Shown piece after piece: positions 1 through 64,000 of a stretch of 64,000 nt of DNA (position 1 is its first letter; each line of letters opens with the position of its first letter). Source of the DNA: Periplaneta americana. Its lineage: Eukaryota > Arthropoda > Insecta > Blattodea > Blattidae. The notes under the pieces are model-generated. The model saw only the letters and a list, made by a program, of their open reading frames with translations, was not told where the DNA came from and made no database searches. Location of the stretch: assembly GCF_040183065.1 (NCBI RefSeq), contig NC_091120.1:73014708-73078707 (forward strand), in the 5' to 3' direction. Made by a program: the position numbers and the translations under genes.

Positions 1-3000
1 CAGGATTTTGATCAAATATGAACTAAACATTTTGAGAACTTTTATGCAAGGAGCTTTTTTAGTAACGTCAATATAAAATATACTTAAAAATATAATTTCA
101 AAACTATTAGACCTAATTGCACCAAATTTTGTACAGATGATATTATTATAGATCTGTTTATATAGTTTAAATTTCACAAATTTTGGCCGAAAATTGTGGA
201 AGTTTTAAAAATCATACATATCCCCTTAAATGATTGACCACAAAAATTACGATGGCTCTCAATATCTTAATTTAATCAATTTGTTTTTTCGTATTATGTG
301 CATCTCAAAAATCGCTCTAAGAAAACTCATTACATAATCACGACTGGAGAGTAAGGACTACATTTTACAATCACACAATCAGTATACTCTATTTCAATCA
401 ATACTGTCATTATTATTTTTTCAACAAATACTCAAAAGTACTTAGAGATCACACACGTGGAGCAGGTAGACCCTATTAGTTTCTCCTAACCAATGAAATG
501 AAGTATTTACATAATAAATAATTGCTGTTAACAAGAAAATGGTTCACATAAATTAACTTTTCCTATTTCTCTTTTTGTTCCTAAAAAACCCTTCCCTTTA
601 CGATTTGTTTATATTATGTACATGTATATTAAATAACTGAATAATTAGCCCTATTGCATAGCCAGAAATTTAGTAACGCAGGTTATTGTAATAATTGCTG
701 CCTTTATTCACTGACGTCTACGTTACGACGCTATGTAGCGGATGCGCCATGCGCTCGTGATCAAGGTCGAGCTCTGCTACCATGATTGGGAGCTAATATC
801 GCCTCATCCCTGGTCTACGACTTTTTATTTCCTCATAATGTTCGGCGTAGTAGAGTGCTGCTGACAACCAGGTTTCCCAGGGAGTTATTATTGGTTCTCG
901 CGATAGGCTTACTTCTGGTAGCATGTCTCTGATGTTTGAATGTGACTAGGTGATTTAAGAAAAACTTTCTTAACAGTGACACAATAGCATTTACCCCTGG
1001 AAAATTATTTATAACATTTTCCGCCAACGATGTAAGACATGGATCATTATAGGCTAAGAAAATGTAGGCCTTTTAAACAGTTGGTTCTTCATATTTTTCA
1101 TTAATCTCGCACAAGGGATCATCATTCCTAACGTCTGCATGGTTCTCATTTTCACGGCTGAAGTATAATTCAGAGCCAGGTAGTCCTATAGAGTTTTCTT
1201 AGGTACAGCATAAAATCCTGCATGGTTAGGCCTAAGAGCTACATTGGAAAGCTGAAGATTTGTGGCCACACAGGAGGTTTTGGAGGATTTTATCTTGAAT
1301 GCCTAAAGAAAATACAAGTAACTGTTATGGTTTCCTATATGTTCTCTACTTACTCAAGTAAGATAATTATGTGAAGAAATTAATTATTACATTCTTACCT
1401 CTGTCTTTGCCTTATGTTTTCTTATCAATTCTCTTCAGTTTTTACTCTTTTACTACCTCTCCCAGGAGTAGCATTCACTTTCGAAACATCCATCTTTTGA
1501 ATACCGTAATGATTTATCGTTCTTTTACAATTCGATACGAACAGAAATTAATGTGTCTGGTACAAACAGACTTCTGCTGAAAATTCACAAAATTCAAACA
1601 CAATAATGGGTTATACTCGTAATACAACCATTCCAGTGCTTAAACGTGAAAAAGTAATGGCCAGTTCTGAAAATAGAGACACAGAACATAGATATTAATT
1701 AATATCAGGTCGGACAAGGCCGTTTTGAAACCACTAGGACACAGTCAGTTCTGTTACTGATATGCATGTGGATATCATCAGTTTTGTTAATGAAACCCAT
1801 TTTAAACGATGGGTTTTAAAGGCTTTATGGCCATTTTTGCTACATATAAATATAATATGATAATCAGGTCAACTAACTTAAACTAATTTCAGCGTTAACT
1901 CGATTTTCATTAAAAGTGGACATAGCAAGTTTTGATTCTAGGCCCCTTTATGTAATATGATTTTCCACTTCACTCGTCAGAATTTAGCGCGGCCAATTCG
2001 AAGAAAGGTACCTTGGTATTTTGAAGTTGGTAGAATCAGAATGCATTCGATTCCCGACATTTTGTAGAACGTAACACTATATTAAGATAGTATCTTCTCC
2101 GAGCACGTACTTCATTTACCTCTATCCATTTCACCGTAACTCTATTGTCACCAAATCGCAATAACCTTCTGTTAATAGATTAATTTTACTGGTGTGGCCA
2201 AGGTTAACTAGAGAGAATGATATCGAAGAGACTGCGGCTATTACGTAGATTTGAATCGCACTTGAACTGTTATCTATAGTTTTTTTCCTTCGAAGTTTTC
2301 CCAAACCTATAAGGCGAATGTCAGTTCATCCCATGAGAAATCCTCGGGATTCGTGTCGTCAAAATACTATTTCACTATGACCAATTTCATCGAAGCTGGA
2401 TATCCACAGTTGATTCTAAATAATTCCAGTTGGCATACATAGTCGCACTATGATTCACGTGTTGTGGAAGAATCTCTGAATCAAGGAGTGCCAGTGCCAG
2501 TTAGTTACATAAAGTGGGAAGCTATACAACAGCTCTATATTTGAACATAATGGTAGCGTTCTTTTACAAGTCTACAATGCTTTTTTGTGTTAACCTTATA
2601 TTCTTTGCCATGGGCGGATAGTTAATGCTGGATCTGGCGAGGACAAATAATTTTAAAAAGACCAAAACCTCTAATTACGTAATTGACGTACAGCCCTAGT
2701 GTGCAACAGCAATAAAGTAGATTTCGCTCTGGTTTATTAATATCTCCTTGAACTTCGAGAAAGACCATACGCAAGATGATTATAAAATTATTCTTTGTGT
2801 AATTTACTATTTAGCAACAGATCCTCGGTTTAAAATGTTATCAGTATAATTAGCATTTAAACCATCTATATTAGGGTTACAAATAATGACGAAATCGATC
2901 TCAAAGTATAAAATACTGAAGGAAAGAGAAAACCAGAGAATCAAACAAATGCTGAAGTAATTCCTTTCTTGGCATAAACAGTTTAGAAAGAGACAACTTT

Positions 3001-3041
3001 AAGTGAAGGAAAAGAAAAATATTGCCTATTAATGGTAGATC
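1..3041. other. AT-rich non-coding stretch, nothing recognised
   Basis: No protein family, RNA gene or clear inverted repeat could be recognised. Open frames here are under 75 codons, overlap at random on both strands and have no family resemblance. Confidence 0.6.
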
Positions 3042-3049
3042 AAATAGGC

Positions 3050-3270
3050 GCCGGCCCGGATGGCTCAAGCGGTAGGGGCACGGCATGTCCCTATCGCTTG
3101 GTCCGAAGGGTTGTGGGTTCGAGTCCCGCCTCGGGCATGGGTGTTGTGATTGTATTAGTATAAGTAAAAAACAAAGGAACCAAAGGTAAAACAAACAGAA
3201 AACAAAAATAGATAACTTTGGAAAAACGGCCTCTGGCCGGTCGAAATTTAAAAAAAAAAAAAAAGAAAGA
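3050..3270 (+). mobile_element. tRNA-derived SINE (class II tRNA-like head, poly-A tail)
   Basis: Bases 3054-3137 resemble a Leu/Ser-type tRNA: the acceptor halves GCCCGGA and CTCGGGC pair except at the last position, there is an A-box-like TGGCTCAAGCGG and a B box GGGTTCGAGTCC. A non-tRNA body and an A-run from about 3250 follow. An 8-bp target duplication AAATAGGC flanks the unit (3042-3049 and 3271-3278). The tail and TSD favour a SINE over a functional tRNA gene. Confidence 0.75.
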
Positions 3271-3393
3271 AAATAGGCTAGTAGGCCTACATTTTGACGA
3301 ATAAATTTATTTTGTTTGTTACGTGCTTCAGAAAACTTTCTACTCTTATTCTCTCGAGCCTTAAACACACTAGTTTGTTTTTTTGTGTGTTTT

Positions 3394-3645
3394 TTAGTTG
3401 GCTATTTAACGACGCTGTATCAACTACTAGGTTATTTAACGTCGATGAGATTGGTTATAGCGAAATGGTTTTTGGCGAGATGAGGCCGAGGATTCGCCAT
3501 AGATCACCTGGCATTCACCTTACGGTTGGGGAAAACCTCGGAAAAATCCCAACCAGTTAATCAGCCCAAGCGGGGATCGGACCCGCGCCCGAGCGCAACT
3601 TCAGGCCGGCAGACAAACCCCTTAACTGACTGAATACGCCGGTAG
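3394..3645 (-). mobile_element. SINE family B (tRNA-derived), nearly full length
   Basis: On the minus strand the head starts at about 3645 with a tRNA-like CAGTCAGTTAAGGGGTTTG A-box region, and a B box GGGTCCGATCCCC lies about 45 bp on. The 3' tail contains GTTGATACAGCGTCGTTAAA, shared with the copy at 15327-15673 and, with small changes, with SINE family A elsewhere in the window. Confidence 0.75.
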
Positions 3646-3856
3646 CTTACTCGTTTGTTAACAGCCAATTGTTTTAAATATTGGAACAGTGTAATCAGCT
3701 GGAATTTTTATTTAAAAAATCAGGCATTAAGAGCCAATTGTATGTCTCTACATTTCAATGGCGGAGCACCGTATTTTCATGTTGTTAACTTGTATGCATC
3801 TGAAGTCTGACTAGAGTAATATGTAGCTAGTCAGCGATCTATGCAATGGAGGGAGG

Positions 3857-3961
3857 AAAGGAACTGGTCACCCTACCCCATTAGGCCTATCTCCTGGCCT
3901 AGTTGCCTCATAAGTAGTGGCTTCTTGTTATCACTTGTGTCTTCGGACAGTTCGTTCAAAA
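3857..3961 (+). repeat. Dispersed repeat, copy 1 (partner at 62111-62222)
   Basis: The segment starts GGAACTGGTCACCCTACCCC, contains CTCCTGGCCTAGTTGCCTCA and ends near CTTCGGACAGTT. The segment at 62111 follows the same order of motifs with scattered differences. I recognise it only as an interspersed repeat; it may be the 3' part of a LINE or SINE. Confidence 0.55.
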
Positions 3962-4779
3962 CCAGTTGAGTTCAAGTGGAATTTGTGGCTGACAAGGATA
4001 GTGCTTGGTGGTAGGTTTTCGTGGGGTACTTCCGTTTCCCCTATCAGAATTCCACTATTACTTCATTAATGAACAATATCATACGGCGCTATGTAAATCG
4101 CATTTCATGGTGTGCCGAAGACGGAAAGTTACGACTTGTCACTCCTCGGGGAAGATGCTGCAGTGAAAGACGCAAAGTCAACAAATACCAGTCATTGTAT
4201 TAAAAAGAAACATTTCTATAACACACGGAGCAGCTCTTTCTGCGACAGTACTTCCAAAAGTCTGAGAAATCAAATCTTAATGCACACTAAAATTGCGTTA
4301 TCTTATTCAGAAGTGTTACTTCAAGTCAGAAATACTGAATATGCGACATACGAGTTTCAGAGAGGTAGTCTACTGGAAACGTCATACTTCAGACTCTTTC
4401 ACTTATCGAAAGTAAATACAAGCAATTCCCTTCTCGTTTGCATCACACAAACTAGTATTAGTTTCAAAATGCAAGACAGATAAATTAAAAGGGAATGAAC
4501 TTTAAAACTCAGATACTGGAGTCTTTCTAAAACGCCTACACGCTTCGCGGAGTTCATCGCGACTGAACTGGATATTTTGTGAATAAATAATATTACAAGG
4601 AAGCAGATATTTTGTAATCATCCGTGTTCCGCGTTGTGGTGTCTTGGATAAATCACTACAGTCCATTCAAACCATCAGTAAAGTAAAGTAAACACAATGG
4701 GAATAAAGTATAAATTACTAGTAATCACAACAATCCTATACCTATTCATTCATTCTTAGTTTGCTTTCAGTGCAAACCC
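3962..4779. other. No recognised feature
   Basis: Non-coding; the open frames are short, overlap each other and match nothing I know. Confidence 0.55.
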
Positions 4780-5335
4780 AGCATTCTCTACTCTTTCCTA
4801 TTTTCCACCTACCTCTTAGTCTCCGCATAGATAATATATATTAATGTTTTCTATCATTTGATAGGCCTATCTTATTCTGCCCCGAACTTTTCTCCTGTTC
4901 ACTATTCTTTCCAGTGTATCCTTCAGTAGGCAGTTTCTTCTTAGTGATCTGGCCGATTTCTTCCTCTCTTCCTTACCAGTTTCAGTATTATTCTTTCATC
5001 GTCCACTCTTCCAAGAACAAATTCATTTTTATTCTGTCTGTCCATTTCACACGCTTTATTCTTCTCCATATGCGCATTTCAAATGCTTCTAGTTGTTTCT
5101 CTTCACTTCTTCGTAATGTCCATGGTTTCTGCGACATACAATGGCACACTCCATACAAAGCACTTCACTAGTATCTTTTTTAGCTCTTTTATCAGATGTC
5201 TGTAGATGATGCTCTTTTTTTTATTAAAAGCTTCCCTTACCATTGCTATCCCCCTTTTGACTTCCTGGCAGCAACTCATGTTACTACTTACAATACAGCC
5301 CAAATATTTGAATATTTGAAGCTATCCACTCATTT
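4780..5335 (-). pseudogene. Degraded non-LTR retrotransposon, 3' end of the RT ORF
   Basis: Minus-strand conceptual translation gives YLGCIVSSNMSCCQEVKR, then a segment ending in LVKCFVWSVPLYVAET, then remnants of a basic (R/K)MER-WTDRI and VL-RV--ER---L-RKRKR tract. This is the conserved C-terminal layout of insect non-LTR retrotransposon ORF2 proteins downstream of the RT catalytic core (YLG motif, -LYGAETW- motif, basic tail). Frameshifts and stops break it throughout, and the catalytic YADD is absent, so it is a 5'-truncated dead copy. Its sequence is distinct from the LINE copies at 10 kb, 37 kb and 60 kb. Family level is confident; clade is not. Confidence 0.7.
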
Positions 5336-5478
5336 CCAACAATCCTATATAACGCTGCTAATTAGAAAGTTTCAACTTGAGTATTTTACTTTTCGTACCC
5401 GACTCGCGGTAGAGCATATAAACATACAGTATCTATATCTCTCTTTTTCTCCCTTCTCCTGTCTCCTCCCACACTGGT

Positions 5479-5518
5479 ATTATGATGATGATGATGATAA
5501 TGATGATGATAATGATAC
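5479..5518. repeat. (ATG)n-type microsatellite
   Basis: Imperfect ATGATGATG/ATAATG trinucleotide run. The Asp-rich stretch predicted across it is an artefact. Confidence 0.9.
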
Positions 5519-5919
5519 TGAATCACATATTAAGCCTACTGTTCATTCTTAAGTTATGTACAGGGTATACATTCCATAAAAATCGGCGCTTGAGGCCAAC
5601 CAAGTTGCAACAGTGTGAATGTTATCTATAAGCGGAAGTTTCTGTCAATGAGAACCAAGATCGTTACCAGGCGGTGCAGTATGTAGCTATGGATCGTATT
5701 CAGGAACGTCACTTCAACTGCAGTTTACTTACATCCGACGTTCATGTTAATGCTGTTTTTATGTACTGTAAGTTTTAAATTAGAGGGATGTTAATTGGAT
5801 TCTTCACAGCAATATGAAACTTTAAAATACAGTTCTCAAAACTTTAAATTTTAAGTTGTTTTTCTTTTAAACTGGCCCGTCGAAAAGTTCTTTCGGGTCT
5901 GTAGAAAAATAAACTCTTA
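5519..5919. other. No clear feature; possible transposon terminus at 5563
   Basis: CAGGGTATACATTCC at about 5563 resembles the outer end of mariner-like elements. It may be the end of an element related to the one at 6098-7378, whose right end reads ATACACCCTGCA on the plus strand. I see nothing else. Confidence 0.3.
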
Positions 5920-6097
5920 AGCCTTGGTTTTTTCTGAACCAATGCATGCAAGTTGCGAGATGCGAGGCCCGCCTCGCACAAATCCGGACTATACGAGAGA
6001 TAGTGAGTGCTTTCTATAATTGTGATGTACGCAGACCTCGCATCTCGCAGTAATAGAAACCACTCACTATCTTTCGTGTAGTCCGGATTTGTGCGAG
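5920..6097. mobile_element. Fold-back MITE, right-truncated copy
   Basis: It starts AGCCTTGGTTTTTTCTGAACC, like the complete element at 13913-14139. Arms GCCTCGCACAAATCCGGACT (about 5970) and AGTCCGGATTTGTGCGAGGC (about 6079-6098) are exact reverse complements and continue through GAGATAGTGAGTG/CACTCACTATCT. The right terminal segment is missing and the next element begins directly. Confidence 0.75.
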
Positions 6098-6530
6098 GCG
6101 TGTATCAAAACTTGTGGGAAAACTATGAGAAATTTATAGAGGATCTGAAAAGAGCAAACAAGTACATATAAACACATGGCCAATTTCGCTTAGCTTTTTA
6201 GTTACAGCCATTGTTTGTGGTGTACATAATATTTGTGATGATAAACAAGCCACATGTAATTTTCTTCTGTATTTAAGTTGTTGATTTGTTTTGTATTCAA
6301 AGTCACCTGATGACAGTTGCCATAACAAAATAAACACAAGGCATATGCTAGAACTTTTATTGATACTTGTGAAAGTTTGTTATTTTGAGTGTAATAATTA
6401 AATACATTACAACTAGTGGTCAAAATGAAGTACTGTAATCAGGAAATGGCAGAAATTCACCTTACGAAGCAGAATAATCAAACTCATTCACTGCATTATT
6501 TTACATCACCAACTACTCTTAAAATGACTA

Positions 6531-6705
6531 TTACACTTTTACTACATCATACTACTTGTAACAAATAAAACAGTACCGAACGACGTGTTTCGACCAATCA
6601 TGGCTGGTTATCCTAGAATTTTTAATCACCTTCCTAGCATTTTTATCACTTCCCTAGCATTTTTGTTTCTTTGTTTTCCAACATTGTACTTTCAATAATT
6701 TATCG
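6531..6705 (+). repeat. Terminal fragment of the tyrosine-recombinase element family
   Basis: CTATTACACTTTTACTACAT is followed by a CGACCAATCATGGCTG motif and then three spaced copies of a (C)CTAGCATTTTTATCAC-like iteron, ending GTTTCTTTGTTTTCCAACAT. The same order occurs at 17505-17300 (minus strand) and at 29411-29477 plus 31155-31250. Only the end of the element is present. Confidence 0.6.
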
Positions 6706-6788
6706 TACCTTTTAAGATGATTGGTGTCTATTTGATCATCCTTAATTAAAACTTTTCTACATGGGTCATTCAATAATTAGCTAATTGC

Positions 6789-7187
6789 AATGCAAATGAA
6801 GCAAGCCGTTTGTATGCTAATAGACATTTACCCAGCAACAAGACGTTCCAAAGAATACATGACCGTCTTGTGGGAACAGGCTCTTTTTAAAAATGTGTTT
6901 CAGATGATGGAAGACCAATGAGCACCAGAACACCTAACTTAGAAGAACGAGTCCTCAATCATATTGAGAATAATAACGGGAGCAGCACCAGCAGCACTCA
7001 AGAATGTGAGTCATATGGCAGACCTAGGCCTATTCATGACGTGGAAATTCTTCCCCAGTGACTTGAAGAAGGATATCAGCAGATACGGCAGGCGTCTGGA
7101 ATATGGGTGAGAGTAAGGCAGAGGATGACACGGCGCTCAGAAGCCTGTATTAGAGCTCGTAGTGGCCATTTTGAGCACTATCTGTAG
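6789..7187 (+). pseudogene. Mariner-like transposase remnant (HTH/DUF4817 type)
   Basis: The N-terminal part reads NANEASRLYANRH, then FQRIHDRLVGTGSF, a stop, GRPMSTRTPNLEERVLNHIE. This is the helix-turn-helix layout of arthropod mariner-like DUF4817 transposases (A--RLYA-R-P then F-RIH-RLRETGSF, GRPRSVRTP-LEE-VL). After about 110 bp of degraded sequence the C-terminal signature RRSEACIRARSGHFEHYL and a stop follow. The DDE/D catalytic core that should lie between is missing, so this is an internal-deletion derivative that cannot encode an active enzyme. It sits between inverted ends as expected for a non-autonomous copy. Confidence 0.7.
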
Positions 7188-7554
7188 AAATTAGAAGTTT
7201 CTATATAAGAAAAAGGTATTGTAAATTGTAAATTAAACTTTATCGTCACAGATATTATGTAACTGTAACTAAAAAAAAACTAAGCGAATTGATCGTATGT
7301 TTATATTAACTTTTTTGTTTGTTTTCAGATCCTCTATCAATTCCTCAGAGATTTCTCACATTTTTTTATACACCCTGCATATATGAAATTGTTTCTACTG
7401 TAAATACTGAAAACATCAGACTAGGTTTAACGCGTATTGCTCAAAATAAAACAGTAGGTAGCACAGAACGTATACATACAATAAGCCTTTTAGCTTCTAC
7501 AAGTCGCTACGGCAGTATCAGTCGCACTTCGATGGTGAATTGGAGGACATAAAT

Positions 7555-8035
7555 ATTGTCTTAAAGCAATTGTTTGGAAGACCGACTTGCCACAGTCATG
7601 TTATCATTCTCTGTGACTCTCATTCTGCCATTTTGGCAGTGGCATCTCTCCCTTATCCTGTAACATCAGAAAATCCCTTGCCTCACTCAAAGCGTTACAA
7701 GTCGTCGTTGTCTTCCAGTGGATACCTTCGCATGTTGGTATTTCAGAAAATGAGATCGCGGACTCCCTAGCAAAAAAGGGGACTGAAATATTGTTACGGA
7801 CGACCTCCCAACTTTCGTATCACAACTTGAAACGATTAGTTAATTGCTCATTTAAGAATGAGATTCTCTCAGATCTTCAACTGAAGAGTGGTGGCAAGAA
7901 ATGGGCTGGTCTTATTGACAAGTCAGAGATACTTCCTTATCACCCCCGTAAAGAAACTGTAGCTGCCATAAGGATTGTCACTGGTCACGACTGCCTGGCG
8001 GAATATTTTACCATCACCTCAGGGCGTCGTTCATA
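7555..8035 (+). pseudogene. LINE ORF2 RNase H / C-terminal fragment
   Basis: Across three frames one reads VIILCDSHSAILAVAS, then PSHVGISENEIADSLAKKG, then PRKETVAAIRIVTGHDCLAEY. These are the DS-SA-L, HxGI--NE-AD-LA-KG and H-CL motifs of the RNase H domain and zinc-like tail found in I/R1/Loa-group insect non-LTR elements. At least two frameshifts disrupt it. No RT domain lies immediately upstream. Confidence 0.75.
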
Positions 8036-8160
8036 ATGAAGAAAATTCTATTATGAATTGGAAACATTTAAATGTTTGTGAAAAAAAAATTTAATCTTCT
8101 ATGGAGACTTTGTACTGGTTTGTCAGAAACCAAATGATGTTGAATCAATCTGGTTGAGCA

Positions 8161-8191
<31 letters not shown>

Positions 8192-8264
8192 CATACATAC
8201 ATACATACATACATACACACATACATACATACATACATACATACATACATACGTACGTACGTAC
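8161..8264. repeat. (CATA)n microsatellite, left part
   Basis: Long CATACATA run ending in ACGTACGTACGTAC. The array resumes at 9408 on the far side of the inserted element. Confidence 0.95.
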
Positions 8265-9407
8265 GGGCTATTCCATATGAAATCGATCAATAAAAAACCT
8301 CGCATTTTTTATACTCTAATTTTTTCCCTACTTATACAAGGTGCTGAGGGGAGTGCATTTTCAAAAATATACTATCGAAAGTCAAACGGTTTTCGTATTA
8401 TTGAGCGACAAATTTAGCGTATTTTATAAAAACAACCCTCTTTCAGCGCTCAGAACTCTGGAGCCATTTACTGCAGAACATTGAACGAGAGCTTATTTTG
8501 AAGCTGACATTTGGTAGGTTATGTTAAGAAGTAATCCTTATGTTTATTGTACACATAGAGACAGATAATCTGATTTTACTTGCTTTTAGGCTTTTTGGCT
8601 ATTTGTAAAAATGTAAAAAAATATTGAGAAAAAACCTTGCATTATTAAGAGGGATTCGGCATTGTTTGCTTAGTTGTACGGCAATAAGTTTCGAGGGTAT
8701 TAAATAGATTATTTTCACACGCCTAGACTTGAACGGCGCAGTACCGCACGCACTGGCCGAGAGCTGAAGATAAGAGAGCGTTGGGCGTCATTTTACTCCT
8801 GTGTTTATGAAAACCTGTGATAAAGCTAGCACAGCCATGACTGCTAGATGACACATCACCTGTTTGTCTCCTGGCCTTGCTTATCTCGGCTAAGCTCCCG
8901 TCTCACAGTCAGCTGGTTAGTTCACGCGCTTACTATTTATTTTTTTTTATTTGATATTTTCAATGCTTTCTTATGAACATTCCATCAGTAAAAATATGTA
9001 TTTATTCGTACTTTCAATGCGGAATCTAACTATACATATTTTAAAAATATTTTTTCCTAGCTAAAGGCGTCTTAATGAGGAAAAATCTAAATTTCTCCAT
9101 TTCCATAAAAAGTAAGAAAATATGTTTATATATCGATATAAACTTTAATTTCTCAGCATCAAAATAAACCATGATTTTGATCATTGGGTGAAAGGGTTTC
9201 GGAGCCACAACAGTTTAAAGTTGCTAATTTTATGAAAATACGATAAATTTAAATATTTTTAATTTAAACACTATGAAGTTCTGATGCCTCAAACTTTGCA
9301 CAAAGCATTGTATCACAGTTCTCTACGTACAAAAAAAGCTTCATTGTATTTAGAAATTGTAAGATCAATTTTATCTATATTTCGGTCGATTTGAGATGGA
9401 ATAGCTC
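8265..9407. mobile_element. 1.14-kb inverted-repeat element inserted in a microsatellite
   Basis: The left end GGGCTATTCCATATGAAATC and the reverse complement of the right end, GAGCTATTCCATCTCAAATC, match at 17 of 20 positions. (CATA)n lies on both sides, so the element probably inserted into, or carries, the tetranucleotide array. No transposase-like ORF inside; superfamily not assigned. Confidence 0.6.
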
Positions 9408-9485
9408 ATACATACATACATACATACATACATACATACATACATACATACATACATACATACATACATACATACATACATACAT
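9408..9485. repeat. (CATA)n microsatellite, right part
   Basis: Nearly pure CATA repeat directly adjoining the inverted-repeat element. Confidence 0.95.
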
Positions 9486-10084
9486 TACATAGGCTACTCT
9501 TGATTAAGCTTCTTCCATTCACCAAAAATTATTTAAACTTCTTAGGCCATTCTCAGATGGCGAGAGTCTGTCCTTTTCGCTATGTACACGGTGCCACTTT
9601 TGAAATTGCATAATACTTAAAAATTGCATAAAATATGAGTGTCATGTAATTTCTCATGTTACACTGTTATTTGCAATTTTTCATGTTACACGGTTGTTTA
9701 AATTAAGAGGACTATGGAACACGAGTGACGTTTGACACGCAGCAGTTTCGTCACACAAATAGCTATTGTGATCGATCTGTTGCTGCCTGTTGGCTGTTAC
9801 TACGTCTCGGTGCACAAAGCTAGCATCTTCTCTTATCGAAAATATTTTAAGAAATAAGTGTATTGTGTGTTATACAGGTGCCGAAAAATTTGATCGACAA
9901 GCTTCTTGGAGTAACAGATAATATCAAGGTAAGTAACTTTAAAATAAATCCACGTCCGAAAATACCACACTTCGTTACCAGGAGGCGATAGCGTGCCTTT
10001 AAAAGATAAGCCATTGCTGTATAGGCAACATGCTCAGCGTTGTGTTCCAGACATCACAATGTGTAAACATGCAAATCTACTGTA
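9486..10084. other. Unannotated stretch with one exon-like segment
   Basis: No repeat family recognised. The only notable item is the splice-bounded segment at 9878-9928, listed separately. Confidence 0.5.
9878..9928 (+). other. Candidate 51-nt exon with consensus splice donor
   Basis: TTATACAG precedes, and GTAAGTAAC follows, a 51-nt stretch that reads 17 codons without a stop (VPKNLIDKLLGVTDNIK). The donor is a full consensus; the upstream polypyrimidine tract is weak. It could equally be the end of a first exon, or chance. No neighbouring exon was found. Confidence 0.25.
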
Positions 10085-10256
10085 ACTGGACGAAATTAAT
10101 AACTTCTCTCCTATATAATACCTAGATTTTTATGAAACTTGGCATATTAGTTACAAGTAGCATAATATATATTTGTTGTGTATAAATTCTGATTACGTTC
10201 GTGTAAGAGGAACTATCCCTATATAAAGGTGGTTTTAGACAAAATTAGTTTTTTTT
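10085..10256. repeat. ~145-bp-period repeat, isolated unit
   Basis: It contains AACTTCTCTCCTATATAATA, ATGAAACTTGGCATA and TCTGATTACGTTCGTGTAAG in the same order as the units at 12557-13390. The reverse complement of that order is found in the array at 53070-54470. The LINE at 10262 interrupts the repeat. Confidence 0.65.
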
Positions 10257-10261
10257 TTTTG

Positions 10262-11910
10262 TAGTAGATTATAACTACTAAATATACATCTATAGGCCGA
10301 ACAGAAATGATCGGGACGAAATTGAAATACAAACTGCTGAGCCATTTATACCCGAACCCACACTTTCTGAAGTCGAAATTGCGATAGAAAATCTGAAAAA
10401 TTAAAGTCTCCAGGTATCGATCAAATTCCAGCAGAATTAATACAAGAGGGTGGAAGCGCATTATCTAACGAAATTTATAAGCTTGTACTTGCTATTTTGG
10501 AAAAGGAAATTGTACCAGATCAATGGAAGGAGTCCATAATCGTACCTATCTTTAAGAAGTGGTACAAGACTAACTGTAGTAACTTTCGAGGAATATCACT
10601 TTTGTTGACGTCGTACAAAATTTTGTCCAATATTCTTTTGAGAAGGTTAACTCCAATGTAGATGAAATTATCGGGGATCATCAGTGTGGTTTTAGGCGTA
10701 ATAAATCAACTATTGACCAGATATTTTGTATTGGACAGATAATGGAGAAAAAATGGGAGTATAAGGGTACAGTGCATCAGTTATTCATAGATTTCAAAAA
10801 GACATATGACTCGGTTAAGAGAGAAGTTTTGTATGATATTCTTATTGAATTTGGTATTCCCAAGAAACTAGTTCGATTAATTAAAATGTGTCTCAGTGAA
10901 ACGTACAGCAGAGGTCGTATAGGTCAGTTTCTGTCAGATGCTTTTCCAATTCACTGTGGGCTGAAGCAAGGAGATGCACTATCACCTTTACTTTTTAACT
11001 TTGCTCTAGAGTCTAGAGTATGCCATTAGGAAAGTCCAAGATAACAGAGAGGGTTTGGAATTGAACGGGTTACATCAGCTGCTTGTCTATGCGGATGACG
11101 TGAATATGTTAGGAGAAAATCCAAGAACGATTAGGGAAAACACGGAAATTTTACTTGAAGCGAGTAAAGAGATAGATTTGGAAGTAAATCCCGAAAAGAC
11201 AAAGTATATGATTATGTCTCGTGACGAGAATATTGTACGAAATGGAAATATAAAAATTGGAAATTTATCTTTTGAAGAGATGGAGAAATTCAAATACCTG
11301 GGAGCAACAGTAACAAATATAAATAATACTCGGGAAGAAATTAAACACAGAATAAATATGGGAAATGCCTGTTATTATTCGGTTGAGAAACTTTTGTCAT
11401 CCAGTCTGCTGTCAAAAAATCTGAAAGTTAGAATTTATAAAACAGTTATATTACCGGTTGTTCTTTATGGTTGTGAAACTTGGACTCTCACTTTGAGAGA
11501 GGAACATAGGTTAAGGGTGTTTGAGAATAAGGTGCTTAGGAAAATATTCGGGACTATGAGGGATGAAGTTACAGGAGAATGGAGAAAGTTACACAACACA
11601 GAACTGCACGCATTGTATTCTTCACCTGACATAACTAGGAACATTAAATCCAGACGTTTGAGATGGGCAGAGCATGTAGCACGTATGGGCGAATCCAGAA
11701 ATGCATATAGAGTGTTAGTTGGGAGGCCGGAGGGGAAAAAGACCTTTAGGGAGGCCGAGACGTAGATGGGAAGATAATATTAAAATGGATTTGAGGGAGG
11801 TGAGATATGATGATAGAGACTGATTAATCTTGCTCAGGATAGGGATCAATGGCGGGCTTATGTGAGGGCGGCAATGAACCTCCGGGTTCCTTAAAAGCCA
11901 GTAAGTAAAT
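10262..11910 (+). mobile_element. Non-LTR retrotransposon, 5'-truncated copy 1
   Basis: ORF2 fragments begin near 10300 (IQTAEPFIPEPTLSEVEIAI), before RT block 1, and continue to the C-terminus. The 3' end is CCTTAAAAGCCAGTAAGTAA, the same GCCAGTAAGTAA terminus as copy 2 at 37 kb. Closely related copies lie at 37053-38161 and 60289-61543, both on the minus strand. The clade is uncertain; the C-terminal WAxHVARMGE tail is common to RTE-like arthropod elements. No EN domain is present. Confidence 0.85.
10742..11765 (+). pseudogene. LINE ORF2 reverse transcriptase, frameshifted
   Basis: Two open segments (10742-11029 and 11055-11765) represent one interrupted reading frame. The first has the RT block [20 protein letters not shown] (usually FxDFxKAFDSV) and [18 protein letters not shown]. 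The second opens with [12 protein letters not shown], the catalytic YADD, then the thumb ([13 protein letters not shown]), [18 protein letters not shown] and [18 protein letters not shown] small duplication (GAGTCTAGAGTCTAG) near 11010 shifts the frame. Further breaks lie upstream near 10400 and 10660. The C-terminal end is cut by a frameshift at the FREAET segment. Non-functional. Confidence 0.85.
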
Positions 11911-11963
11911 AAGTAGGTTATTTTACGACGCTGTATCAACATCTCGAGTTATTTAGCGCCTGA
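11911..11963 (-). repeat. SINE family A, 3'-tail fragment
   Basis: GTTATTTTACGACGCTGTAT and TTATTTAGCG on the plus strand are the reverse complement of the family A tail. The rest of the SINE is absent. It abuts the LINE 3' end directly. Confidence 0.7.
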
Positions 11964-12119
11964 ATGGAATGATTGAAGATCTACGAACAAGGCTCACACT
12001 CCCATCTACTAGTCATGAAACACAACTGAGAAGGGTCAGACAAGAAAAGAGAGACGAAATATGGATCGATTTCTACTTCACCGACGCGATGATTAAACCG
12101 GAACTGGACAGGTCCAAAT

Positions 12120-12311
12120 AATCAGCTACGCAGCGCGATAACAAGGTTGGCAGTACACGGTTTTCACCAGAAGCTATACAGAACTGAACACCACGAACCA
12201 TCACCGGAATGCGTGTGTAAGCTCTGCGATAAAGCGTGTGCCAGATAATATCATTTCAACGAGTGTCGAAACAGAATCAAATCACTGAGGGAATACGCCA
12301 GTGAACCGTAG
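12120..12311 (+). pseudogene. Cys/His-rich coding remnant, possibly a LINE ORF2 tail
   Basis: A 64-codon frame with one internal TAA reads NQLRSAITRLAVHGFHQKLY, then ECVCKLCDKACAR, stop, YHFNECRNR. The C-x-C-x2-C...H-x4-C pattern after an R-A-T-RL-HG segment resembles the zinc-binding C-terminus of some LINE ORF2 proteins. I cannot assign it firmly. Confidence 0.3.
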
Positions 12312-12359
12312 GGAATAGTGACACCTTTCTCGTATTTGCACATTTGTGCGCAATTCTCA

Positions 12360-12360
<1 letters not shown>

Positions 12361-12401
<41 letters not shown>
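12361..12401. repeat. (TTA)n microsatellite
   Basis: Pure trinucleotide run; the poly-Tyr, poly-Ile and poly-Asn reading frames over it are artefacts. Confidence 0.95.
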
Positions 12402-12545
12402 GCCGGTGAAAATAATGAGTCCGGGTTTCAACACCGACAGTCACCCAGCATTTGCTCATATTTTGTTGAGGGAAAACCCCAGAAAAAACCTCAACCAGAT
12501 AACTTTCCCCGACCGGGATTCGAACCCGGACCACCTGGTTTCGCG
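12402..12545 (-). mobile_element. SINE family A, partial
   Basis: It contains GCCGGTGAAAATAATGAGTC, CACCCAGCATTTGCTCATAT, GGGAAAACCCCAGAAAAAAC and the B-box complement GGGATTCGAACCCGG. The tail beyond GCCGGTGAAA is replaced by the (TTA)n run, and the head is lost after TTTCGCG. Confidence 0.75.
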
Positions 12546-12556
12546 ATGTGGACGAC

Positions 12557-12716
12557 AAAATTAGTAACTTATTTTCTATATAATAGATTTTTATTGAACA
12601 GGAGATACAGATAGTATAATATTTTTTAGTGTAGGCCTGTAAACAAAATTAGTGGATAACTTCTCTCCTATATAACATATTTTTATTAAACCGTATACAG
12701 GAATTATATACAGTAA

Positions 12717-12757
<41 letters not shown>

Positions 12758-13390
12758 CTCAGTTTAACCTCTCCCTTCTAGGTTCATTTACACGACTCAC
12801 GCCACCCGGGCCTTACAGGGCCGCGACCTGTTGGGAGAGGAATTAAGCTATGGATCACATACATACTTTTTTGACCACACAAGGACATGGAGGGCCTCCC
12901 CGGATGAGGGATCAGCTCAATGCCTGAGCCACTCCGATACAACACAAACATTTAAGACATTACACATCATTCACTCACACATATGAAAGGATTAAGGGAA
13001 GGATCACCGTCCATGGCCGGACTTTCAAGAGGTACAATCCCGGCATTTGCCTGGAAATAACTGAGGAAACCATGAAAAACCTCAGGATCGCGGGCCCCTG
13101 GGATCGAACCCCGGACCTCCCGAATGCGAGGCCAGCCCTCTACCACTCCGCTAGCCCGCTCGGTTATACAGTAATATATTTGTGTATCAACTCTGATTAC
13201 GTTTGTATAAGAGAAACTATCTCTCTACAGTTTACAGGGGGTGCATGTAGACAAAATTAGTACAATAACTTCTCTCCTAACAGATTTTTACGAAACTTTG
13301 CATAGGAATTACAGGTAGCATATATTTTTTGCGTAGAAACTCTGATTACGTTTGTGTAAGAGAAACTACTCCTTTAAAGAGGATACGTTA
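12557..13390. repeat. ~145-bp-period repeat, several units, split by a SINE
   Basis: Units contain ACAAAATTAGT, AACTTCTCTCCTA, ATTTTTATTRAAC-like, and CTCTGATTACGTTTGTRTAAG blocks. The blocks recur at about 12.56, 12.65, 13.18 and 13.26 kb. The SINE at 12720-13164 interrupts one unit. Confidence 0.65.
12720..13164 (-). mobile_element. SINE family C (tRNA-derived) with AAAG-repeat tail and 13-bp TSD
   Basis: The minus-strand head is CCGAGCGGGCTAGCGGAGTG (tRNA-like A box), with a B box GGGGTTCGATCCC about 45 bp on. A ~300-bp body and an (AAAG)n tail follow, seen as the TTTC run at 12720-12757. The target duplication TATACAGTAATAT is exact at 12707-12719 and 13165-13177. Confidence 0.85.
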
Positions 13391-13908
13391 AGATATAGTT
13401 TATTTCAAATTAACAATATTTTGTGAATTTTACAATCTTCTGTGAAATATTTTTAATATGATTAATTTAAAGTCGCCTGACTGCATCCGTGAAATCCGTT
13501 ATCTGTACTTCTAATCCCGTTGTCAACAAATGCACGCGCACCTACTTACACTGTCGGTGACTCAGGAGAAGACGAGAGCGGACTGAGGAGGAAGGGATGT
13601 GAACAGACCACGTACGACAACACGTGAAATATTTGTAGGCCTACTGCAGTAAGCGGAAACATTAGGTCTCCTTCTGTTCAACTTAGCTTTAATTTCCATA
13701 CGCATTGTTACTCATGTTTCCTGTACGAGTAATAACCTGGCTACTGGGATCCTTATCTGAGCGATGTTTATAATAATCAACAGCGATAGTCAAGAAGGTC
13801 ACATTCTTTCCGCTCGTCTTCTCCTAAGTAACGGACAGTAGTAGCCGCAGAACTTTGCTGAATATCAAGGTCACAATCGGAGAATAGCGCCTAATATTCC
13901 CTTCCGAC
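13391..13908. other. No recognised feature
   Basis: Nothing beyond short chance ORFs. Confidence 0.5.
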
Positions 13909-13912
13909 CTAA

Positions 13913-14139
13913 AGCCTTGGTTTTTCTGAACAGATGCATGCGTCGTGCGCAAATCCGGACTACACGAGAGATAGTGAATATTTCTATAACTGCGAGGTGC
14001 CCAGACCTCGCATCTCGCAGCCAAAGACGTTTTATAGTTTAACCTTGCAGTAAGCCACTCACTATCTCTCGTGTATTCAGGATTTATGCGAGGCGGACCC
14101 CTCGCACGTGGCATGCGTCGGTTCAGAAAAAGCAAGGCT
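13913..14139. mobile_element. Fold-back MITE, complete copy
   Basis: The outer ends AGCCTTGGTTTTTCTGAAC and (reverse complement of right end) AGCCTTGCTTTTTCTGAACC are inverted. A second inverted pair, AAATCCGGACTACACGAGAG/CTCTCGTGTATTCAGGATTT, lies inside. CTAA sits on both flanks (13909-13912, 14140-14143), which fits a TAA or CTAA target duplication. No coding capacity. Confidence 0.8.
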
Positions 14140-14402
14140 CTAATTCTTCATTCCAGTTGAAGACCATTTCTGCGCATGTCAAAAATAGATTATAATGATA
14201 ACTTATTTCTCACTGATAACACTATGGCAAAGATAATTACTATTAAGTGACACATATTACTACATACTATATATTATAATATTATTTATTTGTATTTATT
14301 ATTTACTCATTTCTTTCTTTCTTCCTTTCCTTTCATATTTATTTATTTACCAATGACAGAAGCTTAAAGTCATTTCTCTCTGGCCTTCCAGTACAAGCTT
14401 GT

Positions 14403-14489
14403 GGTATACCTTATTTTATTTCAAGGAGTGCAGTTCGGTGTTCAAATAAGCCACCGAACTGCACTCCTTGAAATAAAATAAGGTATACC
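14403..14489. repeat. Perfect 38-bp inverted repeat with 11-nt loop
   Basis: Arm 14403-14440 (starting GGTATACCTTATTTTATTTC, ending AGTGCAGTTCGGTG) is exactly complementary to 14452-14489. The loop is TTCAAATAAGC. Part of the right arm plus loop (AGCCACCGAACTGCAC) recurs at about 20007-20022, so this belongs to a repeat family. Confidence 0.9.
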
Positions 14490-14659
14490 CTTGACTTGTT
14501 TTGTTTCTCAGTTTAGGGTAGGGCAATGCAGAAGATGCTGACTATCAATATATTATCTTAAAATGTATTTTCTTGGCATAACAATTATTAATATGGTCTG
14601 TAGGTTACTTTGACGGCTCAGTTCATTGCAGCCTTAGTCCTTCTGAAATGAGATTATTT

Positions 14660-14846
14660 CAGGGATGTAAATGAGGAGAAATCGTGCGTGACGTATTACC
14701 CCCTCCACCGCACTGATGTGGCGCTGAGAGAGGGTTGTTTATGTCAAAACCACGCGATCCTCCCTCAGTTCAATCGCGCGCACCTAAATATGTAGGAGGA
14801 GGTAATGAGGAGAAATCACTCAGTGGGTCACATTTTTACATCTCTG
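14660..14846. mobile_element. Small hAT-type MITE
   Basis: The ends CAGGGATGTAAATG and (reverse complement of right) CAGAGATGTAAAAATG are inverted. The flanks GATTATTT (14652-14659) and GATTATGT (14847-14854) form an 8-bp target duplication with one mismatch, as for hAT. Both inner ends carry GTAATGAGGAGAAATC-like sequence. 187 bp, non-coding. Confidence 0.75.
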
Positions 14847-15326
14847 GATTATGTGAACCGGAGCATTCTAGAAATGACATACGGCGTCATTATTATCGCT
14901 GTCTTTAATTTTAAACAGCATAATAAACACTAAACTCAGTTTCTCTTAAGAACTTTATAAAGAAAAAAAACAGTAGCATATGAAAAGGATTTTTTTTTTT
15001 CAGATATGAAAAATATCGTTATAGCGTACACCTGAAAATATATATTTAATTGCGTCTGAAATTCGTTAAGTGTTTTAAATTAAAGAACAATTTAACAATT
15101 TTGGCACGGCCATTATACAATTTCTAAACACACACAGTAGGGCCTAAGTTCAAATTATATATTGAAATTAAAAATTCAGGTTAGATTAATGGCATTGCAG
15201 TGACACTCTAACAACTTCCTCTTCGTCCCCCATGTTGCTCACCTCACTGCCACTATTAGTGTCACTATTTTTTCTTAAATGTAGACTATTATTATCCACT
15301 CCAGGATTTAATCTTCACCTATTAGT
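14847..15326. other. No recognised feature
   Basis: AT-rich; nothing supported. Confidence 0.5.
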
Positions 15327-15673
15327 CACCGACGTAACTCAGTCGGTTGAAACGCTTGCCTACCGATCAGAAGTTGTGCTCGGGCGTGAGTTCGATTCCC
15401 ACTTGGACTGGTTACCTGGTTGGGTTTTCCCCAAATGTAAGACAAATTTCAGTTAATCTGTGGTGAATTCTAAGCCAAATACCATCTCGCTGTCACAAAT
15501 CCAATCGAGAATTTACTGTTTTAGTTTTATTTTTAATATTATATATTTATTTGAATGGTTTTAATTATGAATTATTTTTTAGAATAGTTTTTTTTAACAT
15601 TTTCCGTTTGTGAGGGTGTTTTCGACGCAAAATAACTGAGTAGTTGATACAGAGTCGTTAAATAACCAACTAG
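15327..15673 (+). mobile_element. SINE family B, long copy
   Basis: Head CACCGACGTAACTCAGTCGG, B box GAGTTCGATTCCC, then ACTGGTTACCTGGTTGGGTT. The tail GTTGATACAGAGTCGTTAAA matches family B at 3394-3645. An extra AT-rich segment of about 110 bp lies before the tail. Confidence 0.75.
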
Positions 15674-16161
15674 AAAAATTCCTTAACTACTTCTTTCACA
15701 AAGTCGTCTTCTTGCAGTTATTCTGTGTGTGGAACACAGGAATCACAGGTTTCATTTTTACGTAATAATACATACAGTAAAAACTGATTCGCTGTTATAT
15801 TGTAAAATTAAATCACTAATAATAACAAAATAGATTAATACTAAAATTATTAACTTAAATAAAATATTTAACACTATACTTAGTTTAAAGATTGTTAACT
15901 GAACGTTTCATCAGTCAAAGTAACATTTAATTGCACCTTTCACAGCAAAACTATTTTAACCGAATTCCTTGTCAAATGAGACATGAACCCTACATCATAC
16001 AGTAGCATTTGATATTTTAAGCTGATAAGCTGATAGTCTACATATGCCATCATCGAATCTTAGTTGTCAACATCTTACTTGAACTGTGTGCAATGTGAGC
16101 AGGAATTTCAGAAACCATATGGATGTGGAACTTGCGCTGGTGTTAACAGAAAAACAACCTC

Positions 16162-16165
<4 letters not shown>
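15674..16165. other. No recognised feature
   Basis: AT-rich, non-coding. Confidence 0.5.
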
Positions 16166-16227
<62 letters not shown>

Positions 16228-16228
16228 G
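16166..16228. repeat. (TTA)n microsatellite
   Basis: Pure run; the poly-Leu and poly-Tyr frames are artefacts. Confidence 0.95.
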
Positions 16229-16273
16229 TTTCGTTGTTTTCTGTATTGCTATTATTTATATTTGCTAAGTATT

Positions 16274-16362
16274 TTATAGTCGTTGAGTGGAAGAGAAAGC
16301 CTTATGGCCTTAACTCTGCCAGTAAAAATAAATCAATTGAATAAATGAATAAATAATTTTAA
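16274..16362 (+). repeat. LINE 3'-end fragment with stem-loop and AAATA tail
   Basis: GAGTGGAAGAGAAAGCCTTA, TGGCCTTAACTCTGCCAG and an (AAATA/AATGA) tail match the 3' end of the jockey/CR1-like element at 34497-35640. Same signature at 27549 and 58525. Confidence 0.7.
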
Positions 16363-16384
16363 TTGTAGGAAAGTCATCGTAGTA

Positions 16385-17505
16385 TCAGTTTTATCAACAG
16401 TAATCTCACTAGAGGTTTTGATTTATCTAGAGAAAATCAAAACTCGAGTGGGATTTAATTAACTATTACACGATTAGAAGAAAGTATATAAAGATTAGAA
16501 GTAACGAAGTACTCCAATGCAATAAATGTTAATTGATTTACGAAAATATAACTGTCTTCAAATGTATTATTGTACCATCTCAACATTACAAATATTGCCC
16601 TAACTGGCAGTAGTGTGTTATGAATAGCTGTTTTCTTGTTATCAGTTGTGCCAACTATGGAATCTTCATTGAACTCTGTGGACTGTTACTGGTCAAGAAG
16701 GCTTTGTTGATTCAGTTTCATTTTTATTAAAACAGTTGCATTCCACTTCAATTATCCGGATCCCAGTAATCAACGTCACTTGACAGATGATTTTTCAATA
16801 AAGCTTAGTATTAAACAATCTCTGATACGTGACTATCCATAATATCATATAACAGAAGCTATAACATAACCAAAATAATATAAACAAGTGTTAGAAAAGT
16901 TTTAATTAGAGATGATAAAATAAACAAGAAAAGTTTTAATTAACGATGAAATAAAAAATAAACATGAATAATTTTAAAAGGAACAATTATTGAAAGTACA
17001 ATTTTCAAATTTTAACTATTTAGTGGTTGGTGGTTCAGTTGATGTTATATGGGACGTATGCGTAAAAGTGGAACTCGTTGATGTACATGGTGTATTTCTC
17101 AACTTATTTAGGATTTCCGAATGGTGTTCTTCATTTATTTGTAAATAGGGTTTCAGGAAAGATGCATAGCTATGACCAGTGATCTTTATTAATTCTTGTT
17201 CTTGAATGCCAATGCGAATCATATTTGAAACTGCTGTGCATCGACTGGAGTGGCTTGTAATTTTCTGTTTTTTTTTTTTTTTTTTTTTTTTACGTCCAGA
17301 CCAGTTTGGAATGTTGGCAAACAAAGAAACAAATGCTAGGGTAGTGATAAAAATAAACAATTGCTAGGGAAGCGATAAAATTTTAAAAAATGCTAGGGAC
17401 GCGATAAAATTGTGCGATAAGAAGCCATGATTGATTGAAAGACGTCCTTTTCGTACCGTTTTATAGGTCAAAAGTAGTATGACGTAGTAAAAGTGTAATA
17501 GTATA
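16385..17505 (-). mobile_element. Tyrosine-recombinase element, internally deleted copy
   Basis: Reading from 17505 on the minus strand: CTATTACACTTTTACTACGT, a TTTTATCGC/CCCTAGCATTT iteron series (three copies), a fused recombinase C-terminus (17266-17016), then TTCTAATCGTGTAATAG and a CCCACTCGAGTTTTGATTTT block near 16440. All but the recombinase also occur, in the same order, on the plus strand at 29411-31560. CTATTACAC at one end and GTGTAATAG at the other are inverted. Boundaries uncertain. Confidence 0.6.
17016..17266 (-). pseudogene. Tyrosine recombinase C-terminal catalytic fragment
   Basis: The frame opened by the poly-T tract (17267-17291) reads ITSHSSRCTAVSNMIRIGI, then LIKITGHSYASFLKPYLQ. 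H-x-x-R, then G-H, then a Tyr nine residues after that His, is the catalytic layout of tyrosine recombinases (Cre spacing GH...Y is also nine). The N-terminal domain and the first catalytic Arg are missing: the segment is joined through a homopolymer to the element terminus. A Ser/Thr-rich tail (CTSTSSTFTHTSHITSTEPP) follows. It fits the enzyme of Crypton-like or related YR transposons. It is a remnant, not a complete enzyme. Confidence 0.65.
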
Positions 17506-17993
17506 ATGCATTGTGAACAGTCTGCAAGGTATAGTTTTGAATCATGAACATAACGTCAACTGCAGAACAAACAAGACGCAAGATTTCGCTGATGGTTCGC
17601 TGTGGCACGCGCCAAATATGACGTCAATATAGTCTATGAACAACTAACTTTATCTCCATAGGCCTTGGGCCAGAATACGATTCCTAGTGATAAATATTGG
17701 TGATGCAAGTTCTACAGAGCGAACACAACACAGATTTAGACTGCATTATTCCATTCTCTGACAGTATAACTGTTAATGTAAGTAGGCCTAATGTTAACTT
17801 CATTAATTCCGAATTTTTAGTTATAATTATAATAATCTTGATCTTACAGTAAGCACTTTTATTTTACTTGTGGGGCACATGCTGTACCTTGCTACATGGA
17901 CTTGAAAGTAATACCAGTATCCTGCGTTATTGCTTCAGTCACAACCGTCGCTTGGGAATGGTTTTTGTTTTGTTGACATCTGGATTAAAAATA

Positions 17994-18802
17994 CAGTAGA
18001 ATTCCTCGTATCCGGCAACTGTGGGACAAAGCCAGTGCCGGATAACTGATTTTTCAGGATAATTAGAAAAATACGTTTATAGGTTATGTAAAGACATACT
18101 GTAATCCACAAACATTTTTTCCAAGTTGAAATTTAGTAATTTTCATTTAGATATTTAAAAATAAAGTTTTGAAATATGTACAATGTTTATTTTCAGTACT
18201 GAATACGGTAATGTACATTCATCAGTTCATAATTATTGTAATACATAATATCGTAAAAAATACTAAACGTTTTCGTTAACTTACGACAATTTAAATACCG
18301 GCCATGTGACGTGAAGAGCAGTGTAGCCAACGTCGCAGATATGAAGATGAAGTAGCGCTCGATGATTTGAACCTCCTTAACATATCTCTAATGTATTCGT
18401 GTTTATATATTTATACTATCACTCGAATGAAACTTTTACGCGCTGTAGGAACAGAGAATTTCACACTTTCATATTTAGACTCGTCCAACACCCCTTCGAA
18501 ACGGGCGAGTTCAAGTGGTAAATTTAAAGATATCGTCTCTGCGCATTGTTTGCAAGGCCTAAGTGACAGCTTACCGATGCTACCCGATATACTCCAGGAA
18601 CATAACGGGTTTTTCTGTCTATGTTTTCACGCGTGAACAATGTAAAAAGTAAATAATATGTAACATGTGCGATCCACGAAAACCACTCACATCTTCGTCC
18701 AACTGATTCCTTTCTCATTAATGACTTTTTTTTTTGGCCTAGGGTCTACCATTGTTTTGGTATTACCGGTTATTTGGGTGCCGGATACGAGGGATTTTAC
18801 TG
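17994..18802. mobile_element. Pogo/Tigger-like non-autonomous element
   Basis: The left end CAGTAGAATTCCTCGTATCC and the reverse complement of the right end CAGTAAAATCCCTCGTATCC match at 18 of 20 positions. TA lies on both sides (17992-17993, 18803-18804). The CAGTR-AA-CCCTCGTATCCG terminus and TA target are typical of pogo-group Tc1/mariner elements. A short internal frame (18367-18636) has no recognised motif. Confidence 0.75.
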
Positions 18803-18804
18803 TA

Positions 18805-20040
18805 ATACAGTGAGCTCCTTTATACAAATTTATGGCTTTGAAACAATTAACTTATTTCAGATAAAATCCAGCATATTTTAATGTGTTTGGTAGTCCTGGA
18901 AAGATATTTAGGACTTCTCTTCGGTTGTCGTGAAAAGTAAACTTGATGATTCGCTTGAAAGCAAGGCTGGTTTGGGGTAGTCTTTGAGCAGAAGATATTG
19001 TCAAATCAGTTTTGTGTAATCGATCTGATTCTATTGATAAGAACTTTTTTCGTCGATTGTAATCAAATAGAATTGTCTGTGTCAATCATAACCAACTAAA
19101 CTTACAACCTCCGAGATCACTTCACCTTGTGCCTTTTCCATTCTATTGTACATTCAGATACAGTAGTTCCAACTCTGATCGTACGAGTATGTTGCACATG
19201 GGTTATAGTTGTAGCGTAATTTCTCCACGGGATTCATGTGTATGTGCAAGCTGCCAACACAGCTAAAACTTTCAGACCCATGCATGCTCCAAGCGCCTCA
19301 GGACCTCAGCTACAGTCTATCGGTGTTTCGAATGGACTGTACACAATAAGGATAACAGATGATGGTGGTTGATAATGACGGCCGCCCACTCCCTGTCTGT
19401 TCTTGCTGCAGTTTCGCTACGCTTGTAGATGACCTTCGGGGACCATTACAGTCGCAGTTCGTGTTATTTATCATATTCTTCAAGGTTAGGTCCTCAGACA
19501 TCTTCCGTTTCAAAAATGAAAGAAAAAAAATCATCCCGTCATCTTTTTATTTCTTCAAAGTGATCGTTTGCAGCACATAAAGTAAGCATTTAACGAAGTT
19601 ACATGGTCACTTACTACGCTTATTTTTGGGGTGAATTTTAGTAAAGAATTGTATGTAATGAACAGGAGTCTGTTTCTCAACATCAATTCACAGAAAGGAC
19701 TTTACCGACAGACCTATTGCCTCCTACTAATTGGTTGTCATAAATGTCTTCCTTACTATGACAAATATTGTCTTCGCCTGTTAGTAACCAATCAGAACCC
19801 TAGTTTAGAAAAATTGACAGGCCACCTTCATATCCACGTGAAGGTAGAGTTGCCACATCTTTCCCGAATTCCAAGAATTCCGTAAATTTACACGAGAATA
19901 TCATTGAATGTGGCAACTGTGAGCCATGAGGATGGGGAGACGGGATGAAATGGTCAGAGGTGTTTTTGTAGGAAGTTGTAAATCTGTTAAGTGGGTGTTC
20001 AAAGGAGCCACCGAACTGCACACTATGACAGTAAATAAAG
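18805..20040. other. No recognised element
   Basis: Only AGCCACCGAACTGCAC near 20007-20022 is familiar, from the hairpin at 14403. Otherwise short chance ORFs. Confidence 0.45.
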
Positions 20041-20592
20041 TACTCTCTCCGTTCCAAAATATGGTATAGTAACAAACAAAACAAGTTTGATTATTGCGCA
20101 TGCGCGTATGAAATGTTTCGCGCTGTGGTATTCTGTTCAGTAGTGATGGGACTATCAGACAGTGCAGTTGTGATTGTTTCTAATCTTCTGTAGTGCATCA
20201 AACCATAATATTTAAATAGTTTATTATGAACAGAAATCAAATGGGCACCTGCTGTGGTGTTCCTGTTGCAGAAAACGTAACACCAATTCAGTCAATTTTG
20301 AATGGAACATCTAAGGTTCAACAGTTGTACAAAAAGGGATTTGTATTTTATTGCAGTTATTATGTTAATTGGCCGCTCTCAAAACAATGTTTGTTTTTTT
20401 TTATTTTAGACATCACACAGAATAAAATGTACCTAATTTTTATGGTTTTCTTACGTTAATTTATTAACTAAATAAGTATCTAGAAGATGTATTAAAGTTA
20501 CATTATATTACTGAGAACTTTAACAAATGTATACCATATTTTTGAACATTTAATTACATCTTTCTATGCCATATTTTGGAACAGAGAGAGTA
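20041..20592. mobile_element. Tc1/mariner-type TIR element (Stowaway-like ends)
   Basis: Left TIR 20041-20069 (TACTCTCTCCGTTCCAAAAT...) and right TIR 20564-20592 are inverted over 29 bp with two mismatches; both outer ends are TA. A 77-codon frame (20226-20459; starts MNRNQMGTCCGVPVAENVTP) lies inside but matches no transposase motif I know. The size (552 bp) fits a non-autonomous copy. Confidence 0.75.
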
Positions 20593-21618
20593 TAACAACT
20601 AGCAGGGAACCAGCGACGCTTATTAGCTATACGTAGATGAGTGACTTCACGAGATCCCGCTGAAATGTATGAGTAAAGAGGTAGAATGAGAAAATGATGA
20701 TTGGTTCCAATACCCCGCAATTGACATCGAAATCATTAGTTCTTCTTAACTGTTTTCTTTCCAATTTACTGTATATGCTTTTTTTTACTTTGTGCACCTA
20801 ATATTAGTACGTCGATTTAATCATTAGGGCTAGGATATTTGTGTGCCAAAAATGTTAAAAATATGCACTTCAAATTTTTTCTATCTATAAGAGTACTGGT
20901 GGCACGTTAGTAGTAACAAACGTAATGAATTTAGATTCCTGGCAGTGGCACTCATCTTTGTCTGTCCTATTCTGTCTTAAGTAGTGGTCATGATGACAAC
21001 ATAAACCAAGAAGCTTTGCTACTTATGTATATGTAGTGTTGATTTACAATCTCCCTTGAAGACTAAATGGGCCGAAAGACCAATGACGAGGTTACGATTT
21101 CTGTAAAACTTTCTCGTAGTCCCTGAACACTGACTTCAGTTCATGGTCGTCCTTCAGTATATGTGAAAGAGTGCGCACTAATGATGAAAATCAGAAAGAC
21201 TAACTGTTAACAGAAAATTAGTTCCATTTTAGTTTAAATTTTAGTAATTTGTGAGTCTAGGGATTTACAGATTAGTGAAGAGGATATGTATTTCAAGGAC
21301 TCACTGAGATATAGTTATAACACAGTCTAGTATATACAGTCACGAAGCTCAATACGTAGTAAATATACATCCATAGATAGTTGCTAACCACTAGGATCGC
21401 TATTATCGCCTCATTACAGACAATGCGAAATAATACCCGCACAGTCTATTGTTCCTAGTACCCTCATAAACTCAAGCTTCATGACTGTATATACTAGACT
21501 GTGTTTATAAGCAGACAGCGGATTTTCTGTCCCTACACAGCGACAAGACGTCACGTCCCTTGGCTTATGGAGGGAACGTAGCTATGAGTTCAAAGACCTT
21601 CATGGAACTGACGCACAA
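20593..21618. other. No recognised feature
   Basis: No ORF over 60 codons and no repeat structure that I could identify. Confidence 0.45.
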
Positions 21619-21622
21619 CTAA

Positions 21623-21999
21623 GGCCCATTCACAATGAAAATTAAACATAACCGTAACATAAACACAGAAGTTTGCGCCCAGGCTACCAAATGGGATCAT
21701 TCACAATGATTCACATAAACATTGACATAAACATTACCGTAAGACATTAACATGAAAGTTTGCAAACTCCAAACTTTCATGCTTATGCTTACGTGATTTG
21801 CAAACAGAACACAATCGTGGAGCGCTGAAGTATACGACAGAATATGAGGAAATGGCGTCGTTGTTATGTTTCCATGGTTACCAAGTATGTTTGCGGTTAT
21901 GTTTATGTTCCCATCGTGAATGATGGTATGACCTCTTGATTTTACTGTAACGTTAAGTTAACGCTTACGTTATGTTTAATTTTCATTGTGAATGAGCCT
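21623..21999. mobile_element. PIF/Harbinger-like MITE
   Basis: GGCCCATTCACAATGAAAAT at the left and the reverse complement of the right end, AGGCTCATTCACAATGAAAA, run in parallel through AATTAAACATAAC. TAA/CTAA lies on both flanks (21619-21622 and 22000-22003), fitting a 3-bp TWA target. Internal ACATAAACAT/ACATTAACAT repeats and a CATGAAAGTTTG/CAAACTTTCATG pair. Confidence 0.75.
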
Positions 22000-22690
22000 C
22001 TAACGTTCAGTATCGGGACCGAAAATCCGTTGACTTGTTATAAGCCACTCGTACTTATCTACGTAAAGATTAATTTTCTGGTCCTACAGAATAACTTATA
22101 TCGATCTCCGGCGCCGGAGAAATTTTTCTTCTCTAATATCACTCTTACTTAGTCCTGAGTTATTAGCAATTCTGAGTTTTATAAACATATGCAAGTCTGC
22201 AATTAAAGCTGCAAACATCTCTTTATATTAAATGGCACTTCAGTATTTTTAAGGAAACACACTGTAGCATATGGTATGATGTTTTTTATTTATCATCCAG
22301 ACTCATAGTGACTTTAATTTAAGAGATAACCAACATGGGGTTATGACTATATCTTAAGCAAGATAAAGTGAAATATTTTCCAATGTATCTCATTAATATA
22401 GTAAAAAAAAACACACACACACACTTTTTCACTAAACAAATTGTACTTATTTTCACTTTATAATTTGTATTTAAGTGCCACAAAGAACTCCAAATTAAAA
22501 TCCTGTTAGTATTCATATTTTGAGATTCCTTCTACCTCATTACTGCAACTGAGAGACTGGAAGAAGTGTTGGTTAGCAGTTGGAATTAATGACATGAGAA
22601 ACATTGCATCATCTAGTATCTTCTGGTTGTTGCTGAAGAGTGGGTTTCTGTATTTCATTGAGAGCTGAAGTGGTTGAGATTCAACAGGTT
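22000..22690. other. No recognised feature
   Basis: A 16-bp palindrome TCTCCGGCGCCGGAGA near 22105 is the only structure noted. Confidence 0.45.
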
Positions 22691-23086
22691 TTACTCTCTT
22701 AATACGTAAGTATGCCAGTATAATTCACAGGGCCTAGAAAGGCGTAACAATGCTTTACGACCTTGTTCAAAGGGACTTCTCGAACTGAACTGAAATTGTG
22801 AGATTTCACTAAAGTCCATCTCATCACTTCTGAAGACAGTGCATTTGGACATCAGTGACTTAAGGGTATCTGAACTCTTGAAGTCCTCTTTTTCCATTTT
22901 TGTCACAATGAAGTTATGAGCTGACTTCACATCTACCAATTCATTCGGCGTTATTACTGGGTTCCTATTTCTGGCATATATTCCATTGCGGTCAAAATCA
23001 TGTTGTGATCTACCACAGAATATGAATGTAGGAGAGTTCCAAATCTCTTGGTAACTACGAGAGACCTCTCCAAAACAATTAAAACC
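22691..23086 (-). other. Unrecognised coding-like open frame
   Basis: The minus strand is open from just below a TAG at 23087-23089 to a stop at 22691, about 131 codons, without an obvious start. The translation has a non-random, soluble-protein composition, e.g. EIWNSPTFIFCGRSQHDFDR, ITPNELVDVKSAHNFIVTKM and VFRSDEMDFSEISQFQFSSR. It could be one exon of a transposon or host gene. A second frame nearby (23136-23336, minus) reads SDNEESYHPSSNSSGSEW in another phase, an acidic Ser-rich linker type. I do not recognise the family. Confidence 0.35.
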
Positions 23087-24630
23087 CTATTTTTAATCTG
23101 CCCGTTACAGTTATTTTTTAATAATATAGAGTTTCTTAGCTACAGGATTGGCAATCTATAAATACTTTATCGAACAATTCCTCATCATACCCTCTTCTTC
23201 CTCCATTCTGAGCCAGAACTATTGCTTGATGGGTGATAAGATTCCTCATTGTCTGACTTCTCAATTTGAAGACTATCAATATAAAAAAACTCCAAATATG
23301 ATAAAAATGTTTAATCTGTTCTGAGCTGGTTTTCATCTTGTGTACATGAAATTTTTTATTGTTTTTGTGTCTAAGACCTCATCCCAAAGTTAGTCGGAGC
23401 ATCTCACAGACTTTCTGCGTGGAAAATACATTCCGAACGTTAGGTAAAAAAGATAATGCGGAAAAGAATTCTAACCATTGGGACCATTAGAAGTGCCTAA
23501 ATCTACTCAAATGAGCAGAAGAAGAGTACAGTCAACGCAAAATACCTCCGAGCCTGGCCTACGTTACAGACAAAGGAGAGTGACATACGGAGATATAATT
23601 AATGCATTAGTGCGGATTGTTATGCGTGTATTATAAAACTGAAAACATCGACTGCTCACGACTTTATGTTGGTCCTCTATTCTAGTGATGTAATTGAGTC
23701 TGACAGTGACAGTGAGCGGATGTTTTGAATTTCAACAGTGTGAAGGATTTGTTTTCATACAGATACGGTACAAAAATGTCGCCATATCCGCCGCTTCCTA
23801 CCACAAGTCCGCTTCTGGGAATCAAAATCGTTAGGTCGCCAGGCCAGTGTTGCTAACTCATGAGACATGTCCCATTTCATGGGATTTTTTTAGGAAAATA
23901 AAATGAAAATGGGACGAAGGTTTTTTTTTCCTAGTAGTTACTCTTAATATGGGACATTTAAATTTGCATTTTTTCTTTCTTCTTTTTTTTTTTTTTTTTA
24001 GAAAATTATACGTCACTTCTAAAATGTTAATTAATATCCAGCTTCATTTTTTGACACGGTGTTTAAAATTTTCGCTTGAAATCTGATTCCTTCGCAATAG
24101 GAAAACTGTACGCACACTGGCCACTCACTCATTGGTGACGCCCGATGAAACAAAACAAGATTATTTACTGGTACTGTTCTTGGTTGCAATATATGACCAA
24201 ATACTTTTCAAGATTCTCGACTGAGAAGTTTTTTTCTATTGTCTCTCAAAATACAGTTTAAGGAGAAAAAGGTTCTTTTGACAGCACATGACATCATAGA
24301 TGCAAATTTCATCACTGCAACTGCAGCAAATACCCAACAGTAACTGACAATTGAATCTTTCCTCCTGGAGAATGGAGCACATATTTTTTTATTTTTTTTT
24401 TTCAAATCCTGGATTCCTCTGCAATACTTTCTTCAGTTTTAATGTGACGGCTTCACCCACTGATCCTGGTACTTGTTTCTGTAGAAGCGAGTCAATGACA
24501 CCAATGCATCTTTCAGTTGAAGCGACGAAGGTTCCAAGTATACAATATATTTTGGAAGGTCATTGAAATGTGCCTTGAGGAAAGCAAGGGAGCCATAGGT
24601 GTTGTCACTGCTAAGTACAGATTTTGCCTT
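23087..24630. other. No recognised feature
   Basis: AGTGTTGCTAACTC near 23851 resembles a common insect hAT terminus but no partner end was found. T-runs near 23985. Confidence 0.45.
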
Positions 24631-24918
24631 ATATGGTAGCTCAGTTGGTAGAGCAGCTGGCTACGGACTGGAAGGTCCGGGGTTCGATCCCAGGTGGTGA
24701 CAGGATTTTTTCTCGTTGCCAAAGTTTCAGAACGGCCCCGAGGTTCACTCAGCCTCCTATAAAATTGAGTACCGGGGGTAAAAGGCGGTCAGAGCGTGGT
24801 GCCGACTACACCACCTCATTCTAGTGCCGAGGTCATGGAAAGCATGGAGCTCTACCTCCATGCCCCCCAAGTGCCTTCATGGCATATTACGGGGATACCT
24901 TTACCTTTACCTTTTTAT
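24631..24918 (+). mobile_element. SINE family D (tRNA-derived), TTACCTTT tail
   Basis: A box GTAGCTCAGTTGGTAGAGCA and B box GGGGTTCGATCCC are spaced as in a tRNA. A 200-bp body follows, and the tail is (TTACCT)n: GATACCTTTACCTTTACCTT. Confidence 0.85.
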
Positions 24919-24945
24919 GGAATAAGGCAGCCTCCTCCACGTCGA

Positions 24946-24946
24946 G

Positions 24947-24974
<28 letters not shown>
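24946..24974. repeat. (TA)n microsatellite
   Basis: Pure dinucleotide run. Confidence 0.95.
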
Positions 24975-24977
<3 letters not shown>

Positions 24978-27548
24978 ATGTATTGATATTTCTCTCAAAA
25001 TAAACAAATGAATATATAACGCAGTCAATACAGGATGCTTATCAACAATGATTTAGGTTTTTTTAGGTTTTAAGGTCCAATTTAGGTTTTTTACTAAGGT
25101 CCAATTTAAGTTTCTTTAGGTTCAACGGAATTCACATATACTACTCCTACGATCATGATTCGGTAAAGTATTGAAGAAATTAGGAATTCAGAAGTAAGGA
25201 AAAAATAGTTAAAAACCTAGAAATCCGACCCCTAATAACCCCATTCAGTCATAGGATAAAATAAAATATATTTATTTTAAAAATGTATATAACAGTATTT
25301 CAATTTGTGAGACATTTTACAACTAAATGGCGCAATTAGGACCGTTTCTCGGAACTTTTATATTCGAAAGGTTAGCAGCACTGTGCAAGGCTCAGAGATA
25401 TTCTGTGACCACTGTATAATTATGTTATGTCGGTGAAACCTATATCCACTTCATCTTATGAGGATTGACCATCATGTTGACAAGATGTCAATAACGAAGG
25501 AAAGAAGATAAGCTCCTCAAAACATGAATTAATAACTTTCAGGACGGGTTGAGCACCGAACCACTTGCTTCGTTCTGATGCCGCGTCTGTGGGTCAAGAG
25601 GTAACGCGTTTGTCCTCTTATTTCATATTTTGTCATCTACAGACTGCGGCATAGGGTCACAGATTCGCGAGACAAGTTTGGAACGCACGGAGTATGCATG
25701 ACATCAAGGCCCATGGGGTGGGCTGGCACTGTGAGAGTGCAGTTGATTTCGTAAGAAATTACATTACCGCCTTTCTAATTCTGCTTGGCGTGGGTCCTTA
25801 CAGTCATCACACTTACTTCAGATCCTGTGATTAAACAAGTATATTTTATTTATTTTTATTTATATATTCGATTATTTATACACGCATATTTGTGTTAATG
25901 TTAACTTCGCCATTTTATAATTCACACTACTGAGGAATATGTCGAAAATTAAAAGCACCAAGCGTTCCCTTCAGAACGAACTTATAGAGACGTTCGGAAA
26001 GGAATATTTTCTTATTAAAGGAAAAAAACACTGAATTTTCCGAATTGTTAAAAAAGTATAAGGATAGACAGACAGAACTCGATTCTTTCAAAAGCACTGT
26101 AACAACAAAAGGTACATGGAAAATATTTAGTTATATAGTCAAAACTGGCCTTCAACATCAAAATCAGACATAAAACATGAACCATAATTTCATCGAGATT
26201 TGTATTGGAACATGCTAACATCCCTTTCAGCAATATTTCAAAGCGTTTCTTGAAAAAGTTTTCTTTTGATACGTTGCGAATGTACCTTGTAATTCGGTGC
26301 ATTGAGTTATGAAGAAATGTATTTTATATACGTACTGTGTATTTTTTCCTTCTCTGTTCACAAACAAATTATTATTTTATATCGTTAAAACTTGTACAGT
26401 ATAATGTAAATTGAAACGTAATGTTAGACAATTATTTTTTGTGCTAGAAATGCACTGTATATATTATATTTGTAAACTTGAACATTTATTTTCTGCCCTA
26501 CTGTCACTGAATGTTTACGTGTTGAGGCAAGGAGTAACTGCACTCTCACTCTCCCATTCCCGTCAATCTACACAACACAGTGGTCAGAGCGTTCGTAACT
26601 TAACGCTTTTCGGTACCCTGCGACCCAGTCTGGTCATCTACAATTAATTAAAAATTGGCTGGGATTAATTCTTGGGTTAGTACGGATTTCCGATACTGAT
26701 ATAGGAGAGACTTTGGGCTACGGGTTCTGGGGCTTATCAGGTACTCGTTGCAGGACTGGACTTGGCTCTGTCAGGAATGAGGCAGGATAGCCCACTCGTC
26801 AGCGTCGGATTCACGAATACCACCCAGGCCAACTTTTATATCCCTGTATCGCAGAAATCTTCCACCTAGGATTGGAACCAGCGTCTGCACCTCTCTGTCG
26901 ACCCCATGGTATGACAAATATCTCAATTCCGTGGATAATATGCTGAAAAATAGCTCAACAGTTGCTGTATCTGTTCCAATAAATTTTTGCAATGAAATTG
27001 TGTTTTCGTTCTGTAAACGGACCCAGGGAAACATTTTTACGGCTCTCGTAATTGCGCTCGAGTGGCTAAAATTTGTATAAGCACTTGTTTTGTCATTATT
27101 AACATGGGGGAGAAAAAAATTAGTTTTTTTTTATCTGCCCCCATGAGAATGTTTGCTTTAAGTGCAAGGATATCCGTCCCGGGTCCGGCCAAGCCAACAC
27201 GATTCTGACATACTCCGCATTGACCTTGGACGAATGGGATCCCACCGTGACCCGTATTCCCTCTCCGCACTTCCCCTCTTTTAATTACCAAGCTTCCATT
27301 GTGCTTGGCGTCAATATGCGTCTTGCGTGCGTGTATCACTTTTATTCGTGTGCATCATTAGTAATAGCTTTTATAGTCTAACTTGACATTTATGAAAGTC
27401 TGAGTTGTCACCCTTGCCATTTGTAACGCTGAGAGAAACAACTAAATACTGTCTGTTATTTTTACTTTCTCATTATACTACAAACTATGAAGGAAGTATC
27501 CACAGTGGTGCTGATGAAAAGCGATTTCGAGTTTTTCGCAGATATTTT
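24975..27548. other. No recognised feature
   Basis: Two minus-strand frames of 87 and 100 codons (26771-27034, 27037-27339) have no family resemblance. GC content rises slightly at 26.7-27.3 kb, which may mark an unassigned repeat. Confidence 0.4.
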
Positions 27549-27601
27549 CCACTGATAGAGGGGAAGAGAAGGCCTGATATCCATCAGATTAAATAAATAA
27601 A
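27549..27601 (+). repeat. LINE 3'-end fragment, stem-loop and AAATA tail
   Basis: GATAGAGGGGAAGAGAAGGC and a TTAAATAAATAAATAA tail match the end of the LINE at 34497-35640. Confidence 0.7.
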
Positions 27602-27608
27602 TAATAAT

Positions 27609-27917
27609 CCGTGGCGCTACAGCCCGTGAAGGGACTAGACCGACCAGCCGGCTGCTGGCCTCCCGCCCACATACCGAAGCAGAGGTGGACGATCATCCAA
27701 CCAGAATGGAGGTATCGTGTGGTTAGCTGCCATTCGCAACCGGATTTCACTACCTATCGCAGCTCCCCAAGTGCATCACGATGCTGGGTGGACACCGGTC
27801 CCATACACTGGCCGAAATTTCATGACAAAATTTCTTCCCCCATGAGGACTCGAACCAGCGCGCATTCCGTAACGCGAGTCCTAGGTAGCTGCCTTAGACC
27901 ACGACGCCACGGCGCGG
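27609..27917 (-). mobile_element. SINE family E (tRNA-derived)
   Basis: The minus-strand head CCGCGCCGTGGCGTCGTGGT, TCTAAGGCAGCTACC and B box GGTTCGAGTCC are tRNA-like. (AAATA)n-like sequence lies on both sides, which may be the duplicated target. About 300 bp. Confidence 0.8.
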
Positions 27918-28298
27918 GACAAATAAATAAATAAATACTACTACTAAATATAGTTTTCAACAGCCTTAATATTGAAGTATTGAACATGTCGCTTGTCTGT
28001 TTCTGAACAACGATTTCTCCTGAAATTCAATATAGCCTATATTTCGGTATGAGTCAATGTATCCCTAAATGAAGCACATGACATACAGTAATTCTTATTT
28101 GAAATAATGATATTTATGTTATCATCATCATCATCATCATGTTTTATGTCTTAGGACAGGACTACACTAAATTGTACTCACTGAGCAGACTCGCGACTCG
28201 AGAGCGGAACAAATTGCTTAGAACGCTCGGCCTCTGTACGGAAAAGGAGTGAGAGGGGATAAGAAGGGTTGGGAGTTTACAGGCGATTGAAAATGTAT

Positions 28299-28561
28299 CT
28301 TTTTATTTATTTTAGTAGGTTATTTTACGACGCTTTATCAACATCTTAGGTTATTTAGCGTCTGAATGACATGAAGGTGATAGTGCCGGTGAAATGAGTC
28401 CGGAGTTCAACACCGAAAGTTACCCAGCATTTGCTCATATTGGGTTGAGGGAAAGCCCCGGAAAAAACCTCAACCAGGTAACTTTCCCCGATCGTAAATT
28501 GAATCCGGGCCACCTGGTTTCGCGGCCAGACGCGCTAACCGTTACTCCACAGGTGTAGACG
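28299..28561 (-). mobile_element. SINE family A, full length, 12-bp TSD
   Basis: Minus-strand order: head TGTGGAGTAACGGTTAGCGC, a B-box region, AACCTGGTTGAGGT-type body, then tail GATGTTGATAAAGCGTCGTA and AATAACCTACTA. TTGAAAATGTAT is duplicated at 28287-28298 and 28562-28573. Confidence 0.9.
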
Positions 28562-28788
28562 TTGAAAATGTATACTCAGACACAGAAGAAAGAGCTTCTT
28601 CATATCGAGTTAGAATTAATTGATTTTCTTTGTATTTATTTTGAGAGTATATTGGTCATAGTCCTATATATTGAAAGAAATGAAAAGAAATAGAGTTTCC
28701 TACCTGTTCAATTTTGAATATAAGTTAACTCCAGAACGAAAAATGTTTTTTTCAACGTATTTTACGCGTTTAATACTGCGATACTGTT

Positions 28789-28793
<5 letters not shown>

Positions 28794-28847
<54 letters not shown>

Positions 28848-28918
28848 TTATTTTTATTATTTTATTATTTTTATTATTATATTATTTTTATTATTATATT
28901 ATTATTATTATTATTATA
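28794..28918. repeat. (ATT)n microsatellite
   Basis: Long trinucleotide run degenerating into TTTTATT motifs at its right end. Confidence 0.95.
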
Positions 28919-29405
28919 TCAGAATTAAACATATAAATGCTAACAGACACCTGCTATTAGGTGATTGGGTATGATCGGAGAAATACTCGTTTGATTTATG
29001 CATTTCTGTCAATGTTATTTTATTAACAATAAACAATAACAATATACAATATACGAGTATATCCTTCTTGTTGTCTATGCGAAGGAGGATTGCATTACGT
29101 TTATTTCTTGTGAATCTTGAAATTCATTCTGCTTTTAAGTCAGACACTACTTCGATAATTTGTATAATATATATGTTTATCATTCTTACGTAATAAATGT
29201 CTGAAATAACGTAACGCACAAACAACGTTTCAATATGCTTCATCATTACGATGTTTGTACGATAATTGGCTAGTTAATACAAACAACCTTTTTCATCATT
29301 TGAAAGTCTATAAATAAAAAAATTCTTAGTTTGAAGTAAACGCCTGAAGAAATACTTTGACACAATAGGTTATTTACATATATAACTTTTCTTAAAAAAT
29401 GTTAC
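28919..29405. other. No recognised feature
   Basis: AT-rich. CATTCTGCTTTTAAGTCAGACACTACTTCGATAATTTG-type sequence near 29125 (quoted in part: TTTTAAGTCAGACACTACTT) is repeated near 31694, on the other side of the hAT insertion. Confidence 0.5.
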
Positions 29406-29410
29406 GTTCA

Positions 29411-31560
29411 CTATTACACTTTTACTAAGTCATACTACTTTTGATTACTAAAACGGTACGAAAGGATGTGTTTCAACCAGAGCCATCTATATACAAAGCC
29501 GGAGCATTGGGTCCGCAACACTGTAATTAACGGAGACCTACGATACAAAAGCACGTGTTTGTGTTAATGTCGATTTTCAATATAAACGAATGTTATAACA
29601 AGTGTGTGTCGATGAAATTATGTTCGCGGTCGTATCAAACGTTCATTGTTGATGTATTATACACTAAGTGCGTATGGGCGATGAAAGCAAGACAAGAAAT
29701 GAAAATAAAATGGTTGCAGTCTCTGACAATTCTTACGGTTAGTGATGACAAAGTCATTGACAATTTTTCTATATCAGTGTTCGTCAGCACTCGCTGAAAT
29801 GTGCAAAGGGTAAGCGGATCCGTCCCGTGTGCCCTATCGTGCAGCAGGAAGAGGTAGAGAGCATACCCGCTAGCAGCTGCGAGTGCACCATGGTGCACTG
29901 TGTTCTCCGCGAGTAAGATACGCTAGCCCCAGGATGCTCTGTGCTGACGACCGCTGTTCTAGATATTAAATATTGTATAAACTACATTTTTATAGTCTTA
30001 CTTGTGGTTTGTGGTGTATCAGAATTCTAGCCAAATTGTTGGGTCTCGCCTGTTACGTAATTATATCAATAAAGTTACGTCGTTGATTTTGAAGTTCATT
30101 GCAAACAGCTGTTTTGTGATTCCATAAATGTTGCAGTTTTGTGAATATTCGGAATGCCTGCTATACGTCAGAACTACCTATAATTTGTAGATGCATGCAC
30201 TCGCTTTGTTGGTTTTCAATGTTCGTTTATTAATATGATTTTTTTTTGTAATGAATTAGTTATAAACATGTTTATTTTCAGTTAGTATTTACAGGATTTA
30301 AAGTTCACTGAGTTTACGCTAATTGGCATATACGTAATAGATAATGTTAAAGGTATGTTCTGCATTTTTTCATAGGTCTTTATACTTGGTCTAACTGTAT
30401 TTACAGCCTTATACTTTATTATAATATGTCAGTGGTTTCCTCTGTTTATATTTTTATTTTATTTGCATAATTTACATTTTTAGCTTGTTTTCTGTACTTC
30501 GATTTATTTAAAATTAAATTTTAAAAAATTTATAACAAATAATTCAGGATAACAGTATTGTTATGTTGACTGACCAGGTTCAAACTACAACTGGCTTCCT
30601 AGGCATCTGAAATATTTATAAAAAAAAAGCGCGACAGATAATCACATGACATTAAGATGTATATGTTAGCCTAGACATTTCACGTCAGAGGTGAAACAAC
30701 ATAAAGCGGCAAAACATTGTCAATTTACTAGCTACGTAATGGTTAATTGATTGAAATAGAGTATTGCGGAAGCACGTCGTTATTTTATTTATTTTTGGTA
30801 CAAGTAACATTTCTTTAAGTATTTATTTTCCTTTGCACCACCAATAAAAACACGTATGCTTTTAATTCTTTAAGTTATAAGTGGCTGTATGCAAGTAGTA
30901 CTTACTCAGTATTCTGAAACTCAAATAAAATACAATTTCGGGTTCCGTAATAAATTACGTACATCAATACACTGAATCTTGATCATATACACTTACTTTT
31001 GTATAAATTAATGTCGAAAATGTATACTTGACAACGAAACCAAAGCACCAAAACGTCAAATGTCATGCCTTATTTCGCTTCCGCCCGCCTCCACTCAACG
31101 TTGCCAAACCTACCTATGCTCTGGCTTGTAACTGAAGATGGCTCTGGTTTCAACCAATCATGGCTGTTTATCGCTATAATTGTAACATTTCCCTAGCATT
31201 TTCTTGTTTTTGTCACTTCTCTAGCATTTGTTTCTTTGCCAACATTTCAAACTGCAAATTCTTTACGGTACTATAAAACACGTTTTGCGATCGTAATTTG
31301 TTTACCGCATAGATAATCAACTGAAAATGGGGGGGGGGGGTCCGTTCAAACGTTTTGGTGAAGCTAACTTTAATGAAATAGAATTTTAGTAAGTCAAGTA
31401 ATATTTTATTGTATTAGAGTACTTTATTTCTTCTAATCGTGTAATAGTTAGGGCCTAATTAAATCCCACTCGAGTTTTGATTTTCTCTACATAAAACCTC
31501 TAGTGAATTACTGTTGATAATAGTACAGTATTGGTGGATAAAACAGCACACGAAGACTAC
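29411..31560 (+). mobile_element. Tyrosine-recombinase element family, second copy, split by hAT
   Basis: 29411-29477 holds CTATTACACTTTTACTAAGT and the ACGGTACGAAAGGATGTGTT block; 31155 onwards continues with CAATCATGGCTG, the CCCTAGCATTTTC iterons, TTCTAATCGTGTAATAG and CCCACTCGAGTTTTGATTTT. The order matches the minus-strand copy at 16385-17505. The recombinase itself is not visible in this copy. Confidence 0.55.
29478..31146. mobile_element. hAT-like element, 1669 bp, 8-bp TSD
   Basis: It starts CAGAGCCATCT and ends AGATGGCTCTG, perfect 11-bp TIRs. Further in, ACAAAGCCGGAGCAT pairs with ACAAGCCAGAGCAT of the other end. GTTTCAAC is duplicated exactly at 29470-29477 and 31147-31154. CAGAG ends and 8-bp TSDs are hAT hallmarks. 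No transposase motif found, so probably non-autonomous. Confidence 0.8.
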
Positions 31561-32000
31561 GTGGTACTTGAAATAATCCTCTCCATTGATTTTCAACCAC
31601 AAATACGCACGGTTTGCCAGGAATTCATATAATTATCAGTCTATGAGAAGTATCGTGTTCAGCATGTTTGTCATTTAAAATCTTGCAATTCAGTTTGCTT
31701 TTAAGTCAGACACTATTTCGATAATTTGCATGTTCGTTTATCATGCTTATGTAATGAACGTCTGAAATAACTTAATATACAGCTATTCAATATAGCATTC
31801 TGATATGTATGCGATAATTGGCTATTTAAGTACAAACAACTTCATTTGAAAGTCTATAAAATAAAAAAATCTTAGTTTGCAGTCACTCAAAAAAAAATTC
31901 TGTGCCGCTTAATACATAGTTTTTCAGATCTGCAACTATGATGTTACGGTGTAAATACAGTTTTAAAATAATCTTCCCCACTGCTTATTAATCACAAATA
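31561..32000. other. No recognised feature
   Basis: AT-rich, non-coding. Confidence 0.45.
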
Positions 32001-32002
32001 TA

Positions 32003-32935
32003 CAGTTTCTACAAAAGTTTAAGGACATTCCTTCAAAAGTGATGTTTCACTTCTGTCCTTATACTTATGTGAAACCCTCTGATGTTTATATAGGGATCAA
32101 ATGCCTGTGAAAAATGAAGTTCTTTACTGCAAATCCAATCACTCTATCTTCCAAACTATGAATTATAAAACAATTTTTCTGTTATAAAAATTATTTTAAA
32201 AAAATATACATTTTTTTGTAGGATAAAAAATAATTACTCTAGAATGGGTTTACTTAGATCAGTAAATTTTTGGAGTAGAGTTAGACATATCTGAAAGGTT
32301 TATTGTGCAATTATTACGTTTTGTTTAAAAAAAATTGTGACAGCTCGTTCACTCATTGCAATCCACACTTTTCTTCTTTTTCTTTAGGAAAAATTGTCAT
32401 TTTCTAAAATTCTCTCATGTTTGAAATTCGCGACAAACTGACCCGGGACCGCCACTGCCACTTACATTATAACATTGGTAGATGGTAACACTGATCAATC
32501 AGCTTATTACCTCTATTTTTAGTAATCAGCTGTGGAGTTTGCTACAAGTGTGGGAAGGTTATATTTCCTCCTTCAAAAACTGAAAATGGATTGAAATTCA
32601 ATTAGTGTGGACTGAAGTGGCAGATTGTTGGGATGTGGAAGAATGACTAGAGATAATAATTATCCCAAAATTCATTAATCTAAGTACACCCATTCTAGAG
32701 TAATTATTTCTTTCCTACACAAAAAGTCATTATTCAGTAAGTTTTCATAACAGAAAAATTTTTACATAATTCACAGTTTGAAAGCTATAAAAAGATTGGG
32801 TTTACAGTAAAAAAAAACTTCATTTTTCACAGGAATTTGGTTTCTATATAGACATCAGAGGGTTTCACCTAAATGTAAGGACAGTAGTGAAACATATCTT
32901 TTGAAAGGATGTCCTTAAACTTTTGATAGAAGCTG
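32003..32935. mobile_element. Tc1/mariner-type MITE with ~250-bp inverted arms
   Basis: The left end CAGTTTCTACAAAAGTTTAA and the reverse complement of the right end CAGCTTCTATCAAAAGTTTA continue inwards in parallel, sharing GTGAAACCCTCTGATG, CCTGTGAAAAATGAAGT and AATTACTCTAGAATGGGT. TA flanks both ends. The central ~370 bp is unique and non-coding. Confidence 0.85.
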
Positions 32936-32937
32936 TA

Positions 32938-33701
32938 TAAATATAGCAGAATTTTCTAGTAATCAAATCAAAATTAGTTTAGTAAAAATTCGTAAGTTGC
33001 TTTCTTAGATCTACTGGACATATGATTCTTAAATTTACAATTAAAATAATAATTTTAAAATGTTAAAGTTACTTAAAGTAATATTAAAAGATTTTGGCCT
33101 AAGTTGTAACGTTTCTGGCTAAAGATTCAAAGGAGCCAGGTTGAATCTTGGCAGATAAAAAATACAGCTCCTTTCCATTGAAATTAAATGTGTGTCCGTC
33201 GCCTTGTGTTGTTTTGTTGCAATAAATGGAATTATTAAGTCAACATTTTCACATAATCCACGACATCCGCTATGAATAGGTGTATAGTGTTGGTTCAGAA
33301 TTCTAATCAAGTTTGGAATGAGCCAAAATACATTTATTTACATATCTTAAAATTAAATGTTGCCTGCTTTCGCTTAAGGTTTCAGAAAAAGAAGAAAAAC
33401 AAATGTTTCTATGAACCATAGAGTCAATCTCGGTGTTATATTTGTTACTGGTCTTGTATTTGAACCCAAGTAACGTAGGTTCAAACTCAGATGAAGGATA
33501 TAGATTTTAAGACTTCCATCGAATGAAATATGAAGTCATTAACGCCATGAGCAGATGAATTACATTCAAAAGGTCCTTTTTCACAAATAGGGCAAAATTC
33601 TATGGTGCGCGGTAAAAAGGGCGAATGGTTTTGAATTATGGCCGCTATGTGAATATAAAAAATGTATTTATTCAGATGGTATAAAGGATATATCTATACC
33701 T
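32938..33701. other. No recognised feature
   Basis: Nothing supported. Confidence 0.45.
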
Positions 33702-33710
33702 TCTTCCATA

Positions 33711-33973
33711 TTTTTTTTTATTTTTTAGTAGGTTATTTTACGACGCTTTATCAACAGCTTAGGTTATTTAGCGTCTGAATGAGATGAAGATGATAATGCC
33801 GGTGAAATGAATCCGGGGTCCACCACCGAAAGTTACCCAGCATTTGCTCATATTGGGTTGAGGGAAAACCCTGGAAAAAACCTCAACCAGGTAACTTGCC
33901 CCAACCGGGAATCGAACCCGGGCCACCTGGTTTCGCGGCTAGACTCGCTAACCGTTACTCCACAGGTGTGGAC
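33711..33973 (-). mobile_element. SINE family A, full length, 9-bp TSD
   Basis: Same architecture as 28299-28561, with B box CGGGTTCGATTCCCGG. TCTTCCATA is duplicated at 33702-33710 and 33974-33982. Confidence 0.9.
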
Positions 33974-34009
33974 TCTTCCATAATGAAGTAGAGCGTAAGA
34001 TATGTATCT

Positions 34010-34248
34010 ATGATGAAGGATCGGTGGAGCGGAGAAAAATTCTCTCCGGCACTGGGATTCGAACCGGATTTTCAGCTCTACGTGCTGACGCTCTATCCAC
34101 TAAGCCACACCGGATTCCAATTCCGATGCCGGAATGAATCCTCTCAGTTTAAGCTCCACCTCTTAGTTTCCCTTTAGTGGCCAACCCTCATGCACTGTGT
34201 CACAGATGTGTGACAGTGGCACAGTCCAACACACTAATGTGTAGAGGT
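34010..34248 (-). mobile_element. SINE family F (tRNA-derived), left inverted copy
   Basis: On the minus strand, TGGCTTAGTGGATAGAGCGT (A box) and GGTTCGAATCCC (B box) are tRNA-like. The unit continues on the plus strand into CCCTTTAGTGGCCAACCCTC and ACACACTAATGTGTAGAGGT. An inverted copy starts at about 35650. Confidence 0.7.
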
Positions 34249-34348
34249 CCATTCACCACGAGGGACAAACTGGCTAGGATCCGATGGAATGAGCGCCGTT
34301 GTAAATCACTAAGTGATTATTTACGCATATCATATTATTGTGATGTAC

Positions 34349-34486
34349 CGAAGTATGTATGATATTTCCATGTAGGAATTCTGCGTTATCATATGAGTGC
34401 ACCTCTACACATTAGTGTGTTGGACATTGTGCCACTGTCACACATGTGAGACGCAGTGCATAAGGGTTAGCCACTAAAGGGAAACT
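34349..34486. repeat. Inverted partner of 34165-34248 and adjacent terminus
   Basis: 34401-34486 is the reverse complement of 34165-34248 with few mismatches (ACCTCTACACATTAGTGTGT against ACACACTAATGTGTAGAGGT). The adjoining GTACCGAAGTATGTATGATA at 34352 recurs inverted near 35850. Confidence 0.75.
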
Positions 34487-34496
34487 AATCCCACAT

Positions 34497-35640
34497 GGAT
34501 CTGTTCTATCACCACTACTATTCACTACTTACGTAAATTACATCACCTCGACTCTACAGCACTGTAAGCATCACCTCTACGAAGACGATTTACAAATCTA
34601 TATCCATACAACCCCTGACTCACTCAATGACGCAATACAAAATCTCAACGAGGACCTTGAATCTATATCTGCACGGGCCAGAAAGTTTGGTTTGACTCTC
34701 AATGCAAGAAAATCACAAGCAATCCTAACAGGACATCAACGTCTATTATGCAATATTACTCCTGCTCTTCCAGTCAAGTTAAACTACACAATAATCCCTT
34801 TTGCTTCCTGTGTTAAAAATCTTGGAGTTTACTTTGATACGAATTTAAACTGGAATAAACAAGTAACCCATATTACCAAAAAAGTGCTTTCCATACTACA
34901 TTCCTTAAACAGCATTTGAAAATTCCTTCCGCTATCACTCAAGAAAATACTAGTGGAAACACTAGTAATGCCCCACTTCGATTATTGTGATTTTCTACTG
35001 ACTGACCTCAATGTCAACCAGTTGCAAAAATTACAATGTGTTCATAATTCTTGTGTTCGCTTCGTCTGCGATGTCCGTCGCGCTGACCACATTACCCCAT
35101 CCTTCCAACTCTAAACTCGCTACGGCTTAACGAACGTAGAAATTTTCATTCTCTTGTTCTCCTTTTCCAAGCCCTTCACACTTCTACACCTACCTACCTT
35201 GCCTCCCGTTTCAGTTACCTGTCATCATATCTTAATCTCTTCACACGCACGCAAAATAGCCGCATACTAGCCATACCAACACATAAGACATCATCGTATT
35301 CATCATCATACACAATCTCGCTCTCGCGCTTGTGGAATACCTTACCCAGTGACATCAGAGACTGTCGGAATTTAGTAGCGTTCAAAAGCAAGCTTATTAA
35401 GCATTTTCTTACTGCGTAGAGTAGATTTAATTTTTACTTAATCAATAAAAGAAATGCTTCTCTCTTCTACCTTTTATTAATCAGTTAATCTTTTAGTACT
35501 TTGATTTTTATTATATTTGTAAATTTAATATTAATTGTAATTATAATTTTAATTGTATTCTTAATATTGTAGTTGTAATCCCCTGGTAAAGGGGAAGAGA
35601 AGGCCTGATGGCCTTATCTCTACCAGGTTAAATAAATAAA
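34497..35640 (+). pseudogene. Jockey/CR1-type LINE, RT 3' half and 3' UTR
   Basis: Translation begins at the RT block GSVLSPLLFTTYVNYI, continues to HLYADDLQIYI (catalytic YADD) and LNARKSQAILTGHQR, then NLGVYFDTNLNWNKQV and, after a stop near 34918, TLVMPHFDYCDFLLT. These blocks in this order are typical of jockey/CR1-group ORF2. Stops and frameshifts follow. The 3' UTR ends GGGGAAGAGAAGGCCTGATG, GCCTTATCTCTACCAGG and (AAATA)n; AAGGCC-TGA-TGGCCTT forms a hairpin. 5'-truncated; TSD not identified. Confidence 0.8.
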
Positions 35641-35649
35641 TAAAAATAA

Positions 35650-35865
35650 AAGGTGAAGCTTAAACTGAGAGGATTCAATCCGGCATCGGAATTGAAATCC
35701 GGAGTGGTTTAGCGGATAGAGCGTCAGCACGTAGAGCTGAAAACCCGCGTCGGAATCCCGCTGCAGGAGAGAATTTTTCTTCGCTCCACCGATCCTTCAT
35801 CATATCATAACGCATTATTACTGCATGGAAATATTATATGTACTTCGGTACTTGGATATAGTAAG
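35650..35865 (+). mobile_element. SINE family F, right inverted copy
   Basis: AGCTTAAACTGAGAGGATTC, TGGTTTAGCGGATAGAGCGT, CAGCACGTAGAGCTGAAAA and CGCTCCACCGATCCTTCATC are the reverse complements of the unit at 34010-34160. It ends in the GTACTTCGGTAC-type terminus. Confidence 0.7.
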
Positions 35866-36027
35866 ATATCCAGCCAATCATAGTAATATTGGTCCTTATT
35901 TCAAACTTTTCTTTTGCTCTACTGAAAACTTTCAATTTACGACTTATGCTCTTTTACATAGAATTATCTGCCCAAGTACACTTAGCTTTGTTATTAACAC
36001 TTGGTAGAAAAAAACACTAGAAAGCCC

Positions 36028-36258
36028 ACCGCTGCAGAGCAACGATTAGCATGTCTGACCGTAAAACGAGGGGGCCCGGGTTCAAATCATTATTGAGGTT
36101 TTTATCTTATTGAGGGTTTTTCCGCGTTTTTATCAACCCAATGAGAGCAAATGGGTAACTTTCGGCGTTGGACCCTGGCCTCATTTCGCTGGTATTATCA
36201 CTTTCACCTCATTCAGACGCTATACAACCACAGCAGTTGAAAAAGCAATTCTGGAGGT
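36028..36258 (+). mobile_element. SINE family A, diverged
   Basis: GCAACGATTAGCATGTCTGA, the B-box remnant GGGTTCAAATC, AATGAGAGCAAATGGGTAAC and TTCAGACGCTATACAACCAC follow family A order with many differences. Confidence 0.7.
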
Positions 36259-37033
36259 CATTGGTAGGAAATATGGCAATACGTCAATTAAACTCTCGCA
36301 AGTTCATAACTTCCACGTGCAACGAATCGTCCCAACGTACAGTACATATACGAAGTGAAGAAATTGAACATGAATACCATTGAAGCCGAGACGAGCCGAA
36401 AAGATTCTGTGAATTTGTTGTCGAGTGCTAAGCATTGGAACGAAGCGAGGTCTGATGTCAGAGCAGATGATCCGAAAATACTGGGAAAAAATGTGTAACA
36501 GTTTTCCTCCAGCTGCTTCAGTTCCCTTCAGTCTTTATTACAGCATTCTGCGTCATCTCACGAACTATGAACAGTCTTTGCAACTTAAAAAGTGTTCTAA
36601 AGAAGTGTTCACAACATATTATATTAAAGAAGTTAACAGAAGTCCTGATATCTGTGAAAGAGGTATAAACACAAAGTAAACCAAGCCACCACGTGTAAAA
36701 ATTTATTGGTCTCTCTAAAGATGCTGTAGTGAAGATTAGGCTATGTATTAATCATAATGGAACAGTTTGGAGTAGAGATATCTCTAAGATACGAATTATG
36801 ATTATGGTTGAATCGTTTAGAGTAGAAGTGTTTCTAAAGATACAAATAAAATACAAATGAAGATGTTTAACTTGTATTAATAGAAATATTTCTGATTTAG
36901 AAATTCTGGCAAGTTGATATTTATCAATGGATTTTAAATAATAGATTAAAATTTAATATTAAAAAAGAGCTAATTATACAATGAAAATGAACCATTAGAG
37001 TGAATATATTGTATAAAATATCACGATGTAACT
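36259..37033. other. No recognised feature
   Basis: The short plus-strand frames here partly continue from the SINE and have no family support. Confidence 0.45.
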
Positions 37034-37052
37034 ACTAATCTTAATTTTACTT

Positions 37053-38161
37053 ACTTACTTTCTTACTTACTTACTGGCTTTTTAAGGAACGCGGAGGTTC
37101 ATTGCCGCCCTCACATAAGCCCGTCATAGGTCCCTATCCTGAGCAAGATTAATCCATTCTCTATCATCATATCCCATCTCCCTCAAATCCATTTTAATAT
37201 TATCCTCCCATCTACGTCTCGGCCTCCCTAAAGGTCTTTTTTCCTCCGGCCTCCCAACTAACACTCTATATGCATTTCTGGATTCGCCCATACGTGCTAC
37301 ATGCCCTGCCCATCTCAAATGTCTGGATTTAATGTTCCTAATTATGTCAGGTGAAGAATACAATGCGTGCAGCTCTGTCTTTTGTAACTTTCTCCATTCT
37401 CCTGTAACTTCATCCCTCTTAGCCCCGAATATTTTCCTAAGCACCTTATTCTCAAACACCCTTAACCTATGTTCCTCTCTCAAAGTGAGAGTCCAAGTTT
37501 CTCAACCATAAAGAACAACCGGTAATATAACTGTTTTATAAATTCTAACTTCCAGATTTTTTGACAGCAGACTGGATGGTAAAAGCTTCTCAACCGAATA
37601 ACAACACGCATTTCCCATATTTATTCTGTGTCTAATTTCCTCCCGAGTATTATTTATATTTGTTACTGTTGCTTCCAGGTATTTGAATTTTTCCACATCT
37701 TCAAAAGATAAATTTCCAATTTTTATATTTCCATTTCGTACAATATTCTCATCACGAGACATAATCATATACTTTGTCTTTTCGGGATTTACTTCAAAAC
37801 CTATCTCTTTACTTGCTTCAAGTAAAATTCCCGTGTTTTCCCTAATCGTTTGTGGATTTTCTCCTAATGTATTCACGTCATCAGCATAGATAAGCAGATG
37901 ATGTAACCCGTTCAATTCCAAACCCTCTCCGTTATCCTGTACTTTCCTAATGGCATACTCTAGAGCAAAGTTAAAAAGTAAAGGTGATAGTGCATCTCCT
38001 TGCTTTAGCCCACAGTGAATTGAAAACGCATCTGACAGAAACTGACCTATACGGACTCTGCTGTACGTTTCATTGAGACACATTTTAATTAATCGAACTA
38101 GTTTCTTGGGGATACCAAATTCAATAAGAATATCATATAAAACTTCTCTCTTAACCGAGTC
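37053..38161 (-). mobile_element. Non-LTR retrotransposon copy 2, 19-bp TSD
   Basis: The element is 5'-truncated at the RT block GACTCGGTTAAGAGAGAAG (38161) and ends in GCCAGTAAGTAAGTAAGAAA on the minus strand. ACTAATCTTAATTTTACTT is duplicated exactly at 37034-37052 and 38162-38180. This is a clear target-primed insertion of a 1.1-kb fragment of the same family as copy 1 (10 kb) and copy 3 (60 kb). Confidence 0.95.
37124..38161 (-). pseudogene. LINE ORF2 RT fragment, two stops
   Basis: One frame from 38161 to a TGA at 37502-37504, then the same frame to a TGA at 37124-37126. Visible: [67 protein letters not shown], a stop in place of the Cys of -LYGCETW-, then [19 protein letters not shown] and [19 protein letters not shown]. 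Both stops are simple substitutions, so the copy is young but dead. No endonuclease or RT blocks 0-2. Confidence 0.9.
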
Positions 38162-38479
38162 ACTAATCTTAATTTTACTTTTCAAAATCATATACTGTAC
38201 TCAGGCCCAGTTTTATAAATATGATCAATCTAAAGATTAAGTTAATAGAGTGTATTTGGTTGTGGCACAGATGGCATGTCGCTATATGAAGTGCGTGGCT
38301 ATCTATCCAGCAGGCGTAGTGTTGTCACTGTACGTGAGAGCCGTGTTTTGTCCGATCCTTTCTCCGTTCTTACACTTTCAGTTTCTTCATTCGTTTTGAT
38401 TTCACTATGCCCTTGAAGTCGGATGAATTATTAGCAACAGATATCACAAACTACTCGTATTTCTCAAATTATTGTCACT

Positions 38480-38975
38480 CATCCTCACTCAGTGTTGACT
38501 TTTTATTAGTTTCATAACAAAAAATGCCTGCTCACAGACATATTGAACTTCCAAACATAGTTGTTATTATTCTTGCAGCATTTTGTTTCAGGTTTGCGAA
38601 TTGTGAATCCGGAAGTGCTCTGTAAAATTCTATTAGATCAGTACTTGAGGTATTGATAAATTTTTCACGAAGCCTACGGTCGCATCTTAGGTTGATCATT
38701 TCCATTTGCAATTATGCGTCCTGAATATCCTTAAAATGTACCGTGAATGGGGTATCAAAAACAGAGAACCAGATTTCCATTTTCTCCATACTCTCGTAAC
38801 GTGTTTTGAATTGCTTCTCTAGATGTCTTAGAGAAATATTTTCACAGTTATTTAATGCTTTAAGTTTCGGAAAGTTCAGTAGATTTCCGTACTCAAACTA
38901 TCTATTCACAGTAGTAGTTTCATTTTGAAATGCTCGTGTTAAATCCCACATGACTGATATCAGCTTATTTTTTAC
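38480..38975 (-). pseudogene. hAT transposase C-terminal remnant (ZBED/SCAND3-like)
   Basis: Minus-strand translation, with frameshifts, reads NKLISVMWDLTRAFQNET, LEKQFKTRYESMEKMEIWFS, FDTPFTVHFKDIQDA, INLRCDRRLREKF, DLIEFYRALPDSQFANLKQN, AARIITTMFGSS. These are the C-terminal blocks of hAT transposases domesticated or related to ZBED5/SCAND3 (ELI-LQ-D..L...F, then FG-TY-CEQ-FS-MK). The dimerisation-domain end is broken after FGSS. No DDE start region is preserved. It directly adjoins LINE copy 2. Confidence 0.7.
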
Positions 38976-39884
38976 TTGTAATATTTGATTACATAACAAA
39001 CTTTTATTATATGTGCCAAAATTCTGACATAAGAAATGCTTTTCCCAAGCAGAATCAAGCTATTTAATACCACTTGACGAACAAGTTGATGTACAGTACG
39101 ACTATTTAGTACTGGCAGTCGCCGGAGATGTGCGCGTGGGACAAGCGAGTCCATTTAGTTACGCCAAGGGGTGACTGGGTTATTCACTCGCTTGCATTTA
39201 CCGACCACTCGCCCTACTGTACTACAACCATGAGAAAGTCTCAGGAGAATGAGACTCAGCGGGGTAATGCTGTGAATGAATGTTGATGTCATAAGCTGTC
39301 ATAATGTCACACACGTGGGTACACGTATCGCTATTGGATAACTCTCACAGCACAAACGATAACACTGATACACACATACTTATACTACCCTAGTTACAAA
39401 ATTAGATCATTGTTAATCTCCTGGTCTTCTAATCCCTCCAAACAGGAAATAACATAAGCAGGAGAGCGCATGGTTTTTAAACTGACGTTATAACGGTAAT
39501 TTTATCTATCTACTTCGCTCCAATAGATGACGCAATAGTAAGCACATTCCTTTCACTGTTTATCTCCAGGTTGGAGAACAGTATCTCTACTCCGGAACTC
39601 TCCCTACTCCTGCTATTACTTCCCCTCTTTTGCGTCGCTGAGTTGTCAGGACTAAATAATTAATCGGTCTGTAGATGCATACGAAGCCATCGCTATCACT
39701 TAACTAAGCACGGAATCAAAAAAAAAAAAAAAAAAAGCACATATAACGCTCTTGCTCGCGCATAGAAGTAGTTCACGTTCAGACCTCGATAGGCTCTGAT
39801 AGCTTCATGGCTTGTCACGGAGCCATAGGTGAAGCCATTGCCACAGGTAGAAGGAATTACATCGCTGTACTATGGGTACGTACA
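38976..39884. other. No recognised feature
   Basis: A-run at 39718-39736; otherwise nothing. Confidence 0.45.
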
Positions 39885-40955
39885 AGACGAAACCTGGCTG
39901 GTAGCCTCACTGGTCACCTCGCTGGAAGGAATGCCTCCTAAACGTTACGCAATGTAAGACGACTGTTCGGTAGATTGCTACCTAACCTGTTAGCCGCTGG
40001 TAGCTGGTAGAGCGTCTAGAGTGGACTTGCCGGCTGTTTACATATAAATCTGGCAGTAGGTGCGGAAACTCTCGCCCAGTCCAAGGCCGCCGCGGTCCTC
40101 TCTATCTCTAGACGCTCTGTAGAACGAATCCTCTCATTTTTTCAAGTACCAGCGACCTAAATGCCTTTACTGTGCATGCGTCCTATGAGTGCGTACACAG
40201 TTCCCCACGTGTTAAACGCCTGTTGCTATTCATTTCGACGCATATAATGGATTGTGAAAGATTAATTTCAAATATTTACGATGTTTGGAATCAGACTCAT
40301 CCCGACCACCAAAACCTATATCTTATTGTGAAATTGTGAGATGCAGTAGGAGTTGAAATGGATACCAATAAAGATAAAGGTAGTTCCTTCACATGACATA
40401 AAGGCACTTGGGGGCATAGAGATAGAGTTCTATGCTTTCTTGACCTCTGCACTACAATGAGGTGATGTGAAGTGGATAGCAATAACAGTACATTTCTAAA
40501 TGAAAAATTGATGTTTTGCAATAAGTGACGATTTTAAAAACTTGAGATAATTATCAGTACTGACCTTTTGGTAATTAATGCATATTATTCTATCAATGTT
40601 CTATTTGCATTAGAATGAACTACGTATATGGGATTTAATGAAAGGGTTTTATTATGACAGAAGACGCTTTCCAGAAAGTGCAATTATTTGCGTGGTTATT
40701 TCCGCTCTGAAAATGTCAAAATATCTAAGGAACGCTTAAGAGATTCTGGAGACCAATAGGGTTCATCCTGGCACTTTTACAATTTATTACTGTTTTTCAA
40801 AGGCGATTTGGAAGCAGAATAAATTCAGCTACACTGACTGGCAGGTGTAAACAAGCTTCGTTTTGATCACCCCGACTTTCTACCCAGCGACCAGCTAGGT
40901 TATCAACGACGAGCTCGGTAACCAGCCGGGCTTCGTCTTGTACTACATGCCCATG
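39885..40955. mobile_element. TIR-bounded segment, superfamily unassigned
   Basis: GTACAAGACGAAACCTGGCT at about 39892 and the reverse complement of the sequence ending near 40953, GTACAAGACGAAGCCCGGCT, match at 18 of 20 positions and continue to GGT-(A)CC. Outside each, an ATGGG-type hexamer is shared. No TSD could be defined and no transposase is present. Confidence 0.5.
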
Positions 40956-42510
40956 GACGGGTAACAGTCCGCCTATCGTTGATTCAGCAAGTTACTTTCG
41001 GCAATAAAATATCGATACTTATACATTAGCCTACATTACAGATGTACTTTATTGGCCTACCTTATATCCTTATAATACTCGTAAGTACTGGAACTGAAGA
41101 CCATCTCTCTCTTATGCACATTTCACATCATTTGAAAAAGATTCTAAACACAGGCTGGATTTAGTCTCAATCGACATAATTAAACCTTAGGTACACGGTT
41201 CTTCCATTCAAGTTATGGACAACTGTTGTCTTATTAAGACTTGATATTTTAATAATTTCATCGCTTTCAAAACTGATGTTTTGCATACATCTGCAGCTTG
41301 AGCTAACGATTTCATGGGAGATTGTTCTAGAGTATAGTTTACCTATGCTACGTCATCGAATTTTCTTCAGTTAGAAGGTAATTTATGCGCCGTTTTATTT
41401 ATTTAAAAATGAGTCCGGTGCCTCTCACTTTTTCATTAAATTCTGGATTGTTGAGTCAGATGGTTCTTGAGCACCTTAGGAATACAGCACGACACTTTAT
41501 GTGAGATGTCTTCTTAATATTCATATTGTAAATGAAATTCCTGTTACGATGTAGGTTTTACTGTATTACCATGAAATAAACTGAATTGCACTGAATGGAA
41601 GTCAGCTGTATACTAATGCTCTAACCTTGACGTACCTTCAGTTTGTGTTATCGGCCCATACTACGCAACATAAAACCTTGCCGTGTTACATCCCGGGGAA
41701 ATGCACACACTACTTCATCGGCAGTAGCGTTCAATCTATTAAGAGGCCGAAGAAATTTACCTCAGCGAAATCTGTTTCCTAGTGAACGCCCTGTAGTAAC
41801 GTCTAGTCGTCTAGTGTAACTTAGATTACAATAGACGACAACACATTTTGAAATATGATAGACGTAAGATGTAATGAATACGACTGTGATAAATCAAAGA
41901 AAGGTACAAAAATGGTCGACATGCTGTATACATAACAAACATTGTACGCATGTGAAATGTAACTGCACACACAATACCTACATTACCTGCATAGAATTGG
42001 AATATATCAGTCCCCTACCTGCCCACTGTGCGACTCAGACCAAGAGATGGATTCGGAACACCTCAAAATCTGTGCTTCAGTGGCTGGCCATGATAATATC
42101 TTTGAAAAGTATTGGAGTGCAAGAGGTCAAATGACTTTATTGTCAAACGCCTGGCATTAGAAAACAACAACACAATACCTACATCAAAATGTATTTTAGT
42201 ACTTAACCTCTGCCATTGAAGCCAACCTCATCTGAAATAAAAGAAGATTCGATATTAATACCTATTTGTATTTCTGTTTCACACACAGTTTCCCCATTCC
42301 AACCAAAATCACAACCCACTACATATTCAAGACCTGGAAAAATTCGAAAGATGTTGTGAAAAAAAAAGGAAGGATAAATAAATTACAATCGACAATATAA
42401 TAATAGTGAGATATCAACTGGCAAAATCTTCTATCACTCATCATGAGTTATAAACATAGGCGCCGACTTCTATGAAATATTGGGGGTGGCGGTGACAAGA
42501 CTTTGCACAA
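40956..42510. other. No recognised feature
   Basis: Short overlapping ORFs only. Confidence 0.45.
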
Positions 42511-42511
42511 A

Positions 42512-42683
42512 AGTCGAGCCCTTACACACGAGCGACTTTTAGCCTCCAAGGTCGACTGCAAAAGCAATCGGTCTGCCGCCGACATGAGCGGTTCTTCGAC
42601 GGCAGAAGCAGTCGACATGAGCGACTCTGCAGTCGATACGGGCGTTGTGTGTCGTCGCTTCCGACCGCAGTCGAACTGCAAAA
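42512..42683. repeat. GC-rich repeat related to 54480-54735
   Basis: CCCTTACACACGAGCGACTT, TTAGCC and AGGTCGACTGC are matched, inverted, by the sequence ending AAAAGTCGCTCTGTGTAAGG at 54710-54730. Within the unit GTCGAC and AGTCGA motifs recur several times. Probably a MITE family. Confidence 0.5.
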
Positions 42684-42942
42684 GATGTGTCATTCAGAGT
42701 TGCCAGATGTGGCTACTTGTCGCCATTCTGGCGCCTTTTATGTTCCTTGTGGCGACGAAAATTTCCACTTGGTGACCTGGCTACTTTTCTGGCATCTTTA
42801 ATGTTAAATTATAAAAATAATCTAACTAAAACATTGTTTTTTTTTTCACAAGACTGTGATCCATTGTACGTAATGTTCTTCAGAACGTAAATATTCGTCA
42901 GTTATTGTAGTTCCGTTCATTTTCAAAAGAAGGCAGAGTATT

Positions 42943-43986
42943 TGTGGGTGGAATCGTTGTTGTGGCCCCACGCTGGACGCCATTTGAGGGTGGTTGTCGT
43001 TATTGAGTTCCCACGTTGGACGCCATTTGAGGGTGAGTGGTTATTGTGACCACACGTTGGGCGCCATTTGAGGGTGGGTGCGTCTCGATGTTGCGTGAGA
43101 TTCACTCAGGGTAGCCGAGGTACGGTTGTGGTGTAGGTTGATGTCGGGAATAATACCAAGCCGGCTACTTAAATAAAAGGCAGCGTAAACTTCAAAACTA
43201 TAAGTTTATTGTCGTATCCACTTGGTAAACCCTAGAATATGTATTTCCGGCTGACATATAATTCAATCGTTGGTCGCACTTCTGTATCGACTCTATGGCG
43301 GTTCTGAATAAGCTCTATCCGATACTACAAATTCAATACTCTGTCCAGTACACTATGACACGAAGCGAAATAGTAGTCCTGTCGACACCAAACGAAGTAG
43401 TTATTCTGCCCTGTATATAGGGCCGCCGACACGATGTAAAGTAGTTTTGATGATCTCCGCTCCGAAGCGGAATAGTAGTCGTCATCTCCGCTCCCCGTCA
43501 CCCTTATTTATAAAAACCTATCCTACGCTAAAACTAACTATCCTATTGGTTAAAAACTACGTCACTACCTGGCCTAAAATCTATTCCCTATTGGTCCAAA
43601 GTGACCTCATAAGCTGGACCAAGATCTCTTCTTATTGGGCGCGAAATATGTCATCTCTAAATTTAAACTTTGGATTTCCCATAACATCTAATTAGTTTGT
43701 ATATCTCACAAGAATACCCGTTCTTTGGAAAACCCAAGCTTGGCAGTATCTTTCCCACGGGTCTAGTCCGACTCCGGCTTTAGAATTTTATGCTTCATCG
43801 AGTCTATACGAAACCCCGCTCAAGGTGGCCCTAAATCTGTCCGATGCTGACAAGTGACGAAACACCTGTGTGAGGAAGCTAATTCTAACGAAGTCGCCAG
43901 AACATCCCCGCGAATACATGTAATAAAAATATGAAGATATCACTTCGCTAATAAATCGGTCTCTCCCTCTCCTAATTACTGCTTCA
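42943..43986 (-). repeat. 3' LTR
   Basis: 1044 bp, TGAAGCAG...ACCCACA on the minus strand. It carries the same TATA-like and AATAAA signals as the 5' LTR and the same three-unit ~42-bp array at its U5 end (about 42970-43075). No convincing polypurine tract precedes it: the adjacent minus-strand sequence is GTAGATGGGCATT. Confidence 0.95.
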
Positions 43987-44369
43987 AATGCCCATCTACA
44001 TAACCATTGGAAATTCCCGAAAGAGTTTCCAATGTTATGAGATGTCCCCGCTTTCTGCCTATAACTAGCCTCATAGTTCCCCCACGCGATCAGCCGGTAA
44101 CACATTATTTACAATACAGTGAGATTACAATGTCACTACAAACAATTACAATAAATATTACATATATCTTCACAAGCCTTTCTATGTACACAACTCTCAC
44201 ACAATAAGCACAACAATGTACAATTTATATCCACATTTACATATGTACAATACCATTCATTCACATATTTACATTTATTTATTAATTGATCAATTACACA
44301 CTCTGCGTGCTTGGTTGTACCAGCCGCCCTGTACAGGTTCACCTAGCTGTACGCGTGAGACTAACCATC
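43987..44369 (-). other. Retrotransposon 3' UTR
   Basis: Non-coding between the Pol stop and the 3' LTR. A perfect 9-bp stem with a 12-nt loop (CATTGGAAA at 44005-44013, TTTCCAATG at 44026-44034) lies 20 bp inside the LTR. Confidence 0.7.
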
Positions 44370-47300
44370 CTACTCTTTCTCATTCCTGCCTCCTTGCCTC
44401 TCCTGTTTGAAAGGCCGCAAGAGTTGCTTGTGGTACCTTCCAACAGGTTTACTTTTTCCCCTTTCTACCAATTCGAAAGTATGGTCTCCGTATTTACTCT
44501 TAATTTCGTAGGGCCCCTTGTACAGTAGCTCCATGCGTGAGTAACGTCCTCTAAGGGCGGAAGATAACTTCACGTCCCTTAGCAATACCAAATCGCCGGG
44601 TGTGGGCTCCCATTTGTGGCGATATCTTTTAACTTTACCGAGTCTATACTCAGCCTTTTTCCTGACTCGGTCGAAAGCTAGTTTACACAGTAGTTCCGCA
44701 CTAGGAGGCTCACCCTCCTGTATTGCCTGCGGCAAACTCTTTATCATGGGATCGGGATCGATCCCTAACATAAGTTTGATCGGAGCTATTCCGGTCGATG
44801 GATTGATAGAGTGGTTCATGACTCTCTCAATCACCTCACATTGCCTAAACCAGTCCTTATGGTTTCGGTGACACAGAATACGGAGGTACAATGATATATC
44901 CCTAAGCGCTCTTTCGCAGGGATTACCGCTGGGAAAGTATGCGGAGCAATTGTATAGCTTCACGCCCGCATCTTCCAGCCTTTTGCAAAACACTTTCGAT
45001 TTATGTACCGACACATTGTCACTGAGCACCGCTGTTACCGGGCCGTAAGTCGGTATGTAGTCTCTAACCAGCTTATCAGCACACAACTTGCTAGAGATAT
45101 TTCTTAAAGGGTAAATCTTTACAAATGTTGTGAACACATCGTACGTAACAAATATGTACCTGTGTCCGAAGGACGATGTGGGCATTGGACCGTGTTCGTC
45201 CACTGCTACAAGTTCATTCTTTTTACCCCTGATAATGACCTGTGGTACATTGTCATACCTTACATTTAGAGGTTTCGCCCTCTGGCAGACCTCGCAACGA
45301 GATATTACCCTTCTAACCTTCTTTGACAGTTGCTTAATATAAAATGATTCTGACATAGTTAAAATGATCCTATCACTCCCAGAGTGACACATAGATAGGT
45401 GAAAGTTGTTTATAAGTTCATTCTCCATACTCGCAGGTATGTATATCTTCCACTTCTGGATATCCCTACCATGCAATTTATACAAGATACCAGAGCGCAA
45501 TCCATACACTTCGTCTTTCATCTGTGAGATTTCTCTAGCTTTGTCCATTAAGGCCCTTGTCGTGGAATCCTCCTGCTGCAAATCTGCAATTTTCCGAAAT
45601 TTTCCCGTCAGAGCTCCATTCCTCGTGGAATCAATTTTCATCACCGCAATTTCGTACGCGGGGGCGGTGATAGTTTCCGGTAGCCCCGATTTGGAATTCA
45701 AACGAGAGAGACAATCACCAAAGATATTGTCTGCCCCCGGAATATGTCTGATCGTCACATCATGAGCCAAAATCTCGTGCACATATCTAGATATTCTAGA
45801 GTTCGTCAATTTGCATCTACTCAGAAACGCTAGGCTTACATGGTCAGTAAATATGATTATCTGCCTATTAAAGATATACTGACGGAACTTCTGTAGTGCG
45901 AAGTACACAGCAGAAATCTCTAGTTCCGTAATTGATGCGTTGCTTTCGGTACGCGACAGTCCCCTAGAAGCTGTGGCAATCACATGTCGCTTATTATCTT
46001 CATCTGTCTGACATAGAATTGCTCCATATCCATATGAAGACGCATCCGTATAAATCTGAAAAGGTAGGCTGTCGTTAGGCCTTTCCAACAGAATTGAGTC
46101 GGCAAAAAGCAGTTTCGTTCGATCGAATGCTTCCTGCTCTGCCGACCCCCACCTGAAGGGTGTATCCTTCTTCAACAATGCTCTGAGTGGGGCTACATGC
46201 TTAGCATAATTGACGAGAAACCGATTCTGGTATTGTAGGATACCTAGATATCTACGAACCTGTTTCCGGTTCCGCGGCGGCGGGATCCTCGAAATGCTCT
46301 GAATTCTCTCTTGGTCCGGTCTAATTCCGTCAGACGAAATTACGTAACCCAGGAAAACTGTCTCAACTTTAAAAAATGCTGTTTTCCCCAGCTTGACTGT
46401 CATACCAGCCTCTCTCAATTTAGTAAGTACAAAATCAATATCCCTAATATGCCTATCAACATTATTGCCATATATAAGAAAATCGTCAATGTACTGTGCC
46501 AGAAAACCTTTCGTCGAATCACCAAAAATTATGTCAAGTGCCCTTAGTAGCGCAGATCCAGAACTCGCGATGCCGAATGGGCATCGGGTATACTGATAAA
46601 CTTTCCCGTTATGTAGGAACGCTGTGAATTTTCTCGAGTCCTCGTCCAGCGGAATCTGCCAATACGAACTGGTCAAGTCTAAACTAGTGAATATAGAACA
46701 GTCACTGATACGGCCTAACAAAGTGTCCACTGACTCCGTCCTGAAATTATCTTTAACTGAAAACGAGTTAACGTGTCGGGCATCGATCGTTACTCTTAAG
46801 CTTCCATTGGGCTTCCTAACCCAGCACAATGCATTTACATAAGGCGAGTCTGATACTTCTATAACTCCGTCTTTTAACATATCATTTATGACTTCGTCTG
46901 CCTGATCCCTTAAAGATAGGGGGATGGGTCTACATTTATGCCGAAATTCCTCCATTCCTACCACCTTAATTTTGTGTGTATACATTCTACACAGACCCGG
47001 CGCGTCTGAAAAGACATTTAAATGGTTACCTACAACATCCATTAAGCGTTTTCTTTCACTCTCACTCAGGCCGTGTGCCTGGTTAACTTTATCTCTCACT
47101 ATTTCGAAAGTATCTGTCTTCCTATTGTTAGACGCGACTACCTGCCTAAGATCGCCAAGCGAAATCTCATTACAATATCTGGCCCTACCGCTAATGAGAT
47201 TACGTCCTATTTGTCTCGCCTGGACTAATTCGCCGATACACAACTCGCATTCTCCGCAGTCTACTTGACACACTCCCCTAGTTACCTCGTTACCTTCCCA

Positions 47301-47987
47301 CGGATTAACCTCTATAATTACATTCTTACAAATTTTGAGGTGCTCTACAAAAAATAACTCTTCCTGTAATCCTATCTCTTCCGCGGTTCTTTCATCTAAC
47401 TCCGATCTAGCGCTATTGCTACTGAATGGGACATGGCCTACACTGTCGTTACCTGCCGTAACCCCTAGTCTGTTTTCCCTGAAATCTAATAGCGCGTGCC
47501 ATTCATAGAAGCTTTCTACTCCAATAATGATGTCGGTAGTCAACCTTTGTATCACAAGAAAAATAGCATTTAATTTCACGTCTCCGCACTCTAACTCGAA
47601 CCATACTTGATATTTTACCTTTTCCTTCTTCTTGCTTAGGGCGCCCGCACAGTACAGTGAACATATGGGTAACGTTTGCAGTTTTCTTCCTGAATCCCTA
47701 ACCTTTTGAAAAAATTCCAAGCTGCATACATTATTTGTGGAGCCCGAGTCCAACAACACACAACACTTAATCCCAAATATTTTAGCATCTATATAAGGCA
47801 ATACATAAGTCCCATTATTTTCTAACTCTGGGTTAGTAATCTCGCTCTGTCTCTTCACGCTTACCGCGTTGGTGGATTCTTTTGACAGTGGCTTACTGCA
47901 CTTAGCTACAGAAATCTCCGAACCCTTGAGACTTCTGTCTAGCAGCTTCCCGATTGCGATGCAGTCGGTTCCACTGCTACCTCGTCT
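44370..47987 (-). CDS. pol: Pol polyprotein: protease, RT, RNase H, integrase
   Basis: The frame opens after a TAG at 47988-47990 and overlaps the end of Gag by 49 nt in the -1 frame, so it is probably made as a Gag-Pol fusion. Counting from the GTG at 47858: protease active site LLDSGS at 36-40 (DSG rather than DTG); RT FTSLDLTSSYWQI with Asp394 and YIDDF at 456-460; RNase H Asp605 (YTDASS), Glu645/647 and Asp672; integrase zinc finger H820/H825/C855/C858; integrase core D887, D947, E982, with 34 residues between the last two (usually 35); GPY-type motif YKGPYEI near 1113. No stop interrupts the 1162 codons. The intact reading frame and near-identical LTRs suggest recent activity. Confidence 0.95.
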   Translation of the reverse strand, partial: RRGSSGTDCIAIGKLLDRSLKGSEISVAKCSKPLSKESTNAVSVKRQSEITNPELENNGTYVLPYIDAKIFGIKCCVLLDSGSTNNVCSLEFFQKVRDSGRKLQTLPICSLYCAGALSKKKEKVKYQVWFELECGDVKLNAIFLVIQRLTTDIIIGVESFYEWHALLDFRENRLGVTAGNDSVGHVPFSSNSARSELDERTAEEIGLQEELFFVEHLKICKNVIIEVNPWEGNEVTRGVCQVDCGECELCIGELVQARQIGRNLISGRARYCNEISLGDLRQVVASNNRKTDTFEIVRDKVNQAHGLSESERKRLMDVVGNHLNVFSDAPGLCRMYTHKIKVVGMEEFRHKCRPIPLSLRDQADEVINDMLKDGVIEVSDSPYVNALCWVRKPNGSLRVTIDARHVNSFSVKDNFRTESVDTLLGRISDCSIFTSLDLTSSYWQIPLDEDSRKFTAFLHNGKVYQYTRCPFGIASSGSALLRALDIIFGDSTKGFLAQYIDDFLIYGNNVDRHIRDIDFVLTKLREAGMTVKLGKTAFFKVETVFLGYVISSDGIRPDQERIQSISRIPPPRNRKQVRRYLGILQYQNRFLVNYAKHVAPLRALLKKDTPFRWGSAEQEAFDRTKLLFADSILLERPNDSLPFQIYTDASSYGYGAILCQTDEDNKRHVIATASRGLSRTESNASITELEISAVYFALQKFRQYIFNRQIIIFTDHVSLAFLSRCKLTNSRISRYVHEILAHDVTIRHIPGADNIFGDCLSRLNSKSGLPETITAPAYEIAVMKIDSTRNGALTGKFRKIADLQQEDSTTRALMDKAREISQMKDEVYGLRSGILYKLHGRDIQKWKIYIPASMENELINNFHLSMCHSGSDRIILTMSESFYIKQLSKKVRRVISRCEVCQRAKPLNVRYDNVPQVIIRGKKNELVAVDEHGPMPTSSFGHRYIFVTYDVFTTFVKIYPLRNISSKLCADKLVRDYIPTYGPVTAVLSDNVSVHKSKVFCKRLEDAGVKLYNCSAYFPSGNPCERALRDISLYLRILCHRNHKDWFRQCEVIERVMNHSINPSTGIAPIKLMLGIDPDPMIKSLPQAIQEGEPPSAELLCKLAFDRVRKKAEYRLGKVKRYRHKWEPTPGDLVLLRDVKLSSALRGRYSRMELLYKGPYEIKSKYGDHTFELVERGKSKPVGRYHKQLLRPFKQERQGGRNEKE

Positions 47988-49699
47988 CTATTTCTACAAT
48001 TTATAGGCTCCCGGCCCATATTCATTCTGACCGGACTTTGCTGACGTCCGTTCATGTCTCTATTCCTGCTTTGTCCCACGTTACACTGTGTAGGTGGCCT
48101 ATTGCACCCTTGTGAGGCCATTTCTTGTAGGACGCCTCGCCTATCTCTCTCCTGCTCCTGTCTCCTCCAATCACCTCGATTTTGCGGTCCCCTGCTAAAA
48201 TTAGGCTGCCAGAATCCCTGTCTGTAATTTCTGTTCCTAAGCCAGTGTGGTTGGGTTCTAAGCCTATTATTTCCATTTTCTTGTCTTCCCGTGTACCATC
48301 GTATGTGGTTAACCCTACGCACGGGACCAACACCTCCTCGATCGTTCCTCATCCTGTTATGACTACTCTGGTTATTCCTACTATTATTGTAAGGACCCCC
48401 AAAGGACGGGTCAATCCTTCTCTCCCTGTTGGGACTTTTCCCTCCGTTATGGCCATTATAGTATCGACTATATGCATTGTTGGGGCTCCTATCACAACCC
48501 CAGTTACTCTGATTTTGGGCTCCTGTCCTTGGGGATGAAAAGGCCGTACTTGCCCCCTTCCCCGCTTTCTGGTCGGTGGGGCTTGAACCCTTTCCTTTGC
48601 CATGTTCATAATCTGCCTGTCCACTACATTCATAGTGCGTGGCGTCCGAACCATCCAGCGCCGTCAATAAATCTATTGTTTCCCCGAAGTCTCGGGGCCC
48701 TGCTACAATCAGATTATATCTTATGTTCTCGGGATACTGCGAAATCACAGTTTGGATCAGCTCTGAATCCGGTATTGGCGGATTGAGGCTTTTCCCTTTC
48801 TTAACCAGTTCAAGAAAATAATCTATCATAGAGACGCCTCTTCCCGCGTCAAACCTGCTCTGATTAATTTCCTTCCTAATTCTTTGTTGTTGTCTTTGTC
48901 CCCAGTATCTCTCCGAAAATTTTTCTCTGAATTCCTCATAAGTGACATTATCCCCTAGGGCCACTAACGCCCAGTTGAGTGGTCGGCTCTTTAGGCTCTT
49001 TCGTACGACAGTCATTTTTAAGTCATCCGGCACCCCTCTTATTCTGAAGTACGTTTCCAGCTCACTTATGTAATTATGTGGGTTTGAAAATTCAACCTCA
49101 TCAAAAATAGGGTAACCAATCTCATTCATAATGTGGGTGGGGTACTGAGGACGGCCTAAATATGCCTTGTCGTTTACATTTATCAACTCACTACGCACAT
49201 CATCCCGTGAGGTCTGACATTCCTCACCAACACTATTGTTAACATGTCTTACATTTATGTTGCTACCTGATGCCGGGCTCTCACTCGTGCCCTCTTGTCT
49301 AGAAACTGCACGGTCCGAGCTGCTATGTCCGCTTAAATTTGCGGGACTACCCCCATTTAGTACGTCGTTTATTGAGTTTAGTTTACTTCTTAATTCTTCC
49401 AAACATTCGTTATCCGCCCTTTCTTTATTCTTTATGGCTCGCTTGAGACCGTCCACTTCCTGATCCATCTCACCTATTTTCTCTTCCACCGAATTCTGAA
49501 TTTCTCGAACCTTCTCCACTATCGTTTCCTCAACAGCTGATTTTAGGTCGCTATTCTCTCTAGTAGCGCTATCTCTAACTCTAACTTCTAAATCCTTCAT
49601 ACTTTCTGACATCCTATCCATAGCTATCTTCAATTGGTTCTCCATTCCGATCCCATTCTCGGCTAATTTCCCCTCTAGCTTCTCTATTTTGTCCTCCAT
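47939..49699 (-). CDS. gag: Gag, main part (capsid domain and basic C-terminus)
   Basis: 586 codons from an ATG at 49699; this ATG may be internal, since the upstream Gag segment (50278-49748) is in the same frame and only one TAG separates them. Residues 1-110 are a long coiled coil. Residues about 195-350 (YPIFDEVEFSNPHNYISELE through DLLTALDG) are the Retrotrans_gag capsid-type domain: an F-G/NP--Y---LE-YF opening, W243, TYEEFREKF. From about 400 the chain is rich in Arg, Asn and Gly. No CCHC zinc knuckle is present; the Arg-rich tail probably binds RNA instead. The C-terminus overlaps Pol. Confidence 0.9.
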   Translation of the reverse strand: MEDKIEKLEGKLAENGIGMENQLKIAMDRMSESMKDLEVRVRDSATRENSDLKSAVEETIVEKVREIQNSVEEKIGEMDQEVDGLKRAIKNKERADNECLEELRSKLNSINDVLNGGSPANLSGHSSSDRAVSRQEGTSESPASGSNINVRHVNNSVGEECQTSRDDVRSELINVNDKAYLGRPQYPTHIMNEIGYPIFDEVEFSNPHNYISELETYFRIRGVPDDLKMTVVRKSLKSRPLNWALVALGDNVTYEEFREKFSERYWGQRQQQRIRKEINQSRFDAGRGVSMIDYFLELVKKGKSLNPPIPDSELIQTVISQYPENIRYNLIVAGPRDFGETIDLLTALDGSDATHYECSGQADYEHGKGKGSSPTDQKAGKGASTAFSSPRTGAQNQSNWGCDRSPNNAYSRYYNGHNGGKSPNRERRIDPSFGGPYNNSRNNQSSHNRMRNDRGGVGPVRRVNHIRWYTGRQENGNNRLRTQPHWLRNRNYRQGFWQPNFSRGPQNRGDWRRQEQERDRRGVLQEMASQGCNRPPTQCNVGQSRNRDMNGRQQSPVRMNMGREPINCRNRDEVAVEPTASQSGSC

Positions 49700-49747
49700 C
49701 TTGTTTCCTCTCTCCGCTAATTTTGCAATATGATCTCTAATCTCTCT

Positions 49748-50278
49748 CTAACTTTCCCCCAATCTATTTTCCATTTGTTTTATTTGTTCTCTACTTTCCC
49801 TTGAGTTATTCTCTAATTTAGTTTCCATTTGTTTTATTTGTTCTTTACTTTCCCTCAGAATCTGCTCTCTACTTTCCCTTGAGTTATTCTCTAATTTAGT
49901 TTCCATTTGTTTTATTTGTTCTTTACTTTCCCTCAGAATCTGCTCTCTACTTTCCCTTGAGTTATTCTCTAATTTAGTTTCCATTTGTTTCATCTGTTCT
50001 CTACTTTCCCTTGAATTGTTGTCTAATTTATTTTCCATGAATTGTCTCATCTGCTCCCATAACTGTTCTAGCGTCATTTCCCCTTTGCCACTGTCTCTAC
50101 TCTGTTGCTTTTCCACCGTTCGCTCTCCCTCTATTTCTTGTCCTGCGTTATTCTCGACCTCCTCCCTAATTTCCATAATTTCCTCGTCCTTCCTTTGCTC
50201 CATGGTTCCCTTGTTTCTATTTCCTCGTCTTTCTCGTATTTTCCTAACTACCTTACTCCTATGGCTACGTAGTATCAT
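49748..50278 (-). CDS. gag: Gag, N-terminal coiled-coil segment before in-frame TAG
   Basis: 176 codons from an ATG at 50278, ending in TAG at 49748-49750. The same frame stays open beyond it through 16 codons to the ATG at 49699, and heptad-like charged sequence continues on both sides. I therefore read the TAG as interrupting one Gag. Residues 97-166 consist of a 26-residue repeat (KQMETKLENNSRESREQI then LRESKEQI), two full and one partial copy. The first 60 residues are basic then acidic. Whether the stop is suppressed, used, or simply a mutation in this copy cannot be told from one copy. Confidence 0.8.
   Translation of the reverse strand: MILRSHRSKVVRKIRERRGNRNKGTMEQRKDEEIMEIREEVENNAGQEIEGERTVEKQQSRDSGKGEMTLEQLWEQMRQFMENKLDNNSRESREQMKQMETKLENNSRESREQILRESKEQIKQMETKLENNSRESREQILRESKEQIKQMETKLENNSRESREQIKQMENRLGES
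49781..49990 (-). repeat. 78-nt tandem repeat inside gag
   Basis: Two full 78-nt units (49990-49835) and a 54-nt partial unit encode the 26-residue coiled-coil repeat. Units differ only by single bases. Confidence 0.9.
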
Positions 50279-50754
50279 CTATATGCTACTCTGTCATCTA
50301 TCCGACGCTCGCTTTCCCAATAATAATCTAACTAGGCCTGTATTTGCACTCGACTCACTTCCAACAAATTACGCAATACACTTATTTCACTCTTTCCCCC
50401 AAAATATCACACACAAAAAAAAATACATATATATATATACACCCAAAATATCACACCAGAAATTGAAACATATACACTTTATAATTATTCCCCCAAAATA
50501 TCATATACATATATACACATTTATACGTCTTCTATTCATACTTGCCACAGCCTCTCCGAGTCGCCTTCTCTGGTGGTCCCCGTGTTGTCTTCTCTAGTGT
50601 TGTCGTGATGTCGCGATGGCTTGGTTCTGTTCCCGCCTTCCAGCGTCGTTCCTCGGCTATGCAGGGCTGAACTGCTCCGTCCGGTCCTCCGCGTTGTTTG
50701 GTGCTGTGTTCGCACCCGGGGCCGGTCACTGGAACAGCTGTCTTCCTTCGAGCC
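50279..50754 (-). other. Retrotransposon 5' leader
   Basis: Non-coding, between the PBS and the first gag ATG. It contains three spaced copies of (plus strand) CCCAAAATATCAYA near 50400, 50443 and 50492. Confidence 0.7.
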
Positions 50755-50925
50755 CCAAGTTGGGAAGCGCCATTTGTGGGTGGAATCGTTGTTGTGGCCC
50801 CACGCTGGACGCCATTTGAGGGTGGTTGTCGTTATTGAGTTCCCACGTTGGACGCCATTTGAGGGTGAGTGGTTATTGTGACCACACGTTGGGCGCCATT
50901 TGAGGGTGGGTGCGTCTCGATGTTG
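50733..50925 (-). repeat. ~42-bp array of LTR-end/PBS-like units across the U5 boundary
   Basis: On the plus strand, GACGCCATTT/GGCGCCATTT followed by GAGGGTGG recurs with the preceding CCACGTTGG at about 50808, 50851 and 50891. The true LTR/PBS junction (AAGCGCCATTTGTGGGTGG, 50765-50783) is the fourth member of the series at the same spacing. Confidence 0.85.
50755..50774 (-). promoter_or_regulatory. Putative primer-binding site
   Basis: Minus strand immediately after the LTR: a two-base AA spacer, then TGGCGCTTCCCAACTTGG. TGG is the complement of a tRNA CCA end. The related TGGCGCCCAACGTG in the adjacent U5 array looks more canonical. Primer tRNA not assigned. Confidence 0.65.
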
Positions 50926-51036
50926 CGTGAGATTCACTCAGGGTAGCCGAGGTACGGTTGTGGTGTAGGTTGATGTCGGGAATAATACCAAGCCGGCTAC
51001 TTAAATAAAAGGCAGCGTAAACTTCAAAACTATAAG

Positions 51037-51042
51037 TTTATT
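51037..51042 (-). promoter_or_regulatory. Polyadenylation signal of the LTR
   Basis: AATAAA on the minus strand about 295 bp downstream of the TATA-like box, which would place the R/U5 border shortly after it. Confidence 0.45.
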
Positions 51043-51336
51043 GTCGTATCCACTTGGTAAACCCTAGAATATGTATTTCCGGCTGACATATAATTCAATC
51101 GTTGGTCGCACTTCTGTATCGACTCTATGGCGGTTCTGAATAAGCTCTATCCGATACTACAAATTCAATACTCTGTCCAGTACACTATGACACGAAGCGA
51201 AATAGTAGTCCTGTCGACACCAAACGAAGTAGTTATTCTGCCCTGTATGTAGGGCCGCCGACACGATGTAAAGTAGTTTTGATGATCTCCGCTCCGAAGC
51301 GGAATAGTAGTCGTCATCTCCGCTCCCCGTCACCCT

Positions 51337-51344
51337 TATTTATA
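51337..51344 (-). promoter_or_regulatory. TATA-like box of the 5' LTR
   Basis: TATAAATA on the minus strand, the best TATA match in U3; repeated in the 3' LTR at 43505-43512. Confidence 0.5.
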
Positions 51345-52311
51345 AAAACCTATCCTACGCTAAAACTAACTATCCTATTGGTTAAAAACTACGTCACTAC
51401 CTGGCCTAAAATCTATTCCCTATTGGTCCAAAGTGACCTCATAAGCTGGACCAAGATCTCTTCTTATTGGGCGCGAAATATGTCATCTCTAAATTTAAAC
51501 TTTGGATTTCCCATAACATCTAATTAGTTTGTATATCTCACAAGAATACCCGTTCTTTGGAAAACCCAAGCTTGGCAGTATCTTTCCCACGGGTCTAGTC
51601 CGACTCCGGCTTTAGAATTTTATGCTTCATCGAGTCTATACGAAACCCCGCTCAAGGTGGCCCTAAATCTGTCCGATGCTGACAAGTGACGAAACACCTG
51701 TGTGAGGAAGCTAATTCTAACGAAGTCGCCAGAACATCCCCGCGAATACATGTAATAAAAATATGGAGATATCACTTCGCTAATAAATCGGTCTCTCCCT
51801 CTCCTAATTACTGCTTCAACGTTCAAAGTTACGTAGAAAACTTCCCTAGGCTCTGGCACGGGGATCTACAATATGTATGATCTGTGATTTACAATGATGT
51901 TTTAATAACATAATTAAGTGGAATTAATTCCTTATAAATATATTACATTAATGGATTAAATTAATAGGTTTTATTATCAAATAAACTTTTAATTTAAAAT
52001 AGGCCTACATGAAATTAATTTCTATGCTTTATGTCTAAACTTCGATAATTAATAGAAACGATGTTGAGCAGTAAGTCGTTAATTAATAATAGCGGGAATT
52101 CAGCGATTTATCGGGTCTATTAGCATTTAGCAGATTCTTTCACTTGGTACAAGGAGTGGGAGAACCGACCCTGGCTAAAGATAATAATTGTAGTTTAATT
52201 AAAATTAATATTCAAGCCTCAAAATTCGGTACCGGTATTTAGTCATAATTCAAAGTCACTACCATTTACAAAATGGACCATTAGACCACAGATTCACCTA
52301 ATGCAGAAAAT

Positions 52312-52438
52312 TAATATTATTTAATATAAAAATACAGGATCATTACATGGCATTATTCAGCTACGATACTTGCAAGTATCAAAGATACACATCATAGGTG
52401 AATTTAATGATCCTGTAACTTTCTATTAAATAATATTA
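52312..52438. repeat. Imperfect 34-bp inverted repeat around a small palindrome
   Basis: TAATATTATTTAATA...AGGATCATTA and TAATGATCCT...TATTAAATAATATTA are inverted. The loop holds GATACTTGCAAGTATC, a perfect 16-bp palindrome. It lies inside the hAT-like element. Confidence 0.75.
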
Positions 52439-52935
52439 ACAATAAAATTATTACAAATTTATGAATATAAATGGTTATGTTCATAATTACACTGTAAAGT
52501 TTTTTCTAAATTTATTACTCCTTTCACTATCAACTTCAGAGATAATTGGCTACTTTCTGGCGCCTTGTTGGTGTATAGTTGGCGACAGTGGTTTGGAATC
52601 ATCTGGCAACCCTGGTGTCATTATTCACTCACATTATAATAATGCACGTCGAGGGAGAACTACTTTTATTATTTCTTCTCCGTCATAGAAAAAGACGTGT
52701 TAAACAGAAAATATTGGATACATCGGATTCTTATTCAATGAGCGCACTATGGACAATTTCATTGCCTTTTTCACGAGCTTCGAGCCCATGAAAATATTTT
52801 TTTTTCACTACTTCAGAATCTTAGGTTATCATGCGATCACCTGTTGAAAAAGTGACAGACATTGCAGACGAAGGAAACTTTTTTCTGAATATTCTAAAAG
52901 GTCTGAGAGAGGGAAAGCTAAAAACATACTACAGG

Positions 52936-53069
52936 CCACCGGCGTCAGTCGGCTGAAGTGCTCGTCTGTCGATCCGGAGTTGCGACATGGGTTTGATACC
53001 CGCTTGGACTGATTGCATGGTTGGCGCTTTTCCGAGGTTTTCCTCAACTGTGAGGCGAATGTTAGGTTA
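52936..53069 (+). mobile_element. SINE family B, 3'-truncated
   Basis: CACCGGCGTCAGTCGGCTGA, then CGATCCGGAGTTGCGACATG, B box GGGTTTGATACCC, and CCGAGGTTTTCCTCAACTGT. It passes directly into the satellite array. Confidence 0.75.
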
Positions 53070-54470
53070 CCTCTAATTACTGTACAAAGTTTGATCAAAA
53101 TCTGTTAGATAGAAGAAAACTTATTAAATTTGTCTAAATTCATCCCTATAATGGGATAGTTTCCTTTACACAAATATAATTAGAGCGTGTACACAAAACA
53201 AGTATTACCCTTAACTATTGTACAGTAGTGGCAAAAAAACCGGACCGACGGAATAATCAAAGTTCCCGAAATGAGCCACTGCGCATGCCATGCCCGCATT
53301 CACTATATAGCGAATAATCTATTGAAATTGTTGTAGTTTCGACTGCTGACCTAGCCCATTTCGAAAGCCATTAGAAAATAAGCTGGTAAAATTCATGTTC
53401 TGGGAATAATAAGTTAATTAAGTAGTAGTAGCAGTAATTAAGTAGGAAAACAGTAACCAGCTGCGTGGTTGTTGTTCACCTGCACAGGTGGTTTCGGGTC
53501 CAAGGAATATGCACCGACGCTCTGGAGTGAACAAGGCTCTGAAATCAGCTACAAGAGTCGGTCCGGGTTTTTTTTTTGCCACTACTGTACAATTTTGATG
53601 AAAATCTGTTTCGTATGAGAAAAGCTACTAATTTTACCTAAATTCAGACCTACATTGGGACAGTTTCGTTTACACAAATGTAATGAGAGTTTGTGTACAA
53701 ACTACTACCTATAATTACTGTACAAAGTTTAATGCAAATCTATTAGATAGGAGAAAAGTTATTAATTTCCTCTAAATATACCCCTTATAAGGGGTAACCA
53801 GAGTTTCTATACAAAACAAATTATACTACCTGTAACTACTGTACAAAGTTTCATGAAAATCTGTTAAATAGGAGAAAAATTATTAATAGTTATTAATTTT
53901 TCTCTAAATTAGCCCCTATAAGGGATAGTTTCCCTTATACAAACGTAGTCGGAGTTTGTATACAAAACAAATACAACCTATAACCACTATACAACGTTTC
54001 ATGCAAATCTGTTAGATAGGAGAAAAGTTATTATTTTTTCTCTAAATACACCCCCTGCAAGGGGTAGTTCCCATTGTACCAACGTAATCAGAAACTATTG
54101 CACGAAGTTTTATGAAAATCTATTAAATAGAAGAAGATTTATTAATTTTTCACTGAATACACCCTTGTAAGGGATAGTTCCTCTTGTACCAACGTAATCA
54201 GAGTTTGTAAGGGGTAGTTTCCCTTATAAAAACGTTACCAGAGTTTGTATACAAAACAAATATACTACCTGTAATTACTGTACAAAGTTACATGAAAATC
54301 TGTTAAATAGGAGAAAAGTTACTAATTTTCTCTATGCACCCCCTATAGCGGGTAGCTTCGTTCATACAAACGTAATCAGAGTTTGTATAGAAAAAAAAAT
54401 GTACTACTTGTAACTACTCTACAACGTTAGATGATAATCTGTTAAATAGGAGGAAAAGTTATTACGTCCA
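53070..54470. repeat. ~145-bp tandem repeat array
   Basis: Units contain ACTGTACAAAGTTTCATG, AAATCTGTTAAATAGGAGAA, AAGTTATTAATTTTTCTCTA, CACCCCCTATAAGGGG, AGTTTCCCTTATACAAACGT, AATCAGAGTTTGTATACAAA. I count about eight or nine units, some truncated or internally deleted. They are the reverse complement of the units at 10.1 and 12.6-13.4 kb. Confidence 0.85.
53223..53587. mobile_element. Tc1/mariner-type MITE inside the satellite array
   Basis: CAGTAGTGGCAAAAAAACCG at the left and CAGTAGTGGCAAAAAAAAAA (reverse complement of right), both reaching CCGGACCGAC, form 28-30-bp TIRs. TA on both flanks. 365 bp, non-coding; interrupts one satellite unit. Confidence 0.85.
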
Positions 54471-54479
54471 GCTAAATTT

Positions 54480-54735
54480 ACGTTTTGTCCACTGTGTGTT
54501 GCCGACCTTGGCGGCTAAAAGTCGTGTGTAAACAGAAAACGCCGCCGCGCCGGCGCGGCGCCGGTTGCGAGTATCGATCGACTGCTTGACAGCGGCTTCA
54601 GTCGGTCTGCCGTCGGATTCAGAGCTCGTGTGTAAAGCAACCGGCATTTTCCATTTAAATACATTACCAATTGCATCCCCGCTACAAGCAGCCTTGCCGC
54701 CAAGGCGGCTAAAAGTCGCTCTGTGTAAGGGCCCT
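54480..54735. repeat. GC-rich repeat with 18-bp palindrome
   Basis: CTTGGCGGCTAAAAGTCG occurs near 54508 and, as AGGCGGCTAAAAGTCGCTCT, near 54701. CGCCGCGCCGGCGCGGCG (54543-54560) is a perfect palindrome. Related to 42512-42683. Confidence 0.55.
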
Positions 54736-54742
54736 TAGAGTC

Positions 54743-54974
54743 CATCGCTGTGGAATAACAGTAAGCATGTCTGGCCGTGAAACGAGCAGGCCCGGGTTCA
54801 TATCTGGTTGCGAAAGTTAATTGGTTGAGGTTTTCCCTCTCAATCTATTAAGAGCAAATGCTGGATAACTTTCGGCACTGGACTCTGGACACATTTCGTT
54901 GGTTTTAGCATTTTCATTTCAATCAGATGCTAGTTAGCCATCGGAGTTGATAAAGCGTCGTAAAATGAACCAAT
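54743..54974 (+). mobile_element. SINE family A, diverged
   Basis: CGCTGTGGAATAACAGTAAG, B-box remnant GGGTTCATATC, AGAGCAAATGCTGGATAACT and the tail GAGTTGATAAAGCGTCGTAA follow family A order. Confidence 0.8.
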
Positions 54975-55327
54975 TAAAAACGTATGAGAAAACTTTAATC
55001 GCTGTTACTTCAAAATGTCCTTGCGCATTTTCCAGAAAATAACATCGCTGATTTTTCATGTAGTCCGCACGGAAATTGTTTAACCCAAGATGGTTTAAAA
55101 CTACGGCCCTTATTAACATTACCTTTTTCTTTCACTGCTTTGTTCACTCTTCGTTGATTCTTGCAGAAATGTTAAGCATGAAGTATTAGTTTTACTACCA
55201 CTACTATAGTGAGGATCACGTAAGTGTAGTTTCTAAAAATCTAATTTGGCAGTCTCTTCAGTGTTGCCAACTAAAACCAGTTACTACGAAAGAGGGAAAA
55301 ATCACAATTCTACGTACTGAAATAATA

Positions 55328-55384
<57 letters not shown>

Positions 55385-57147
55385 TAGTAATTAACAATAA
55401 CAATGTCTTACTTATTTACCACATCTCATCTTTATGTTGCGGGGTGTTTTCTAAATGGTCCAATAAATTATGAAATAGTATAATATTTCTTTCCTGGACA
55501 TCTCGTATATTATGTTGATAATTAGGATTAGTATGATCTAGTATTACAATTTATTTTGTCTGGCAACATGAAATCCATTGTTTTAACTAAACAGTTTACG
55601 ATTCACGAGACCTAACCTAAAAATATAGTTTGAACACGTGAAATGATTAGTACGAAGTCCGAGAACAGAACATCACTTTAAAATGTACAGCTTACTTAAA
55701 AACTTACAAGCACTTTCTTTCTTGGGGAAGTCGCTACCATTCTATTTCATCTCTTGGACATTTTAATAAAAATCTAAACACAAAAGAATGTCATTAAAAT
55801 GTCAACTATATTTACGTACATGTTTCATACGAAATAGGTATATAAGCTATTTCTTATTTAATTACACTTACTTGAATATAGAGTTGAATTGGAATCACAA
55901 CGAAACAGAACTGAGTTGTGTATTGATATTAATATTAATACCGGTATCACTAATTAATTATTAATTCACACGCCTAGGTACTTGTATTTTCATTAGTTTA
56001 ATTCACTGCAAACCGAAGTTATTGCTGCCAACATTACAGAAAATAACTGCCAGTTGTAGTATTTGTCAGTATCCGAAATTCGAAACGAAGTTAGTAAGAG
56101 AAAATTCAACCTGAGAGCTAGAAAATCACTATAATCCACTAGCATATGTAGTAAAAGGGGAAAAATGGTTAGGTTTCACACTTAGGGTATGAAGTAAGCT
56201 GATCTGGACTATAGAATCCATCAATCTGTTTCCGTTCATTGCAACTTTATTTTGTGCAGTTTTCCTTATTAATAATTTATCCATTATCAATAAAATAGTT
56301 ACATCGCAATCAATGGTCACTTCACACGTCCAAATTCACGACGACGATTGTCATAAAAAAGAACACTTAAAATACATGTTGATAACAGTTACTTTTACAT
56401 TTCGAAACAAATTCAATTGTTTATGAAAAAAAAAAGTTAAACATTAATAATAATTTGTTAACTGATATTAGACAAAAGTACAGTCGAATACACTGTAAAT
56501 CTGAATTGTTAATTCCGTATTATTTCCGCTTGTTAATACTTATGACCATTTCTGTTCGACTGCAATAGTTGAAAAATCTGAATTGAACTGAAAAAAAATG
56601 TGGATCATAGATAGGGACAGTCAAAATTCGTGACTCGTGAAATCGCGAAAAACCTAAAAACCAAATAAACATAGTTTAAAACATGGTTCACATAAAAATA
56701 TCATAATTACACGTTTCAACCCTCGAAACACTCGCGAAAAATCGCAAAAATCCTGTGACTCACGGATTAATATATTTTCTGTCGTTATTCGCGAAAAGAC
56801 GCAATTTTTCAGCAATTAATAAATACATTATCTAAATTTGGAAATTTTAGAAGTTCTGTTTGAAAAATGCACATAGTTAAAAATAGTCGTGGACTTTCAG
56901 TTTGAGAAGGTTTGCTGTCGTTACGTGAAGATCACAGTGATTTTGTGGACGGAGCACTCCAAGCTACAGTATATGGGTTCCAGTTTCTAATGTCGACCGT
57001 GAACTTTTTTTTCATAGTTCTCGTGTGTGCTAACAAATAGAAGAACAAACCTTACAATGACAAACTTAGAACTGTTGTCTGCGTACAACTTTGAAAGTTA
57101 AAAATGTTAAGTATCTTAGAATTGTTGTCAACGTAAAACTTTGAATA
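54975..57147. other. No recognised feature except (AAT)n at 55321-55384
   Basis: CAGTGTTGCCAACTAAAACC at 55260 resembles an insect hAT end but no partner was found. GGGACAGTCAAAATTCGTGA near 56626 is matched, inverted, by TCAAGAATTTTGACTGTCTC near 59014, a possible outer element of about 2.4 kb. Confidence 0.4.
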
Positions 57148-58874
57148 TCTTAATATATAAAATTGAATGTGGGTATGTAGGTATGTGTGTGTGTATGTTC
57201 TCTATACAAATCTACATTCTTTGACCGATATGTGCCAAAGTTTGCACATTTAACCTTCATAACCAGGAGAAGAACATAGGCTACATTAAAATTGTGCAAA
57301 TGGAAGTTAAATTAATTAAAATTGTAAAAAATAAAAATAAATAGATCAAATATTCACGTATAATATTAAAATGCAAAATCTTCTACAGTCAATTGTTTTT
57401 TTTTTTTATTATTGTCTGTTGTATTCAACATCGACTTTCACGAGGCCATGGAAATTTCAACACGAAATTAAATTACATTGTTGTTACGCATCATGAAGGC
57501 TAAAACTAGATAATTCATGCAATAACTATCTTTACGCAGTCCAGGACCGTAATTCCTCGATGCAGTTTTGTAGATAGTGAGCAGACTGTTTTATACAACT
57601 GAATTCTAGAATTCTTTGAAACTACAAGGTTTGCTACCACATAATTTACTTAATATTAAATAACCAATAGTACTATTGCGAAATATTGACTCACCAAAAT
57701 TATGCACGAATAAGAATTGGTGTGAAAAACTCATACGAAACGTAATAGAATTGGCAATATTAACTGCAAAAATAAAAGGAGATGTTTTTATTCCACGTAT
57801 TGCTAGGATACTCATTCAATTTTAAGCAACTGCAATTTCAATGCCGCTAGCTTGTAATGGCCATATTAAAAAGAAGCTCAAGGACAGTCGTTCAAAGTTG
57901 CAGACATTAACTTAAAAATTGCATGTTTTTCACATCCTCGCTATATTTTATACAAAGAAGTGGGGGGAAAAAAGATTTTACAAATATCAATAACCAATTC
58001 AATGTTACTTTTGTCATGTATGTGAATGTATATAAGCCCACTGAAAATAGCACTGTATTAATTCTCAAAATATTGTTATTCACGTCCGAAAACGTGTTGC
58101 TGCGAAATTATATCTGTATAATGACGTTGCAAATGTAGTATGTTAAGCGTTGTGGCAATAAAAATCTCTTAATTTCTAAAATACCAGTAGGCCTATACGT
58201 TTCTCAGAATATTAGTCTTTATGTTAAAAAACGACACTGCGAGTTTATATTGTATCTGTATTCTGTGAATAAAATTAGAATTAATATAATATGTTCTGAA
58301 TTTATGAGATTTAGTTTCAAGTTATATTAAAAAAAAACTGGGTAGGCCTATGATATAAGTGGGTGTACAGCGGTCAAGAGGTAAAAATTCTTCCAATATA
58401 AATTAAATTACATATGTTTATATTGGTTCGATGCTGAAACTGATCAAAAAGAGGAGAAGGAATTATCTTTTCGTTGGGTTTTACTTTGTTTATAGTTTGA
58501 TTTTTCTATTACTTTATTTGTATTTCTGGTGGTGTGGAAGAGAAGGCCTAATGGCCTTAACTACACCAGAATAAATAAATAAATAAAATTTAAAACAACA
58601 GTTTAACGTCAGGCACATGATGAAATGTTTTCTTTTCGGTGCATGATTTACAACCCTGAGTTAATCCTGGAAGACATTTGGCTAAGGAGTTCATTAATTC
58701 ATGTAAGTGACGTTAAGTAAAGATTCATCTTTATGGACGAGGAAAGCTTAGTAAAGAAATTCGTTTTGGTTGTCTGTAGTTAGGTTTCCGAGATTTCCGA
58801 AAATTTAATAACCAGTTTAATTAAAAATAGAAGCAGAAAGGAGAACCTGGGCAATGTCGGGTACTTTCAGCTAG
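57148..58874 (+). mobile_element. Possible non-autonomous Helitron
   Basis: The left end TCTTAATATATAAAATTGAA follows an A. The right end is CTGGGCAATGTCGGGTACTT then TCAGCTAG, followed by T. TC...CTAG inserted between A and T, with a GC-rich hairpin-like block just inside the 3' end, fits the Helitron pattern. The hairpin is weak (CTGGGCAA/TGTCGGG) and there is no Rep/helicase ORF. Confidence 0.4.
58525..58590 (+). repeat. LINE 3'-end fragment, stem-loop and AAATA tail
   Basis: GTGTGGAAGAGAAGGCCTAA, TGGCCTTAACTACACCAG and AATAAATAAATAAA; AAGGCC-TAA-TGGCCTT forms the same hairpin as the LINE end at 35600. Confidence 0.75.
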
Positions 58875-59138
58875 TATAATTATAATTGTCAATTATCTTA
58901 AGTAACATAATAATTTAATAAAACAGTGAACATTTCAGGTTTACTCAAGAAATTTTCGTTTTCACTCAACAATTTTTATTCCTTTTAACCAAGAATTTGA
59001 GCCCCTTTTATTCAAGAATTTTGACTGTCTCTAATCACAGACAAAGAAGTGAAGTAACCATTGCGTCATGTGTTCATCATCTCAAATGCAGAAGGAAAGA
59101 AAAGGTGGGGGCATTGTGAGTTACGTCACTAACATGTT

Positions 59139-59392
59139 TTTAAATTGGGTTATTTCACGACGCTGTATCAACATCTCAGATTATTTAGCGTCTGAAAGCA
59201 ATGAAGGTGATAATGCCGGTGAAATGATTCCGGGATCTAGCACCGATTGTTACCCAGCATTTGCTCATAATGGGTTGAGGGGAAACCCCTGAAAAAACCT
59301 CAACCAGATAACTTGCTCCGAACGGGATTCGAACCCGGGCCACCTTGTTTCGCGGTCAGACGCGCTAACCGTTACTCCACGGCATGAACACA
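59139..59392 (-). mobile_element. SINE family A, full length
   Basis: The plus strand reads ATTTCACGACGCTGTATCAA, ACCCAGCATTTGCTCATAAT, GGGATTCGAACCCGGGCCAC, CGCGCTAACCGTTACTCCAC. No clear TSD. Confidence 0.85.
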
Positions 59393-59630
59393 AATATGTT
59401 CATTGCGACAGCTGGCCCCCTCTATGGACTTGAAATAACCATTTTTGGCTTATGTCCTATTTCATCTTTCAAACAAATTATTTTTCAACACGATGAATCT
59501 CTCTTGGAATTATTTGAGAGGCGAGAGGCTCTATAAGTTGTGGGGACAGGATAACAATAATGAAAGTTGATCATTCTGACAGACTGAGTAAGCAATGCCG
59601 TGGTGAATTTTATTATTGATAAGAGTTATA

Positions 59631-59834
59631 GAGCCCGATCGCAAACTCGTGGCATCAACATGTGCGAGTTTCTTTCTGAGGCTTCGAAGTGGAGGGGGGG
59701 GGGGGTTCTGCGTGTGCGGCGACTGCTTACTCATAAAGCGTACTGTTCAAACACCCCTCCCCCCCCCCCTCAGCAAGACTCTTGGGGATGCCAATTCGTC
59801 TTTCGCGCAGGCGCCACGAGTTTGCGATCGAGCT
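59631..59834. mobile_element. Small TIR element with internal G- and C-runs
   Basis: GAGCCCGATCGCAAACTCGT (59631) and the reverse complement of the right end GAGCTCGATCGCAAACTCGT match at 19 of 20. TA flanks both ends. Inside, a run of about 14 G (59693-59706) and a C-rich run (59755-59770) face each other. Confidence 0.75.
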
Positions 59835-59845
59835 CTAGCTTGTCC

Positions 59846-60015
59846 ACCGCTGTGGAGTAACGGTTAGCGCGTCTGACCGTCAAACAAGCGGGCCAGGGTA
59901 TAAATCCTGGTTGAAACAAGTTACCTGGTTGTGGTTTTTTCCAGGCTTTTCCCTCAACCAATTGAAGCAGAATTGTTGAGTAACTTTCGGCGTTGGATCT
60001 CGAACTTATTTCGCA
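59846..60015 (+). mobile_element. SINE family A, 3'-truncated
   Basis: CCGCTGTGGAGTAACGGTTA, GCGCGTCTGACCGTC, GTTACCTGGTTGTGG, TTGAGTAACTTTCGGCG; the tail is absent. Confidence 0.85.
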
Positions 60016-60288
60016 AACATTAATTCACATATACATATCATCATCATCATCATCCATACCATAGCCCGGGTTAAGTTCACGGTGTGGCGTGGCCGTTCGG
60101 CTACCCAATAATTCACAGAATAGGAATGTTAAGCACAATAAGCCCGAGGCTGCAGTACAAGCTTTCGGATTTAGCTGCTTGTAATGACCTCAATGAGTAG
60201 CAAACCCTTCTCACCCAATCCTTCTGTGTTCATCTTAAAAATATAAAAACAGAACTTCGAAACGTCGTGAATATCTATATTCTTCACT

Positions 60289-61543
60289 TACATACTTATA
60301 AATGGCCTTTAAGGAACCGGGAGGTTCATTGCCGCCTTCACATAAGCCCGCCATTGGTCCCTATCCTGTGCAAGATTAATCCACTCTCTATCATCATAAC
60401 CCACCTCCCTCAAATCCATTTTAATATTATCCTCCCATCTACGTCTCAGCCTCCCCAAAGGTCTTTTTTCCTCCGGATTTCCAACTAACACTCTGTAAGC
60501 ATTTCTGGATTCGCCCATACGTGCTATATGCCCTGCCCATCTGAATTTAATGTTCCTAATTATGTCAGGTGAAGAATACAAAGCGTGCAGTTCTGCGTTG
60601 TGTAACTTTCTCCATTCTCCTGTAACTTCAACCCTCTTAGCCCCATATATTTTCCTAAGAACCTTATACTCAAACACCCTTAATTTCTGTTCCTCTCTCA
60701 AAGTGAGAGTCCACGTTTCACAACCACAAAGAACAACCGGTAATATAACTGTTTTATAAATTCTAACTTTCAGATTTTTTGACAGCAGACTAGATGACAA
60801 AACCATCTCATCCGAATAATAACACGCATTTCCCATATTTATTCTGCGTTTAATTTCCTCCCCAGTATTATTTATATTTGTTACTGTTGCTCCAAGATAT
60901 CTGAATTTCTCCACCTCTTCGAAAGATAAATCTCCAGTTTTTATATTTCGATTTCGTACAATATTCTGGTCACAAGACATAATCATATACTTTGTCTTTT
61001 CGGGATTTACTTCCAAATCTATCGCTTTACTTGCTTCAAGTAGAATTTCCGCGTTTTCCCTAATCGTTTGTGGATTTTCTCCTAACATATTCACGTCATC
61101 CGCATAGACAAGAAGCTGATGTAACGCGTTCAATTCCAAACCCTCTGTATTATCCTGAACTTTCCTAATGACATATTCTAGAGCGAAGTTAAAAAGTAAA
61201 GGTAATAGTGCATCTCCCTGCTTTAGCCCGCAGTGAATTGGAAAAGCATCAGATAGAAACTGGCCTATACGGACTGTGCTGTAAGTTTCACTAAGACACA
61301 TTTTAATTAATCGAACTATGTACTTTCTTAGGAATACCAAATTCAATAAGAATATTTTATAAAACTTCTCTCTTAACCGAGTCATATGCCTTTTTGAAAT
61401 CTATGAATAACTGATGTACTGAGCCCTTAGACGCCCATTTTTTTCTCTAATATCTGTCGAATACAAAATATATGATCAATAATCGATCTATTACGTCTAA
61501 AACCGCACTAATGATCCCCAATAATTTCATCTACATATGGAGT
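60289..61543 (-). mobile_element. Non-LTR retrotransposon copy 3, 5'-truncated
   Basis: Same family as copies 1 and 2. It begins upstream of the RT block DEIIGDH-CGFRRN (about 61525) and runs to the 3' end AAGGCCATTTATAAGTATG. The 3' GCCAGTAAGTAA terminus is changed, and I could not identify a TSD. Confidence 0.85.
60309..61385 (-). CDS. LINE ORF2 RT fragment, 358 codons open
   Basis: The longest LINE frame in the window. [20 protein letters not shown] (about 51-70), [12 protein letters not shown] with catalytic YADD at 94-97, [74 protein letters not shown] and a terminal [14 protein letters not shown], so the natural C-terminus is retained. A four-residue loss precedes FRWAGH. The first ~25 residues are out of frame with the true ORF2: upstream sequence (to 61543) encodes RT blocks 1-2 in another frame. 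Probably inactive. Confidence 0.8.
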
Positions 61544-62110
61544 TAATACTAGCAATGCAATACATTCAAGCTACATGTTCTCTAAAGGATTATGACGAAG
61601 ACTGCTTAAATATTTTTCCGCTATATTTCTGCTCATTGCCTCTTTTATATCGACATTTTACACAGTCGTTCTCCCTCTTTCGCGTGCCTAGCACATTTAA
61701 TAGACAATATCACAACAAAAATATCTTCGAACATATTTAGCAGTTGTTAAAGAGGTTTTTTCATTAATATGATTCAATTCCCCAAATATTTCGACACCAC
61801 TGAATATTTTTATATATCCAACTTAGGCCTACCCGCTTTTTTTAAGATGCCTATAAGAGGGAATTCTGCCTCCAAAAGGTGAGCTTCATTATTTTCTCAA
61901 CTGTGTAGTTGGTATCCAGCACAACTTTGTACCACAGAAACACATTTTGACGTCACAGAGCTCTTAGTTTTATTAGCCGAGGTAATCACATTACAGTCCC
62001 CCGCTATAACTTGTAATGCGCGGGAAGCCATCACATGATTATGTTGATTAAAAATTTAAAGGCTAAAAATCAATCAGCAAAGAAGCTTACTAAACCCTAA
62101 GCACATGAAG
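61544..62110. other. No recognised feature
   Basis: Nothing supported. Confidence 0.45.
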
Positions 62111-62222
62111 AGGAACTGGCCATCCTATCCCATTATCTCCTGGTTTAATTGCCTCACGAGTGGTGCCTTATGGTGTCGCTTATGACGTTCAGATCTGCCT
62201 TCGGATAGTTGATGAAACAACT
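62111..62222 (+). repeat. Dispersed repeat, copy 2 (partner at 3857-3961)
   Basis: GGAACTGGCCATCCTATCCC, ATCTCCTGGTTTAATTGCCT, CTTCGGATAGTTGATGAAAC. Confidence 0.55.
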
Positions 62223-62884
62223 ATTACAACGGGTGAAAGTAAGCGCTGTAAATTCTGGGCCTGCCTAATAAAGAGTCGTTACATCACTCTGTCGGTATGT
62301 TAGCATCAACAAAACCCGTTCGCCCTGGTCTTTGCAAGGTCTATGAATGGGGTGGGAGGGTTGGGGGAGGGGGGCGATCAGGCTTCGGAGTTTGGCGCTC
62401 CGCAGTTTGTGACAGAAACGCGAGTAGGGAAGACCTGCACAGCAAAGAAAAGGTGCGTTCCGCTTTTTACAGTAAAGCGTCGTTTTTAATCGATTGATAT
62501 AGTCAAAGCTACATATAAAATGAAATATCTGAAGCGATTAATTTTGAAGATAATTAAGATAAATCAGCGAAACAAAACATTAATGATAGTGAATTAGATC
62601 TTTGAAGATATGAGTGTTCTGTCAGCACCTTTTCGTGTGCTGCTAGGTGATAGAACAAGCCACGCCTTCTATGAAAATCAGCGAATAATTGCGTTGTTGT
62701 TAGTTGAGCGGTACAAGTGACGTCACGATTCATTTATTTCAGTTCCACGGACTAGAAATTGCTTTGTGGATTTTTGTGTTATGATGAAGGAAACAGTGTA
62801 GTTAGTGTAGTTGGAAGTATGCTTTATTTTCTATGTGCAAGATGTTCTAATTTAAATCGCATGTCATGCAATTTTTGACGTGAA
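62223..62884. other. No recognised feature
   Basis: A purine-rich GGGTTGGGGGAGGGGGGCGA lies near 62358; otherwise nothing. Confidence 0.45.
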
Positions 62885-62886
62885 TA

Positions 62887-63324
62887 TAGTGGAAGCTCTT
62901 AAGTTCGACATTCTATAGTTCGACTGCTTACGTAGGAGAATTAGACACGCCCCTATACGGGCACTAAAAAATGGATTTTCCATTTGAATGAGAATTGGTT
63001 CTGTGTCTTGTAGTGATACTTTTGTTAAAGGAAAAGAGAATATTTTATTGATTAGGACATCCATATTTAATCACTAATATTAAATTAATGAACTCTTCTT
63101 TTTCTATTTGAGAATTATGCCGTTTGTGAGACGGAACTGTCAAAACCCACTGTGGTACTATAAGCGCATACACAAGTCTCGGGGCGGGCAGGAAATGCAA
63201 GTACCGTACTGTATTCGTTGATGAATAACAAATAAGAATTTGTATTCATTTCACCTGCCGCACCCACTACCCTTATTGGACTGAATTTTCAATTCTGTTC
63301 AGTCGAACTTAGGAGAGTCCACTG
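62887..63324. mobile_element. Pogo-like MITE
   Basis: TAGTGGAAGCTCTTAAGTTC at the left and the reverse complement of the right end CAGTGGACTCTCCTAAGTTC are inverted over about 22 bp, with TA on both flanks. CAGTGGA--CTC-TAA-TTCGAC is a typical pogo-group terminus. The left end has lost its CA. Confidence 0.7.
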
Positions 63325-63836
63325 TACGTCTTCAAAATCAGAGCGATATATGGAGTACCAAGACGGAAACTTCGATGTAACGTTTGCAGGGTGATCCATT
63401 CCGACATCATACGATTGAAATAAATGTGGTCTCGTTCGATCGGGTATACTACTAAGATGTGAACATGAACTTAATGGGGCGTGGCATCTGGCGGCCATTT
63501 TGGGCGTGAGCGAAAATTTCCGGGTAGTATGCCTATATCTCGCAACTCCGATGTGTTAGCATCAGGATTTTCGTGACAAACGAAAGATCTCGTCTAGATC
63601 TGTCGCTACGTATTCACGTAAAATCCACGGCTGTGTCCCCCACACAGCCACACCTATTTTCTTAACTAATGGCGGATAATGGTTCGTCATTCACCCATAT
63701 GAAGTGTGCAGACAGAGTCGTTGCCCAGAGTAAGCCATACGAGTCTGGTCTACGCTGTACCCTTGATGAGATATGACGATGATGATGGAAATGATGATGA
63801 TGATTTATTGTTATTGGGATGCCACAGAACCGAAGC
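63325..63836. other. No recognised feature
   Basis: An imperfect ATG-repeat run at 63775-63805. Confidence 0.45.
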
Positions 63837-63962
63837 TCCCAGAGAAAATCCCTATGTAACCTGGACCACGGGCTTGCCCAACCCAAGTTATAAATCAGAG
63901 TTATTCCAGGGATCGAACCCGGGTCTACAGAATTATGAATTCAGCACTCTGGCCACTACTGT
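63837..63962 (-). mobile_element. tRNA-headed SINE fragment
   Basis: On the minus strand AGTAGTGGCCAGAGTGCTGA (A-box region), then ACCCGGGTTCGATCCCTGG (B box) at tRNA-like spacing. The body continues to about 63837. Not a functional tRNA: the stems do not close. Confidence 0.6.
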
Positions 63963-64000
63963 TCTCCAACCAGGAGATTAACCGTGAAAGGAATGTGCTT

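Follow-up and report, generated by a model that had tools for sequence, protein, structure and literature searches.

In the textbook scheme of retroviral replication, one primer site fixes one LTR end. Voronin and Pathak reportedly observed in 2004 that HIV-based vectors with two primer-binding sites (PBS) undergo frequent dual initiation. In the standard scheme, as outlined in the available part of PMC13191261, minus-strand DNA begins at the primer and thereby sets the LTR end. The same excerpt describes that HIV-1 plus-strand synthesis stops before m1A58 of the primer tRNA, after 18 nt of it, and that in lentiviruses and spumaviruses the PBS is directly followed by tRNA complement. A few natural departures resemble parts of what we describe below. 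The MAL-type insertion of HIV-1 is a duplication of the PBS (PMC3185550, partial text), as is found in our array, and certain HIV-1 proviruses have asymmetric LTRs, i.e., their own 5' and 3' LTR differ, as in our elements (PMC9278108, partial text). The authors of the latter study propose template switching of strong-stop DNA between two RNA copies (PMC9278108, same excerpt). The Osvaldo lineage, like our element, has a tRNA-Lys primer site and LTRs of ~1-2 kb, and Culex cqgypsy_1 has an odd PBS region in which a duplicated LTR end of 26 nt flanks tRNA-derived sequence (PMC3286476). Here, we analyzed an element that is very probably a young Ty3/gypsy retrotransposon of the cockroach Periplaneta americana whose RNA would carry four tandem tRNA-Lys PBSs, alternative priming at these sites setting the LTR end.

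The window, i.e., the whole stretch of 64,000 nt under analysis (assembly GCF_040183065.1, contig NC_091120.1, positions 73,014,708 to 73,078,707), contains a Ty3/gypsy element on its minus strand, running from 51818 to 42943 (Table 1). The element has the traits of the Metaviridae: pol is ordered RT, RNase H, integrase, there are two LTRs, and a PBS lies behind the 5' LTR. The target duplication, of 4-6 bp in this group, is 4 bp long in 34 of 40 copies of the family, the window copy being without one. The integrase core match (23.1 bits) is under the Pfam cut-off of 32.6, and the gag region has a weak match to Ty3_capsid (19.6 bits, cut-off 29.1). No env frame was found in the 383 nt between pol (44370) and the 3' LTR (43986), where the only minus-strand frame of at least 100 aa has 106 aa, overlaps the LTR, and lacks a Pfam match. 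The LTR has a single TATAAA and a single AATAAA motif, which places the array in U5.

Several other aspects of the window are worth recording. In this copy, the in-frame stop cuts the gag frame after 176 aa; the part that follows it is 97% identical to a 771-aa P. americana relative annotated as 'myosin-4-like', and gag also contains a 78-bp tandem repeat (49788-50011; 2.9 copies, 97%) encoding a coiled-coil-like repeat, which may explain the myosin-like annotation. A sister family in P. americana has a Gag (P0052) with 50% identity. The element has no target duplication (ACGT and AATA at flanks 51819 and 42942) despite an LTR identity of 99.8%, perhaps because of recombination between two copies. 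Upstream of the element in its reading direction, positions 53068-54250 hold diverged repeats with a spacing that is partly ~111-134 nt. A LINE frame is also present, and its named hits, among the 120 matches listed, belong to P. americana.

Table 1. Coordinates of the element and of its primer-site array in the window, in the reading direction of the element.
Feature	Position	Strand	Description
5' LTR	50775..51818	-	TGAAGC...CCACCCACA, 1044 nt, array at its 3' end
TATAAA and AATAAA motifs	5' LTR	-	TATAAA at 476, AATAAA at 778, counted along the 1048-nt alignable stretch 50772-51819
Internal PBS 1	50881..50898	-	16/18 identical to the tRNA-Lys complement; LTR end in 0/34 elements
Tail 1 (LTR end before PBS 2)	50860..50880	-	Conserved: 7 distinct sequences in 39 copies
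Internal PBS 2	50840..50857	-	15/18 identical; LTR end of element L067
Tail 2 (LTR end before PBS 3)	50817..50839	-	29 distinct sequences in 39 copies
Internal PBS 3	50797..50814	-	16/18 in the window copy; LTR end in 12/34 elements
Tail 3 (LTR end before junction PBS)	50775..50796	-	33 distinct sequences in 39 copies
Junction PBS 4	50747..50772	-	23-nt tRNA-Lys complement including TCGAA, with a 3-nt insertion; LTR end in 21/34 elements
gag region	47939..50278	-	In-frame stop at 49748-49750 in the window copy
pol frame	44370..47987	-	RT, RNase H, integrase zinc-binding domain, integrase core
3' LTR	42943..43986	-	2 differences from the 5' LTR in 1048 aligned nt; array identical
Three units of the 3' LTR	42943..43066	-	Flanking DNA directly behind, without a PBS

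The original prediction had placed three units of ~42 bp at the U5 end of both LTRs, each made of an LTR end, AA, and a TGGCG motif, and had taken the real LTR/PBS junction for a fourth unit at the same spacing. The three units are indeed there, on the minus strand and 41-43 nt long, and the order ACCCWCA, AA, TGGCG occurs four times, ACCCWCA and AA preceding every TGG. The TGG starts at 50898, 50857, 50814, and, at the junction, 50772, giving spacings of 41, 43, and 42 nt. The junction thus keeps the spacing (42 nt) but is not a plain copy of the other units, since it has an insertion of 3 nt. All 154 nt of the array recur in the 3' LTR (42940-43093) at 100% identity. A chance origin is very unlikely given two controls: Tandem Repeats Finder scored the array at 184, against a best score of 42 among 200 dinucleotide shuffles of the region, and a 16-nt pattern of the tRNA-Lys 3' end, searched with up to 3 mismatches, matched six times in the window, all in the two arrays, where 0.11 matches were expected. 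The motif made of LTR end and PBS is invariant in 22 of 25 columns across the three internal units of the window. When the short spacers of the units were compared by themselves, shuffling showed no significant likeness (p 0.09-0.73), i.e., the repeat signal rests on the motif and on the alignment of whole units. The secondary structure of the array gave no signal (z 0.07).

Matching the motifs to tRNA 3' ends had been proposed as a check, and tRNA-Lys(CUU) fits. We used as reference the 3' half of the human tRNA (PMC12140204, partial text), which may differ from that of the cockroach; the PBS of Lys1,2 is given as TGGCGCCCAACGTGGGGC in the available part of PMC1084362. Each internal unit holds an 18-nt tRNA-Lys(CUU)-like site, and pairing with this tRNA, counting G-U, extends over 17, 16, and 18 of 18 positions in internal PBS 1, 2, and 3. 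The junction PBS of the window copy matches 23 nt of tRNA-Lys, with the 3-nt insertion and one substitution. The further claim, that the canonical PBS is better matched by an internal motif than by the junction, is correct for the first 18 nt, where the internal sites are identical at 16, 15, and 16 positions and the junction, without gaps, at 8. Over 24 nt of tRNA, the duplex of the junction (-40.0 kcal/mol) and the best internal one (-41.2 kcal/mol) are about equally strong.

To study the family, we searched the host assembly once with a 193-nt query containing the array and scored the top 40 of 1109 first-look candidates, all of which span the query. As the sample consists of the best 40 matches to a query that includes the array, copies with other unit numbers or ends may be missed. 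The suggestion that units be counted in each genomic copy gave a uniform answer: there are three internal units in 40 of the 40 copies (in L030 by alignment, owing to one extra base), with no change of unit number in the sample that would indicate ongoing amplification. LTR bodies are nearly identical within elements (median 100%, lowest 99.5%), as expected from young elements. Between the copies L002-L030, the LTR part matching window positions 51020-51620 contains indels, often of ~100 nt. Two family members on contig C11, L018 and L019, stand in tandem 7.9 kb apart and have a common LTR.

To locate the LTR ends, we compared the 5' junction of each element with the end of its own 3' LTR, reading 39 separate stretches around the expected 3' LTR, one per element except for that of the window. 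A perfect 4-bp target duplication was found exactly at a CA end in 34 of the 40 elements. The other six were left out of the counts: L008 and L030 (3' LTR not found), L018 and L019 (two elements with a common LTR), and L001 (the window copy) and L061 (no target duplication). As a control, duplications were compared across different elements and matched in 12 of 1406 pairs. Among the 34 elements, the 3' LTR ends at the fourth CA, just before the junction PBS, in 21, at the third in 12, at the second in one, and at the first in none. The window copy itself ends at the junction site. In the 13 elements with shorter 3' LTRs, the remaining unit or units are still present on the 5' side, between the end point and the leader, and the 12 elements ending at the third CA have 12 different 4-bp duplications. 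Hence, the family has several LTR ends, each with its target duplication.

Because the start of the minus strand sets the LTR end, the simplest reading of these 13 elements is that they were primed at the internal sites. In other words, judging from these integrated copies, the array most likely offers alternative primer sites and LTR termini at its internal units, as the original prediction had suggested. Each of the four PBSs stands right behind a complete LTR end (ACCCWCA and AA), and reverse transcription would start mostly at the outermost site, PBS 4, often at PBS 3, and rarely at PBS 2. As the start of the minus strand defines the LTR end, the choice of site would set the number of units in the 3' LTR. 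This would come at no cost on the 5' side of the RNA, where the sites downstream of the one used would remain as leader, so that the array would be passed on.

The same ends might be produced later in the cycle, if the junction PBS primed all cDNA and 42 or 84 nt were then removed by integrase or a nuclease, an internal ACCCWCA with its AA becoming the LTR end. Such terminal trimming accounts for ends that fall on those CAs, as the internal units have an intact LTR-end motif and AA that integrase could accept. Yet it does not predict the traces that site use seems to have left, although these come from few elements. PBS 2 is the exact complement of tRNA-Lys only in L067, the sole element ending there (1/1 where used, 0/33 where unused; Fisher p 0.029). 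Tail 2 differs between the element's own LTRs in 3 of the 12 elements ending at it (L002, L060, and L063) and in 0 of the 21 ending one unit later (p 0.040). The first result comes from one element and the second from three. We thus regard trimming as unlikely and alternative priming as the probable source of the different ends.

If priming takes place at the internal sites, a used site may be overwritten by the 18 nt copied from the tRNA. PBS 3 matches the tRNA complement exactly over its 18 nt in 22 of 39 copies, and does so in 10 of the 12 elements ending at it against 11 of the 22 others, a difference that is not significant (p 0.075); in L060 the PBS 3 used as end carries a 3-nt insertion. 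At PBS 4, the insertion is kept in 36 of the 40 copies, and a plain tRNA complement occurs in 2 of the 21 elements ending there. This counts against simple overwriting, because repeated copying of the tRNA should have removed the insertion. A hypothetical host RNA with three additional bases would be an exact partner of this PBS. In L017-L019 and L060, unit 3 has the 3-nt insertion that elsewhere marks the junction, which indicates that units also exchange sequence with the junction. In L067, the tail that closes unit 3 is that of unit 1, which looks like the outward move of a unit made at PBS 2.

Behind PBS 3, positions 19 and 20 have diversities of 0.54 and 0.66 and positions 21-23 are invariant (35 copies, the four with an insertion left out), whereas in units 1 and 2 (39 copies) position 19 is invariant and position 20 has diversities of 0.14 and 0.30. 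By analogy with the HIV-1 stop, this variable dinucleotide may be a trace of the stop at m1A58. Two observations count against it: units 2 and 3 also vary at position 24 (0.40 and 0.50), and copies with a non-exact PBS 3 (13) have about as mixed a dinucleotide as those with an exact one (22).

Differences between an element's own LTRs are concentrated in the array, with 38 in 3,693 positions compared with 26 in 32,739 (0.08%) in the LTR body (p 6e-22), i.e., 13-fold higher odds. Within the array, they gather in the 24 nt that precede the end used (31/814, 3.8%), the rest having 7 in 2,879 (0.24%). Four of these seven fall in PBS 3, which has a one-base difference between own LTRs in 4 of the 21 junction-ending elements (L003, L005, L012, and L022). 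The last 24 nt differ in 11 of the 34 elements, often as blocks, and in L006 the last tail of the 3' LTR is the element's own tail 2. Across elements (30 copies), diversity rises from tail 0 (0.018) to tail 1 (0.031), tail 2 (0.086), and tail 3 (0.144), in the same order as the numbers of LTR ends at PBS 1-4 (0, 1, 12, and 21), before dropping in the junction PBS (0.020) and the adjoining leader (0.019). Diversity is also high outside the array, at 51020-51319 in the LTR body (0.078, with length variation) and at 50340-50539 (0.052). These patterns suggest that the ~24 nt beside the used site are a hotspot of change within the same cycle. The likeliest cause, in our view, is that the template is switched early in synthesis, either from unit to unit or from one packaged RNA to the other; alternatively, initiation may be error-prone.

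One might also regard the array as a plain minisatellite that includes the LTR/PBS junction by chance and has no role in priming. Its array-like structure and the high diversity of tails 2 and 3 would fit, as would the likeness of these two tails within elements (identical in 3 of 39, p 0.002). This reading is largely contradicted by the 13 of 34 elements that have target duplications and end at internal units; it also fits poorly with a motif of LTR end and PBS that is kept while the tails vary, and with three units in every sampled copy. We consider it very improbable. Slightly less probable still is that the shorter 3' LTRs stem from assembly error or deletion after integration, to both of which repeats are prone, the ends having been read from the assembly. 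The 12 loci ending at the third CA have 12 different duplications directly behind it; a deletion confined to the LTR would keep the outermost end, and one that extended to the flank would take the duplication with it.

Of the earlier interpretation, the functional half is thus supported, while the historical half, that a PBS was copied into the LTR during reverse transcription and then amplified, is something we can only infer. The internal units consist of 18 nt of tRNA complement, the length copied up to m1A58, followed by a U5-like tail, while in the PBS on the leader side TCGAA comes next; amplification finds no counterpart in the unit number, which changes in 0 of the 40 copies. A first unit might have arisen when plus-strand strong-stop DNA, ending in the 18 tRNA-copied nt, was joined to a minus strand extended beyond the PBS into U5, after which a start at the outer PBS would put the new unit in both LTRs. 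We give this origin about even chances.

Taken together, we lean, with some reserve, towards a family with a heritable and working array of primer sites, in which every cycle would choose its start, and with it the LTR terminus, afresh while keeping the array. A used site could be marked by an exact 18-nt copy of the tRNA and a variable dinucleotide at the m1A58 stop, the first ~24 nt would be a hotspot, probably by switching between units and co-packaged RNAs, and the copies would record their start. The family may have many copies (1109 first-look candidates, 40 scored), each of which seems to record its start site. The choice of primer site, the overwriting of a PBS by the tRNA, and errors of strand transfer could then be read from integrated copies without an assay. 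For annotation, this means that the 5' and 3' LTR of an element may be of unequal length, by one or more whole units, and that ages estimated from LTR differences would come out too high with the array included.

Searches for relatives gave no match in viral contigs (with the DNA pattern, with pol, and with a two-row pol alignment), in prokaryote genomes or, with LTR DNA, in phages, in results from which the element's own or very near genome records may have been omitted. In a literature coverage that excludes most subscription journals, we recognized no description of a natural array of LTR end and PBS with alternative LTR ends, nor a precedent in the available parts of PMC7472051, PMC3601003, PMC2829016, and PMC5445492. 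The element shares with the Osvaldo lineage a PBS complementary to tRNA-Lys, with the human tRNA-Lys(CUU) as reference, and the LTR length (1044 nt in the window copy; among the 34 elements, the 15 with a listed length have 996 to 1155 nt); no protein named Osvaldo is among the 50 matches listed. Culex cqgypsy_1 differs in having a single insert of 149 bp, in which two tRNAs stand head to head, instead of a tandem of LTR end and 18-nt PBS, and the accessible text reports no alternative LTR ends for it (PMC3286476). The MAL-type insertion of HIV-1 lies 23 nt downstream of the PBS, outside the LTR, and is a single partial copy for which the excerpt describes no LTR end (PMC3185550). In the asymmetric HIV-1 proviruses the 3' LTR has a deletion, according to the part of the article at hand (PMC9278108), whereas the cockroach LTRs differ by entire units at their U5 end, a target duplication being present. 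The junction PBS continues with TCGAA, like the complement behind the PBS of lentiviruses and spumaviruses (PMC13191261, partial text); the internal units, in contrast, stop at 18 nt and have other sequence behind, with a variable dinucleotide behind PBS 3. Known components are the PBS duplication of HIV-1 MAL, the two-PBS vectors, and the odd PBS regions of Osvaldo elements. The two-PBS vectors are a laboratory construct, whereas the cockroach array is natural, inherited, and accompanied by the integrated products of different starts.
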